46,346 nt of DNA from Gemmatimonadota bacterium. Its GTDB lineage: Bacteria > Gemmatimonadota > Gemmatimonadetes > Gemmatimonadales > GWC2-71-9. The stretch is from assembly GCA_016794805.1 (NCBI GenBank), contig JAEUJI010000274.1, positions 1 to 46,346 on the forward strand, written 5' to 3'. Every line of letters begins with the position of its first letter. Positions within the stretch are counted from its first letter, which is position 1. Both the position numbers and the translations under genes were made by a program. This document shows, piece by piece, positions 1 to 46,346 of the stretch. A model generated the notes under the pieces. It was given only the letters and a program-made list of their open reading frames with translations, was not told the origin of the DNA and searched no databases.

Positions 1-364
1 CCGCCCCGACCCCTGGCTCCGGTCCCGGCTCAACCAGCTGGCCCGCACCGTCACATCAGACGCCGCAGGCGCCCCGGCGGCGCGCGCCGAACTGCAGCGG
101 ACCTTCGACGGCTGGCAGCCACTCGCCGGCCAGGTCGTCGCACTGGCCGACACCCTGCCGCTTGCCGCCGACGGCATCCCCGCCGCGCGAGCCCTGGGCG
201 AGCTCGGCCGGCTGGGCCGCGAGGCCCTCGATCGCCTGCAGCGCGGCGGCGGCGACACCAGCTGGCGCGCCGCGACCCGCACCCGGCTCGACAGCCTCGC
301 CGTACCCCAGGGGTTGCTGCGGCTCGCGGGAGTGCAGGCGGTGCGGATCCTGGTCGGGGAATAA
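1..364 (+). CDS. C-terminal fragment of an unidentified protein (5' end outside window)
   Basis: An open frame runs from base 2 to a TAA at 362-364, with no start inside the window. The 120 visible residues are Ala/Leu/Arg-rich and look alpha-helical, with several LxxLAxxL-like stretches. The end is a short hydrophobic run closing in RILVGE. I see no catalytic motif. Third-position GC is very high and matches the neighbours, so the frame is probably coding. It converges with the GH109-type gene, 44 bases between stops. A helical C-terminal domain of a glycoside hydrolase (for example a GH20-like enzyme) would fit that neighbour, but this is a guess from context only. Confidence 0.6.
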   Translation, partial: RPDPWLRSRLNQLARTVTSDAAGAPAARAELQRTFDGWQPLAGQVVALADTLPLAADGIPAARALGELGRLGREALDRLQRGGGDTSWRAATRTRLDSLAVPQGLLRLAGVQAVRILVGE

Positions 365-408
365 GGACCGCGACGGCAGCGGGAACGGCCCAGCCGCCCG
401 CTTCGCTC

Positions 409-1755
409 CTATTCCCCCACGATCGCCCAGGGCGCCCAGCGCTGCCATCCACCGCGGGTGAAGTCCGGGACTTCCTCGGGTCGTCCCTTGCGCGCCACCG
501 AACGGACGCTCAGCTCCACCATCGCCGACAGCGCCGCGGCGTCGTACACGTTCATGTCGGTAGGCTCCCCGCGCCGCAGGCACTCGATCAGCCGGTAGTC
601 CTCCAGGAAGTCCATGCCGCCGTGGCCCCGGTCCATCTTCTGGATCCGCTCCGAGCGCCAGAGCGGATGATCGAACTCGCGGTAGTAATCGTCCGCCGCC
701 TCCCAGTTGTGTCCCGGGCTCCGCCCCTCGATGTGCACCCGGTAGGGCCAGCCCGAGACGATCCCCTTCGTTCCCTGCAGCAGCTGCAGCCGGCTGTAGG
801 GCCGGGGGTTGTTGGTGTTGTGGGCCAGGTAGATCGTGCGCCCCTTCGCCGTCTGGATCAGGCTCACGTTCTGGTCGCCCAGGGCGTAGCGCTCCCGCTG
901 CCGCGGGTCGTCCGCGGCCAGGTGCTCCTCCCGCCAGCGCTGCAGTCCCCGGCTCGGGGAGCTCATCGACGTGACCCGGAGGAAGCGGTCCCCCCGGTTG
1001 ATGTCCATGCAGTTCGCCACCGGCCCGAGGCCATGGGTGGGATAGAGATTGCCGTTGTGGGTCACCGACCAGGCCCGGCGCCAGAGCCCCTCGCCGTCCG
1101 CCGCAAACTTGATCGCGCGCAGGTCGTGGAGATACGCCGCCTCCCCGTGCAGCACCTCTCCCAGCAGCCCCTGCCGGACCAGCTGCAATGCCATCAGCTC
1201 AAACCGGTCGTAGTTGCAGTTCTCCATCATGACGCAGTGCCGCTGGTACTTCTCCGCTGCCTCCACGATGGCCCAGCAGTCCTCCACCGTCATGGCCGCG
1301 GGGACCTCGGTGGCGGCGTGCTTGCCATGACGGAGCGCCGCCAGCATCACCGGCACATGCCACTCCCACGGGGTCGCGGTATAGACCAGGTCCAGCTCCG
1401 CCTCGGCGCACATCCGCTCGAAGTCCCGGGGACCCCGGGTGTAGAGCGCGGGCGCCGGCTGCCCCGCCGCCACCACCTTGGCGCTGGCGCGCTCCGCATG
1501 CTCCGGCCGGATATCGCCAACGGCCCGGAGCTCGACCCCTTCGAGGGCCAGCAGGTTCTCCAGGTGGACCGTGCCCATGCCCCCCACGCCGACCAGCCCC
1601 ACGCGCACCCGCTCCAGCGGTGGGGCCCGGAACGGCTCCCCGGGGCCCGCGAGGGGGGCCCGGGAGGGCCGTGGGATGGCCGGCAGGGTGGCGGCGCCGA
1701 GAGCGAGCGCGGCGCCGGCGCGGACGAAGTCGCGGCGGGCGGGGTCGTGCGTCAT
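409..1755 (-). CDS. Tat-exported Gfo/Idh/MocA-fold protein, GH109 glycosidase type
   Basis: 448 residues from ATG 1755. That start puts a twin-arginine signal (RRDFVRAG, then an Ala/Leu-rich stretch) at the N-terminus; an in-frame start 21 codons upstream would bury it. A Rossmann motif, GLVGVGGMGTVH, follows near residue 52. Stretches typical of the NAD-dependent alpha-N-acetylgalactosaminidase family GH109 are visible: TPWEWHVPV, EVPAAMT, MENCNYDRFEL and NLYPTHGLGP; the last has the Tyr-x-x-His spacing of the family active site. GH109 enzymes cleave glycosidic bonds by a transient NAD-dependent oxidation at C3. Folding with a bound cofactor before Tat export makes sense. The exact sugar cannot be read, and an ordinary Gfo/Idh/MocA dehydrogenase is the alternative. 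Confidence 0.85.
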   Translation of the reverse strand: MTHDPARRDFVRAGAALALGAATLPAIPRPSRAPLAGPGEPFRAPPLERVRVGLVGVGGMGTVHLENLLALEGVELRAVGDIRPEHAERASAKVVAAGQPAPALYTRGPRDFERMCAEAELDLVYTATPWEWHVPVMLAALRHGKHAATEVPAAMTVEDCWAIVEAAEKYQRHCVMMENCNYDRFELMALQLVRQGLLGEVLHGEAAYLHDLRAIKFAADGEGLWRRAWSVTHNGNLYPTHGLGPVANCMDINRGDRFLRVTSMSSPSRGLQRWREEHLAADDPRQRERYALGDQNVSLIQTAKGRTIYLAHNTNNPRPYSRLQLLQGTKGIVSGWPYRVHIEGRSPGHNWEAADDYYREFDHPLWRSERIQKMDRGHGGMDFLEDYRLIECLRRGEPTDMNVYDAAALSAMVELSVRSVARKGRPEEVPDFTRGGWQRWAPWAIVGE

Positions 1756-1916
1756 GGCTCCATCGGGGTCAGGGGGAGGTCCGGGACCGGGGTTTGGCCC
1801 AGCGTGTGCGGAATGCAACCTATCGCGTCTCCCGGTCCGTAGGTAACTCTAGGCGGGAGATGGGCCTGGGAAATAGCCCCCGGGCCCCGGGGGTGCTAGA
1901 ATCCCCGCCGTAGCCT

Positions 1917-1930
1917 GCGGCAATTGCCGC
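1917..1930. promoter_or_regulatory. 14-bp perfect palindrome upstream of the kinase operon
   Basis: GCGGCAATTGCCGC lies 29 bases before ATG 1960, in the 204-base spacer between the divergent GH109-type gene and the kinase operon. A second dyad (eight-base arms, CCCCCGGG and its complement, one central base) sits at 1877-1893. An operator or a 5'-UTR hairpin is possible; neither has further support. I saw no convincing -35/-10 pair. Confidence 0.3.
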
Positions 1931-1959
1931 CTCCGTCCACTGCCCCTGCCCGGTTCCTG

Positions 1960-3897
1960 ATGTCCGTGACCTCCGCCTGCATCCGCTGCCAGACACCACT
2001 CGATAACGGGGCCCGGTTCTGCCAGGTCTGCGGCTTGAGCGTGTCCGGGGAGCAGACGGCGCCCCTCCCGACCCTCGTCCAGGTGCTCCGCCAGGCCACC
2101 CTGGGGGAGTACGAGGTGCTGCGGGAGATCGGGCAAGGCGGGATGGCGACGGTGTTCCTGGCCCACGAGATCGCGCTGAACCGCAAGGTCGCCATCAAGG
2201 TCATGTCCCCGCAGCTGGTGCACGGCGCGGACATGATCGAGCGCTTCAAGCGCGAGGCCCGCACCGCCGCGAGCCTCAACCACCCGCACATCATCCCCAT
2301 CTACGCGGTGCGGGAGTCGCAGCACCTCCTGTACTTCGTGATGAAGTACGTGCAGGGACGCCCCCTCGACGCCATCCTGCGGGACGTCGGTCCGCTGCCG
2401 TTCCCCATGGTCCGTTCGATCCTCTGCGATATCGGCGCGGCGCTGGACTACGCCCACCGCCAGGGCGTGATCCACCGGGACGTGAAGCCGGGTAACATCC
2501 TGATCGACGAGGAGGGCTTCGCGGTCATCACCGACTTCGGCATCGCCCGGGCGGCGGAAGGGGAGACCCTCACCCGGAGCGGCACCACGGTCGGGACGCC
2601 GAGCTACCTGTCGCCCGAGGCCTGTTCGGGCGAGCCGACCGGCCCCCCCTCGGACCAGTACGCCCTCGGCATCGTGGGCTACGAGATGATCACCGGGCAA
2701 CTGCCCTTCAGCGCGGAGTCGAGCCTGGGCATGATGTACGCCCAGGTGCATTCGCCCCCGCGGCCCAGCGACCAGCTGCGCCCCGACTGCCCCCGCGACC
2801 TGCGCGACGGCATCATGCGGATGCTGGAGAAGGCGCCGGCGGACCGCTTCCCCACCCTGCGGGAAGCCACCCAGGTCATCTCCGGCGCCCGGCACTCGGG
2901 CCGCACCAGCGATGGCGCGCCGGTGGCGGACGATCACGTCCGGAGCCACATCGGGCTGCTGGCGGTGGCGCGTCCCGGGCGCCCCGTCGGCGAGGCGCGG
3001 CTCACCCCCTCGAGTCCGACCCCTCTGGCCCGGGTGGCCCCCAGCACCCGCACCGCGGCCCGGCAGCGCCGGGTCCGCGTCACGCGCATCCTCGGCGGGC
3101 TGTTGCTGGCCGGCCTGGGGGCACTCGCTGCCATGCTGGTCGTCCGGGGTCAGCTCGAGCGGGTGGCTGTGGTGGATTCGGTCCCGCCCACCGACACCCT
3201 CGCCGGGCGGCTCGACAGCCTGCTGCTCCGAGCCCGGGGGGCGGCCGAGTATGCCCGGGACCTCGCTGCCACCGCGGGGGCCACGCCGGCCTCGCTCGCC
3301 GCAGGCGACTCGATCAGGTGGGTGGCGGAATCGCTGGCGCTGGCCGGCGACAAGCTCGAGGCCACGGTCCTCCTGTCCCGCGCCGCGAGCCTCTGGAGCA
3401 CCGCGGCGCCCCCCGCGCCGCTGTCGGTCGCGCCGCAGGACACGACCACGCGCCCGCCGGCCCCTGCCCCGCCCGGCCCGGTCGTCCCCGCTCCCCGGCC
3501 CAATCCTACCGGCCGCACCGATCCGGGCAGCGCGACGACCTCGCCGGTGCCGATCCCCACCGACTCCGCCGCCGTGAGCCGGTTCTACGTGGAGCTGCAG
3601 CAGGCGATCCGCGCCCGCCAGCTCGGCGAGGTGCAGCGCCTGCTGCCGAACCTGACCGAGAACGAATCGCGGGAGTGGCGGGAGATCTTCCTGGACGACA
3701 ACATCGGGACCATCGAGCCGCTGTACGAGGTCCTGCTCGTCAGCCGGCAGGGTGAGGTCGTCTATGCCCGGGTCCGGGAGCAGCTCACCCTGGTGCGGGT
3801 GAACGGCAAGGTGGACCGCAAGCGGGATCGGGTCATCGCCACCCGCCTCACCCTGGGTCCGCAGGGGTGGCGCCAGATCCGCTGGGAGAAGCTCTGA
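1960..3897 (+). CDS. Zinc-ribbon Ser/Thr protein kinase with one transmembrane segment
   Basis: 645 residues from ATG 1960; an in-frame ATG 12 codons upstream would only add a Pro-rich leader. Residues 7-24 form a zinc ribbon (CIRC and CQVC). The kinase domain starts near residue 51 with glycine loop GQGGMATVF, then VAIK Lys80, HRD Asp174 (IHRDVKPGN), DFG Asp192 and GTPSYLSPE, so it should be active. One membrane helix is near residues 375-397. A Pro/Thr-rich linker then leads to a roughly 110-residue C-terminal region with no recognised motif, presumably extracytoplasmic. It is the first gene of a four-gene operon; its TGA overlaps the ATG of the VOC gene. Kinase inside and sensor-like tail outside is the bacterial PknB-type layout; ligand and targets are unknown. 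Confidence 0.93.
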
Positions 3898-4316
3898 TGC
3901 CGACGCCTCCGTTTCACCTGGCCTTTCCCGTCCACGACCTCGCCGCCGCCCGCGCCTTCTACGGCGGCCTGCTCGGCTGCCCCGAGGGCCGCAGTTCCGA
4001 CCACTGGGTGGATTTCGATTTTCACGGCCACCAGGTCGTGGCTCACCTGGCGCCGGAGGAAACCGGGCGGGCCCGGGCCAACCAGGTGGACGGCAAGGAG
4101 GTCCCGGTGCGACACTTCGGCGTCATCCTCGAGTGGGAGGCCTGGCACGCGCTGGCCGAGCGCCTCCGCGCCGCCGGCGTGCGGTTCGTGATCGAGCCGG
4201 GCATCCGCTTCGCGGGGCAGGTCGGTGAGCAGGCCACCATGTTCCTGCTGGACCCCTCCGGCAACGCGCTCGAGTTCAAGACCTTCCGCGACATGAGCCG
4301 GATCTTCGCCCGTTGA
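3897..4316 (+). CDS. VOC (glyoxalase/bleomycin-resistance fold) family protein
   Basis: 139 residues. ATG 3897 shares its A with the TGA of the kinase gene, implying translational coupling. The N-terminus [19 protein letters not shown] and the C-terminal [15 protein letters not shown] are hallmarks of a single VOC unit of beta-alpha-beta-beta-beta repeats. The candidate metal ligands are the first-strand His (residue 6) and Glu in the LEFK stretch. Length is normal for the family, which includes dioxygenases, glyoxalases and antibiotic-binding proteins; no substrate can be assigned. Its place between a Ser/Thr kinase and a histidine kinase is unusual. Confidence 0.85.
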
Positions 4317-6070
4317 GCCCGCCGCCGCAGGCCGGCGCCCCGCTGACCCCCGTGTCCTTCCCCCTCAGCGAACTGCACGCCGCGCTGCTCCAGGCCACCA
4401 TCACCCTGGGCCTGGTCTCCGTCTGCGTCCTCCTCTATGTCCGCTTCCAGAAGCCGCACTTCTTCTGGTGGGCCGTGGCGTGGACGCTGTACCTCGCCCG
4501 CCTCGGCGCCATCCTCATTTATGTGCAGACCACGCGCCCCTTCTGGCTCTATGCCCACCAGGTGGCCACCGGGTGGACCGCCCTCGCCCTGCTGTGGAGC
4601 GCCATGGTGTTCTCCCGCGGGGTGAAGTTCCGGCCGGCGTTCTGGCTGGCCGTGCTCTTCCCGCCGCTCTGGTCGTACTTTGCCATCTTCCACCTCGGCG
4701 TCGAGGAACGGTTCCTCTACGCCGCCCTCCCCGCGGTGCTCTTCCTCAGCGCCGCCACCCTCTGGACCGCCTGGGTCTTCTTCCGCTTCCGCCGCAAGAC
4801 GGGCTCGCCGGGGGCGCTGCTGCTCGGCATTGCGTTCCTGCTGTGGGGGCTGCACCACCTCGACTATCCCGTGCTCCGCGCCCGCGGCGCCTGGAACCCC
4901 TGGGGGTACTACCTCGACATCGTGTTCGCCCTCCTGGTGGGCGGCGGGATCCTGATCCTCGTCATCGAGGACCTGGAGCGCGGCCTGGGGGCGCTCTCCA
5001 CCCTGTCCGGGGACCTCCAGCGCGGGGAACAGGGGGTGGACGGCACCGGCGCCCTGCTGGGCCGCGCCCTGGTGCTGCCCGGCGTCCGGGGCAGCGCGCT
5101 CTTTGACCGGGAGCGCGGCGTGGTGGTGCGGGCGTTGTCGGCCTGCGCCCCCTGGGAGGGCCAGGCGCCGGGCGGCGATGCGATGGACCGGATCACCGAG
5201 GTGCTGGCGACCGCGCGGCCCAGCTCGGGCAGCAGCGGGGACTTCGCCTACATCGCGGCGCTGCCGGTGATGCGCCGGGACGTCGTGGCGGGGGTGATGC
5301 TGATCGTGGGGGACGCGCGCGATCCCTTCGCTGCGCTCGACACCCCCTTCCTCGTGGCGCTGGGACAGCAGGTGGGAGCGGCGCTGGAGAACACCGACCT
5401 CGACCGGCGGCTGCGGCGCCGGACCGAGGAACTGGAGCGGCTTTCGGTCCGGATGGTGGAACAGCACGAGGCCGAACGCCGGCGGCTCTCGCTCGAGCTG
5501 CACGACGAGACGGCGCAGGTCTTCTCCGCCGTGAAGCTGCAGCTCGGCATCGTGCGGGAAGAGGTCCCGCCCCCCCAGGCGGAACGGCTGGCGCGGGTGA
5601 CCGCGCTGGTGGACGAGGGCATGGCGAGCATCCGGAGCGTCACCGACCAGCTGCGGCCTTCGCTGCTCGACGACCTGGGCCTGCTCCCCGCCCTGCGGGC
5701 CCTGGTGACTGACTTCGGGGGCCGCACCGGCATCCCCACCTCCTGCACCCTGCCCGAGTCGCTCCCGCCGCTGCCCCAGCTGGCGGAGCTCGCGGTGTTC
5801 CGCGCGGTGCAGGAGGGACTCTCCAACGTGGCCCGCCACGCCGACGCCGATCGCGCCTCGGTGTCGCTCCGCACCAGCGGCCGGAGCCTGGTCATCGAGG
5901 TCGAGGACGACGGGCGTGGCATCGGCGGGGCGGCGGTCGAGGAACACACCGGCCTCGCCGGGATGCGGGAGCGCTTCTCCACCCTCGGCGGGGAGGTTAT
6001 TCTCGAACCGCGTCCCGACGGGGGCACGCGCCTCGCACTGACCCTTCCCCTTCCCGCCGGCCCGGGCTGA
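4313..6070 (+). CDS. Seven-transmembrane histidine kinase with GAF-like domain (NarL/DegS class)
   Basis: 585 residues from TTG 4313, which overlaps the VOC stop; GTG 4352 is a plausible alternative and keeps all domains. About seven hydrophobic segments fill residues 20-225. A GAF-like region follows (about 235-365), then a short coiled region and a HisKA_3 dimerisation domain with phospho-acceptor His397 in LELHDETAQ. The HATPase domain shows [10 protein letters not shown] (N-box), DDGRGIGG (G1) and GLAGMRERF (G2). Its TGA overlaps the ATG of the response regulator, so the two are certainly partners. The membrane part has no recognised ligand-binding motif, so the signal is unknown. Confidence 0.92.
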
Positions 6071-6732
6071 TGACCGAACCAACCCTCCGCGTCATGCTGG
6101 TGGACGACCACGCGCTGGTGCGCGAGGGAATCCGCCACGTGCTGGCCGGCACCCCGGGGGTCGAGGTCGTGGCCGAGGCCAGCGACGGGGAGATGGCCCT
6201 CGAGCTGGCGCGGGATGCGCGCCCGGACGTGGTGGTGCTGGACCTCTCGCTCCCCGGCGCCGGCGGACTCGAAGTCACGACCAGGCTCCGGGACCTGCTG
6301 CCCGCGGTGCGGGTCCTGATCCTCTCGGTGCACGACCACCAGGAGTACGTGGTCGGGGCGGTGCGGGCCGGCGCCCAGGGGTACCTGCGGAAGGACACCA
6401 GCCCCTCCGAGCTGCGCGCCGCGCTCCGCGCGGTGGCCCAGGGCGAGTCGTACTTCTCACCGCCGGTGGCCCGGCACCTGAGCGCCGCGCTCCGCGGCGA
6501 TCCTCCCGCCGACGACGCCGGCACCCGCCTGGCCCGGCTCACGCCGCGGGAACGCGAGGTCCTTGGCGGCATCGCCGCGGGCGAGACCAGCCGCGCGATC
6601 GCCGCGCGCCTTGGCCTCTCCCCCCGGACCGTGGAGACCTACCGCGAGAACCTCGCCCGGAAGCTCGACATCAAGACCGTCGCGGGCCTCACCCGCTTCG
6701 CCGTCGAGGCGGGATTGGTGGAGGAAGGCTAA
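6070..6732 (+). CDS. NarL/FixJ-family response regulator
   Basis: 220 residues. The receiver domain (about 5-125) has acidic pair Asp12-Asp13, phospho-acceptor Asp58 in VVVLDLSLPG, and the Lys of GYLRKDTSP. A LuxR-type helix-turn-helix occupies about 155-215 (LTPREREVLGGIAAG, then SPRTVETYRENLARKL). The ATG at 6070 overlaps the TGA of the kinase gene. It should bind DNA as a phosphorylated dimer. Targets are not visible; the TonB receptor promoter 250 bases downstream is one candidate. Confidence 0.95.
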   Translation: MTEPTLRVMLVDDHALVREGIRHVLAGTPGVEVVAEASDGEMALELARDARPDVVVLDLSLPGAGGLEVTTRLRDLLPAVRVLILSVHDHQEYVVGAVRAGAQGYLRKDTSPSELRAALRAVAQGESYFSPPVARHLSAALRGDPPADDAGTRLARLTPREREVLGGIAAGETSRAIAARLGLSPRTVETYRENLARKLDIKTVAGLTRFAVEAGLVEEG

Positions 6733-6981
6733 GCCGCGCGTGAATCGTCCTTCATTTCCCGCACACCTCCACCGCCTGCCTCACATCCACCACCTGCCCC
6801 GGAGCGCCAGCCCCGCCACGACTTAGCGTCACACGCCTGGCACCGCCGCCGCGCGCGCCCACCGTAGTTGTACGGACGATCCCCCCGCAGCTTCACGAAT
6901 TTCCGCTCATCCTGCCGTGCGCTACCGTTGCCCAGCATTCGAATGGATGCGGACTCCCAAACCCTGCGGCCGGAACCTCCC
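6733..6981. other. Intergenic leader before the TonB receptor
   Basis: 249 bases between the response-regulator stop and the receptor start. I looked for a cobalamin or other riboswitch and for a strong hairpin and found none. There is no clear promoter either. An in-frame ATG at 6868 would lengthen the receptor by 38 residues but would place Arg-rich sequence before its signal peptide, so I treat this stretch as non-coding. Confidence 0.5.
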
Positions 6982-9147
6982 ATGCGCGCCACTCCTGTTG
7001 TCCTGGTCCTTGCGACGCTCGCCACCTCCCTCGCCGCCCAGGCCGCGCCGCCGCGCGTGAAACGGGACTCGATCCTCGAGCTCCCGGCGATGACCGTCAC
7101 CGCCACCCGGGACCTGCGCGAGGTGTTCCGCACGCCGGCGCCGGTGAGCGTCGTGGACTCGACCGCGCTCGCCCGCCGCCTGCCGGGGAACGTGACCGAC
7201 CTCTTCCTCGACCTGCCGGGGCTCGACGTCAACGGCGTCGGACCCAGCCAGGCGCGCCCGGTGATCCGGGGCCAGCTGGGCCAGCGGATCCTGCTGCTCG
7301 AGGATGGCATCCGCATGAACAACTCCCGCCGGCAGCAGGACTTCGGGGAAATTCCCTCGATCGTCGCGCTCGAGGCGCTGGGCAAGGTCGAGGTCGTGCG
7401 CGGGCCCGCCTCGGTGCTCTACGGCACCGATGCGATCGGCGGCGCGGTGAACCTCATTACCCGGCAGCCGCCCCGCTCGCTGGTGGGCACCAGCGTGCAT
7501 GGCAGCGCGGGCTACCGGTTCTCCGGCGTGGGGGACCAGCAGCGCCCCTACGGCGTGGTCGCGGGCAGCGCCGGCCGGTTCAACTTCCTCGCCTTCGGCT
7601 CCTACCGGGACGCCGGCTCCTACGTGGCACCCCCCGGCACCTTCGGCGACCTGACGCTCAAGAGCGGGGTCCGGGTGCGCGGCACGAAGGTCCAAGATCA
7701 GAACTACGCCTTCCAGCTTGGCTACGGCCTGGCCGAGCACCAGCACCTGTCGGTGCGCTACGAGCGGTACAGCGCAGATACGACCGGCTTCGGCTACGTG
7801 GACAACGCCGCCCTCGGCACCCCCAATGCGCCGGTCATCGACATCACCTATCCCGACCAGGGCGTGGACAAGGTGTCGGTGGGCTACACCGCCCGCGGCA
7901 TCTCCCTGCCGGTCGCGGACCGGGTGGACGTCACCGGCTACTACCAGAGCAACCAGCGCCACCTCAACCTCGACATCTTCATCCCGTTCGTCGGCCCTGG
8001 CCTGCCGCCCGGCGCGGGTCTGGTGAGCACCACCCGCAACTTCACCGACCTCAATACCGTGGGCTTCCGCGTGGAGGCCGCCAAGGCGGTGGGCACCCGC
8101 CACCTGCTCACCTACGGGGTGGACGGCTTCCGGGACGGTTCCACCAACACCGACACCCTGACGAACATCGTGGTCGGCTTCGGTCCGCCCACCCCGGAGG
8201 TCAGCACCACGCCGCAGGTCCCGAACGCGAGCTTCCGGAGCCTCGGCGCCTTTGCCCAGATGGAGTTCGGGCTGCTGCCGCGGCTCACCGTCATCGCCGG
8301 GGTCCGGGGCCAGAACATCCGGGCCGCCACCCGCGCCACGCCGGGGATCACCGCGCCGAACGTCACCAGCACCAGTTCGACCCTGGTCGGGAGCCTCAAC
8401 ACCAGCTACGCCCTGACCGAGCAGCTGTCGCTCATCGGCACGGTGGGGCGCGGCTTCCGCTCGCCCAACCTGGTGGAGCGGTTCTTCACCGGCCCCACTC
8501 CCGAGGGCAGTGGCTACCAGCGGCAGACGCCGGACCTCCGCCCCGAGACCAGCATCAACCTGGACCTGGGATTCCGGTTCCGGGGACGGCGGCTGCAGCT
8601 CGAGGTGTTCGGCTTCCGCAACGAGATTACCGACGGGATCGCGATCGCGCCCACCGGCGACACCATCCAGGGGCTGCCGGAGTACCAGAACGTGAACGTG
8701 AACAAGCTGCGCTACCTGGGCCTCGAGGTGGCGGGACAGGCGCGGCTGGTCGCGGGCTTCTCCGCCGCGGCAAACCTGACGGTCTTCGATGCCAAGGACG
8801 TGAAGGATCCGAGCAACCCGGTGGGACAGACCTACGGCAGCCGGGTGGGCGGCTCGCTGCGGTACGACCATCCCGACGGCCGGTTCTGGGCCAGCTATGA
8901 TGCGCGGTATTACGGACAGCAGAAGGACGTGTCGATCAGCTCCCCGGTGGGCGCCCCGACGCCGCGTTACGTGGTGCAGGACCTGCGCGCCGGCGCAAAG
9001 CTCTTCCGGGCCGGTATCACCAGCCACTCGGTGAGCCTCACCCTCTCCAACCTGGGAAACCGCCTCTACAGCGAGACGTCGAACACCAGCTTCTTCCGGC
9101 CGGCCCCGGGCCGGACGGTCACGGCGGGATACCGGGTGGACTTCTAA
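6982..9147 (+). CDS. TonB-dependent outer-membrane receptor
   Basis: 721 residues from ATG 6982, giving a signal peptide MRATPVVLVLATLATSLAAQ cleaved after an A-x-A-type site. A TonB-box-like stretch (LPAMTVTATR) comes next. The plug domain includes NVTDLFLDLPGLDV, ILLLEDGIRMN and VEVVRGPASVLYGTDAIGG. The barrel shows the family hallmark GRGFRSPNLVERFF and ends in an aromatic-terminated strand, TVTAGYRVDF. Such proteins import siderophores, heme, cobalamin, metals or glycans using TonB/ExbBD energy. The general look is of a heme/siderophore-type receptor, but the substrate is not determinable. Its stop overlaps the stop of the convergent DUF3592-like gene by four bases. Confidence 0.93.
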   Translation: MRATPVVLVLATLATSLAAQAAPPRVKRDSILELPAMTVTATRDLREVFRTPAPVSVVDSTALARRLPGNVTDLFLDLPGLDVNGVGPSQARPVIRGQLGQRILLLEDGIRMNNSRRQQDFGEIPSIVALEALGKVEVVRGPASVLYGTDAIGGAVNLITRQPPRSLVGTSVHGSAGYRFSGVGDQQRPYGVVAGSAGRFNFLAFGSYRDAGSYVAPPGTFGDLTLKSGVRVRGTKVQDQNYAFQLGYGLAEHQHLSVRYERYSADTTGFGYVDNAALGTPNAPVIDITYPDQGVDKVSVGYTARGISLPVADRVDVTGYYQSNQRHLNLDIFIPFVGPGLPPGAGLVSTTRNFTDLNTVGFRVEAAKAVGTRHLLTYGVDGFRDGSTNTDTLTNIVVGFGPPTPEVSTTPQVPNASFRSLGAFAQMEFGLLPRLTVIAGVRGQNIRAATRATPGITAPNVTSTSSTLVGSLNTSYALTEQLSLIGTVGRGFRSPNLVERFFTGPTPEGSGYQRQTPDLRPETSINLDLGFRFRGRRLQLEVFGFRNEITDGIAIAPTGDTIQGLPEYQNVNVNKLRYLGLEVAGQARLVAGFSAAANLTVFDAKDVKDPSNPVGQTYGSRVGGSLRYDHPDGRFWASYDARYYGQQKDVSISSPVGAPTPRYVVQDLRAGAKLFRAGITSHSVSLTLSNLGNRLYSETSNTSFFRPAPGRTVTAGYRVDF

Positions 9148-9821
9148 GCGCCGAGCCGGCGGCGCTCCTCCTCGGTGAGGGGCGTCGCGCTGTCGGCGGT
9201 TCGGAAGACCGGTACCTCGAACTTGGCGTAGAAGTCCACCCCCTCCCGCGCGGCGCGAGCCTCGAGCGACCACTGGATCGTGTCGCTCGAGTTGCGCTCG
9301 TCGGTCGGCTCCGCTTCTGGGGGGATGGCGAAAGCCACGGGAATCCGGATCACCCCCCGGTCCGCCACGGTGCCGGGGAGCTGCTGGGTGGCCTCCCACA
9401 AGCTGGTCTCGGTCGTCCGCCGCTGCTTCCCCGAACCGGTCACCACCTTGCGCACGCACTTGAGCGTCAGCACCACGTCGCTCTCCGCCTCCAGCCCGCG
9501 CTCGACGATGATCTGGCCCGCGATGGCCCGACCGATCACGCCGGGAAGGGTCGCCAGCGCGAACGTGGCCGCACCGTAGCGCCGGCGCCGGAGGATGGCG
9601 TGCACCGCGGCCGCCGCGAGCCCCACTCCGATCAGCGGGAACAGCAGCACGATGAGCCGCGCCCCGCCAGCAGACGGGTCCAGCACCGTCGGCACCGCGA
9701 TGGCCCAGGAGATCCCGTTCCAGAACAGCGCCACGGCGAGCAGCAGGCAGCCGGCATGGCGATTGGTATCCTGCAGCGTTCCGGATGCCCACTTCTTGTG
9801 CTGCCAGGGCGCCCCGCTCAC
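9144..9821 (-). CDS. DUF3592-like two-TM membrane protein
   Basis: 225 residues from GTG 9821, chosen because GTGA overlaps the stop of the upstream sulfurtransferase gene; an ATG at 9866 would push 45 bases further into that gene. Two membrane helices are near residues 23-44 and 55-78, followed by an Arg-rich turn. The C-terminal 140 residues are soluble and beta-rich, with LTLKCVRKVVTGSGKQRR and, later, IPVAFAIPPEAEPTDE. That arrangement resembles DUF3592-type proteins with an arrestin-like tail. Function is unknown. It forms a two-gene operon with the sulfurtransferase. Confidence 0.75.
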   Translation of the reverse strand: MSGAPWQHKKWASGTLQDTNRHAGCLLLAVALFWNGISWAIAVPTVLDPSAGGARLIVLLFPLIGVGLAAAAVHAILRRRRYGAATFALATLPGVIGRAIAGQIIVERGLEAESDVVLTLKCVRKVVTGSGKQRRTTETSLWEATQQLPGTVADRGVIRIPVAFAIPPEAEPTDERNSSDTIQWSLEARAAREGVDFYAKFEVPVFRTADSATPLTEEERRRLGA

Positions 9822-10681
9822 CGGTGGTCCCCGGCCCGGACGATCGGGCGCCCGGCGCCGGCCCACTCGGTCCAGGACCCGTCGTAGACGGCGGCCTCCC
9901 CCTCGCCCAGGCGGGCCAGGGCCAGCAGCAGGTTGCAGGCGCTGGTGCCCGAGCCGCAGGTGGCGATGATCGGCCGGTCCAGCGCGATCCCCGCCTGCCG
10001 GATTCGCGCCCGCAGCGCGTCGAGCGGCAGCCCCGTGCCGTCCGCGGCCACCAGGTCGCTGAACGGGAGGTTGAGGGCGCCCTCCATGTGGCCACTCGGC
10101 AGGCCGGGCCGCGGCTCCGGATCGCGGCCCTCAAACCGGCCCGCGGAGCGGAGATCCACGACCTGCTCGGTCTCCCGGGCGAGCGCCAGCTCCACCTGCG
10201 CCATGGTCCGCACCGGCAGGCCCGCAGCGCGGGCCGTGAATCGCCCCGCCTCGGGCCGGACCACACCACGCTCGAGCGGGCGGCCCTCCGCCCGCCACTT
10301 GCCCAGGCCGCCATCGAGCACGGCGACCTGCTCGTGCCCGAACAGGCGGAACATCCACCACACCCGCGCGGCGGTCAGGTTGTTGCCGGAGCCGTCATAC
10401 ACCACCACGGTGCTGTCATCGGAGACCCCCAGCGCGGCGGCGCAGGCCGCGAACTGCGCCGGCGGGGGCAGCATGTGCGGCAGCGGCGAGGTAGGATCGC
10501 TCGCGGCGTCCAGGTCGAACCACCGGGCTCCGGGAAGGTGCGCCGCCAGGAATTCCGCCCGGGCGTCGCGCCCCGCCGTCGGGAGGTACCAGGAGGCGTC
10601 GAGGAGCACGACGCCCGGCGCGCCGAGGCGGTCGCCGAGCCAGGCGGTGGACACCAGGGGCTTCAATGAGAGCTTGGACAT
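9818..10681 (-). CDS. sseA: Thiosulfate/3-mercaptopyruvate sulfurtransferase (two rhodanese domains)
   Basis: 287 residues from ATG 10681. Two tandem rhodanese domains are visible. The N-terminal inactive one contains VVLLDASWYLP, HLPGARWFDLD and VVVYDGSGN. The C-terminal one contains VVDLRSAGRFEG, HMEGALNLPF and active-site loop TCGSGTSACN with Cys242. The CGSG-type loop is that of mercaptopyruvate sulfurtransferases rather than the CRKG-type loop of classical rhodanese. The enzyme moves sulfur from a donor to a thiol or cyanide in the cytoplasm. No signal peptide is seen. Only 54 bases separate it from the divergent secreted-protein gene. Confidence 0.9.
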   Translation of the reverse strand: MSKLSLKPLVSTAWLGDRLGAPGVVLLDASWYLPTAGRDARAEFLAAHLPGARWFDLDAASDPTSPLPHMLPPPAQFAACAAALGVSDDSTVVVYDGSGNNLTAARVWWMFRLFGHEQVAVLDGGLGKWRAEGRPLERGVVRPEAGRFTARAAGLPVRTMAQVELALARETEQVVDLRSAGRFEGRDPEPRPGLPSGHMEGALNLPFSDLVAADGTGLPLDALRARIRQAGIALDRPIIATCGSGTSACNLLLALARLGEGEAAVYDGSWTEWAGAGRPIVRAGDHR

Positions 10682-10735
10682 GGTCGGGGCGTATCTTACC
10701 TGAAACCCTGACCCCGAGCGAGAGGCATCCCATCC

Positions 10736-11317
10736 ATGCGCGCACCCACCGTTGTGCTGGCCCTGCTGTTCCTCGCCGGGGCGCCGCTCGCGGCGCAGGA
10801 ACGCAACGTGGTCGTCAACCGGGTCCGGCTCACCCCCCAGCAGGTGGCGGGCTTCGAGTCGCGCTGGTCGGTGCGGGTGCAGGATGGGCACTACTGGTAC
10901 GATCGCCGCTCCGGCGCGTGGGGGATGGACGGCGGGCCCACCGCAGGGTGGATCCTCGCCGGCCTGGAACTCGGCGGGCCGCTGCCCGCGGACGCCTCAC
11001 GGGGGAACAGCGGGGTGTTCATCAATGGGCGCGAGCTGCCGGAGGCGGATGTCACCGCCCTGCTGCGCATCACCCCCGTCTACCAGGGACGGTGGTGGGT
11101 GGATGCGCAGGGCAGCTTCGGGGCGGAGGGGGGTCCGGTCCTGGGCAATCTCTGGGTCCTGGCCCGCCAGCGGGGGATGCGGCCGGGCCAGGCCTGGTCG
11201 GTGTACGCCAACCGGGGGAACGATTTCATCGCCGGCGACGAGAACGGCTGTACCTACTTCAACAGCCGCGACAACGGCACCGGCACCAGTACCTCCTGGG
11301 CGTCACCGGGCTGCTAG
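10736..11317 (+). CDS. Secreted protein with conserved WYDxxSGAWG region, unknown function
   Basis: 193 residues with signal peptide MRAPTVVLALLFLAGAPLAAQ; a GAGAGG-type ribosome site lies about ten bases before ATG 10736. The mature protein is rich in Trp, Gly and Tyr. Three ordered blocks stand out: YWYDRRSGAWGMDGGPTAG, GNSGVFINGRELP and RWWVDAQGSFGAEGGP. I recall such blocks from uncharacterised secreted bacterial proteins but know no function. The C-terminus is Gly/Asn/Ser/Thr-rich with two Cys (in NGCTYF and the last residue), which could form a disulfide. The stop overlaps the convergent YceI stop (CTAG). Confidence 0.8.
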   Translation: MRAPTVVLALLFLAGAPLAAQERNVVVNRVRLTPQQVAGFESRWSVRVQDGHYWYDRRSGAWGMDGGPTAGWILAGLELGGPLPADASRGNSGVFINGRELPEADVTALLRITPVYQGRWWVDAQGSFGAEGGPVLGNLWVLARQRGMRPGQAWSVYANRGNDFIAGDENGCTYFNSRDNGTGTSTSWASPGC

Positions 11318-11967
11318 TTGCTCGGCGGCGGAGGCGGGGCGGCGGGGGCCGGGGCGCCCGGCACCACCTTCACCGCCGCCACGGTGATGCTGATCGTCAC
11401 TTCATCGCCCAGCACCACGCCCCCGCCCTCGGCGGCCCGGTTCCAGGTCAGGCCATAGTCCAGCCGGTTAATCTTCGTGCCCACCTCAAACCCGATCCGG
11501 TCCCTGCCCTCCCGCCCGGGGGTCATTCCCAGGTAGCTCCCCGTCAGCACCACGGGCCGGGTCCGGCCGCGGATCGAGAGATCGCCCCTCAGGGTGACGC
11601 TGTCGCCATTGAACGCGACCCCAGTGCTCACGAAGCTCATTTCCGGGAACGAATCGGTGGCGAAGAAGTCATTCGACCGGAGGTGGGTGTCCCGCCGCTG
11701 GTGGTTGGTGGTGATGCTCTTGGTCCGGATCCGCACGGTCACGGCGCCGCGCGACCAGTCGGCGGGGTCTCCGGTGATGGTCCCGTCCCAGTCGGTGAAG
11801 GTGCCGGTGACCCGGCTCACGAGGTGCCGGACCCGGAACAGCAGTTCGGAATGGGTGACGTCGATCTGCCAGGTGGTGCCGGTCGTATCGGAAGCCGCGG
11901 GCGCGGGGGGGGAGTACACCGCGGGCGGGGCAATGAGCAGGGCCAGGGTGGTGACCAGGGACAGCAT
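11314..11967 (-). CDS. YceI-family periplasmic lipid-binding protein (copy 1)
   Basis: 217 residues from ATG 11967, preceded by a CGGAG ribosome site. A signal peptide is followed by an Ala/Pro linker. The YceI lipocalin-like barrel runs from WQIDVTHSELLFRVRHL through RDTHLRSNDFFATDSFPEM, LSIRGRTRPVVL and DYGLTWN to LGDEVTISI. YceI proteins bind polyisoprenoid or other amphiphilic lipids. The C-terminus is a Pro/Ala tail. It is clearly paralogous to the YceI gene at 29020-29676. It lies 125 bases downstream of the HEAT operon on the same strand and could be read through from it. Confidence 0.9.
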   Translation of the reverse strand: MLSLVTTLALLIAPPAVYSPPAPAASDTTGTTWQIDVTHSELLFRVRHLVSRVTGTFTDWDGTITGDPADWSRGAVTVRIRTKSITTNHQRRDTHLRSNDFFATDSFPEMSFVSTGVAFNGDSVTLRGDLSIRGRTRPVVLTGSYLGMTPGREGRDRIGFEVGTKINRLDYGLTWNRAAEGGGVVLGDEVTISITVAAVKVVPGAPAPAAPPPPPSN

Positions 11968-12092
11968 GGGTGCTCCGATGAGGGTGAGGGGCTGATGGAC
12001 GCCAGCAACATACGGCGCCCCGACACGGTGAGTTACGCACCGCCCCCGGGCGCCGTTGGCCATACCCCGGCCCCAACCAGCCGGTTCCCCTC

Positions 12093-13496
12093 CTAGTGGT
12101 CCTGCCCCAGCCCCTCCGCGGCCAGCCGCCGCACCTCGCCGTCCTCGTCCTTGAGGGCCCGCACCAGCAGCGGGGCAACCGCCGCGCTCTCGATCGAGCC
12201 GAGGGCGCTCACGACGCTCCGGCGCACCTCCACGTCCTTGTCCTCCAGGGCGCCCCCGAGCGCCGGCACTCCCCGCGGATCGCCGATCGAGCCCAGGGTC
12301 TCCGCCGTCAGCTGGCGCAGCTCCGGATCGGCGTCCTTCATCAGGGCGAAGAGCCCCTCGGGCGCGCGCTCGAGGTCGTCCAGGGAGCCCAGCGCGCTGA
12401 TCGCCTCCCGCCGTACCTCCGCCACCGGGTCGGCGAGCGCCTTGCCGAGGGCGGGAGCCGCCGCGTTGTCCTCAATGGAGCCGAGCGCGGACGCCGCCGC
12501 CGCGCGCACGGCCGGCGTCCGGTCCTCCAGCGCCCGGACCAGCCCCGGGACCGCGCCCGCATCCTCGATGGAGCCAAGGGCGTGGGCGGCCGCCTCCCGG
12601 ATGTCCGGAGAGGGATCGCGCAGGAGCTCGGCCACGGCGGCCGTCGCGGCCGGGTCCTCGATGTCTCCCAGGGCGGAGACCGCCTCGAGCCGGACTCCCT
12701 CGTCCCGGTCCTTGAGCATCGGGATCAAGGGCCGGGTGGCGCGAGTGTCCTCGATGGCGCCGAGGGCGTACACCGCCGCGCGGCGGATCCCCGCCTCGCT
12801 CCGGTCCAGCAACCGGGTCAGTGGCGTCAGGGCCCGTGAATCCTCGTACTCCCCGAGGGCCCACGCCGCCATCCGCACTACTTCCGGATCACGGTCGGAG
12901 ACCGCCTGCAGCACCGCGGCAAACGAGCCGGGATCCTCCGAGATGCCGAGCCCGAGCAGGGCGGCTTCCCGGACGATGCCGTCCCGGTGCCCGAGTGCCC
13001 GGCGCAGGGCGCCCGCCGCTTCCGGCAGGCTGCTCCCGCCGAGCATCCGCGCGCTGGCGCGCCGGACGCAGGGCTGCTCGCGGCCCAGCGCCGCCTCGAG
13101 CACCGGCAGGGCCCGCCGGTCGGTCACCGAGCCGCTGTACTGGAGGCGCGCCGCGCTGGCCGGCGTCCGGGCATCCCGGAGCGCGCTGAGCTCGCCCCAA
13201 CGGGACCCCCAGTTCCAGCCGTTCCCCAGCATGTCCACCGCCAGTTCACAGACCGCGGGATCGGCCGCGGCCAGGTGCGCCAGGAGTGCGACGACCTGCG
13301 CCGAATCGGGGCCGGGCCGCTCGGACCGGGCACGGATCATGGCGAGGCGCGGAGCCCGGAGGTGGGGCATCCGCACGCGGACCCGCGGCATGGCCATCGC
13401 CCCCGCAACTGCCAGCCGCGCCGGCGGCGGAGGGGGCGGGGCCGGGGCGACCTGGAGCAAGGCCCCGGCCATCAGAGTCGTGAGGAGCAGGGTCAT
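12093..13496 (-). CDS. Secreted HEAT-repeat protein
   Basis: 467 residues from ATG 13496, two bases after the TGA of the M56 gene, with GAGGA before it. A signal-like segment (TLLLTTLMAGALLQVAPA) precedes a poly-Pro stretch. From about residue 130 to the end, about eleven HEAT units of about 31 residues recur on the pattern D-x-x-VRRAA-x-ALG-x-IED-x-x-A-x-P-x-L-x-x-AL. The units are regular, like the PBS-lyase/HEAT class, giving a superhelical binding surface rather than an enzyme. Linked to the upstream peptidase by repeat type, strand and spacing, it could be a periplasmic partner or decoy of that sensor. An exported location is predicted, not certain. Confidence 0.85.
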   Translation of the reverse strand: MTLLLTTLMAGALLQVAPAPPPPPPARLAVAGAMAMPRVRVRMPHLRAPRLAMIRARSERPGPDSAQVVALLAHLAAADPAVCELAVDMLGNGWNWGSRWGELSALRDARTPASAARLQYSGSVTDRRALPVLEAALGREQPCVRRASARMLGGSSLPEAAGALRRALGHRDGIVREAALLGLGISEDPGSFAAVLQAVSDRDPEVVRMAAWALGEYEDSRALTPLTRLLDRSEAGIRRAAVYALGAIEDTRATRPLIPMLKDRDEGVRLEAVSALGDIEDPAATAAVAELLRDPSPDIREAAAHALGSIEDAGAVPGLVRALEDRTPAVRAAAASALGSIEDNAAAPALGKALADPVAEVRREAISALGSLDDLERAPEGLFALMKDADPELRQLTAETLGSIGDPRGVPALGGALEDKDVEVRRSVVSALGSIESAAVAPLLVRALKDEDGEVRRLAAEGLGQDH

Positions 13497-13497
13497 C

Positions 13498-15765
13498 TCA
13501 GTCCTCGCCCCGCTGGCCCAGTACCATCGCGGCGGCGCGGCGCACCGTCGCGTCGTTCGACCGCAGCGCCCCCACCAGCGCCTCCAGCGCGCTCTGGTCC
13601 CGGATCTCGCTGAGGCCGTGTACCGCCGCCTCGCGCACCTCCCCGCTGGCATCGGTCAGCAGGGTCTTGAGCGCCGGCACGCCCTTCGGGTCCCCGATCT
13701 CGCCGAGGCTGTAGGCCAGTTGCTGCCGCACATCCTCGCTCTTGTCCGTGACCAGGGCCAGCAGCTCCGGCGGGGCCTTGGTGAGCCGCAGCTCCCCGAG
13801 GCCGCTCACCGCCGCCTGCCGCACATCGGGAGAGCCGTCCTTGAGCAGCCGGGTGAAGGCGGCCACGAACCGGGGATCCGCCGGGGTGGCGTCGTCCTCA
13901 TCGTGACTCACCCGGCTCGTGGCGAGGGACATCGCCACCTGCCGGATATCGGCGTTGGAGTCCTCCAGCGCCGCGAGGATCGCATCCGCGGGGACGCCGT
14001 CCGGGAAGTTCGCCAGCGCCGCGAGCGCGTGGTACCGCACCTCGGGCGACTTGTCCTTGAGCAGGCCGACCAGCGCCGGCACCGCGCGCGGGTCTTCCAG
14101 CGCGGCCAGGCCTGAGGCGGCCGTACCGCGGACTTCGGTGTCGGCATCGCCGAGCGCCGCGATGAGGGCCGGGACGGCGCGCGGGTCTTCCAGATTGGCC
14201 AGCGACTGGGCCGCGGCGCGCCGCACCTCGACGTCAGGGTCCTTCAGGGCCCCGATGAGCGCCGGCACGGCGATGTTGGTGGTGTCCCGCTGCCGCCGCT
14301 GGTCGCCGGACCAGAGGTCCCCCCTCATCGCCGCCAGTTCCGCGGACAGGCCCACCCGGGCGCGCGCCAGGTCGCGCATTGCGTCGGCCCGGGCCATCGG
14401 CGCCAGGGCCGGCGCGGGCGTGGGCCACGGCGCCAGGGCCGGCATGGGAGCCGGAGGCGCCTCGGCGAAGGCCATGGCTTCGGGCGTGCGCGGCGGGCGC
14501 GCGGGACGGGGCGCGATCGCCGCCCGGCGCACGTCGGACCGGGCCCGCCACTCGAGCAGCCGCATCTCCCGCAGCATGCGGCGGAAGCTGGACCTGGTGG
14601 TGTCGGCGGTATCGGCCGCGAGGGTGTCCTGCGCCACGGGCTGCTGTGCGTGCGCCGTTACGCTGGGCGCCGCGACGGCGGTAAGGCCCACCAGGGAGAC
14701 CAGCCCGGCGGCAAACCAGAGTGAACGGGGGGAGCTGGGCATGGGACGGCCCTCGATGAGACGGTGGATGCGAATGACGAGCTGGGATCGGCGTTCCGCC
14801 ATGCCGGCCAGCGGCACCGGCTGGGGCGGCGTGGTCACCCACTCCGCCACCTTCACCAGGCAGGTGGCCAGCGAGACCCCCGAGCCGGTGCGATGCACCG
14901 CCCAGTCGTCACAGAGGTACTCGGCCGCCTCCTGGAGGCGGATGCGCGCCAGCCGGTTGAGCGGCTGGAAGAACAGCAGGCGCTCGAGGCTGCAGCCCAG
15001 GGCCAGCCAGAAGGGATCCCGCCGGACCAGGTGCGCCAGCTCGTGGGCCAGCAGGCACTTCTGCTGGCTCCCGTCGAGTTCGGTGAGGACCGCCTCCGGC
15101 AGCACGATCTCGTTCCAGCCGAGGGCCACCGGGCTGGTGAGCCCCGCCGCCTGGGTCAGCCGTACCGGCCGGCGCACGCCGGCCTGGCGGCGGAGATCCG
15201 AGAGCAGCTGCAGCAGCCGGGGCTCGACCACCGGCCGCCGGGGCCCGATGCCGCGCATTGCGCGCCGCCGCTGGGCCAGGAAGAGCAGGAAGAGTCCCCC
15301 TCCGATCACCCCCCAGCCCGCCAGGGCCAGGGTCAGGCCCCGCGTGGAGCTGACGGGATCGGTCGCCGCCGGTGCCGGCGACGGGAGCGCGGGCGCGGGC
15401 GCGGGCGCGGGCGCACGCTCCAGGGCCGGCCCTGCGGGGGCGGTGGCCCGCCCGGCGATCGCATCGGGACGGATGCCGGTCCAGGCCTGGACCGGAGTCC
15501 CGGCCGCCGGCAGACGCGGAACCGATGCCACCCCGGCCCGGCGGGCCAGCGACATGACCCCACTGACCGGCTCGAAGGGAAGCGCGGTCTGGAGCGTCGT
15601 GGTCACCAGCCCGCCCACCAGCGCGGCCTTCCAGAGCTGTTCCCGCCGCGCCGGCGTTTCCACCAGCCGCCGGGTGAGCAGCCAGGCCAGCCCCAGCAAC
15701 AGGGTGCTGTGGAGCGTGTAGGTCAGCAGCCAGCTGCCGGCGAGGACCTCAAGTTCAGCGGGCAT
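13498..15765 (-). CDS. BlaR1-type M56 metallopeptidase fused to HEAT repeats
   Basis: 755 residues from ATG 15765, with a strong ribosome site (AAAGGAG) and an 11-base overlap with the BlaI gene. The N-terminal part is an M56 membrane domain: hydrophobic segments near residues 10-30 and 35-55 and one near 150, then zinc motif HELAH at 241-245 and EAAEYLCDDWAVH. A further hydrophobic segment is near residues 345-370. An Ala/Pro linker follows, and from about residue 493 to the end about eight HEAT units replace the penicillin-binding sensor domain of classical BlaR1. In BlaR1 systems, signal sensing activates the peptidase, which relieves BlaI repression. Here the HEAT tail is the likely input or interaction domain. 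Confidence 0.9.
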   Translation of the reverse strand: MPAELEVLAGSWLLTYTLHSTLLLGLAWLLTRRLVETPARREQLWKAALVGGLVTTTLQTALPFEPVSGVMSLARRAGVASVPRLPAAGTPVQAWTGIRPDAIAGRATAPAGPALERAPAPAPAPALPSPAPAATDPVSSTRGLTLALAGWGVIGGGLFLLFLAQRRRAMRGIGPRRPVVEPRLLQLLSDLRRQAGVRRPVRLTQAAGLTSPVALGWNEIVLPEAVLTELDGSQQKCLLAHELAHLVRRDPFWLALGCSLERLLFFQPLNRLARIRLQEAAEYLCDDWAVHRTGSGVSLATCLVKVAEWVTTPPQPVPLAGMAERRSQLVIRIHRLIEGRPMPSSPRSLWFAAGLVSLVGLTAVAAPSVTAHAQQPVAQDTLAADTADTTRSSFRRMLREMRLLEWRARSDVRRAAIAPRPARPPRTPEAMAFAEAPPAPMPALAPWPTPAPALAPMARADAMRDLARARVGLSAELAAMRGDLWSGDQRRQRDTTNIAVPALIGALKDPDVEVRRAAAQSLANLEDPRAVPALIAALGDADTEVRGTAASGLAALEDPRAVPALVGLLKDKSPEVRYHALAALANFPDGVPADAILAALEDSNADIRQVAMSLATSRVSHDEDDATPADPRFVAAFTRLLKDGSPDVRQAAVSGLGELRLTKAPPELLALVTDKSEDVRQQLAYSLGEIGDPKGVPALKTLLTDASGEVREAAVHGLSEIRDQSALEALVGALRSNDATVRRAAAMVLGQRGED
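15387..15414. repeat. Tandem hexamer GCGCGG (four copies plus GCGC) inside the M56 gene
   Basis: Four exact GCGCGG units and a partial fifth encode a Pro-Ala run in the linker after the first membrane segments. Copy number could vary by slippage in steps of two residues without breaking the frame. Confidence 0.8.
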
Positions 15766-16171
15766 GGGGGGGCTTCTCCTTTCCACTGCGGGCCGCTTCC
15801 AGCATCGCCTTCACCCGTTCCAGGTCCCCGGCGCTGATCTCGCGCTCGCTCAGGAGGTGGGTCAGGAGGGCGGTGATGTTGCCATCGAACAGCTGTTCGG
15901 TCAGCTCACGCACCATCGAGTGGCGCACGTCCGCCTCGGTGACCAGCGCCTGGTAGACGAACTGGCGGGCGCGGGTCTCGTGGCTCACGACCCCCCGCTT
16001 CTCCAGCCGGGAGAGAAGGGTGGCCACCGTGGTCAGGGCCAGCCCCCGCTCCGGCTTGAGCCCCTCGCAGATCTCGGCCACGGTGGCCTGACCCCGATCC
16101 CAGAGCACGCGGAGGATCGCGATCTGCAGCTCGGTGAGCTGATGGATGTCGGACACGAGCACCTCGGGCAT
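15755..16171 (-). CDS. BlaI/MecI/CopY-family transcriptional repressor
   Basis: 138 residues from ATG 16171; GTG 16183 is an alternative. The winged helix fills the first 75 residues: LTELQIAILRVLWDRGQATV, then GLALTTVATLLSRLEKRGVV, matching the BlaI recognition helix. The C-terminal part (REISAGDLERVKAMLEAA) is the dimerisation region where BlaI-type proteins are cut by their peptidase partner. Length is standard. It is the first gene of the operon with the M56-HEAT gene. A dyad with a promoter lies 41-68 bases upstream, so autoregulation is very likely. Confidence 0.95.
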   Translation of the reverse strand: MPEVLVSDIHQLTELQIAILRVLWDRGQATVAEICEGLKPERGLALTTVATLLSRLEKRGVVSHETRARQFVYQALVTEADVRHSMVRELTEQLFDGNITALLTHLLSEREISAGDLERVKAMLEAARSGKEKPPHAR

Positions 16172-16211
16172 AGAGGCATGCACCTGGAAAGGGTGGGCGG
16201 ATCGCCCGTCA

Positions 16212-16239
16212 ACTACAGTCGTAATATTACGCTCGTAGT
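16212..16239. promoter_or_regulatory. Probable BlaI-type operator
   Basis: A 28-base dyad centred between 16225 and 16226. Its core CGTAATATTACG (16220-16231) is perfectly palindromic, and ACTAC (16212-16216) mirrors GTAGT (16235-16239). Known BlaI/MecI operators have TACA/TGTA-type half-sites, and the ACTACA left half fits. It lies just before the blaI-like gene and 117 bases before the divergent Vgb-like gene, so it may control both. Confidence 0.75.
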
Positions 16240-16250
16240 CGTTTCGTCAA
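16221..16250 (-). promoter_or_regulatory. Candidate sigma70-type promoter of the BlaI operon
   Basis: Read on the minus strand, TTGACG (16250-16245) matches five of six -35 bases. After 18 bases TATTAC (16226-16221) is a fair -10. The -10 and most of the spacer lie within the dyad, so a bound repressor would block polymerase. Confidence 0.45.
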
Positions 16251-16355
16251 GACGGCAATCCCCGACCGGCGGTTTCAGGCTGGAGCGGGCGGTCCGGAAA
16301 CCGGCGGCGCGCCCGCTCCGTAGCAGGGCCATCCCTCCCCTCGGGCTTTCCTATC

Positions 16356-17696
16356 ATGCGCCACGGCCGACTGGCCCTCCTCCCCCTGCCGGTGCTGGTG
16401 ATCCTTGGCGGCCTGGTGCTCCTGGGTGCCGTTCCGCTCCGCGCGCAATCGGCGGCGCCACCCAGTTCCGCATGGCTGGCGCTGCTGCCGGACGGCGTGG
16501 TCAAGCGGCAGTTCATCATCGACTGCACCAACTGCCACCAGTTCGACACCCTGGTCACGATCCCCGGCGGCCGGGAACGGAGCCGGGAGGAATGGGCCGC
16601 CTCGGTGACCAAGATGCTCGGCTACGCCGGGGCCACCACCGGCTTCCCGATCATCTCGGCCGGGCGTGACCCCGACTCGACCGCCGCGTGGCTGGTGCGG
16701 CACCTGGCGGGACGGCGCCCGGCGCCGCTCACCCTCCCGCTGGGCCAGGCCGAGATCACCGAGTACGAGATGCCGGTGCCGACGGACCTGCCGCACGACG
16801 TGGCGGTGGATTCGGCCGGCCAGGTCCTGATCACCGGGATGTTCAGTCACGTCATGTACCGGCTCGACCCGCGGACCGGGGAGATGAGCCGGGTCGAGCT
16901 GCCCGCGCCCCGGGGCGGTCCGCGGGCGGTGGAGGTGGATCGGCAGGGGCAGTGGTGGGTGTTGTTAGGCAATGCCGGCCTGATGGCCCGCTACGCCCCG
17001 GCCTCCGGGCGCTGGAGCACCTGGCCCATGGGGATGTATCCCCATAGCGTGGCGCTGGACGCCGACGGCGGCGCCTGGTTCAACGGGCACTTCACCCGGG
17101 ACCCGGAGCAGATCGGGGTGGTGGACCCGGCCACCGGCCGGGTGGAGACCTTCCCGGTGCCGGCGCATCCGACCCTGGCCCGCACACCCGGCGGACCGAT
17201 CCCCTACGAGATCCGCGCCGCGCCCGACGGCACCCTCTGGGGGGGCGAACTCCAGGGCAACCGGATCTTCTCGTTTCAGCGCGCCACCCGGCGGTTCGAG
17301 ACCCACGACCTGCCTACCCCGATGAGCGGGCCGCGCCGGTTCGACATCGACGGCACCGGCACCCTCTGGATCCCGGCGTACAGCGCCAACCTGCTGGTGC
17401 GGTTCGATCCGTCGAGCCGGCGGTTCACCGAGTTTCCGTTGCCCGTCCGGGATGCCCTGCCATACGTGGTGCGGGTGGACCACCGGCGGGAGGTGCTGTG
17501 GATCGGGACCGCGGGAGCGGACCTGGTCTTTCGCTTCGATCCGCGCACCCTGGCCTTCACCGCCTACCGCCTGCCCAGCGCCGGCGCGCTGGTGCGCCAC
17601 CTGGCGGTGGACCCGGCTTCAGGGGATGTCTGGCTCGCCTACGGTGCCTCCCCCGGCCGGATCACGGCCCGGGTTGCCCGGCTCCGCGCCCGCTAG
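16356..17696 (+). CDS. Secreted heme-c-motif protein with Vgb-type beta-propeller
   Basis: 446 residues. A hydrophobic signal ends in LRAQSAA. One heme c attachment motif, CTNCH, lies near residue 56 in a cytochrome-like region that also has RSREEWAASVTKMLGYAG. From about residue 125 the rest is a propeller like virginiamycin B lyase/SMP-30: ITEYEMPVPTDLPHDVAVD, MYPHSVALDADGGAWFNGH, IPYEIRAAPDGTLWGGELQG, RRFDIDGTGTLWIPAYSANL. Fusion of a c-type heme module to this propeller suggests a periplasmic redox or lyase function rather than streptogramin resistance. Its TAG abuts the stop of the convergent YVTN gene with no base between. Confidence 0.85.
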   Translation: MRHGRLALLPLPVLVILGGLVLLGAVPLRAQSAAPPSSAWLALLPDGVVKRQFIIDCTNCHQFDTLVTIPGGRERSREEWAASVTKMLGYAGATTGFPIISAGRDPDSTAAWLVRHLAGRRPAPLTLPLGQAEITEYEMPVPTDLPHDVAVDSAGQVLITGMFSHVMYRLDPRTGEMSRVELPAPRGGPRAVEVDRQGQWWVLLGNAGLMARYAPASGRWSTWPMGMYPHSVALDADGGAWFNGHFTRDPEQIGVVDPATGRVETFPVPAHPTLARTPGGPIPYEIRAAPDGTLWGGELQGNRIFSFQRATRRFETHDLPTPMSGPRRFDIDGTGTLWIPAYSANLLVRFDPSSRRFTEFPLPVRDALPYVVRVDHRREVLWIGTAGADLVFRFDPRTLAFTAYRLPSAGALVRHLAVDPASGDVWLAYGASPGRITARVARLRAR

Positions 17697-18641
17697 CTAG
17701 GGCCGCTCCACCCAGGCCAGGCCGTCGGGGCCGAGCCCGGTTTCGACCTCGGCCACCACCGTGAGCCGCTCGAGGTCGATGACCGCGACCCGGTTGGCCT
17801 GGGTGAGCGAAACGAAGGCCCGGCGGCCGTCGGGACTGGTGAGGATGCCGACCGGCACGCCGGAGGTGGGGATCCGGCCCACCACCGCGCGGGTAGCCCG
17901 ATCCAGCACCACAACCTCCCCGCCCCGTGCGTCGGAGGCCAGGACCCGGCGACCGTCCGGGGTGAAGACCAGCCGGATCGGCATGGTGCCCGCCTTGAGG
18001 GTGGCGGAGACCGTGCCGCTCGCCGCATCCACCACCGACACGCCGCCATCCCCATTGTGGCCCACCCAGACTTCGCGGCCGTCCGGCGCCACGGCGATCC
18101 CCTCCGGCTGGGGGCCGACTGCGATCGTGGTGACGGCGCCACTCGCCAGGTCGATGCGCGAGATGGTGTGCGATCCGATGTTGGCGGTGTAGAGGCTGCG
18201 ACCGTCGGGCGTGGCCACCACCATGTGGGTGGCGACCTGGGCGGTCCGTGCGCCCCAGTCCACGCCGGTCGCCGCCGGGTTCAGCCGGCCCACGAACTGG
18301 TTCACTTCCGCGGTGAAATAGACCCGTCCCCCACTGACGACGATGCCATGCGGGCGGCGAAGGGAGTCGAGCGCCAGCTCGCGCGCCGCGAGCGAGCCGA
18401 GATCCACAACCGAAATGGAGGCGCCCGGGACCTGGGCCCCGTAGTTGGTCACGTACGCGGTACGGCCATCCGCGGAGACGGCGACCTCGTGGGGTCCGTG
18501 CCCGGTGGCGACCCGGCCGACGATCGCGAGGGTCACGGGATCCACCAGCACCATCGTGTGTTCGGCCTTGTTGAGGACCAGGAGCAGTGGCTCGGGGGCG
18601 AGGGTGAGCGCGCCCAGGAGGGTCAGGATCGGCAGGGACAT
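17697..18641 (-). CDS. Secreted YVTN-type beta-propeller protein
   Basis: 314 residues from ATG 18641, with GAGGAG nearby. The N-terminus ([18 protein letters not shown]) is a short signal sequence. Seven-bladed YVTN repeats follow, each with a pattern such as [40 protein letters not shown] or [18 protein letters not shown]. Such proteins are scaffolds or binding surfaces; a few carry cytochrome or lipase activity, but no catalytic motif is seen here. It is convergent with the heme-c/Vgb propeller gene, so two propeller proteins sit tail to tail. Confidence 0.87.
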
Positions 18642-18714
18642 GAGGGTCTCCTCAGAAAGTGTCAGCCGTACGGGTGGCCGTGGACGCGGAGTTTCAGTCC
18701 ATCGATATTCCGGG

Positions 18715-19194
18715 ATGCCAGCCACACTCGATGCACCCGGCGCCCGGATCGCCCGCATGTGGGCCCGGCTCGCCCCGCTCCCCGGCGGCACCTGGCTCTT
18801 CAGCCGGCTGCTGGGGCTCATGGTGCCCTACACCGGTTCCATCGGCGCCCACGTGCGTGTCCTCGAGCCCGGGTTCGCCCGGGTGGAGCTCCGGGATCGC
18901 CGGTCGGTGCGCAATCACCTCCGCTCGGTGCACGCCGTCGCCCTGGTGAACCTGGCGGAGGTGACCAGCGGCCTGGCCATGCTCGTCGGGCTGCCCGCCG
19001 GGGTCCGGGGGATCGTCACCCAGCTGTCGATCGAGTACTTCAAGAAGGCGCGGGGACGGCTGACCGCCGAGTCCCGGGTCTCCGTCCCGGTCGTGACCGA
19101 GGATACCGAGTACGTCGTGACCGCCGACATCAGCGACCCCGCCGGTGAAGTGGTTGCCCGTGCCACGGTCCGCTGGAAGCTGTCACCCACGTGA
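18715..19194 (+). CDS. DUF4442 hotdog-fold thioesterase-like protein
   Basis: 159 residues from ATG 18715, a start chosen because the protein then begins at normal family length. The conserved hotdog core is [19 protein letters not shown] with [11 protein letters not shown], matching DUF4442 proteins related to acyl-CoA thioesterases; the Asn-His and Glu residues there are the usual catalytic-site positions. The C-terminal strands ([20 protein letters not shown]) complete the fold. Its stop overlaps the GTG of the nitronate monooxygenase-like gene by three bases, indicating co-translation. A shared role in lipid or acyl-CoA turnover is an inference. Confidence 0.85.
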
Positions 19195-20174
19195 GCCCCG
19201 GCATCCTGGACACGCCCCTCGCGCGCCACGCGAAGATAGAAGTGCCGCTCATCTGCGGCGCGATGTACCCCTGCAGCAACCCGGAGCTGGTCGCCGCGGT
19301 CTCGGACGCCGGCGGCATCGGGATCGTCCAGCCGATCTCGCTGACCTACGTGCATGGGCATGATTTCCGCGAGGGGCTGCGGCTCATCCGCCGCCTCACC
19401 CCGAAGCCGATCGGCATGAACGCGCTGATCGAGCAGTCCTCCCGGACCTACCATGAGCGGATGACCCGCTGGATCGACATCGCCCTCGAGGAGGGGGTGC
19501 GGTTCTTCGTCACCTCCCTGGGCAACCCGCGCTGGGTGGTGGACCGCGTCGGCGCGGTGGGTGGGGTGGTCTACCATGACGTGACCGAGCGGAAGTGGGC
19601 CGAGAAGGGGCTGGCCGGGGGGGTCCAGGGACTGATCGCGGTGAATCGCCGGGCGGGGGGCCATGCCGGCCCGAAGAGCGCGGAGGTGCTGATCGAGGAG
19701 CTGGGAGGGCTCGGCGTGCCGGTGGTGTGCGCCGGCGGCATCGGGGATGAGCGGGGCTTCCTCGACGCGCTCCGGCTGGGGTATGCCGGCGCCCAGCTCG
19801 GCACCCGGTTCATTGCCACCACCGAGTGCCGGAGCAGCGAGGCCTACAAGCGGGCCATTCTCGCCGCCGGCGAGGATGACATCGTCTTGAGCGAGCGGAT
19901 CACCGGGGTCCCCGTGGCCGTCATCCGGACCCCGTACATCGAGCGCATCGGGCTCCGCGCCGGTCCGGTCGCCCGCTGGATGCTCCGCCACCGGCGGACC
20001 AAGCACCTGATGCGCACCATCTACGCCCTCCGCTCCCTGTGGCAGCTCAAGCGCGCCTCGCTGGATGAGACAGGAGAGAAGGACTACTGGCAGGCGGGGA
20101 AGAGCGCGGCGACGATCGATCGGATCGAGCCGGCGGGCGCGATCGTCCGGCGTTTCGCGGCGGCGGCCGGCTAG
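19191..20174 (+). CDS. Nitronate monooxygenase-family FMN enzyme
   Basis: 327 residues from GTG 19191, which overlaps the DUF4442 stop (GTGA). It is a TIM-barrel flavoprotein of the 2-nitropropane dioxygenase/NMO group. Visible motifs are [20 protein letters not shown], a barrel-end phosphate-binding stretch [19 protein letters not shown], then [21 protein letters not shown]. The His in RRAGGHAG matches the position of the catalytic His in the family. Enoyl reductases of the FabK type share this fold, which would suit the thioesterase partner, so the substrate could be an alkyl nitronate or an enoyl thioester. Confidence 0.88.
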
Positions 20175-20228
20175 GCGCTATCACCGGTCGCTGAATGGCC
20201 GGGGCACAGGCATGCCCTGCGCCGCCGA

Positions 20229-21383
20229 TCAGGCGGACGGCCGCCCCACCACCCGGGCCCAGGCGTCGGGGTCGGTGGCGCCCTCGGTGTTGAGCAGCAG
20301 GACCCGGATGGCGCCGCCAATCCCCAGCCGCGCGCGCGCTTCCCGGTGCTCCGGCTGCAGCAGTGCCAGCAGCCCGGCCAGCCCCGCCGCGCCGGACTCT
20401 CCAGCCGTCACCCCCGCCTCCGCCAGCTCCCGCATCGCGCGCATGGCGAGCCCATCCTCCACGGCAAGGAACGCATCGATGCCGTCCCGCATCGCGGGCC
20501 AGGCCGCCGACGAGGGGGTCCCGCAGTTGAGCCCCGCCATGATGGAGGCGTCCGCGCCCACGGCGAGCATGACCGGCTGGCCCGCGGCGATGGAGCGGAG
20601 CGCGCAGGCGGCGCCCGTCGGCTCCACGCCGATCAGGACCGGCGGCGTGGAGAGTCCCGGCCGGCGATAATGCCGGACCACGGCGCTCGCCAGGGTCCCC
20701 ACTCCGATCTGCACCAGCACGACGTCCGGTTCTGCATGCCCCGGCCGGGACAGCTCCTCGTCCACCTCGGCGAAGATGGTCTCGTACCCCTCCGCGACCC
20801 ACTCCGGGATCTCCTCATAGCCGGGCCATCCGTGATCCTGGATCAGGAGCGTGTCCGTGGCCGTGCCGGCCTCCGCGGCCCGCGCCACGGTCTCGTCATA
20901 GGTCCCATCTACTTCGATCACGAGCGCTCCTTCGGAGCGGATGCCCTCGAGGCGCGCCGGCGCCGATCCGCGCGGCAGGTACACCTCCGCCGGCCAGCCG
21001 AGCCAGCGCGCCACGCGCGCGACGCCGCGACCGTGGTTGCCATCGGTGGCGGTGACCAGTCGCAGCGGAGGCAGGTCGCGGAGGTTCAGGCGCAGCTGCG
21101 CCAGGTCGGCCCACGGCTCCGGGGACCTCCCCAGGCGGAGCGTGATGGCCCGGTACGTGGCCCAGGAGGCGCCGAGCACCTTGTAGGCGGGCAGCCCGAG
21201 CCGGGCGGACTCGTCCTTTACGCGGAGGTCGGCGATGCCGAGCCGGGCAGCGAGGGGCGCAAGCGACCGGAGCGGGGTCGGGGCATAGCCGGGAAGCCGG
21301 GAATGGAAGGACCGCGGTCCCGCGACAGGGGCGGCGGAGCGGTAGCTCGGGACCCGGTGCGGATTGAGCAGGAGTTCGGCCAT
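20229..21383 (-). CDS. dpaL: Diaminopropionate ammonia-lyase-like PLP enzyme
   Basis: 384 residues from ATG 21383. A fold-type II PLP enzyme: KDESARLGLPAYKVLGAS carries the Schiff-base Lys, TATDGNHGRGVARVAR is the phosphate-binding Asn/His region, and GVGTLASAVV the Gly-rich loop. ASIMAGLNCGTPSSAAW and GESGAAGLAGLLAL near the C-terminus match diaminopropionate ammonia-lyases (YgeX type), which convert 2,3-diaminopropionate to pyruvate and ammonia. It stands alone, convergent with the monooxygenase-like gene; a weak hairpin with GGGCA/TGCCC arms lies in the 54-base gap. A threonine/serine dehydratase-like activity is the alternative. Confidence 0.88.
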   Translation of the reverse strand: MAELLLNPHRVPSYRSAAPVAGPRSFHSRLPGYAPTPLRSLAPLAARLGIADLRVKDESARLGLPAYKVLGASWATYRAITLRLGRSPEPWADLAQLRLNLRDLPPLRLVTATDGNHGRGVARVARWLGWPAEVYLPRGSAPARLEGIRSEGALVIEVDGTYDETVARAAEAGTATDTLLIQDHGWPGYEEIPEWVAEGYETIFAEVDEELSRPGHAEPDVVLVQIGVGTLASAVVRHYRRPGLSTPPVLIGVEPTGAACALRSIAAGQPVMLAVGADASIMAGLNCGTPSSAAWPAMRDGIDAFLAVEDGLAMRAMRELAEAGVTAGESGAAGLAGLLALLQPEHREARARLGIGGAIRVLLLNTEGATDPDAWARVVGRPSA

Positions 21384-21469
21384 GGGCTGAACCTACTTCT
21401 CCCCAGGGTCCGGCACAGGGGAGGGTGGAATGGAGAGCCCGGCAGGCCCCGCAGAATGCTGCATTAGAC

Positions 21470-21560
21470 CCTGTCAGCACTGGCCTCGTCAAAATCCATA
21501 AAGTGTTTATGAACAAAGAGTTACACAATAGGCCCGAGTGTTGCTCTAATGTACAGCGTT
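21470..21560. promoter_or_regulatory. AT-rich upstream region with CATAAA-GTG-TTTATG dyad
   Basis: This is the most AT-rich patch of the window outside 45100-45140. A perfect six-base inverted repeat (21497-21511, three-base loop GTG) lies about 100 bases before the GYF-like gene start at 21603. The nonamer AAGTGTTTA here recurs in the AT-rich patch at 45121-45129. I cannot place a confident -35/-10 pair, but this is the likely promoter/operator region of the gene. Confidence 0.45.
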
Positions 21561-21602
21561 CTGGAACAACCACGGCAAGCCTACGGTGTGGAGGCGGATG
21601 CC

Positions 21603-23615
21603 ATGTATCGGATCCGGTCGGCAACAGGGACGGAAGCGGTCTATAACTCCCTCGAGGAATTCCATGCGGCGGTCCGGAACGGACAGGTCGCGCCCGAGGA
21701 CGAGATCTTTCATAGCCGTGCGAATCGCTGGCTGGATGTGAAGAGCCACCCCCACTACCGGAGTGTCATCGGCTGGCTGGGCAATGGCGACGTGGCGACC
21801 GTCCCTCCCCCCGCGCTGACACCGGCGGCGCCGGTGCGCGGCGTGTCGAGCCCGCCCCCGGCCCCTCCCCGTCCGGCCGACCCGGGCTCGCGTGCGCCGG
21901 AGCGCGTGGAGGCTGCCCGCCCCGCCGCCCAGCAGACCGTCCTCCGTCCGCAGCTGGTGGCGGAGGCTCCCGCACCGAAGGCCGCCGCCCCGGCGCCGGC
22001 CCCGGCCGGGCCGCCGCGCAAGAGCAAGGAGATCCCCTTCATCGACGTGGGCGACACGCCGCCCAGCACCCGGCATCACGCCACGGTGATGCAGGCGCAG
22101 AAGCCCCCCGTGGCCACGGCCGTGAAGCCCGCCACCAAGCCGGCGCCCGTGGCGCCCCAGGGCACGGAGCTCCAGTTCCTCGTCATGGATGATGGGATCG
22201 AATCGCCCGTGCGGAACTCGTCGGGCCATCGCACCATCCCCGAGGATCTCCACCTCCTCTTCGATCCGCCGAAGCCCGCGGCCCCCCGGCCGGCGGCCGC
22301 CAGTGCCCCGGTGGCCGAACCGCCGAAGGCGCCGGCGCCCAAGGCAGAAGTGGCGGCCGCCCTCGCTCCGAAGGTCGAGGCGCCGAAGAAAGTCGAGGCG
22401 CCGAAGGTCGAACCCGCGAAGCAGGTCGAGACGCCGAAGCAGGTCGCGGCCCCCAAGGTCGAAGCGCCGAAGGTCGAGGCCCCAAAGGCCGAAGCGCCGA
22501 AGCTCGAGGTCCCAAAGGTCGAGGCTCCCAGGATCGAAGCCGCGAAGGTCGAGGCTCCGAGGCCGGCCCCTGCGGTGGATCTCGACATTCCCGGCCCGGC
22601 GCTGCTCCCCGAGCCGCTCGCGGCCACCGCAGCCCACCCCGCGCCCCGGAGCGCGGGCAACCTGCGCAAGGGACTCCTGGTGGGCGCGGGCGCCTTCATC
22701 GTGCTGATGGGCGTGGCGGTCGCCGCGTGGAAGCCGTGGGCCCGGGACGCCGCTGCCACCTCCGGCGCACTGGCGGCGCCCAGCGCCACCGCGCCGACGC
22801 CCGGGACGGCACTCTCCAACTCCGGTGCGGCCACCCTCGCCCCCGGCGGGAGCCGGACGGCGGCGGTTGGCGCACCGGCGGGCCTCAATCGGACCACGGA
22901 CCCCGTGGTTCCGCCCAAGACCGACTCGGCGAAGCCGGACGAGGAGATCATTGCCGCCCGTCCCGCCTTCCGCCCCAGCATGGACGTGAGTACCGCAGGC
23001 CTCTCGGTCGGCACCGACATTCCGGCCGCCGGCGGCGGGGCGAAGGCGGTCCCCCCCAGTGAACTGGCGCGCCGCCTGACCCAGGCGGAGCAGCAGGCAC
23101 AGCAGGATCTCGTGGCCAAGCTGGGCGGATTCCGGGCGCTGCTGGCCCCGGAACGGATCGGCACGGCGGACGGCGCGGCGCGGGCCAGGGCCGCGTGGGC
23201 CGCGGGTGGCGACGCCATCCGGCAGTACCGCTCCCGGATCGCGCGGCTGTCCCAGGCCTATGAGGACAGCGTCCTCAGCAGCCAGCGCAGCCAGCGCTGG
23301 CCGGCGGACGAGATGCGGGCGTGGGGCTCGCGGCAGAGCCTCTCGGAGACGGCGGAGACGGCGCAGCTCGCCGACCTGATGATCAGCCAGGTCACGGAAG
23401 GGCTCGAACTGCTCGCGGCGCTGGACGGCAAGTACCAGATCAAGGGCGACCGCATCATCTTCAGCAATGCCGGCTCGATCCCGCGCTACCTCAGCATCCG
23501 CACCTGGGTGGATCAGCGGATGGGCGCCTGGCAGGCCACGCCGGAAAACGCGCGGCCCTACACGCTGAACGCGATCCTGCGCGCCCTCGGCGAGGGATTC
23601 CCTGCCGCGCAGTAG
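21603..23615 (+). CDS. GYF-like-domain transmembrane protein with Lys/Pro/Glu repeat linker
   Basis: 670 residues from ATG 21603. The start is set by GGAGG eight bases upstream; an in-frame ATG at 21549 lacks such a site. Residues 1-60 (MYRIRSATGTEAVYNSLEEF, then GQVAPEDEIFHSRANRW) look like a GYF_2/DUF4339 domain, an adaptor for Pro-rich peptides. A long Pro/Ala region follows, then about 80 residues of KVEAPK-type repeats (about 240-322). One membrane helix lies near 355-377. The outer part has a second Ala/Thr/Pro linker and a helical C-terminal domain of about 180 residues with no known motif. Adaptor inside, helical domain outside suggests a membrane-spanning coupling protein; function is unknown. 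Confidence 0.8.
   Translation: MYRIRSATGTEAVYNSLEEFHAAVRNGQVAPEDEIFHSRANRWLDVKSHPHYRSVIGWLGNGDVATVPPPALTPAAPVRGVSSPPPAPPRPADPGSRAPERVEAARPAAQQTVLRPQLVAEAPAPKAAAPAPAPAGPPRKSKEIPFIDVGDTPPSTRHHATVMQAQKPPVATAVKPATKPAPVAPQGTELQFLVMDDGIESPVRNSSGHRTIPEDLHLLFDPPKPAAPRPAAASAPVAEPPKAPAPKAEVAAALAPKVEAPKKVEAPKVEPAKQVETPKQVAAPKVEAPKVEAPKAEAPKLEVPKVEAPRIEAAKVEAPRPAPAVDLDIPGPALLPEPLAATAAHPAPRSAGNLRKGLLVGAGAFIVLMGVAVAAWKPWARDAAATSGALAAPSATAPTPGTALSNSGAATLAPGGSRTAAVGAPAGLNRTTDPVVPPKTDSAKPDEEIIAARPAFRPSMDVSTAGLSVGTDIPAAGGGAKAVPPSELARRLTQAEQQAQQDLVAKLGGFRALLAPERIGTADGAARARAAWAAGGDAIRQYRSRIARLSQAYEDSVLSSQRSQRWPADEMRAWGSRQSLSETAETAQLADLMISQVTEGLELLAALDGKYQIKGDRIIFSNAGSIPRYLSIRTWVDQRMGAWQATPENARPYTLNAILRALGEGFPAAQ
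22321..22566. repeat. Degenerate tandem repeats encoding KVEAPK-type linker
   Basis: Imperfect 12-18 base units (GCGCCGAAGGTCGAG and variants) encode alternating Lys-Val-Glu-Ala-Pro blocks within the GYF-like gene. The charge alternation suggests an extended rod-like linker just before the membrane helix, as in TonB-type proteins. The repeats are coding, not mobile. Confidence 0.8.
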
Positions 23616-23619
23616 CGCA

Positions 23620-23656
23620 TTATCCACAGCTTTCCACAGCCCTCAACAGAGTCCAC
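23620..23656. promoter_or_regulatory. DnaA-box-like cluster
   Basis: TTATCCACA (23620-23628) is an exact DnaA box. CTTTCCACA (23630-23638) matches seven of nine bases, and GAGTCCACA (about 23648-23656) six of nine. All lie in one orientation directly behind the GYF-like gene. No dnaA, dnaN or other origin gene is in the window, so this may be a DnaA-binding site outside the origin, or chance. Confidence 0.35.
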
Positions 23657-23665
23657 ACCGATCGT

Positions 23666-23696
23666 CCGTCAAGCCGCGCTCCGCGCGGCTTGACGG
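23666..23696 (+). terminator. Perfect 14-bp hairpin after the GYF-like gene
   Basis: Arms CCGTCAAGCCGCGC (23666-23679) and its exact complement (23683-23696) enclose a TCC loop, 50 bases after the stop. No T-run follows. Position and perfection fit a transcription end. Confidence 0.7.
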
Positions 23697-23757
23697 GCTC
23701 GCGGGCGCACTGCAAGTTGGGCCCTCCTCACGGCCCACCCCCACACGCGCACCGCCC

Positions 23758-24222
23758 ATGGACGCATCGCTCGACGAACTCATCGCGGCCTTCCGCTGCA
23801 CCTTCTTCCCGGTGCAGGTGCTCGTCGTGGACGATGACGTCACCGCGCGCGCCGCGATGCGGCGGGTGCTGGAGCGGTCCGGCTACACCGTCATCGTGGC
23901 GGAGGACGGCGAGGACGCGCTGCGGGTGCTGCAGCGCACGCACGTGCCGGTGGACCTGCTGGTCACCGACGTCCAGATGCCCGGCATCCAGGGGGATGCA
24001 CTCGCCGTCCGGGTGCGCGAGCAGTGGCCGGAGCTGCCGGTGCTGTTCGTGTCCGGAGAGCCGGAGAACGCCCGGCTGGCGCAGGAGACGCCCGGCCGGG
24101 CGGCATTCGTCTCCAAGCCGTTCCTGCCCACGGAGCTGCTCGCCGCGGTGCAGGAGGTCCTGGACCTGCCGCCACCGGCGGGCGGAGACCTGCTGCGGCC
24201 GGCGTTCGGGGTCAGCGGCTGA
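23758..24222 (+). CDS. Stand-alone receiver-domain response regulator
   Basis: 154 residues. After a 19-residue lead, a CheY-type receiver runs to about residue 140: acidic cluster Asp25-27, phospho-acceptor Asp71 in LLVTDVQMPG, VLFVSGEPE with the conserved Ser, and switch Lys in FVSKPF. No output domain is present; the tail is Pro/Gly-rich. No histidine kinase is adjacent. It may act as a phosphate sink or by protein contact. The ATG lacks a clear ribosome site, so the true start could lie a little further on. It is bounded by hairpins at 23666-23696 and 24252-24279, so it is a single-gene unit. Confidence 0.88.
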   Translation: MDASLDELIAAFRCTFFPVQVLVVDDDVTARAAMRRVLERSGYTVIVAEDGEDALRVLQRTHVPVDLLVTDVQMPGIQGDALAVRVREQWPELPVLFVSGEPENARLAQETPGRAAFVSKPFLPTELLAAVQEVLDLPPPAGGDLLRPAFGVSG

Positions 24223-24251
24223 GCCGAGCCGCGCGGGGGATGGGGAAACAA

Positions 24252-24279
24252 CGAGGGGCACCCGGACGGGTGCCCCTCG
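24252..24279. terminator. Perfect 12-bp hairpin between convergent genes
   Basis: CGAGGGGCACCC (24252-24263), loop GGAC, and the exact complement (24268-24279) lie in the 79-base gap between the receiver gene and the G8-domain gene. Being symmetrical, it can serve both directions. No T-run is present. Confidence 0.8.
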
Positions 24280-24301
24280 CGCGTGTGCGGCGGGCCGGCG
24301 C

Positions 24302-26686
24302 TCAGGGTTTCACGAACAGCGTGGCCCAGTCGCGGTCGGCCATGACGACCAGCTTGAGGTGGAGCCGCCCGGTGGTGGCATCGAAGAAGAACCGGTCGCC
24401 GCCGGACCCGGCGAATTCGGCGAGCGAGGCGGCGGCGCTCATCGGGTTTCCCGCCCAGTAGTCGCGCACCACCTGGCTCGGTGGCGCGGCATAGGGCAAC
24501 GTGACGGTCACCTGGTCCCCCGGCGCCGCGCTGTTGAGGTAGAACCGGGGCTGGGCCGGCGTGGCGCCGGTCCAGGTCACGCCGTAGCCCCGGCCGGGCA
24601 GCACCGAGAGGGCGGCGTGGGCCGTGCCGTTGCCGGTGCCCGTGAGGTCGAGCGCCACCGCGTCGTCCCGCTGGATGGTGAGCGGGGCGATCGCCTCTCC
24701 GGCGGCGCTGTTGACCGACAGCTTGGCGAAGCGGGTATCGCAGACATGCGCGTTCCACGCCGCCTGGTAGGCGCATCCCGGGGAGAGGAGGATCGGGGTG
24801 TTGGCGGTGACCCAGCGTCCCGGGGTGCCGGTGACGGCGCCACCCTGGTCCAGGAAGACCGCGGACTTGTCGCCATCCTTGTCCCCGTGCGGGTTCTCGA
24901 GATACACCGGCGTCGCGTTCACGAAGCTCATGCCGCCGGCGTAGTTCAGCGGGTCGATCGGGAAGGCGTTGGTCCGGTTGTACCCCAGCGCGCTGGCGGG
25001 CACCGTGGTGGCCGCGGTGTAGTTGATGAAGGTGACATTGTCGGCCCAGACCCGGCCGTCGTAGAACTCGAAGCCGCGAAGGGCGGTGCCGGAGGGAAGC
25101 GCGGCGATGCTCCCCGACTGCCCGATGAAGGTGCTGTTCACCACCGAGGTCTCGTACGCGGCGAAGGTCGCCCCGATCGCGTTGTCGGCCAGGACGGCGT
25201 TCGAGAGCCGGAGGTAGGTGCCCCGGAGCCAGACGGCGCGCCCGTAGTGCTTGTAGGCCCGGAAGCCGGTGAAGTCGGCGAGGACGGGAGCGGAGTTCGG
25301 GTCGGCGGGGTCGGTCACCGGGTCGTAGTTGGTCACCGTGGTGGTGCCGTTCATCAGCGGCCCGTCGTCCACGTGCAGCCCGCCGAAGTGGTTCGAGTGG
25401 GCCACGTTGCCGGAGAATTCCCGGAGCGGGGTGCGCCGGGGGCGGTCCGGGGCGCCCACGGAGAGCCCGGTCGGCGCGTCGGGGAAGGCACACCAGAAGC
25501 CGAACCCCCTGGACCCGGCGGCCACGTTGTCCCGCACCGTGTTATCGGGGTTGGTGATCCAGAAGGTCGCCGGCCGGTCGTCGGAGCCGAGCAGCCGGTC
25601 GGCAGGTGCGGGGATCCGGCTGGTGAGGCCGAGGTTGCCCTCGATGAGGTTGCCGGTCTCGGCGCCGTCCTCGAGGAAGTAGCCATGGCCGGTGTGGTCA
25701 TAGCAGAGGTTGTCCTGCACGGTCGCGTTGTCGCTGCCGTGCACCGTGACGCACCGGCTGAAGGTCCGCCAGACGGTGTTGTTGCGGAAGTACTGGCCGG
25801 ACACATCGCCCGCCATGTGCCAGTGCATCGGGTAGCGGGCGAGCTTCCCCCGCTGGCCCATCTGGAACAGCTCCACCCCCTCGATCCTGGCGGTGGCGCC
25901 GGCCAGGACGATCAGATGCCCGCCGTAGCCCGGCGTGGAGCCGGTGTCCCCGCGGATCGTGATGTTGCGGCTGAGGAGCCCGACCTCCGCGCGCTCGTCC
26001 ACCTGCACCCCGTTGACCGGGACCACTTCGCCGAAGTGCTCCCGCCGGAGGCCCGCCTCGAGCGTCAGGGTGCGGCCGTTCACCGCAGTCACCACCGCCT
26101 CCTCAGCCCGGTCCTGGCTGTACTCGCTGGAGGCCACGACGATCCGGTCGCCCACCCGCCACCCGGGGTTCCGGACCAGGGTGATACTGGTCGCGCCCTG
26201 CGGCGCCGTCCCATCCAGCCGGGTCCAGCCGCCGCGGCCCTGGCCGTGGAGGTCGATCCGGCCCGAGACGCCGATCAGCTTGTTGCCCAGGCCCGACACG
26301 TCGGGATCGCCCGGGGTGCCGGTGAGGGTGATGAGGGCACGGTGAGGCCAGGGATTCGCCTCGGTGCCGGCGCTCAGGCTGCCCTCCACCAGGATCCACC
26401 CGGTGGTGAGGTCCAGGTCGGTGTCGCCGAAGACGAGATCGCCCTTGATCGTGAGACTGTGGAGGGTGGGGGGACTGGTATCCAGCCGGACCGCGAGCCC
26501 GGCGGGGATCACGACCGAGTCCCCCGCCGATGGCACCTGCCCGGAGGGCCAGGTCGCCGGATTGGACCAGGCCTTGAGGCCTCCCGGGGGCGGCATGCCA
26601 CCGCCGTCCGGGGCGGTGGACTCCGCGGTGCAGCCCAGGAGCAGCATGCCAAACGCGATGGCCAGGCGACCGGGGATCTGTCGCAT
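24302..26686 (-). CDS. G8-domain beta-helix lipoprotein, CEMIP/TMEM2-like
   Basis: 794 residues from ATG 26686, with GAGAGG seven bases upstream. A lipoprotein signal ends in LLLGC (Cys19). Residues about 37-155 form a G8 domain (KAWSNPATWPSGQVPSAGD onward). Then comes a right-handed parallel beta-helix region with motifs I recall from vertebrate CEMIP and TMEM2: YPMHWHMAGDV (about 284), TFSRCVTVHGS (about 308), GHGYFLEDGAETGN (about 331), FWITNPDNTV, NVAHSN, and AVWLRG with LADNAIG. The two animal proteins are linked to hyaluronan breakdown. The bacterial protein is probably surface-anchored and acts on, or binds, a polysaccharide; that activity is inferred. The C-terminal 150 residues are a beta-rich domain without assignment. 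Confidence 0.87.
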   Translation of the reverse strand: MRQIPGRLAIAFGMLLLGCTAESTAPDGGGMPPPGGLKAWSNPATWPSGQVPSAGDSVVIPAGLAVRLDTSPPTLHSLTIKGDLVFGDTDLDLTTGWILVEGSLSAGTEANPWPHRALITLTGTPGDPDVSGLGNKLIGVSGRIDLHGQGRGGWTRLDGTAPQGATSITLVRNPGWRVGDRIVVASSEYSQDRAEEAVVTAVNGRTLTLEAGLRREHFGEVVPVNGVQVDERAEVGLLSRNITIRGDTGSTPGYGGHLIVLAGATARIEGVELFQMGQRGKLARYPMHWHMAGDVSGQYFRNNTVWRTFSRCVTVHGSDNATVQDNLCYDHTGHGYFLEDGAETGNLIEGNLGLTSRIPAPADRLLGSDDRPATFWITNPDNTVRDNVAAGSRGFGFWCAFPDAPTGLSVGAPDRPRRTPLREFSGNVAHSNHFGGLHVDDGPLMNGTTTVTNYDPVTDPADPNSAPVLADFTGFRAYKHYGRAVWLRGTYLRLSNAVLADNAIGATFAAYETSVVNSTFIGQSGSIAALPSGTALRGFEFYDGRVWADNVTFINYTAATTVPASALGYNRTNAFPIDPLNYAGGMSFVNATPVYLENPHGDKDGDKSAVFLDQGGAVTGTPGRWVTANTPILLSPGCAYQAAWNAHVCDTRFAKLSVNSAAGEAIAPLTIQRDDAVALDLTGTGNGTAHAALSVLPGRGYGVTWTGATPAQPRFYLNSAAPGDQVTVTLPYAAPPSQVVRDYWAGNPMSAAASLAEFAGSGGDRFFFDATTGRLHLKLVVMADRDWATLFVKP

Positions 26687-26970
26687 GCGCAGCCTCTCGA
26701 TGTCGGTTGGGAACCTTCGACGTCCCGCGATGGACTGATGATCGGGCGCAGTCCGGCACGGCACAACTGCGAGTTATTGGACGCTGTCAGTTCCCTCGAC
26801 AGCCGGCCGCCCGGAGCGTGGCCCGCATGCGGCACCAGGTGACCGCGGTCACCGTGCCGGCGCCACGACCGGACGCGCCGTCGCATGGCCCGCCGGTTGC
26901 CACCTTCTCACGCAGCATGGGATGTCGGCGCCTCTCGCCGGTGCATCCCGCAGAAGCGAAGGGGAATTGC

Positions 26971-27825
26971 ATGGTGTCGCAGTACCTCCACAGTCCGGCT
27001 GTCCTGTTGCCGCCGGGAATGCTCCTCTCGGGGCGGTACCGCCTGCAGCGGGAGCTGGGGCGTGGCCGTGCGGCCGTGGTGTACCTCGCCCATGACCGCA
27101 CCCTCGATGCGCCCGTGGCGGTGCGCGTGTCGGCGCTGACCGCGCCGGAACAGGCCCGGCACCGGCGGGAGGTGCTGGCAGCCTGGGATATTGCCCATGA
27201 TCACATCGTCCGGGTGCATGGCTGCTTCGAGGAGGGGGAGCGGAGCTTCGTCGTCATGGACTACGTCGCGGGACCGGATCTCGGGCGCCGGGTGGCGGAG
27301 AGCGGCCCCCTGACCGTGGATGAAACGGCGGCGGTGGGACGGGGAATCGCGCTCGCGCTCCGCGCAGCGCACCGGCGGGGGATCCTGCACCGCCATGTCT
27401 CGCCGGGGAACATCATGCTTGGCCCCGAGACTCGTGCCTGCCTGGGGGACTTCGGATCCGCCGGCGTGGGCGCCGGACCCGAGACGGGAAGGGACTTCCT
27501 CGCGCCGGAGGTCGTCTCCGGCCAGGCGGCGGATACCCGGGCTGACATCTACAGCCTGGGGATGTGCCTGTTCTTTGCCCTGACCGGCCGGCTGCCGGAG
27601 CGGCAGGACGCGGGTCGCCCGCCGGCCCCCGTGGCCAACGGCCACCGTCCGGCCCGGCTGCTCCAGGGCATACCCGAGTGGATGGATGCGGCCATCGCCG
27701 CAGCCACCGCCGCCCTGCCGGCCGACCGCTTCGCCTCCGCCGGCCGCCTGGCGGAGGCCCTGACGCCAGGCACCGGGACTCCGGACTACAGCCCGCCGCG
27801 GACGCCCATTACCGTTCCGGCGTGA
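26971..27825 (+). CDS. Ser/Thr kinase-like pseudokinase
   Basis: 284 residues from ATG 26971, behind AAGGGG. The kinase fold is complete from YRLQRELGRGRAAVVYLA to the C-lobe, but key residues are changed. VAIK Lys is Arg52 (VAVRVS), HRD Asp is His142, and the Lys two residues later is Ser144 (HRHVSPGN). Asn147, DFG Asp160, APE (178-180) and the DIYSLG Asp192 remain. The glycine loop has lost its third Gly. Codons at the altered sites (CGC, CAT, TCG) are clear, so this is a probable pseudokinase that may still bind nucleotide. There is no membrane helix and no C-terminal sensor. The stop overlaps the GTG of the alanyl-tRNA editing gene, so the two are translationally coupled. Confidence 0.85.
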   Translation: MVSQYLHSPAVLLPPGMLLSGRYRLQRELGRGRAAVVYLAHDRTLDAPVAVRVSALTAPEQARHRREVLAAWDIAHDHIVRVHGCFEEGERSFVVMDYVAGPDLGRRVAESGPLTVDETAAVGRGIALALRAAHRRGILHRHVSPGNIMLGPETRACLGDFGSAGVGAGPETGRDFLAPEVVSGQAADTRADIYSLGMCLFFALTGRLPERQDAGRPPAPVANGHRPARLLQGIPEWMDAAIAAATAALPADRFASAGRLAEALTPGTGTPDYSPPRTPITVPA

Positions 27826-28988
27826 GCACCGAACGCCTCTACTACAGCGACAGCTACCTCACCCGCTTCCGGGCCACCGTCCGCCACCGTTCCGAAGATG
27901 GCCGCCGGGTAGTGCTGGACCGCACCGCCTTCTACCCTACCTCCGGTGGCCAGCCCTTCGACACCGGCCGGCTCGGCGGCCGTGCGGTCACCGACGTGGT
28001 GGACGACGGCGAGACCATCGTGCACCTGCTGGATGCCCCGCTGCTGGAGGACGAGGTCGACGGGATCGTGGACTGGTCCCGCCGCCTCGATCACATGCGG
28101 CAGCACACCGGCCAGCACCTGCTCTCCGCGGTGCTGGCCGAACTGTATGGGCACCAGACGGTCAGCGTCCATTTCGGCGCGGAGTACGCCACGCTGGACC
28201 TGGACGCGCCGGAGCTGACCCCGGACCAGCTCCGCGAGGCGGAGCGCCGGGCGAATGCGGTGGTAATGGAGAACCGGCCGGTATCCGTGACCTTCGAAGA
28301 CGCGGCCACAGCCGCCGGCCTCCGCAAGGCGTCGGACCGGTCGGGGACGCTTCGCGTCGTGACGATCGCCGACCTGGACCGCAGCGCCTGTGGCGGCACC
28401 CATGTCCGGGCCACCGGGGAGATCGGTCCCATCCTTATTAGAGGGGCGGAACGGGTGAAGAAGCAGGTCCGGCTCGAGTTCCGCTGCGGCCTCCGCGCCA
28501 TCGGCCGGGCGCGGCGGGACCTTGAACTGCTGTCGGGGATGGCGGCCGCGGCTTCGGCCGGGATCGATGAGGTCGGCGCGCTGTTCGAGAAGCAGCGGGT
28601 GGAGCTGGCGGGGGCCGTGAGCGAGCGCCGGCGGCTGGAGGAGACGCTGCATGGCTACCGCGCCGGTGAGCTGTATCACCAGGCGGCGCCCGACGCCGCA
28701 GGCCGCCGGACCATCGTGCTGCGGGATCCGCCCGGTGGGGCGGAGGCGCTGCGCGGGATCGCCCAGGCAATGACCAGCCTCGGGAACGTGCTGTTCGTGG
28801 GCACCACCGCCACGCCCCCGACCATCGTCGTGGCCGCCTCGGCCGACGCCGGGGTGGATGCCGGCCAGCGGCTCAAGCCGCTGCTGGCCGGGGTGGGGGG
28901 ACGCGGCGGGGGCAGCGCCCGCATCGCCCAGGGCACTGCCCCCTCCATGGATCAGCTCGACTCGGTCGTGGCGGCACTGCGGGGCTGA
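27822..28988 (+). CDS. Alanyl-tRNA editing protein (AlaX type, with DHHA1 domain)
   Basis: 388 residues from GTG 27822, chosen because GTGA overlaps the pseudokinase stop and the protein begins at once with family sequence. The TAFYPTSGGQPFDTG stretch, zinc-binding HMRQHTGQHLL and CGGTHVRATGEIGPI mark the editing domain that hydrolyses Ser- or Gly-mischarged tRNA(Ala). A coiled segment follows. The C-terminal DHHA1 domain ends with GGRGGGSARIAQG, as in the long AlaX proteins and AlaRS. No aminoacylation domain is present, so it is a free-standing proofreader. Coupling to a pseudokinase suggests regulation, but this is inference. Confidence 0.93.
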   Translation: MSTERLYYSDSYLTRFRATVRHRSEDGRRVVLDRTAFYPTSGGQPFDTGRLGGRAVTDVVDDGETIVHLLDAPLLEDEVDGIVDWSRRLDHMRQHTGQHLLSAVLAELYGHQTVSVHFGAEYATLDLDAPELTPDQLREAERRANAVVMENRPVSVTFEDAATAAGLRKASDRSGTLRVVTIADLDRSACGGTHVRATGEIGPILIRGAERVKKQVRLEFRCGLRAIGRARRDLELLSGMAAAASAGIDEVGALFEKQRVELAGAVSERRRLEETLHGYRAGELYHQAAPDAAGRRTIVLRDPPGGAEALRGIAQAMTSLGNVLFVGTTATPPTIVVAASADAGVDAGQRLKPLLAGVGGRGGGSARIAQGTAPSMDQLDSVVAALRG

Positions 28989-29009
28989 GCCGGGCAGGGC
29001 GCCCCCGGC
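28989..29009. terminator. Short GC hairpin between convergent genes
   Basis: GCCGGG (28989-28994) and CCCGGC (29004-29009) with a nine-base loop lie between the AlaX stop and the YceI stop. The stem is only six base pairs and there is no T-run, so confidence is modest. Confidence 0.35.
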
Positions 29010-29019
29010 CGCTACCGCC

Positions 29020-29676
29020 TCAGCTCCGGACCGCCTCCAGCGCGATCTCCAGCTCGACCTCGTCACCCAGCAGGTTGCCGCGGTCCAGCGCCTGGTTCCA
29101 GGAGATGCCGAAGTCCCGGCGGTTGATCATCGCCGTCCCGTCGAAGGCGATCCGTTCCTTCCCATTCTGGTCTCCCCCGATCCCCAGGTAGGTCCCCTTG
29201 AAGACCACGGGCCGGGTGGTGCCCTTGATCGTGAGCAGGCCGCTCATCTCGAACTTCTGGTCCTCTGCCACGATGCCGGTGCTCTCGAACGTGATTTCCG
29301 GGAAGCTGTCGGCGGCAAAGAACCGGGGGGAGCGGAGGTCGGCGTCGCGGCCGTCATTGTTGGTGTCGATGCTCCGGCTGCGGATGACGATGTTCACCGT
29401 CCCCTTCTCCCACTTCTCGCCCCGGGTGACCACCGACCCCGACCACTCGGTGAACTGGCCCCGGACCCGCCCCAGCAGGTGCCGGATGCGGAAGCCGACC
29501 TCGGAATGGGTGGGATCGATCCGCCAGACGGTTCCCACCGGCGGCCGGGTGAAGGTCCGGCCCTGGGTCTTGCCGGCGGCGGCGGCCCGGAACTCGTCGG
29601 GGGTCTGGGCGAGCAGGCCCGCCGGCAGGAGCAGGGCCAGGGCGGCCAGGGCGAGGGCGCGGCGAGGGGCGGACAT
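29020..29676 (-). CDS. YceI-family periplasmic lipid-binding protein (copy 2)
   Basis: 218 residues from ATG 29676, preceded by GGAGGAAG. The signal peptide (RRALALAALALLLPAGLLAQ) is clear. The barrel runs from WRIDPTHSEVGFRIRHLLG through DADLRSPRFFAADSFPEI, LTIKGTTRPVVFKG and DFGISWN to LLGDEVELEI. These blocks align one for one with copy 1 at 11314-11967, though the sequences differ widely, so this is an old duplication or separate gain. It lacks the Pro-rich tail of copy 1. Lipid binding in the periplasm is the known family property; the ligand is unknown. Confidence 0.92.
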   Translation of the reverse strand: MSAPRRALALAALALLLPAGLLAQTPDEFRAAAAGKTQGRTFTRPPVGTVWRIDPTHSEVGFRIRHLLGRVRGQFTEWSGSVVTRGEKWEKGTVNIVIRSRSIDTNNDGRDADLRSPRFFAADSFPEITFESTGIVAEDQKFEMSGLLTIKGTTRPVVFKGTYLGIGGDQNGKERIAFDGTAMINRRDFGISWNQALDRGNLLGDEVELEIALEAVRS

Positions 29677-30047
29677 GTCTTCCTCCGGCGTGGTCGGCGT
29701 CCGAAATGGACGATATGATGAAAGATGAAGGCCGCAATTGAAAGCCACCGTGGGCGCGGCGTGTGACGCGGCTCACCCGCGCTTCACGAATTCTTGTCAT
29801 TCGGCCGACGCCGATCTGTCATCTTGGTAGTTAGCCAGTGCCATCTTCCCGCCCTATCGTAGCGGCGTCCCCTTCGTGGAACGCCGCCCGTGCCTCCCCG
29901 CCTCCCCTGGCCCACCGGTCCCCCGCCCCCCGCGCGGTCACGCGACGCTTCCGCCGGCGGCACCCGAGCCGCGGGCCGAGGCGCCGGGAAGCCCTTCACC
30001 CGACTCGGGGAGTTGGACCTGATTCATCCTGAAAGCGAGTACCTCCC
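29677..30047. other. 371-base divergent intergenic region
   Basis: This region separates the divergent YceI and lipoprotein genes. The part at about 29690-29830 is AT-richer than its surroundings. It holds TTGTCA (29794-29799) followed after 17 bases by TGTCAT, a weak plus-strand promoter candidate. The rest, 29840-30030, is Pro/Arg-codon-like GC-rich sequence with short open frames that have no ribosome site or recognisable product. I see no RNA gene. Confidence 0.45.
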
Positions 30048-30938
30048 ATGCGTGCCAATTACGGCCCCACCACGGGCGGCGCGTGGCTCCTGACCGCGGT
30101 GCTGGTCGCCGCCGCCTGCCACTCCGAACGCCCCTCCCCCCGGTCCCCCGGCCTCGACCGTCAGCTCCAGCAGCTGGCCCTCGCCGCCGAGCGGGACAGC
30201 CTGCTCGCCGAGGTGGCGGATAACGCCCGCCTGCTCGGCGACCTCGAGACCGAACTCCAGCGGGTAGCTCCCAAGCCCCGGCCGGGGCAGGCCGAATCCC
30301 CGGCGCTGGAAGTGACGAAGGACCAGCGCACCATCGTCCTGGAGCGGGTGCGCGAGATCACCACGCGGCTCAAGACCGCCGAGACCCAGCTGGCGCAGAG
30401 CGAACGCCGGGCCCGCCGGCTCACCCGGGTGGCGGACAGTCTCGCCACCGGCTTCACCGAGGCGAAGGGGACCATCGCCGACCTGGTGGAGATCGTCGGG
30501 CGGCAGCGGGAACGGGTGACCGCGCTCACCACCCAGGTGGACCTGCTGACGGGGGTGACCCTCACCCTCTCCGACAGCGTCCAGCGCCTGACCAGCGATT
30601 GGAACACCGCCTACTTCGTGGTCGGGAGCCGGGAGGAGCTGGTACGGAAGGGAGTCCTGGTCGAGGATGGCCGGCGGGCCATTCCCCTGGTGGGACGGCG
30701 GGAGGCAACACCGGCCCGGGAGCTGCCGCTCCAGGAGTTCACCAGCATTGACCGCGCGACGATTCACGAGATCCCGCTGCCGCGGTCGGACCGGAAGTAC
30801 CGGATCGTCTCCCGGCAGAACCTGACCCACCTGACATCCGCGGTGGGGCGGCAGGGGACGGTCACCGAACGGATCGCGATCGGCGACGCCGAAGGGTTCT
30901 GGGCGCCGAGCCGGTACCTGATCGTGGTGGAGCAGTAG
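30048..30938 (+). CDS. Coiled-coil lipoprotein of unknown function
   Basis: 296 residues. The N-terminal hydrophobic stretch ends in AAACHS, a lipobox with Cys24. Residues 35-185 have heptad-like Leu/Val spacing with many Glu, Arg and Gln (LQQLALAAERDSLLAEV, LKTAETQLAQSERRARRL), a long coiled coil. The last 100 residues are a globular beta-rich domain: WNTAYFVVGSREELVRKGVL at the start and FWAPSRYLIVVEQ at the end. The layout resembles Bacteroidota-type coiled-coil surface proteins sometimes named collagen-binding adhesins; I would not carry that function over. It is the sole gene between a divergent region and a hairpin. Confidence 0.82.
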   Translation: MRANYGPTTGGAWLLTAVLVAAACHSERPSPRSPGLDRQLQQLALAAERDSLLAEVADNARLLGDLETELQRVAPKPRPGQAESPALEVTKDQRTIVLERVREITTRLKTAETQLAQSERRARRLTRVADSLATGFTEAKGTIADLVEIVGRQRERVTALTTQVDLLTGVTLTLSDSVQRLTSDWNTAYFVVGSREELVRKGVLVEDGRRAIPLVGRREATPARELPLQEFTSIDRATIHEIPLPRSDRKYRIVSRQNLTHLTSAVGRQGTVTERIAIGDAEGFWAPSRYLIVVEQ

Positions 30939-30947
30939 GCGGGAGCG

Positions 30948-30983
30948 ACGGTAGCGAAGGTAACGACGGTAACGACGGTAGCG
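30948..30983. repeat. Four tandem 9-mers (consensus ACGGTARCG)
   Basis: ACGGTAGCG, AAGGTAACG, ACGGTAACG and ACGGTAGCG follow one another directly after the lipoprotein stop. The last two overlap the left arm of the hairpin at 30964-30995. The array could have grown from the hairpin arm by slippage. Confidence 0.8.
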
Positions 30984-30995
30984 TCGTTACCGTCG
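30964..30995. terminator. Perfect 14-bp hairpin overlapping the hrpB stop
   Basis: CGACGGTAACGACG (30964-30977), loop GTAG, and the exact complement (30982-30995). The right arm contains the TAA of the minus-strand hrpB gene (30987-30989) and its last codons. It can terminate both convergent genes. No T-run follows on either side. Confidence 0.75.
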
Positions 30996-33542
30996 CTTCG
31001 TCCTCCGCGTCGGCTCCGCCACCAGCGGATCGTCCGGCCAGTGGTGCTTCGGGTAGCGGCCCTTCATCTCCTTCTTCACGTCGAAGTAGCTGCTGCGCCA
31101 GAAGCCGGCCAGGTCACGGGTCACCTGCACCGGCCGCTGGGCGGGCGAGAGCAGGTGCATGGTGATCGGGACCCGTCCGCCGGCGATGCGCGGCGTCTCC
31201 GTCAGGCCGAAGACCTCCTGTAGCCGTACCGCAAGCACCGGGGCCTCGGGGTCGGTGTAGTCCACCCGAATCCTGGAGCCGGTGGGAACCGGGAGGTGCG
31301 TCGGCGCCAGTTCCTCCAGCCGCCGGCGCTGGTCCCAGTCGAGCAGGCCGTGGAGCGCAGGGCCGGGGTCGAGCCGCGCCAGGTCGGCGCCCCGGCGCAC
31401 GCCGGTCAGCGCCGGGCCGAGCCACTGGTCCAGCCGGCGGAGCAGGGCGTCGTCGTCCACGGCGGGCCATCCGGCGCCCAGGTGCCGGTGGCAGAAGGCG
31501 AGCCGCTGGCGCAGCGCGAGCGATTCCTCATTCCAGCCGAGACGGTCGAGGCCGAGTCGCCGCACCCGTTCCAGCACGACGCCCTGGACCAGGGCCGCTT
31601 CGGGGTTCCGGAGCGGCTTCTCCTCCATGATGATGGCGCCGAGCTGCTTGCGGCGCACGGCGACCAGGGTATCCGCCTGCTCGTCCCAGCCCACGACCTC
31701 CGCGTCCTCCAACTGGGATCCGAACAGCGCCAGCACCTCCGCCCGCTCCAGCGGCGCGCCGAGCCAGATCCGGCTGTCGCGTGGATTGCCATCCAATTCG
31801 GCCGCAACCACGAACTCGGCCCGGATCAGCGAGGGCGCCTCGGTGAACGCGCCCTGCCCGTTGCGGAGCAGGAACCGTCCGCCCTGCCCCGCCCGCCGGA
31901 TCCCGACCCGATCGGGATACGCGAGCGCCACCAGCGCCGCCGGCGAGAGCGCCGGCCCGTCGGCTGCGCGCCGGCGGAGCCGGCGTTCCCAGTCCCTCGC
32001 GGCCTCGCGCACCCGGTGCAGGGTACCGCGATCGACGGTGAGTCCGTGGTACATGGGCGGCGTGCTGCGTTCAGCGAGGAGCTCGAGCCGGAGCCGGAGG
32101 TCCGGATCCCCTTGCCCCGGCGGGGCCCGGAGGAAGTCCCGTTCCTCCAGCAGCGCCGCCAGCCGGGCCGCGACCGGCAGCTCACCCCGGTCGGCGGCGG
32201 TCAGCAGCAGGTGGGCCAGCCTCGGGTGAGTGCCGAGGTCGGCGAGGGCGCGGCCGTGGGGCGTGATCCCGCCGGCGGCATCGAGCGCGCCTAACTCGGC
32301 GAGCAGGGTCCGGCCCTCTGCGAGGGCGGCCGCCGGGGGCGGGTCGAGCCAGCGGAGCGTGGCCGGGTCGGCGATGCCGGCGGCGGCGAGTTCCAGCGCG
32401 AGGGGAGCGAGGTCCGCCTCCAGGATCTCCGGGGTAGTCCGCGGCAGCAGGTGGTGGTCCTCCGCCTCGGGCCAGAGCCGGTAGCAGGTGCCGGGGGCGG
32501 TGCGTCCGGCGCGGCCGCGGCGCTGATCGGCGGAGGCCCGCGAGACCCGCACGGTCACCAGCCGCGTCATCCCCGACCCGGGCGAGAAGCGGGGCACCCG
32601 GGCCAGCCCGCTGTCCACCACCACCCGCACGCCTTCAATCGTGATGCTGGTCTCCGCGATGCTCGTGGCGAGCACCACCTTGCGCCGGCCCGCGGGGCTG
32701 GGGGCGATGGCGGCATCCTGCGATTCGCCGGCGAGCATCCCGTGCAGCGGGAAGAGCTGCGCCCCGCGGAGCGCCGCCGGATCTCCCGCCAGCTGCTCCG
32801 CCGCGCGGGTGATCTCGCCGGAACCGGGGAGGAAGGCGAGGATGTCGCCCTCGCTCTCCGCCAGGGCCTGCCGCACCGCGCCCGCGACCGCCGCCTCGAC
32901 TCGCTGCTCCGCCCGCCGGGGGAGGTACTGGGTCACGACGGGGTAGGCCCGCCCTTCATTGCTGATGACGGGCGCTCCGCCGAGGAGGGTGGTGACCGCG
33001 GCACCGTCCAGGGTGGCGGACATGACCAGGAGCCGGAGGTCGGGGCGGAGGACGGCGCGGGATTCGAGCACGAGGGCCAGGCCGAGGTCGGCATGCAGGC
33101 TGCGCTCGTGGAACTCGTCGAAGATGACGAGGCCGACGCCGCCCAGCTCCGGATCGTGCTGGACCATGCGGGTGAGAATCCCCTCGGTCACCACCTCGAT
33201 GCGAGTCCCCGGACCGACCACGGCATCGCGCCGGATCCGGTAGCCGACGGTCTGGCCGGGCGCCTCGCCGAGCAGGGCCGCCATGCGCCGTGCGGCGGCC
33301 CGCGCGGCGATGCGCCGCGGCTCGAGCAGCAGGATCTTCCGGCCCCCGAGCCACGGGGCATCCCGCAGCGCGAGCGGAACCAGGGTCGTCTTGCCGGCCC
33401 CGGGCGGGGCCTGCAGCACGGCCGCGGCGGCGCGCTGCAGCGCCTCCGCGAGCGCGGGAAGCACGGGTTCGACCGGGAGCGGCGCAGGTTTCACGAAAGC
33501 AAGGATACAGCCCGGCGGCTTGATGCGCCGGGCGGCCGGCAT
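30987..33542 (-). CDS. hrpB: HrpB-type ATP-dependent RNA helicase
   Basis: 851 residues from ATG 33542, with GGGAAGG near it; GTG 33494 (835 residues) is the alternative. It is a DExH-box helicase: Walker A APPGAGKTTL, Walker B VIFDEFHERS, motif III SATLDG, motif V region VVLATSIAETSITIEGV and motif VI DQRRGRAGRTAPGTCYRLW. The C-terminal HrpB-specific end is well preserved: FWRSSYFDVKKEMKGRYPKH and WPDDPL. Length matches E. coli HrpB (about 809). Its role in bacteria is poorly defined RNA metabolism. It is divergent from the PP2C gene with only 45 bases between starts. Confidence 0.95.
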   Translation of the reverse strand: MPAARRIKPPGCILAFVKPAPLPVEPVLPALAEALQRAAAAVLQAPPGAGKTTLVPLALRDAPWLGGRKILLLEPRRIAARAAARRMAALLGEAPGQTVGYRIRRDAVVGPGTRIEVVTEGILTRMVQHDPELGGVGLVIFDEFHERSLHADLGLALVLESRAVLRPDLRLLVMSATLDGAAVTTLLGGAPVISNEGRAYPVVTQYLPRRAEQRVEAAVAGAVRQALAESEGDILAFLPGSGEITRAAEQLAGDPAALRGAQLFPLHGMLAGESQDAAIAPSPAGRRKVVLATSIAETSITIEGVRVVVDSGLARVPRFSPGSGMTRLVTVRVSRASADQRRGRAGRTAPGTCYRLWPEAEDHHLLPRTTPEILEADLAPLALELAAAGIADPATLRWLDPPPAAALAEGRTLLAELGALDAAGGITPHGRALADLGTHPRLAHLLLTAADRGELPVAARLAALLEERDFLRAPPGQGDPDLRLRLELLAERSTPPMYHGLTVDRGTLHRVREAARDWERRLRRRAADGPALSPAALVALAYPDRVGIRRAGQGGRFLLRNGQGAFTEAPSLIRAEFVVAAELDGNPRDSRIWLGAPLERAEVLALFGSQLEDAEVVGWDEQADTLVAVRRKQLGAIIMEEKPLRNPEAALVQGVVLERVRRLGLDRLGWNEESLALRQRLAFCHRHLGAGWPAVDDDALLRRLDQWLGPALTGVRRGADLARLDPGPALHGLLDWDQRRRLEELAPTHLPVPTGSRIRVDYTDPEAPVLAVRLQEVFGLTETPRIAGGRVPITMHLLSPAQRPVQVTRDLAGFWRSSYFDVKKEMKGRYPKHHWPDDPLVAEPTRRTKRR

Positions 33543-33587
33543 ACCTTCCCGGAGGGTACCGACCCGCCACAACCGGGAGGTCTGGGC

Positions 33588-34460
33588 ATGGCAGAGGAGG
33601 CGGCGCCGGCGCCGGCGCGTCCGTTGGGTCAGCAGATCGACCTGTATGGCCTGTCGGACGTCGGCAGGGAGCGGACGGAGAACCAGGACCACTTCCTGAT
33701 CGCCAGCATCCACAAGGTGATGGACGTGGTCCAGACCAGCCTCCCGGAGGAGATGCTCGGGGAGCTGCGCAGCCCGTCGCGCGGCTACGTCTTCCTGGTG
33801 GCGGACGGGGTCGGCGGGGTGCCTGGGGGCCAGGCGGCGAGCCGCACCGCCCTGCAGGCGATCGTCGACTACGTGCTGCGCACGATGGACCTGTACGTCC
33901 AGATGGACCCGGACGTGGAGCCGGTGTTCCTGGCCGACCTGGTCCGGTCGGTGGAGAAGAGCCACGAGGCGGTGCGCGCCGCGGGGGCGGAGGACGATGA
34001 GCGCGCCGGCATGGCGACCACCCTGACCATGGTCTGCATCCGCTGGCCCAAGGGCTACCTGGTGCATGTCGGGGACAGCCGCTGCTACCGGCTGCGCGAC
34101 GGCCAGCTGGAACTGCTGACCCGGGACCAGACGATGGCCCAGGCGATGATCGACGCGGGGGCGCTGTCGGAAGACCAGGCGGAGCGGTCCAATCTCAAGC
34201 ACGTGCTGTACAGCGCCCTGGGGGCGACCCGGGCGGAGCCGTTCACGCTGGCCACCGACATCCGGTGGGACGACCGAATGCTGCTCTGCACCGATGGGGT
34301 CACCAAGCACGTGACCGATGACGAGATCCGCGACGCGCTGGCCCGGTCGGTCAGCGCGGAATCCACTGCCCGCGAGCTGCTGGCGCTGGCGCTGGAACGC
34401 GGCGGCAGCGACAACACCACCCTGATCGTGGGCCGGCTCAACCGGCCGTCCCAGGACTGA
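33588..34460 (+). CDS. PP2C-family Ser/Thr protein phosphatase
   Basis: 290 residues from ATG 33588, with GGGAGG upstream. The PP2C motifs are in order: DVGRERTENQDHF, VADGVGGVPGGQAAS, GMATTLTMVCI, VHVGDSRCYRLRDGQL, LTRDQTMAQAM, LLCTDGVTKHVTDDEI and GGSDNTTLIV. The metal-binding Asp residues are all present, so it should be an active Mn/Mg-dependent phosphatase. It is soluble, with no membrane helix. It is the natural antagonist of the Ser/Thr kinases at 1960 and 42455. The ABC1-kinase gene starts 43 bases downstream on the same strand. Confidence 0.94.
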   Translation: MAEEAAPAPARPLGQQIDLYGLSDVGRERTENQDHFLIASIHKVMDVVQTSLPEEMLGELRSPSRGYVFLVADGVGGVPGGQAASRTALQAIVDYVLRTMDLYVQMDPDVEPVFLADLVRSVEKSHEAVRAAGAEDDERAGMATTLTMVCIRWPKGYLVHVGDSRCYRLRDGQLELLTRDQTMAQAMIDAGALSEDQAERSNLKHVLYSALGATRAEPFTLATDIRWDDRMLLCTDGVTKHVTDDEIRDALARSVSAESTARELLALALERGGSDNTTLIVGRLNRPSQD

Positions 34461-34503
34461 CGCAGCATCCCGCGCGGGGCCGGCGGGTACCCGTGGCGAG
34501 GCC

Positions 34504-35916
34504 ATGCGAACTTTCACCATCCTGCGCGAGCTGCTCCCGCTCACCCTGAGCCTGATCCGGGACCAGCGCCGCTGGCTCTACTTCGGGGGCCCGGTCCCGC
34601 GCACTCCCGCCTTCCACGCCCGCCGCGCCGAGCGCATCGTCGCGGCCCTGGGCCGCCTCGGTCCCACCTTCGTGAAGATGGGCCAGGTCTTCGCGGGCCG
34701 GAACGATCTCCTCCCCGGCCCGTACGCCGCCGCCTTTGCCACCCTGACGGACCGGGTGCCCCCGGTGCCGTTCGCCGAGGTGGAGCGGGTCATCCTCGAG
34801 AGCTACGGGCACCCCTACACCGAGCTGTTCGAGCACTTCGACCCGACCCCGATCGCGGCGGCCTCCCTCGGGCAGGTGCACCGGGCGGTCCACCAGGGCA
34901 AGGACGTGGCGGTGAAGGTGCTCCGGCCCGGCGTGGCCGAGCTGGTGGACCAGGACATCGTCTCGGCGCGGCGCATCCTCCGGGTGGCGACCCGGTGGTT
35001 CGACCATCCGCACCTGCGCGGGCTGCGCACCGCGGTCGAGGAATTCGCGCTCCGGATCCACGAGGAAATGGACTTCCGGCTGGAGGGGGGCAACGCCATG
35101 GAGTTCGGGCGGCGCTTCGCCGGCGTGCGCGGCGTCCGGATTCCCGGGGTGGTGGAGGCGATGGTGCGGGAGCAGGTGCTGGTCCTCGAGTTCTGCGAGG
35201 GGACCCGGGTGGACGCGCTCGACGACCGGATCGCCTCGGGTGAGCTGCAGCCGGACAGCATCGTCCGCCGGGTGCTGGAGCTGTACATCCGGATGATGCT
35301 GATGGATGGGCTGTTCCACGCCGACCCCCACGCCGGCAACGTGCTGCTGGCCCCCGACGGCGCGCTGGTGCTGGTGGACTTCGGCATGGTGGTGCGGGTG
35401 AGCCGGGAGCGGCGGCGGCAGATCCTCGAGACCGCGCTGGCCTCGATCCGGCGGGATCCCGAGGGGGTAGTGGACGGGTTCTTCGCGCTGGGGATGGTGG
35501 AGCCCGGCACCGACCGGATGCGCATCCGGGCCCTCGCCGACGCGATGCTGGCGCTCGCCGACCAGCGCACCACCACAAAGGAGCGGATCGAGTACCTCAC
35601 CGACCAGCTCCTCTCCGCGATGTACGACTGGCCCATCGTCCTCCCTGGGGACCTCGTCTACTTCGCCCGGACCGCCGCCCTCATCGAGGGGCTGGGCATC
35701 CGCTACGACGCGCGGTTCAACCCCCTGCTCACCGCCACCCCGATCCTCATGGAGCTCCGGCCGCAGATCCTCGCCGCCCTGCGGGACGGCGACCAGCCCG
35801 CCACCAGGGACTGGGCCCGGGAGCTGGGCGATTTCCTCAGCCGCGCCGGCGGCATCCTGCGCCGCGCGGGCGATGAACTCAAGCGACTGATCGGGGAGAA
35901 ACTGTTCCTGGGATGA
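34504..35916 (+). CDS. ABC1/UbiB-family atypical kinase
   Basis: 470 residues from ATG 34504, with GAGG close before it. The family-specific KxGQ motif (TFVKMGQVFAGRNDLLP) and Ala-rich loop (PIAAASLGQVHRA) replace the usual P-loop. VAVKV, EEMDFRLEG, GLFHADPHAGNVLL and LVDFGMVVR complete the active site. The C-terminus lacks the clear membrane hairpin of E. coli UbiB; it ends with an amphipathic charged segment. Family members are ATPases that support ubiquinone and other isoprenoid-lipid metabolism. A 14-base palindrome follows 8 bases after the stop. Confidence 0.92.
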   Translation: MRTFTILRELLPLTLSLIRDQRRWLYFGGPVPRTPAFHARRAERIVAALGRLGPTFVKMGQVFAGRNDLLPGPYAAAFATLTDRVPPVPFAEVERVILESYGHPYTELFEHFDPTPIAAASLGQVHRAVHQGKDVAVKVLRPGVAELVDQDIVSARRILRVATRWFDHPHLRGLRTAVEEFALRIHEEMDFRLEGGNAMEFGRRFAGVRGVRIPGVVEAMVREQVLVLEFCEGTRVDALDDRIASGELQPDSIVRRVLELYIRMMLMDGLFHADPHAGNVLLAPDGALVLVDFGMVVRVSRERRRQILETALASIRRDPEGVVDGFFALGMVEPGTDRMRIRALADAMLALADQRTTTKERIEYLTDQLLSAMYDWPIVLPGDLVYFARTAALIEGLGIRYDARFNPLLTATPILMELRPQILAALRDGDQPATRDWARELGDFLSRAGGILRRAGDELKRLIGEKLFLG

Positions 35917-35924
35917 GATCGGGC

Positions 35925-35938
35925 TGAAGGGCCCTTCA
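35925..35938. repeat. 14-base perfect palindrome TGAAGGGCCCTTCA
   Basis: This lies between the ABC1-kinase stop and the TonB-family gene start (67 bases before it). With no loop it is a better fit to a protein-binding site than to a terminator. I know no matching regulator. Confidence 0.4.
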
Positions 35939-36004
35939 TGCACGGGTCACTTCACTGTCAGGCGCCCGGTGCTATGCTGGCCACCACCGCACCGGGAGGC
36001 GGCC

Positions 36005-36772
36005 ATGCTCGACGTACTGGTGGCTTCCAAACCCCCGCATCATGCGGGTGCCGCCGAACTGCTCACTTCGTCCCTGCTCCACGCCGGGCTCCTTTCCCTC
36101 GCCCTGGTCACCACCCACACCGCCGTGCAGGTCGCCCGGGAGGTCGTAAGCGACACCTCCCTCATCTTCCTCCCGCGGCTGGCGCCGCCGGCGGTGGACC
36201 GGCCGCACGCCGGCGGGCCGCGCGGCGGCGGGGGCGGGGGCCAGGAAGGGGCGCTGATCATCACCACCAATCCGCCGCCCCGCGGCTTCCAGGTCGTGGC
36301 GGCGGTGCTCCAGGTCCCCACCGAGATTCCCCCGATCGATCCCGGCCTCCGGGCCCTCGATGCGCGGGATTTCACCGGCCGGGGAGTGGAAGGGGGCGTC
36401 GGCTGGGGGGTGGCGGGCGGCACGGGACCGGCGGACCAGCCGCCGGCGCAGATCGCCGAACTGCTCTACAGCGCGAGCACGGAGGACGTCCGCTTCACCC
36501 CGGCGGAACTGGTGACGCAGCCGGCGTTCGAGTACCCGGCGGTGCTCCGGGCGGCGGGCCTCCCGGGCCGCGTCGTGCTGCAGTTCATCATCGACACCCT
36601 GGGCGCGGTGGAGCCGGCCTCGATCACCATCCTCGAGCGGAGCCATGAGGCCTTTGCGACCGCGGCGCGGGACGGAGTCCTCGGCGCCCGCTTCCAGCCG
36701 GCGCACTACGGCGAGCGGCCGGTGCGGCAGCTCAGCAAGTGGCCGGTGAAGTTCGCGCTGGTCACCAACTGA
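36005..36772 (+). CDS. TonB-family protein with C-terminal energy-transducing domain
   Basis: 255 residues from ATG 36005, behind GGGAGG. One N-terminal membrane helix (LLTSSLLHAGLLSLALVTTH) is followed by a Gly/Pro-rich periplasmic region including a poly-Gly run. From about residue 165 comes a TonB_C-like domain: FEYPAVLRAAGLPGRVVLQF, then VEPASITILERSH and a final KWPVKFAL strand. TonB proteins couple inner-membrane proton force to outer-membrane receptors such as that at 6982-9147. No ExbB/ExbD genes are nearby, so this is an orphan or shares another complex. A strong hairpin closes the unit. Confidence 0.85.
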   Translation: MLDVLVASKPPHHAGAAELLTSSLLHAGLLSLALVTTHTAVQVAREVVSDTSLIFLPRLAPPAVDRPHAGGPRGGGGGGQEGALIITTNPPPRGFQVVAAVLQVPTEIPPIDPGLRALDARDFTGRGVEGGVGWGVAGGTGPADQPPAQIAELLYSASTEDVRFTPAELVTQPAFEYPAVLRAAGLPGRVVLQFIIDTLGAVEPASITILERSHEAFATAARDGVLGARFQPAHYGERPVRQLSKWPVKFALVTN

Positions 36773-36784
36773 TCCCCCCTGTGC

Positions 36785-36816
36785 GACGAGGCCCGCACCG
36801 GAGTGCGGGCCTCGTC
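36785..36816. terminator. Perfect 14-bp hairpin between convergent genes
   Basis: GACGAGGCCCGCAC (36785-36798), loop CGGA, and the exact complement (36803-36816) lie between the TonB-family stop and the PDZ-gene stop. It is followed by CCGTTCC rather than a T-run. Confidence 0.85.
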
Positions 36817-36844
36817 CCGTTCCTGCCAGCGAACGACCACCGGG

Positions 36845-37741
36845 TCAGCTGCGCTCGAGCTTCACCCGCTGGCGGGCCTGCGGCGTCTTCCATTCCAGGT
36901 CGCCGCCGCGGGCCGGCGACTTCCAGCTGACCGTCGTCTTCTTCTGCTTGCGCATGATCTCGAGCTTCGCGCTCTCGCCGGCATCATAGCTCCCCAGGAT
37001 CCGGCGGGCGTGCGCCTCGGAGGTAGGACGGCGGCCGTCAATCGTGAGGATGACGTCCCCTGCCCGCAGTTCGCTGGCGGAGTCCTTGGGCGTGCGGAGC
37101 ACCAGCAGCCCCTCGCGGGCCCCGAAGTACTCGCCCAGCTCGGGAGTCAGCTCGGCGAGGTCCAGCCCGCCGCGGCCCTCGAACGAGAAGGTGAACGCGC
37201 CCGGATGGCCCTCCAGCATCATCGGCATGCGCGGCATCCCCTCGGGCCCCGTACGCATGCGGGGCATCTCGGGCATCTCGAAGCGGAAGCCGCGTCCCAG
37301 CGCCATCCGCCCCAGATCGCGGGCGACGATCCGGGCCTTCCGGGCGTCGGTGCCGCGGCGATACTCCACGTCCACGGTATCGCCCGGCTCCAGCTTCCGG
37401 GCCAGTTCGAGGAGCTTCGCGGCGGGGCCGGACTCGTCGTCGTCCTCGGCCTTGAGCCCGCCGAGCGCGACGCCGTTGAACCGGGTGATGATGTCGCCCT
37501 CCTTGAGGCCGGCCTCGGCGGCGGGACCGTCGTCGGTCACGGCGGAGATCCGGGCCCCGTAGCGGTCGGTGTCCTTGTCGGGCCGCATGTCGAGGGAGAC
37601 GCCGATCCGCGGCCGGCCGGCGGTGAAGGTGAAGACCCGGGACTCGCCATCATCCTGGGCGACGAGGGGGGCGGCCGGCAGCAGGGCCGGCGAGAGTGCG
37701 GCAAGGACGGTCAGGGTCCGCGACCAGCGGCGGTGCAGCAT
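36845..37741 (-). CDS. Secreted protein with two PDZ domains
   Basis: 298 residues from ATG 37741, with GGAG six bases upstream. The signal peptide ends in APLVAQ. The first PDZ domain (about 45-140) has GARISAVTDDGPAAEAGLKE and GDIITRFNGVAL. A Met/Pro/Arg-rich middle follows. The second PDZ domain (about 205-275) has LLVLRTPKDSASELRAGDVI and LTIDGRRPTSEAHARRILG. No protease triad or HtrA-type catalytic domain is present, so it is a peptide-binding adaptor in the periplasm. It is the last of four same-strand envelope genes, 66 bases behind the previous one. Confidence 0.9.
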   Translation of the reverse strand: MLHRRWSRTLTVLAALSPALLPAAPLVAQDDGESRVFTFTAGRPRIGVSLDMRPDKDTDRYGARISAVTDDGPAAEAGLKEGDIITRFNGVALGGLKAEDDDESGPAAKLLELARKLEPGDTVDVEYRRGTDARKARIVARDLGRMALGRGFRFEMPEMPRMRTGPEGMPRMPMMLEGHPGAFTFSFEGRGGLDLAELTPELGEYFGAREGLLVLRTPKDSASELRAGDVILTIDGRRPTSEAHARRILGSYDAGESAKLEIMRKQKKTTVSWKSPARGGDLEWKTPQARQRVKLERS

Positions 37742-37807
37742 GGTGACTCCACGGGAGCAAGGGACGCCGGAAATGATGCCGGACCCCCGCGGAGGGTCGC
37801 AGGGGGC

Positions 37808-38656
37808 TCAGTGCCGGGGGGTCTCCGGATGGACCAGGCCCCCGAGGCTGCCGTGGCCGCAGGAAGGGCAGGCGTCCGTGAGATCGTGCTCCAGGTCCCG
37901 CCACCCGGCCTGGAGCCGTTGCAGGGCGGGACCGGACGGTTCGGCCGCCAGGGCGCGCCGGAGCGCCGCCGCATGCGCGGCCAGTACACTGTCGACCCGC
38001 CCCGATTCGGCGTCACCGAGCCGGTGCCGGAGGCGAAGCAGCGTCGCCAGGTAGCGCTCGCCGCCGGCGGCGAGGGACGCCGCGAGCGTGACCTCGCGGG
38101 GTTCCCCGGCAGCTGGTGGTGGCGGCAGACCCAGCCTGGCAAAGGGGAGGGCCCAGTTGTCGGTGGCGAAGAGGCCGGCGGGATTGTCGAGCCAGACCCA
38201 GGCGTGGAGCACCGCGATGCGGGGACCGGCGGCCGCCGACGCAGCTTCCCCCGAGGCGTGGCCCAGGATGAAGCTCTCCTCGTCCACGCTGCCGGCGTGA
38301 TAGTGCCAGGCATCGGCAGGCACAGGGAGCGACGAGGTGGGGAGGCCCTCGCCCACCAGCTGGGCATAGGCCACTCCCACCAGCGTCGGCCGGCCGCCCA
38401 GCATGGCATACTCGAGAATCGGTGGCTCGAGCGGAACCACGGTGCCACGCACGATTCGTGGGACGCTGATCCAGTGCTCCCCCATGCTGGGGAAGTCTGG
38501 GCCCACCTTCCGGTACCCATCCGCGATGGCCACGGACTGGTCGGCATAGCGGCGGGTAGCCTCGCGTACCGCCGTGACGAAGGCAGCCGGGTCTGATTGC
38601 GCCGCAAGCGGGGCCGTGGCCCCCAGGAGGAGGCCCCAGGCGGGGGCAAGCCTCAC
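37808..38656 (-). CDS. Secreted protein of unknown function
   Basis: 282 residues from GTG 38656, which overlaps the upstream lipoprotein stop (GTGA). The signal peptide ends in APLAAQ. Recognisable blocks are GPDFPSMGEHWISV, PPILEYAMLGGRPTLVGVAY, DAWHYHAGSVDEES and LHAWVWLDNPAGLFA. The His residues in these blocks (HW, WHYH, LHAW) could form a metal site. The C-terminal third is helical and ends with CPSCGHG, a single CxxC pair. I do not recognise the family; a DUF5602-like secreted protein is a loose possibility. Confidence 0.75.
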   Translation of the reverse strand: MRLAPAWGLLLGATAPLAAQSDPAAFVTAVREATRRYADQSVAIADGYRKVGPDFPSMGEHWISVPRIVRGTVVPLEPPILEYAMLGGRPTLVGVAYAQLVGEGLPTSSLPVPADAWHYHAGSVDEESFILGHASGEAASAAAGPRIAVLHAWVWLDNPAGLFATDNWALPFARLGLPPPPAAGEPREVTLAASLAAGGERYLATLLRLRHRLGDAESGRVDSVLAAHAAALRRALAAEPSGPALQRLQAGWRDLEHDLTDACPSCGHGSLGGLVHPETPRH

Positions 38657-39051
38657 GGCGCAGTCAGCACGGCGTCCTGCCCGTAAGCCAGGAGCAGCTC
38701 ATGCTCGAGCTCCGGAGAAACTCCCTGCGGATAGCGGCTCATGAGCCGAAGCTGGCGCCGCAGCTCCCGGCCCGGGACGCCTGCCACGATCTGGGTCCGG
38801 AAGGATTCACCGCTCCCGACGGCGTCGAACGAGACCCTGACAATGCGCCCGGGCTCCCGCACCAGGAATTGCGTCGAGTCCACGGCGAGCAGTTCACCGT
38901 AGACCTTCTGCCCGCCCCGGAGGTCCAGGCTGATGTTCGCGCCCTGGGCCTGCGCGGCCGGCGCCCAGTCGGCCACCTTCGGGCCCATGGAACAGCCGGC
39001 CACCTGCAGCGCCAGCACCCCGACACACAACAGCGCTCGCCGCGAATGCAT
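38653..39051 (-). CDS. Small lipoprotein
   Basis: 132 residues from ATG 39051, three bases after the stop of the 516-residue lipoprotein gene (TGA, two bases, ATG). The signal ends in LQVAGC (Cys19). The rest resembles an SH3-like or Sm-like barrel pattern: LDLRGGQKVYGELLAVDSTQ, then FLVREPGRIVRVSFDAV. This is typical of short lipoproteins found with larger partners. Function is unknown. Both neighbours overlap or nearly touch it, so the three genes surely form one transcript. Confidence 0.8.
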   Translation of the reverse strand: MHSRRALLCVGVLALQVAGCSMGPKVADWAPAAQAQGANISLDLRGGQKVYGELLAVDSTQFLVREPGRIVRVSFDAVGSGESFRTQIVAGVPGRELRRQLRLMSRYPQGVSPELEHELLLAYGQDAVLTAP

Positions 39052-39053
39052 GG

Positions 39054-40604
39054 TCACCTCACCGGGATCTTGCTGGCGTAGAACAGCGCCTCGAGCGAAT
39101 CCTGTACGCCCCGCCACCGGTGGATGGCCTCAACCAGCGCGACATCGTCGGGCCGGAAACCTGTCGTGTCCCTGCCCTCGGCGATCCACGCGCGCCGCAC
39201 CCATTCGATGTAGTACCCCTGGGAGGCGAGCAGGTAGGTCTGCTCCGCGCCGGAGGCCGGGAGCTCCGGCCGCCAGACCGCCGTGAAGTGCTGGCCCGGG
39301 CGCGTCTCCAGGTAGCGGCCGTCGGGCGCCCGCATCGCGGCGAGGGCGGCGGTGTCCGGGGTGCCTGGGGCCACCAGGACCTGCTCCAGTGGGATGGTCC
39401 CGGCCGCGGCCTGCCGGGCTCCCGCGGCAAGCGCCACCCGGTCGATGCGCCAGTTGTCGGCCACGAACGCGAGCCGGAGATGCACCGAATCACCCTCGAA
39501 CGGCGGCAGCAGCACCGCCACGTCCTTCCAGGCGATCGGCCCGGTGTCCCTGATCCGGGCAACCTCCCGGAATCCGGTTCCCTGCCGCACCAGTACCCGG
39601 AGCCCCATCCGGCCGGCGTACCAGCTGCCCAGCTCGAGGGCCGGGCCCACCCGATCGAGATCCCGGGCCTGCCAGTCGAGCGCCCGGGCTCCCTGCCGGC
39701 CGAGCATGAGGTCATACAGCAGCACCGTATTGAGGAGGCTGTTACGGAGCCGGAGGAGGAGGCCGATGGAGTCGCCACCGACCGGGGACGGGAAGGCGAG
39801 GTCGATGTAGTCCTCGAGATCCGTCACCGAGGCCCGCGCCAGCACCACGGTGTCGGTGGCGAAGACCTCACCATCCGCAGCCGTGAGCGCCCGGGCGACC
39901 TGTCGCCCGGCACGGTCGCGGGCGATCGCCGGGGCGCGGAGGTCACGGAGGGCAAGCGGATGCCCCAACGCATCGGGGACCACCTGCTCATCCGGCGCGT
40001 GGGAGACCTGGAGCAGCTCGAGGTGATTGATGAAGTGCGTCTCGAGCGCCTCGTTCCGGACCTCCAGCCGGAGTGTGCCGTCGGCTCCGGTCCGCAGCCG
40101 CAGGCGGTCCACATCCCGGGCCTCGAACAGCGGGGCAATGCTGTAACTGAAGCCTTCGGCCTCGAGGACCTGGGTATTCAGGCTGTCGGAGTAGAACGTC
40201 GGGCAGGAGCCGAAGATGGCCACCGCGAGCAGCGCCCCGATTCCCAGCGTCCCGGCCACGGCGAGGAGGGTGAGCCCCGCCGTCGCGGCCCCGTTGACCC
40301 CGCTGCGGAAGGCCTCCATGCCAACCAGGCTGTCGAGCGGGACCCGCTCCACCGGGCCCAGTTCCTCCAGCCGGAGCCCGAACCGCGTGCCCGGGCCGAC
40401 CAGGGCCTGGTCCTCGACCTTCACGCCGTGGGCATAGAGGACGGTCGTCCCGTCGAGCAGGTGCGCCTTGACCGGGCTTTCGACCCGGGTACCCGGTCCA
40501 GGTGCGGGGCGCGATTCCTCGACCTGCAGCGTCCGGACGGTACAGGCAACGGCGAAGGCGGATGCCAGCAGCGCCAACGAGATGGGGCGAAGGACAGGAA
40601 GCAT
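39054..40604 (-). CDS. Large lipoprotein with Gly/Ala hydrophobic segment, unknown function
   Basis: 516 residues from ATG 40604, with GGGAG upstream. A lipobox AFAVAC gives Cys21. Residues 45-100 contain KAHLLDGTTVLYAHGVKVED, an SH3-like stretch similar in style to that in the small lipoprotein next door. A hydrophobic segment (GLTLLAVAGTLGIGALLAVA) near 120-145 may cross or enter a membrane. Later regions are beta-rich: LRLEVRNEALETHFINHLEL, then a jelly-roll-like part with SVHLRLAFVADNWRID. The C-terminus has YYIEWVRRAW. It is the first gene of the four-gene envelope operon. Confidence 0.8.
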   Translation of the reverse strand: MLPVLRPISLALLASAFAVACTVRTLQVEESRPAPGPGTRVESPVKAHLLDGTTVLYAHGVKVEDQALVGPGTRFGLRLEELGPVERVPLDSLVGMEAFRSGVNGAATAGLTLLAVAGTLGIGALLAVAIFGSCPTFYSDSLNTQVLEAEGFSYSIAPLFEARDVDRLRLRTGADGTLRLEVRNEALETHFINHLELLQVSHAPDEQVVPDALGHPLALRDLRAPAIARDRAGRQVARALTAADGEVFATDTVVLARASVTDLEDYIDLAFPSPVGGDSIGLLLRLRNSLLNTVLLYDLMLGRQGARALDWQARDLDRVGPALELGSWYAGRMGLRVLVRQGTGFREVARIRDTGPIAWKDVAVLLPPFEGDSVHLRLAFVADNWRIDRVALAAGARQAAAGTIPLEQVLVAPGTPDTAALAAMRAPDGRYLETRPGQHFTAVWRPELPASGAEQTYLLASQGYYIEWVRRAWIAEGRDTTGFRPDDVALVEAIHRWRGVQDSLEALFYASKIPVR

Positions 40605-40755
40605 GGCGGCTCCCGACGTGCATCGGGGATCTTCGCTGATGCGGTGCGCCCAAGCTACGGGCGGGTACGGCAGCCCGCAACACGCGACGGGGCGGCGGTT
40701 CCGGCGGGCCGGGAGCCGTCGTAAGTTCCCTGCATCCTTCCCCCGCCGGAACCTC

Positions 40756-41739
40756 ATGCTCAACTACATCTGGGCCGGGCTCATCATCCTGAGCCTCGTG
40801 TTCGCGCTGGTCACTGACATCGGCGAACTCTCGCGCGACCGCTACCGGAACGGCCAGCCGGTCCCGGTCACCCTGGCGCTCGGCGCCGGATACGATCCCG
40901 CCGCCCGCGAACTCCCGGTCACGGTGCGGGTCGACAGCGCCCGCTGGGCGGCGCACTACGGCACCCCGCTGGCCGTCCCGCCCAGCTACGCCGGCGTGCT
41001 GCTGCAAAATGCCGACGGCCGCGAGCTGCGCTTCGCGAAGGATGCCGCGCTGCCGGAGCCGCTGGCGACCATCCGCGGCATGATCTCGGAACGGGACAAC
41101 GACCTGCGCGGCCCCGTCACCGTGACCGCGGCGCCGGGCGACACCCTGCTCGAGGCGGCGGTGCGCTTCGGCCAGGTGCGGTTCGTGAAGATGGTGGCGA
41201 TCAGCAAGGCGGCGATCGACTTCGCCAAGACCGCGGTGACGCTGGCGCTCAGCCTGGTGGGGGTGATCGCGCTCTGGCTCGGGATGCTCCGCATCGCGGA
41301 CAAGGCGGGGCTCATCAGTGTGATCGTCCGGGTGGCGGAACCGGTGTTCCGGCCGCTCTTCCCCGAGATCCCGAAGGGACACCCGGCGATGGGCATGATC
41401 GTGCTCAACCTCTCTGCCAACGTGCTGGGGCTGGGGAACGCCGCCACGCCGATGGGGATCAAGGCAATGGAGGAACTGCAGACGCTCAACCCCCGGAAGG
41501 ACACGGCCACTAACTCGATGGTCATGCTGCTGGCCCTCAACACCGCCAGCGTGCAGATCGTGCCCCCGGTGCTGCTGGTGGCCATCATGGGGCTGCAGAT
41601 CAACCAGCTCTTCTTCTCGATCCTGATCTGCACCGCCCTGTCGCTGGTGGTGGGCATCCTCTCCGTGAAGCTCCTCGGCCGGCTCCGCGGCTACCGCGCG
41701 AGCGACCCGATGCAGGACCCGGCGCCGGTGGAGGGCTGA
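40756..41739 (+). CDS. spmA: SpmA-like nucleoside-recognition (Gate) membrane protein with inserted soluble domain
   Basis: 327 residues from ATG 40756. One membrane helix (YIWAGLIILSLVFALVTDIG) is followed by about 120 mainly soluble residues (25-150) not found in the roughly 196-residue Bacillus SpmA. Then the Gate helices: FVKMVAISKAAIDFAKTAVT, VIALWLGMLRIADKAGL, GHPAMGMIVLNLSANVLGLG, NAATPMGIKAMEEL and NSMVMLLALNTASVQIVP, all typical of SpmA. SpmA/B affect spore-core dehydration in Bacillus, but homologues occur in many non-sporulating bacteria with unknown transport-like roles. The spmB-like gene follows after three bases. Confidence 0.9.
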   Translation: MLNYIWAGLIILSLVFALVTDIGELSRDRYRNGQPVPVTLALGAGYDPAARELPVTVRVDSARWAAHYGTPLAVPPSYAGVLLQNADGRELRFAKDAALPEPLATIRGMISERDNDLRGPVTVTAAPGDTLLEAAVRFGQVRFVKMVAISKAAIDFAKTAVTLALSLVGVIALWLGMLRIADKAGLISVIVRVAEPVFRPLFPEIPKGHPAMGMIVLNLSANVLGLGNAATPMGIKAMEELQTLNPRKDTATNSMVMLLALNTASVQIVPPVLLVAIMGLQINQLFFSILICTALSLVVGILSVKLLGRLRGYRASDPMQDPAPVEG

Positions 41740-41742
41740 GCC

Positions 41743-42285
41743 ATGGAGACGCTGCGTGCCTCGCTGGACCTGCTGGCGGTGTTCATCGTGCCGCTGATCA
41801 TCATCGGCTTCCCGGTGTACGGCCTGTTCCGCCGGGTGGCGGTGTACGAGGAGTTCGTCACCGGCGCCCGGGAGGGGTTCCAGGTGGCGGTGAATATCAT
41901 CCCCTACCTGGTAGCGATCCTGTTCGCGGTGGGGATGTTTCGCGCCTCGGGGGCGATGGACTTCCTGGTGGAGGGGCTGCGCCCCCTGCTCGCACCGCTG
42001 GGGGTGCCGCCGGAAACGCTGCCGATGTGGATCGTGCGGCCGCTGACCGGGTCGGGGTCCGCCGGGATCATGCTCGACCTGATCCGGCAGTACGGCGAGG
42101 ATTCGCTGATCGTGAAGATGGCCGCGACGATGTTCGGCTCGACCGAGACGACCTTCTACGTGATCGCGGTGTACTTCGGCGCCGTCAACATCAAGAAGAC
42201 CCGGCACGCGGTGCCGGCGGGGCTCATTGCCGACATCTCGGCGATGTTCTTCGCCGTGTACGTGGTGCGGTGGCTGTTCGGGTGA
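41743..42285 (+). CDS. spmB: SpmB-like nucleoside-recognition (Gate) membrane protein
   Basis: 180 residues, normal for SpmB. ATG 41743 has GGAGGG ahead of it inside the end of the spmA-like gene. Five hydrophobic segments are visible. Family motifs are VPLIIIGFPVYGLFRRVAVY, EEFVTGAREGFQVAVNIIPY, IVRPLTGSGSAGIMLDLI and FGSTETTFYVIAVYFGAV. It should form a complex with the SpmA-like partner, and the pair together equals one full Gate transporter-like unit. Confidence 0.94.
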   Translation: METLRASLDLLAVFIVPLIIIGFPVYGLFRRVAVYEEFVTGAREGFQVAVNIIPYLVAILFAVGMFRASGAMDFLVEGLRPLLAPLGVPPETLPMWIVRPLTGSGSAGIMLDLIRQYGEDSLIVKMAATMFGSTETTFYVIAVYFGAVNIKKTRHAVPAGLIADISAMFFAVYVVRWLFG

Positions 42286-42306
42286 GGCCCACCCCGACCC
42301 GCACCC

Positions 42307-42373
42307 CCGGGGCCTGACCCCGGCCCGGCGCGAGCAGGGCTCCCGGCCCCGCCCCGATCCCACGGCCGGGGCC
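42307..42373 (+). terminator. GC hairpins after spmB
   Basis: CCGGGG-CCTGA-CCCCGG (42307-42323) is a six-pair stem with a five-base loop. GGCCCCG (42345-42351) pairs with CGGGGCC (42367-42373). Neither has a T-run. One may end the spmAB transcript. Confidence 0.35.
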
Positions 42374-42382
42374 TGCCGCTGC

Positions 42383-42411
42383 TGGCCGTAACTCCCAGTG
42401 GCGCGTATACT
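42383..42411 (+). promoter_or_regulatory. Candidate promoter of the TPR kinase gene
   Basis: TATACT (42406-42411) is a good -10, five of six bases, in very GC-rich surroundings. A weak -35 (TGGCCG, 42383-42388) lies 17 bases upstream. Transcription would start near 42418, after the possible GTG at 42398, which supports GTG 42455 as the true start. Confidence 0.45.
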
Positions 42412-42454
42412 TTCCCACCGTCGCCCGCAGCGTTCACCCCCCGTCCCCCAGGCC

Positions 42455-45010
42455 GTGTCCGACATCCTCGCCCAGCTGCAGGCCGCTCTCCAGGACCGCT
42501 ACGGCATCCAGCGCGAGCTGGGGCGTGGGGGCATGGCCACCGTGTACCTGGCCACCGACCTCAAGCACGACCGCGAGGTGGCGATCAAGGTGCTGCACCC
42601 GGAGCTGGCCGCGACCCTCGGGCCGGAGCGGTTCGACCGCGAGATCAAGTTCGCCGCCAAGCTGCAGCACCCCAACATCCTGGGGCTGTTCGACTCGGGT
42701 GAAGCCGACGGGCTGCTCTACTACGTCATGCCGTTCATCTACGGCGAGTCGCTGCGCGACCGGCTCAACCGCGAGCACATGCTGCCGGTGGACTTCTCGA
42801 TCCACGTCGCGCTCGAGGTGGCCGACGCCCTCGGCTACGCCCACTCCCTCGGCATCATCCACCGGGACATCAAGCCGGAGAACATCATGCTCTCCGGCGG
42901 CCATGCCCTGGTGGCCGACTTCGGCATCGCCCGCGCGGTGAGCGAGGCGGGGAGCAACCAGAAGCTCACCGAGACCGGCATGGCGGTGGGCACTCCCCTC
43001 TACATGAGCCCGGAGCAGTCGGTGGGCGACGTCGTGGGCCCCACCACCGACCTCTACTCCCTGGCCTGCGTGCTGTACGAGATGCTGGCGGGACACCCTC
43101 CCTTCAGCGGCAGCAACGCCCGCCAGATCATGGCCCGGCACGCCATGGAGCAGGTGCCGAGCATCCAGGTGGTGCGGGACACCGTCCCCGACCAGGTCGA
43201 GGACGCCGTCATGGCGGCGCTCAACAAGGTCGTCGCCGACCGGCCCCAGACCGCGGCGCAGTTCGCCGAGCTGCTCGGCGCGCCCCCCGGAGCCACCTCC
43301 AGCCGCTACACCGCGTCCCGGGTCACCGCCCAGCGCCGCCAGATCCGGACGCCGCCGGCCGGGGCGGTGACGGTGACGGTCCGCAAACGGTCGCTGGTGG
43401 CCTTCGGGGCCGGCGCGCTGCTGCTGCTGCTGTCGGCCGGCGCGCTGGGCTGGTACCTGCTGCGCGGGAACCGCGGCGCAAGCGCCGCCACCGGCGGCCT
43501 CGATCCGCATACGGTGGCGGTGCTGTACCTCGAGGACGGGACCGCCGACCACCGGCTCGGGTACCTCGCCGACGGTCTCACCGAGGCCGTGATCGGGGCC
43601 CTCAGCCAGGTGCCGGCGCTCAAGGTGATTTCCGCCGGCGGCGTCGGTGCCTGGCGCGACCCCGCCATCCCCCGCGACAGCGTGGGCCGGGCGCTGCAGG
43701 CGGGCACCCTGGTGCAGGGCGCCGTGGAACCGGTGGGCGACAAGCTGCGGGTGCAGCTCCGGCTGGTGGACGGCAACAGCGGCGTGGACCTGCCCGGGGT
43801 GCGCGCCTCCTTCGACCTGCCGGCCGGGGATCCGCTGGCGGTCCGGGACTCCCTGGCCGGCGTGGCGGCCGAACTGATCCGCTCCCGCCTGGGCGAGGAG
43901 GTGCGGCTCCGGGAACAGCGGGAGGGCACCCGCAATGTGCAGGCGTGGACCGTGCTGCAGCAGGCGCAGTCGGCGCGCAAGCAGGGAGAGGCGGCGGTAC
44001 GGGAGGGAAACCTCCCGGGCCTCATGACCGCCTTCGACACCGCCGACAGCCTCGCGGCCCGTGCCGCGGCCCTCGACCCGAAATGGGTGGATCCACTCCT
44101 GCTCCGGGCCCAGCTCGCCTATCGCCGGTCGTATTTCCTGGGCGGACAGGGAGACAACGCGGGCGCGGCCCGCTGGATCGACGAGGGACTCGCGCGGGTG
44201 GGGGCGGCCTTCGGGATCGCCCCCAACAATCCGGACGCCTTCGAAGTCCGCGGCAACCTGCGGTACTGGCGCTGGCTGCTGCAGCTGGAGCGGGATGATG
44301 CCAAGGCCAGCGTCCTGCTGAACGACGCCCAGAAGGACCTCGAGACGGCCACCCGGATCAACCCCAACCAGGCCGGGGCCCACGCGACCCTCTCGCACCT
44401 GTACAACCAGACCAGGACCACGGTGGACGTGATCCTGGCCGCGCGGCAGGCGCTCGCCGCCGACGCTTTCCTGGGCAACGCCGACGTCATCACCCAGCGG
44501 CTCTTCTTCGCCACCTACGATCAGGGCCAGTTTCCCGACGCCGAGCACTGGTGCGGCGAGCTGCAGCGGCGGTTCCCCGCCAACCCGCGCGCGGTCCAGT
44601 GCCAGCTGTGGATGCTCACGACCAAGGCCCGCCAGCCGGACCCCGCCCTGGCCTGGCGGCTGGCGGATTCCATGGTGGCGCTGGCGCCGCCGGAGGGGCG
44701 CGACTACGAGCGGCTCTACGACGCCAACGTCGTGGCGGCGGTGCTGGGCCGCGCGGGACTCGCCGACAGTGCCCGGCGCGTCATCGAGCGCAGCGGGGGC
44801 GACCCCACGGTGGATCCCCAGGGCGAACTCGCGTTCGTCGCCGCCTTTGCGTACCTGCAGGTCGGGGACAAGGCCAAGGCCATCGATCGCCTCAAGCGTT
44901 TCCTGACCGCCAGTCCCGGACGGCGGGAGGCCTTTGCGGAGGATGAGGGCTGGTGGTTCCGGGACCTCCGGGGGGACCCCGACTACCAGCAGCTGATCGG
45001 CGCCCGCTGA
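42455..45010 (+). CDS. Ser/Thr protein kinase with TolB-like and TPR regions
   Basis: 851 residues from GTG 42455, giving the N-terminus SDILAQLQAALQDRYGIQRE that is usual in this kinase group. The kinase domain has GRGGMATVYLA, VAIK Lys45, HRD Asp138 (IHRDIKPEN), DFG Asp155 and GTPLYMSPEQ, so it should be active. One membrane helix spans about 313-335. Then comes a TolB/adenylate-cyclase-associated-like domain (VAVLYLEDGTADHRLGYLAD, about 350-470) and TPR-like helices to the end (FAYLQVGDKAKAIDRLKRF near the C-terminus). The extracytoplasmic TPR part probably binds proteins or peptides. It is a single-gene unit. Confidence 0.95.
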   Translation: MSDILAQLQAALQDRYGIQRELGRGGMATVYLATDLKHDREVAIKVLHPELAATLGPERFDREIKFAAKLQHPNILGLFDSGEADGLLYYVMPFIYGESLRDRLNREHMLPVDFSIHVALEVADALGYAHSLGIIHRDIKPENIMLSGGHALVADFGIARAVSEAGSNQKLTETGMAVGTPLYMSPEQSVGDVVGPTTDLYSLACVLYEMLAGHPPFSGSNARQIMARHAMEQVPSIQVVRDTVPDQVEDAVMAALNKVVADRPQTAAQFAELLGAPPGATSSRYTASRVTAQRRQIRTPPAGAVTVTVRKRSLVAFGAGALLLLLSAGALGWYLLRGNRGASAATGGLDPHTVAVLYLEDGTADHRLGYLADGLTEAVIGALSQVPALKVISAGGVGAWRDPAIPRDSVGRALQAGTLVQGAVEPVGDKLRVQLRLVDGNSGVDLPGVRASFDLPAGDPLAVRDSLAGVAAELIRSRLGEEVRLREQREGTRNVQAWTVLQQAQSARKQGEAAVREGNLPGLMTAFDTADSLAARAAALDPKWVDPLLLRAQLAYRRSYFLGGQGDNAGAARWIDEGLARVGAAFGIAPNNPDAFEVRGNLRYWRWLLQLERDDAKASVLLNDAQKDLETATRINPNQAGAHATLSHLYNQTRTTVDVILAARQALAADAFLGNADVITQRLFFATYDQGQFPDAEHWCGELQRRFPANPRAVQCQLWMLTTKARQPDPALAWRLADSMVALAPPEGRDYERLYDANVVAAVLGRAGLADSARRVIERSGGDPTVDPQGELAFVAAFAYLQVGDKAKAIDRLKRFLTASPGRREAFAEDEGWWFRDLRGDPDYQQLIGAR

Positions 45011-45229
45011 GCATCCAGCCGAGGCGGCCGAGGCACGGTTGCTGTGGCGAGCCCACAGTCAGCGGAGGATCGGTGGCCCCCTGATCCGACCGGCCCCTGT
45101 CGTCTAAGTTGTTTTGAGACAAGTGTTTACACCTGTGCGCAGCGGCTGGATGATTCCGCGCCATCTTCGCGCACTAATCCTGCAGCGACGTGGCTGTTCC
45201 CCTATCTGTCACCCCCTGAGGTTCGACTC
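45011..45229. other. Intergenic region with AT-rich patch
   Basis: 219 bases between the kinase stop and the Big-1 lipoprotein start. A weak hairpin (CTGTGG, five-base loop, CCACAG; 45042-45058) may end the kinase transcript. The AT-rich patch 45104-45133 holds TTGAGA (45114-45119) and a GTGT-TT-ACAC near-dyad (45123-45132), including AAGTGTTTA shared with 21501-21509. Confidence 0.45.
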
Positions 45230-46346
45230 ATGCGCCGACTTCGTTACCCCGCCCTCGCGGGTCTCGGCTTCCTGCTTTCGTGTGCCACCCCCGCGTCCGA
45301 CTCGCCGGCCGATTTCACCGCGCCGCCGGCCAGCGTGGTCACCAACGCCTGCCCCACGGTGGACGAACTCCGGCTGCAGATCAACGCACTCTTCCCCGCC
45401 GGCGGCACCCGGACTGAGGCCAACAACCGGCTCTCGGCCATCTCCAAGCTGGTGAAGAAGCCGGATGCCGCCAACGCCCAGCTGCAGATGTTCCGGCTGG
45501 TCGAGTACATGCTGGCCCAGTATTACGCCCACGCGCTGATCGGCGACCAGTCGCCCGCGACGCAGACCGCGGTGCTCACCCTGATGAACGGACTCTACTG
45601 CCTGGTGGGCCTCCCGGCGCCGAACCTCCCCGGAAGTTCCCTCGGTGAGGACGGCGTGGTCGCGGTGGTCGGCCCCACGACCCCGGCCACGACGGTCGTG
45701 ACGCCGAGCGCGCAGGCGGGCGTGGACCTGCCGGTCGCGTCGGTGCCCACGACGACCGTCATCGCGGTGTTCCGGCTCCCCGACAGCCCTGGTCCCCTCA
45801 ACACCCCGCTGGACCAGTATCCGGCGTTCTACGAGTTCCAGGTCTCGCCGGTGGTGACCTTCACCCAGGATGTGCTGGTCGGCGCCTGCCAGGTGGATGA
45901 CTTCACCCCGCCCGACTACAGCCGGCTCAAGCTGGGGCACAACCTCGGTGCCACCGGGTTCGAGCTGCTGCCCCGCGCCACACCGGCGTTCCTGGACTGT
46001 ACCAGCATCGCGTCGCAGAGTGGCCCGACCATCAACGGCACCTGCTGCCTTGGCGGCAGCACCCGGACCTTCAGCCCCTTCGGCGCGGTGGACACGCTGA
46101 CCACGATGGACGCCTTCACGCTGCGCAGCATCAGCGGCGCGCCCAACAGCCCGGTCGGCGCCACCGACCTGCCAAGCGTCCAGATCAAGACCCCGACGGG
46201 ACGGCCCGTTCCCGGGGTGACCGTGACATTCAGTATCCCCGCAGGGAACGAGGGGAGCCTCACCGGCGCGGTGCAGGTGACCGACGTCAATGGCGTCGCG
46301 CGGCTCGGTGGGTGGACCCTCGGCCCCGGCGTGCTGCCGAATGCCG
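45230..46346 (+). CDS. Lipoprotein with Big-1 (bacterial Ig-like) domain, cut by window end
   Basis: 372 residues are visible from ATG 45230, with GAGG about ten bases before; the frame is still open at the end. A lipobox LLSC gives Cys18. Residues 40-135 are helical and include two Cys (in NACPTVDEL and LYCLVG). About 140-175 is Thr/Val/Pro-rich. A beta region follows with ACQVDDFTPPDYSRLKLGHN and several Cys (FLDCTS, GTCCLGG). At the right edge VQIKTPTGRPVPGVTVTFSI, then a Thr-Asp-x-x-Gly-x-Ala-type strand, opens a Big-1 Ig-like repeat, so more repeats probably follow outside. A surface-exposed protein is likely. Confidence 0.85.
   Translation, partial: MRRLRYPALAGLGFLLSCATPASDSPADFTAPPASVVTNACPTVDELRLQINALFPAGGTRTEANNRLSAISKLVKKPDAANAQLQMFRLVEYMLAQYYAHALIGDQSPATQTAVLTLMNGLYCLVGLPAPNLPGSSLGEDGVVAVVGPTTPATTVVTPSAQAGVDLPVASVPTTTVIAVFRLPDSPGPLNTPLDQYPAFYEFQVSPVVTFTQDVLVGACQVDDFTPPDYSRLKLGHNLGATGFELLPRATPAFLDCTSIASQSGPTINGTCCLGGSTRTFSPFGAVDTLTTMDAFTLRSISGAPNSPVGATDLPSVQIKTPTGRPVPGVTVTFSIPAGNEGSLTGAVQVTDVNGVARLGGWTLGPGVLPNA

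Follow-up and report, generated by a model that had tools for sequence, protein, structure and literature searches.

The closest described system is human TMEM2 (CEMIP2), whose activity is in dispute (summarised in PMC12254123). The structural study of TMEM2 detected no activity and left the active site unassigned (PMC10206443), and a second study also finds the human protein inactive (PMC10276149); a study of purified protein reports that it degrades hyaluronan (PMC10474455). The substitutions R265C, D273N, and D286N are reported to abolish activity (PMC10206443; PMC10276149), and loop 627-662 is said to block the middle of the concave face. In bacteria, proteins of this kind are already known at the level of annotation: Pfam models match them, and their NCBI name is "G8 domain-containing protein". 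No paper on bacterial CEMIP/TMEM2 relatives was found in the literature searched, which leaves most subscription journals outside, and in a 2024 review of hyaluronan-degrading enzymes from microbes, CEMIP occurs only in the title of a reference. The bacterial family that carries a CEMIP/TMEM2-like core is broad and little studied.

The member described here is encoded in a 46,346-nt stretch of Gemmatimonadota DNA (the window; its product is the window protein). The gene, with 794 codons and a stop, occupies 24302..26686 of the minus strand, as do all of its features given below. Its open reading frame (26686..24302) has its 3' end exactly at 24302 and its best start at the ATG at 26686, with a Shine-Dalgarno-like GAGAGG (26693..26698) 6 nt 5' of the ATG. 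A whole-genome search found a single copy in its own genome (G8 1.8e-30). Residues 1-19 (26630..26686) make up a lipoprotein signal peptide with LLLG directly before Cys19, and the lipobox, MRQIPGRLAIAFGMLLLG followed by C19, was assigned by eye and by pattern. Cys19 is invariant in 20 of 20 aligned Gemmatimonadota sequences. A simple lipobox test was passed by 20/22 Gemmatimonadota, 18/19 Deinococcota, 8/27 Pseudomonadota, and 1/9 Actinomycetota relatives. The surface anchoring that an earlier note on this DNA had read from the lipobox is thus well supported by the cysteine kept across the phylum and by the lipoboxes of most Deinococcota relatives, and to judge by sequence the window protein is an exported lipoprotein, probably located on the outer surface. 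The sole lipobox-positive Actinomycetota relative (JADLHW010000143.1, labelled Thermoleophilia; copy 80% identical) is probably a misassigned Gemmatimonadota contig.

Is the likeness to TMEM2 confined to the G8 domain? The G8 region (residues 45-157; 26216..26554) forms the first coils of the beta-helix and matches Pfam PF10162 at 1.9e-29, and the CEMIP beta-helix domain (residues 254-436; 25379..25927) matches PF24606 at 2.3e-69, both exceeding the cut-off. A domain X-like beta-sandwich (about residues 654-794; 24305..24727) follows the beta-helix: the profile alignment to TMEM2 reaches chain position 1057 of the human ectodomain structure (8c6i), and the fold match, too, spans the protein. 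The Pfam model CEMIP_X (PF24605) scores 0.031 in the window protein, below cut-off, and 12 of 20 relatives match it at 0.01. Against all PDB chains, the sole significant phmmer match is 8c6i (1.8e-73); a profile of the 20 aligned Gemmatimonadota sequences reaches 2.5e-144 with the same structure and finds nothing else significant. By domain, the profile E-value against TMEM2 is 5e-125 for the beta-helix with domain X and 1.6e-14 for G8, so that similarity peaks outside G8. All seven sequence blocks that the earlier note had listed in shared order are present and align in order to the human protein (window/TMEM2: HWHMAGDV/HFHLCGDV, TFSRCVTVHG/SFSRCITVHG, GHGYFLEDG/GHCFFLEDG, FWITNPDN/FWIAHPNN, NVAHSN/NRVHSN, AVWLRG/GAWVRG, and ADNAIG/ADNGIG).

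The predicted structure agrees. The AlphaFold2 model of the window protein (mean pLDDT 90, pTM 0.87) has 8c6i as its top Foldseek match (E 2e-45, TM 0.84 on the query), and the runner-up falls to E 1e-11 and TM 0.31; the fold is that of TMEM2. Pfam, the profile alignment, and the fold match together rule out a likeness limited to G8, and the resemblance proposed from the letters is borne out at three levels, in sequence, in profile, and in predicted structure. On these grounds the window protein is a true, shortened relative of human CEMIP/TMEM2, homologous over almost its whole length. What it lacks are the lectin-like domains. TMEM2 residues about 250-418 (chain 168-336), the lectin-like/GG domain 1 inserted in the helix, have no counterpart, this domain being found neither by Pfam nor in the TMEM2 alignment. 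Lectin-like domain 2, at the C-terminal end of TMEM2, is missing as well, since the window protein stops at domain X. It therefore belongs to the CEMIP/TMEM2 core family and does not have the animal architecture.

High similarity to a human protein could also arise by recent gene transfer from an animal or by eukaryotic contamination. The distribution of the gene speaks strongly against this. A relative is carried, with a bacterial lipobox, by 26 of 298 Gemmatimonadota genomes; a genome-wide scan confirmed 342 related bacterial loci, and the best 80 of these spread over Gemmatimonadota, Deinococcota (Meiothermus, Trueperaceae), Actinomycetota, Chloroflexota, Acidobacteriota, and Pseudomonadota, by the submitters' titles. 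The Gemmatimonadota sequences, moreover, form a group of their own in phylogenetic trees. Contamination or recent transfer was rejected on this distribution, and we regard it as extremely improbable. Among viral sequences, one phage contig (IMGVR_UViG_3300038306_000202; L103), which also has the gene for a T4-type terminase large subunit, encodes at L103:4902-7610 a protein of 902 aa that contains G8 (6.6e-16) and the CEMIP beta-helix (2e-49); its match to TMEM2 scores 2.3e-30. When viral sequences were scanned a second time, no further copy turned up, and known phages (INPHARED) gave no match.

The earlier note had further suggested a bearing on the origin of the animal family, and here the outcome is more limited. 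With diverged bacterial G8 proteins as the outgroup, TMEM2 joins the clade of the window protein, and SH-aLRT values of 98-100 support the branches that exclude the Planctomyces and Rhodobacterales sequences. This grouping stands, but a position of TMEM2 inside the bacterial clade is not told apart from one beside it (AU p 0.44, with one eukaryotic sequence and long branches). In the first, larger tree, TMEM2 was without a supported partner.

Which residues have been kept across this distance? Human residue numbers are obtained by adding 82 to the 8c6i chain position, an offset deduced from the structure paper (PMC10206443): of the four unpaired cysteines that it names, three (554, 750, and 940) coincide with chain cysteines. 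An alignment of 56 bacterial sequences and TMEM2 contains 82 columns that are at least 95% conserved in the bacteria and identical in the human protein. When five very diverged relatives were added (Vitreoscilla, Planctomyces, Leisingera, Antarctobacter, and Salipiger; 18-26% identity to TMEM2), 12 polar or aromatic residues were kept in all five: W176, E195, Y285, H288, H290, H316, E339, E343, N351, W376, N387, and H430. H217, D369, D440, and D501 were kept in four of the five. By conservation, the candidate active or metal site comprises H288-W-H290 (25817..25825; TMEM2 H550 and H552), H316 (25739..25741; H585), and E339 to E343 (25658..25672; E608 and E612). H430 (25397..25399; H722) is common to the bacterial set, TMEM2, and the diverged relatives, and D440 (25367..25369; D732) is also shared with TMEM2.

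Secondary-structure prediction places H290 immediately after strand 287-289, and H316, E339, and D440 immediately after strands 313-315, 336-338, and 437-439, respectively. This shared position should bring H290, H316, and E339 above one another in consecutive coils; H288 would lie on the face of H290. Judged from predicted secondary structure only, these three residues and H288 would form one site. Three histidines and one glutamate are a common metal-binding set. The refinement statistics of 8c6i list one Ni2+, its place not being stated in the text, for a protein that was His-tagged (PMC10206443); we claim no link. We tentatively propose that H288/H290/H316/E339 (TMEM2 H550/H552/H585/E608) may be the active site for the CEMIP/TMEM2 family as a whole, and if so probably a metal-binding one; the bacterial proteins would then be enzymes pared down to the core, and the lectin-like domain of the animal proteins, to which the inactivating substitutions map, an added module for substrate delivery. 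This broader proposal is possible rather than probable.

Both the fold and the patch of conserved residues speak for an enzyme that cuts glycans. With moderate confidence, and on sequence and model, we favor the reading that the window protein sits on the surface as a lipoprotein and cleaves a polysaccharide. Its core has the CEMIP/TMEM2 fold, in which domain X follows a long right-handed beta-helix that includes G8, and would bind an extracellular polysaccharide along that helix. Cleavage inside the chain would fall to the patch H288/H290/H316/E339, with E343, H430, and D440 nearby and possibly a bound metal at its center. The substrate would more likely be an environmental or bacterial polymer of acidic or amino sugars than animal hyaluronan. 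The weaker fold matches, mostly to polysaccharide-cleaving proteins, the gene context of diverged Rhodobacterales relatives, and the lipoboxes also count in favor of this reading. Against it count the window's lack of glycan-related neighbors, the lack of GH88 in the genome, the negative activity result for TMEM2 (PMC10206443), and the loss of the lectin-like domain that holds the inactivating substitutions.

Could the conserved residues instead be structural or ligand-binding, in a non-catalytic surface lipoprotein for glycan binding or adhesion? The two reports that human TMEM2 is itself inactive (PMC10206443; PMC10276149) fit this, as does the lack of a sugar-use operon at the locus. Against it, the His/Glu set is strictly kept from phylum to phylum and even in relatives that have diverged far. 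Binding faces usually drift, and such constancy is rather what one expects of a catalytic or metal site; we consider a purely binding role unlikely.

A specific hyaluronidase, or another glycosaminoglycan-degrading enzyme like the animal relatives, seems to us quite unlikely. Gemmatimonadota are not known for glycosaminoglycan use. The strongest PDB match is indeed TMEM2, for which hyaluronan degradation by purified protein is reported (PMC10474455), yet R265, D273, and D286, the sites of the inactivating substitutions, fall in the stretch of lectin-like domain 1 that has no counterpart in the window protein. The GH88 unsaturated-uronide hydrolase is also absent from its own 97%-complete genome, which makes use of unsaturated uronides released by a lyase less likely, and no match above cut-off was found in four related genomes; an unsaturated-uronide pathway was rejected on these results. 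Beyond kinship with TMEM2, nothing found supports hyaluronan specificity. One partial Hepar_II_III_C match lies elsewhere in the genome.

For the polysaccharide-cutting lipoprotein that we favor, gene context differs between the window and distant relatives. The 46,346-nt window holds no glycan-related neighbors, the neighboring genes encoding a response regulator, a protein kinase, a tRNA-editing-like protein, and YceI, and a polysaccharide-use locus around the gene was accordingly rejected. A crude clustering of open reading frames around 80 related loci, made without a gene caller, showed no obvious recurrent sugar partner, and no RNA families were found near the gene. The window also encodes, at 21549-23615 on the plus strand, a protein of 688 aa that has a PKVEAPKVEAPK-type repeat, a hydrophobic stretch, and no Pfam match. 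On three Rhodobacterales plasmids (L107, L108, and L109), very diverged G8/beta-helix proteins adjoin genes for a glycosyltransferase, sulfotransferase, O-antigen ligase, or LPS, which fits work on polysaccharides and suggests that these proteins make or trim exopolysaccharide. A Croceibacterium atlanticum plasmid (L104:3835-14430) has two CEMIP-like genes that bracket a TonB-dependent receptor, a MarR regulator, and DUF6152 proteins.

How, then, does the window protein compare with known systems? Chondroitinase B, other glycan enzymes with a beta-helix, and phage depolymerases have the right-handed parallel beta-helix in common with it (PMC10206443; fold search) and show no sequence relation to it in PDB searches. 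The weaker Foldseek matches are mostly polysaccharide-cleaving proteins of this fold (phage depolymerases, tailspikes, K1 capsule lyase, GH110, and GH87), the depolymerases with a TM of only about 0.1-0.3, and a search of a viral structure library gave weak beta-helix matches only (TM up to 0.33). Bacterial proteins named by NCBI for their G8 domain, such as those of Croceibacterium and of Vitreoscilla plasmids, have the same layout of G8 and CEMIP_beta-hel; the Rhodobacterales members, which sit in exopolysaccharide gene regions, are 23-25% identical to the window protein. Human CEMIP/KIAA1199 (HYBID), compared via Pfam and TMEM2 only, is of the same family by the common Pfam CEMIP models.

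The closest counterpart is the TMEM2 ectodomain (8c6i), with a beta-helix and embedded G8, the CEMIP beta-helix, and domain X in identical order, 34% identity across the 719 columns in which the multiple alignment pairs the two, and the His/Glu patch in common. The window protein differs in its anchor, a lipid where TMEM2 has a transmembrane helix, and in the counterpart of loop 627-662, which is about 20 residues shorter. That the human TMEM2 core has close bacterial relatives makes the origin of that part of the animal hyaluronan machinery approachable. Lectin-free bacterial cores with invariant His and Glu would make it possible to test directly whether the fold cuts sugar, and at which site, and the comparison of bacterium and human points to a small set of His and Glu residues as the candidate active site of the human family. 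What the present analysis adds to the annotated bacterial proteins is an architecture that is free of lectin-like domains and lipid-anchored, together with a conserved site shared with the human protein.
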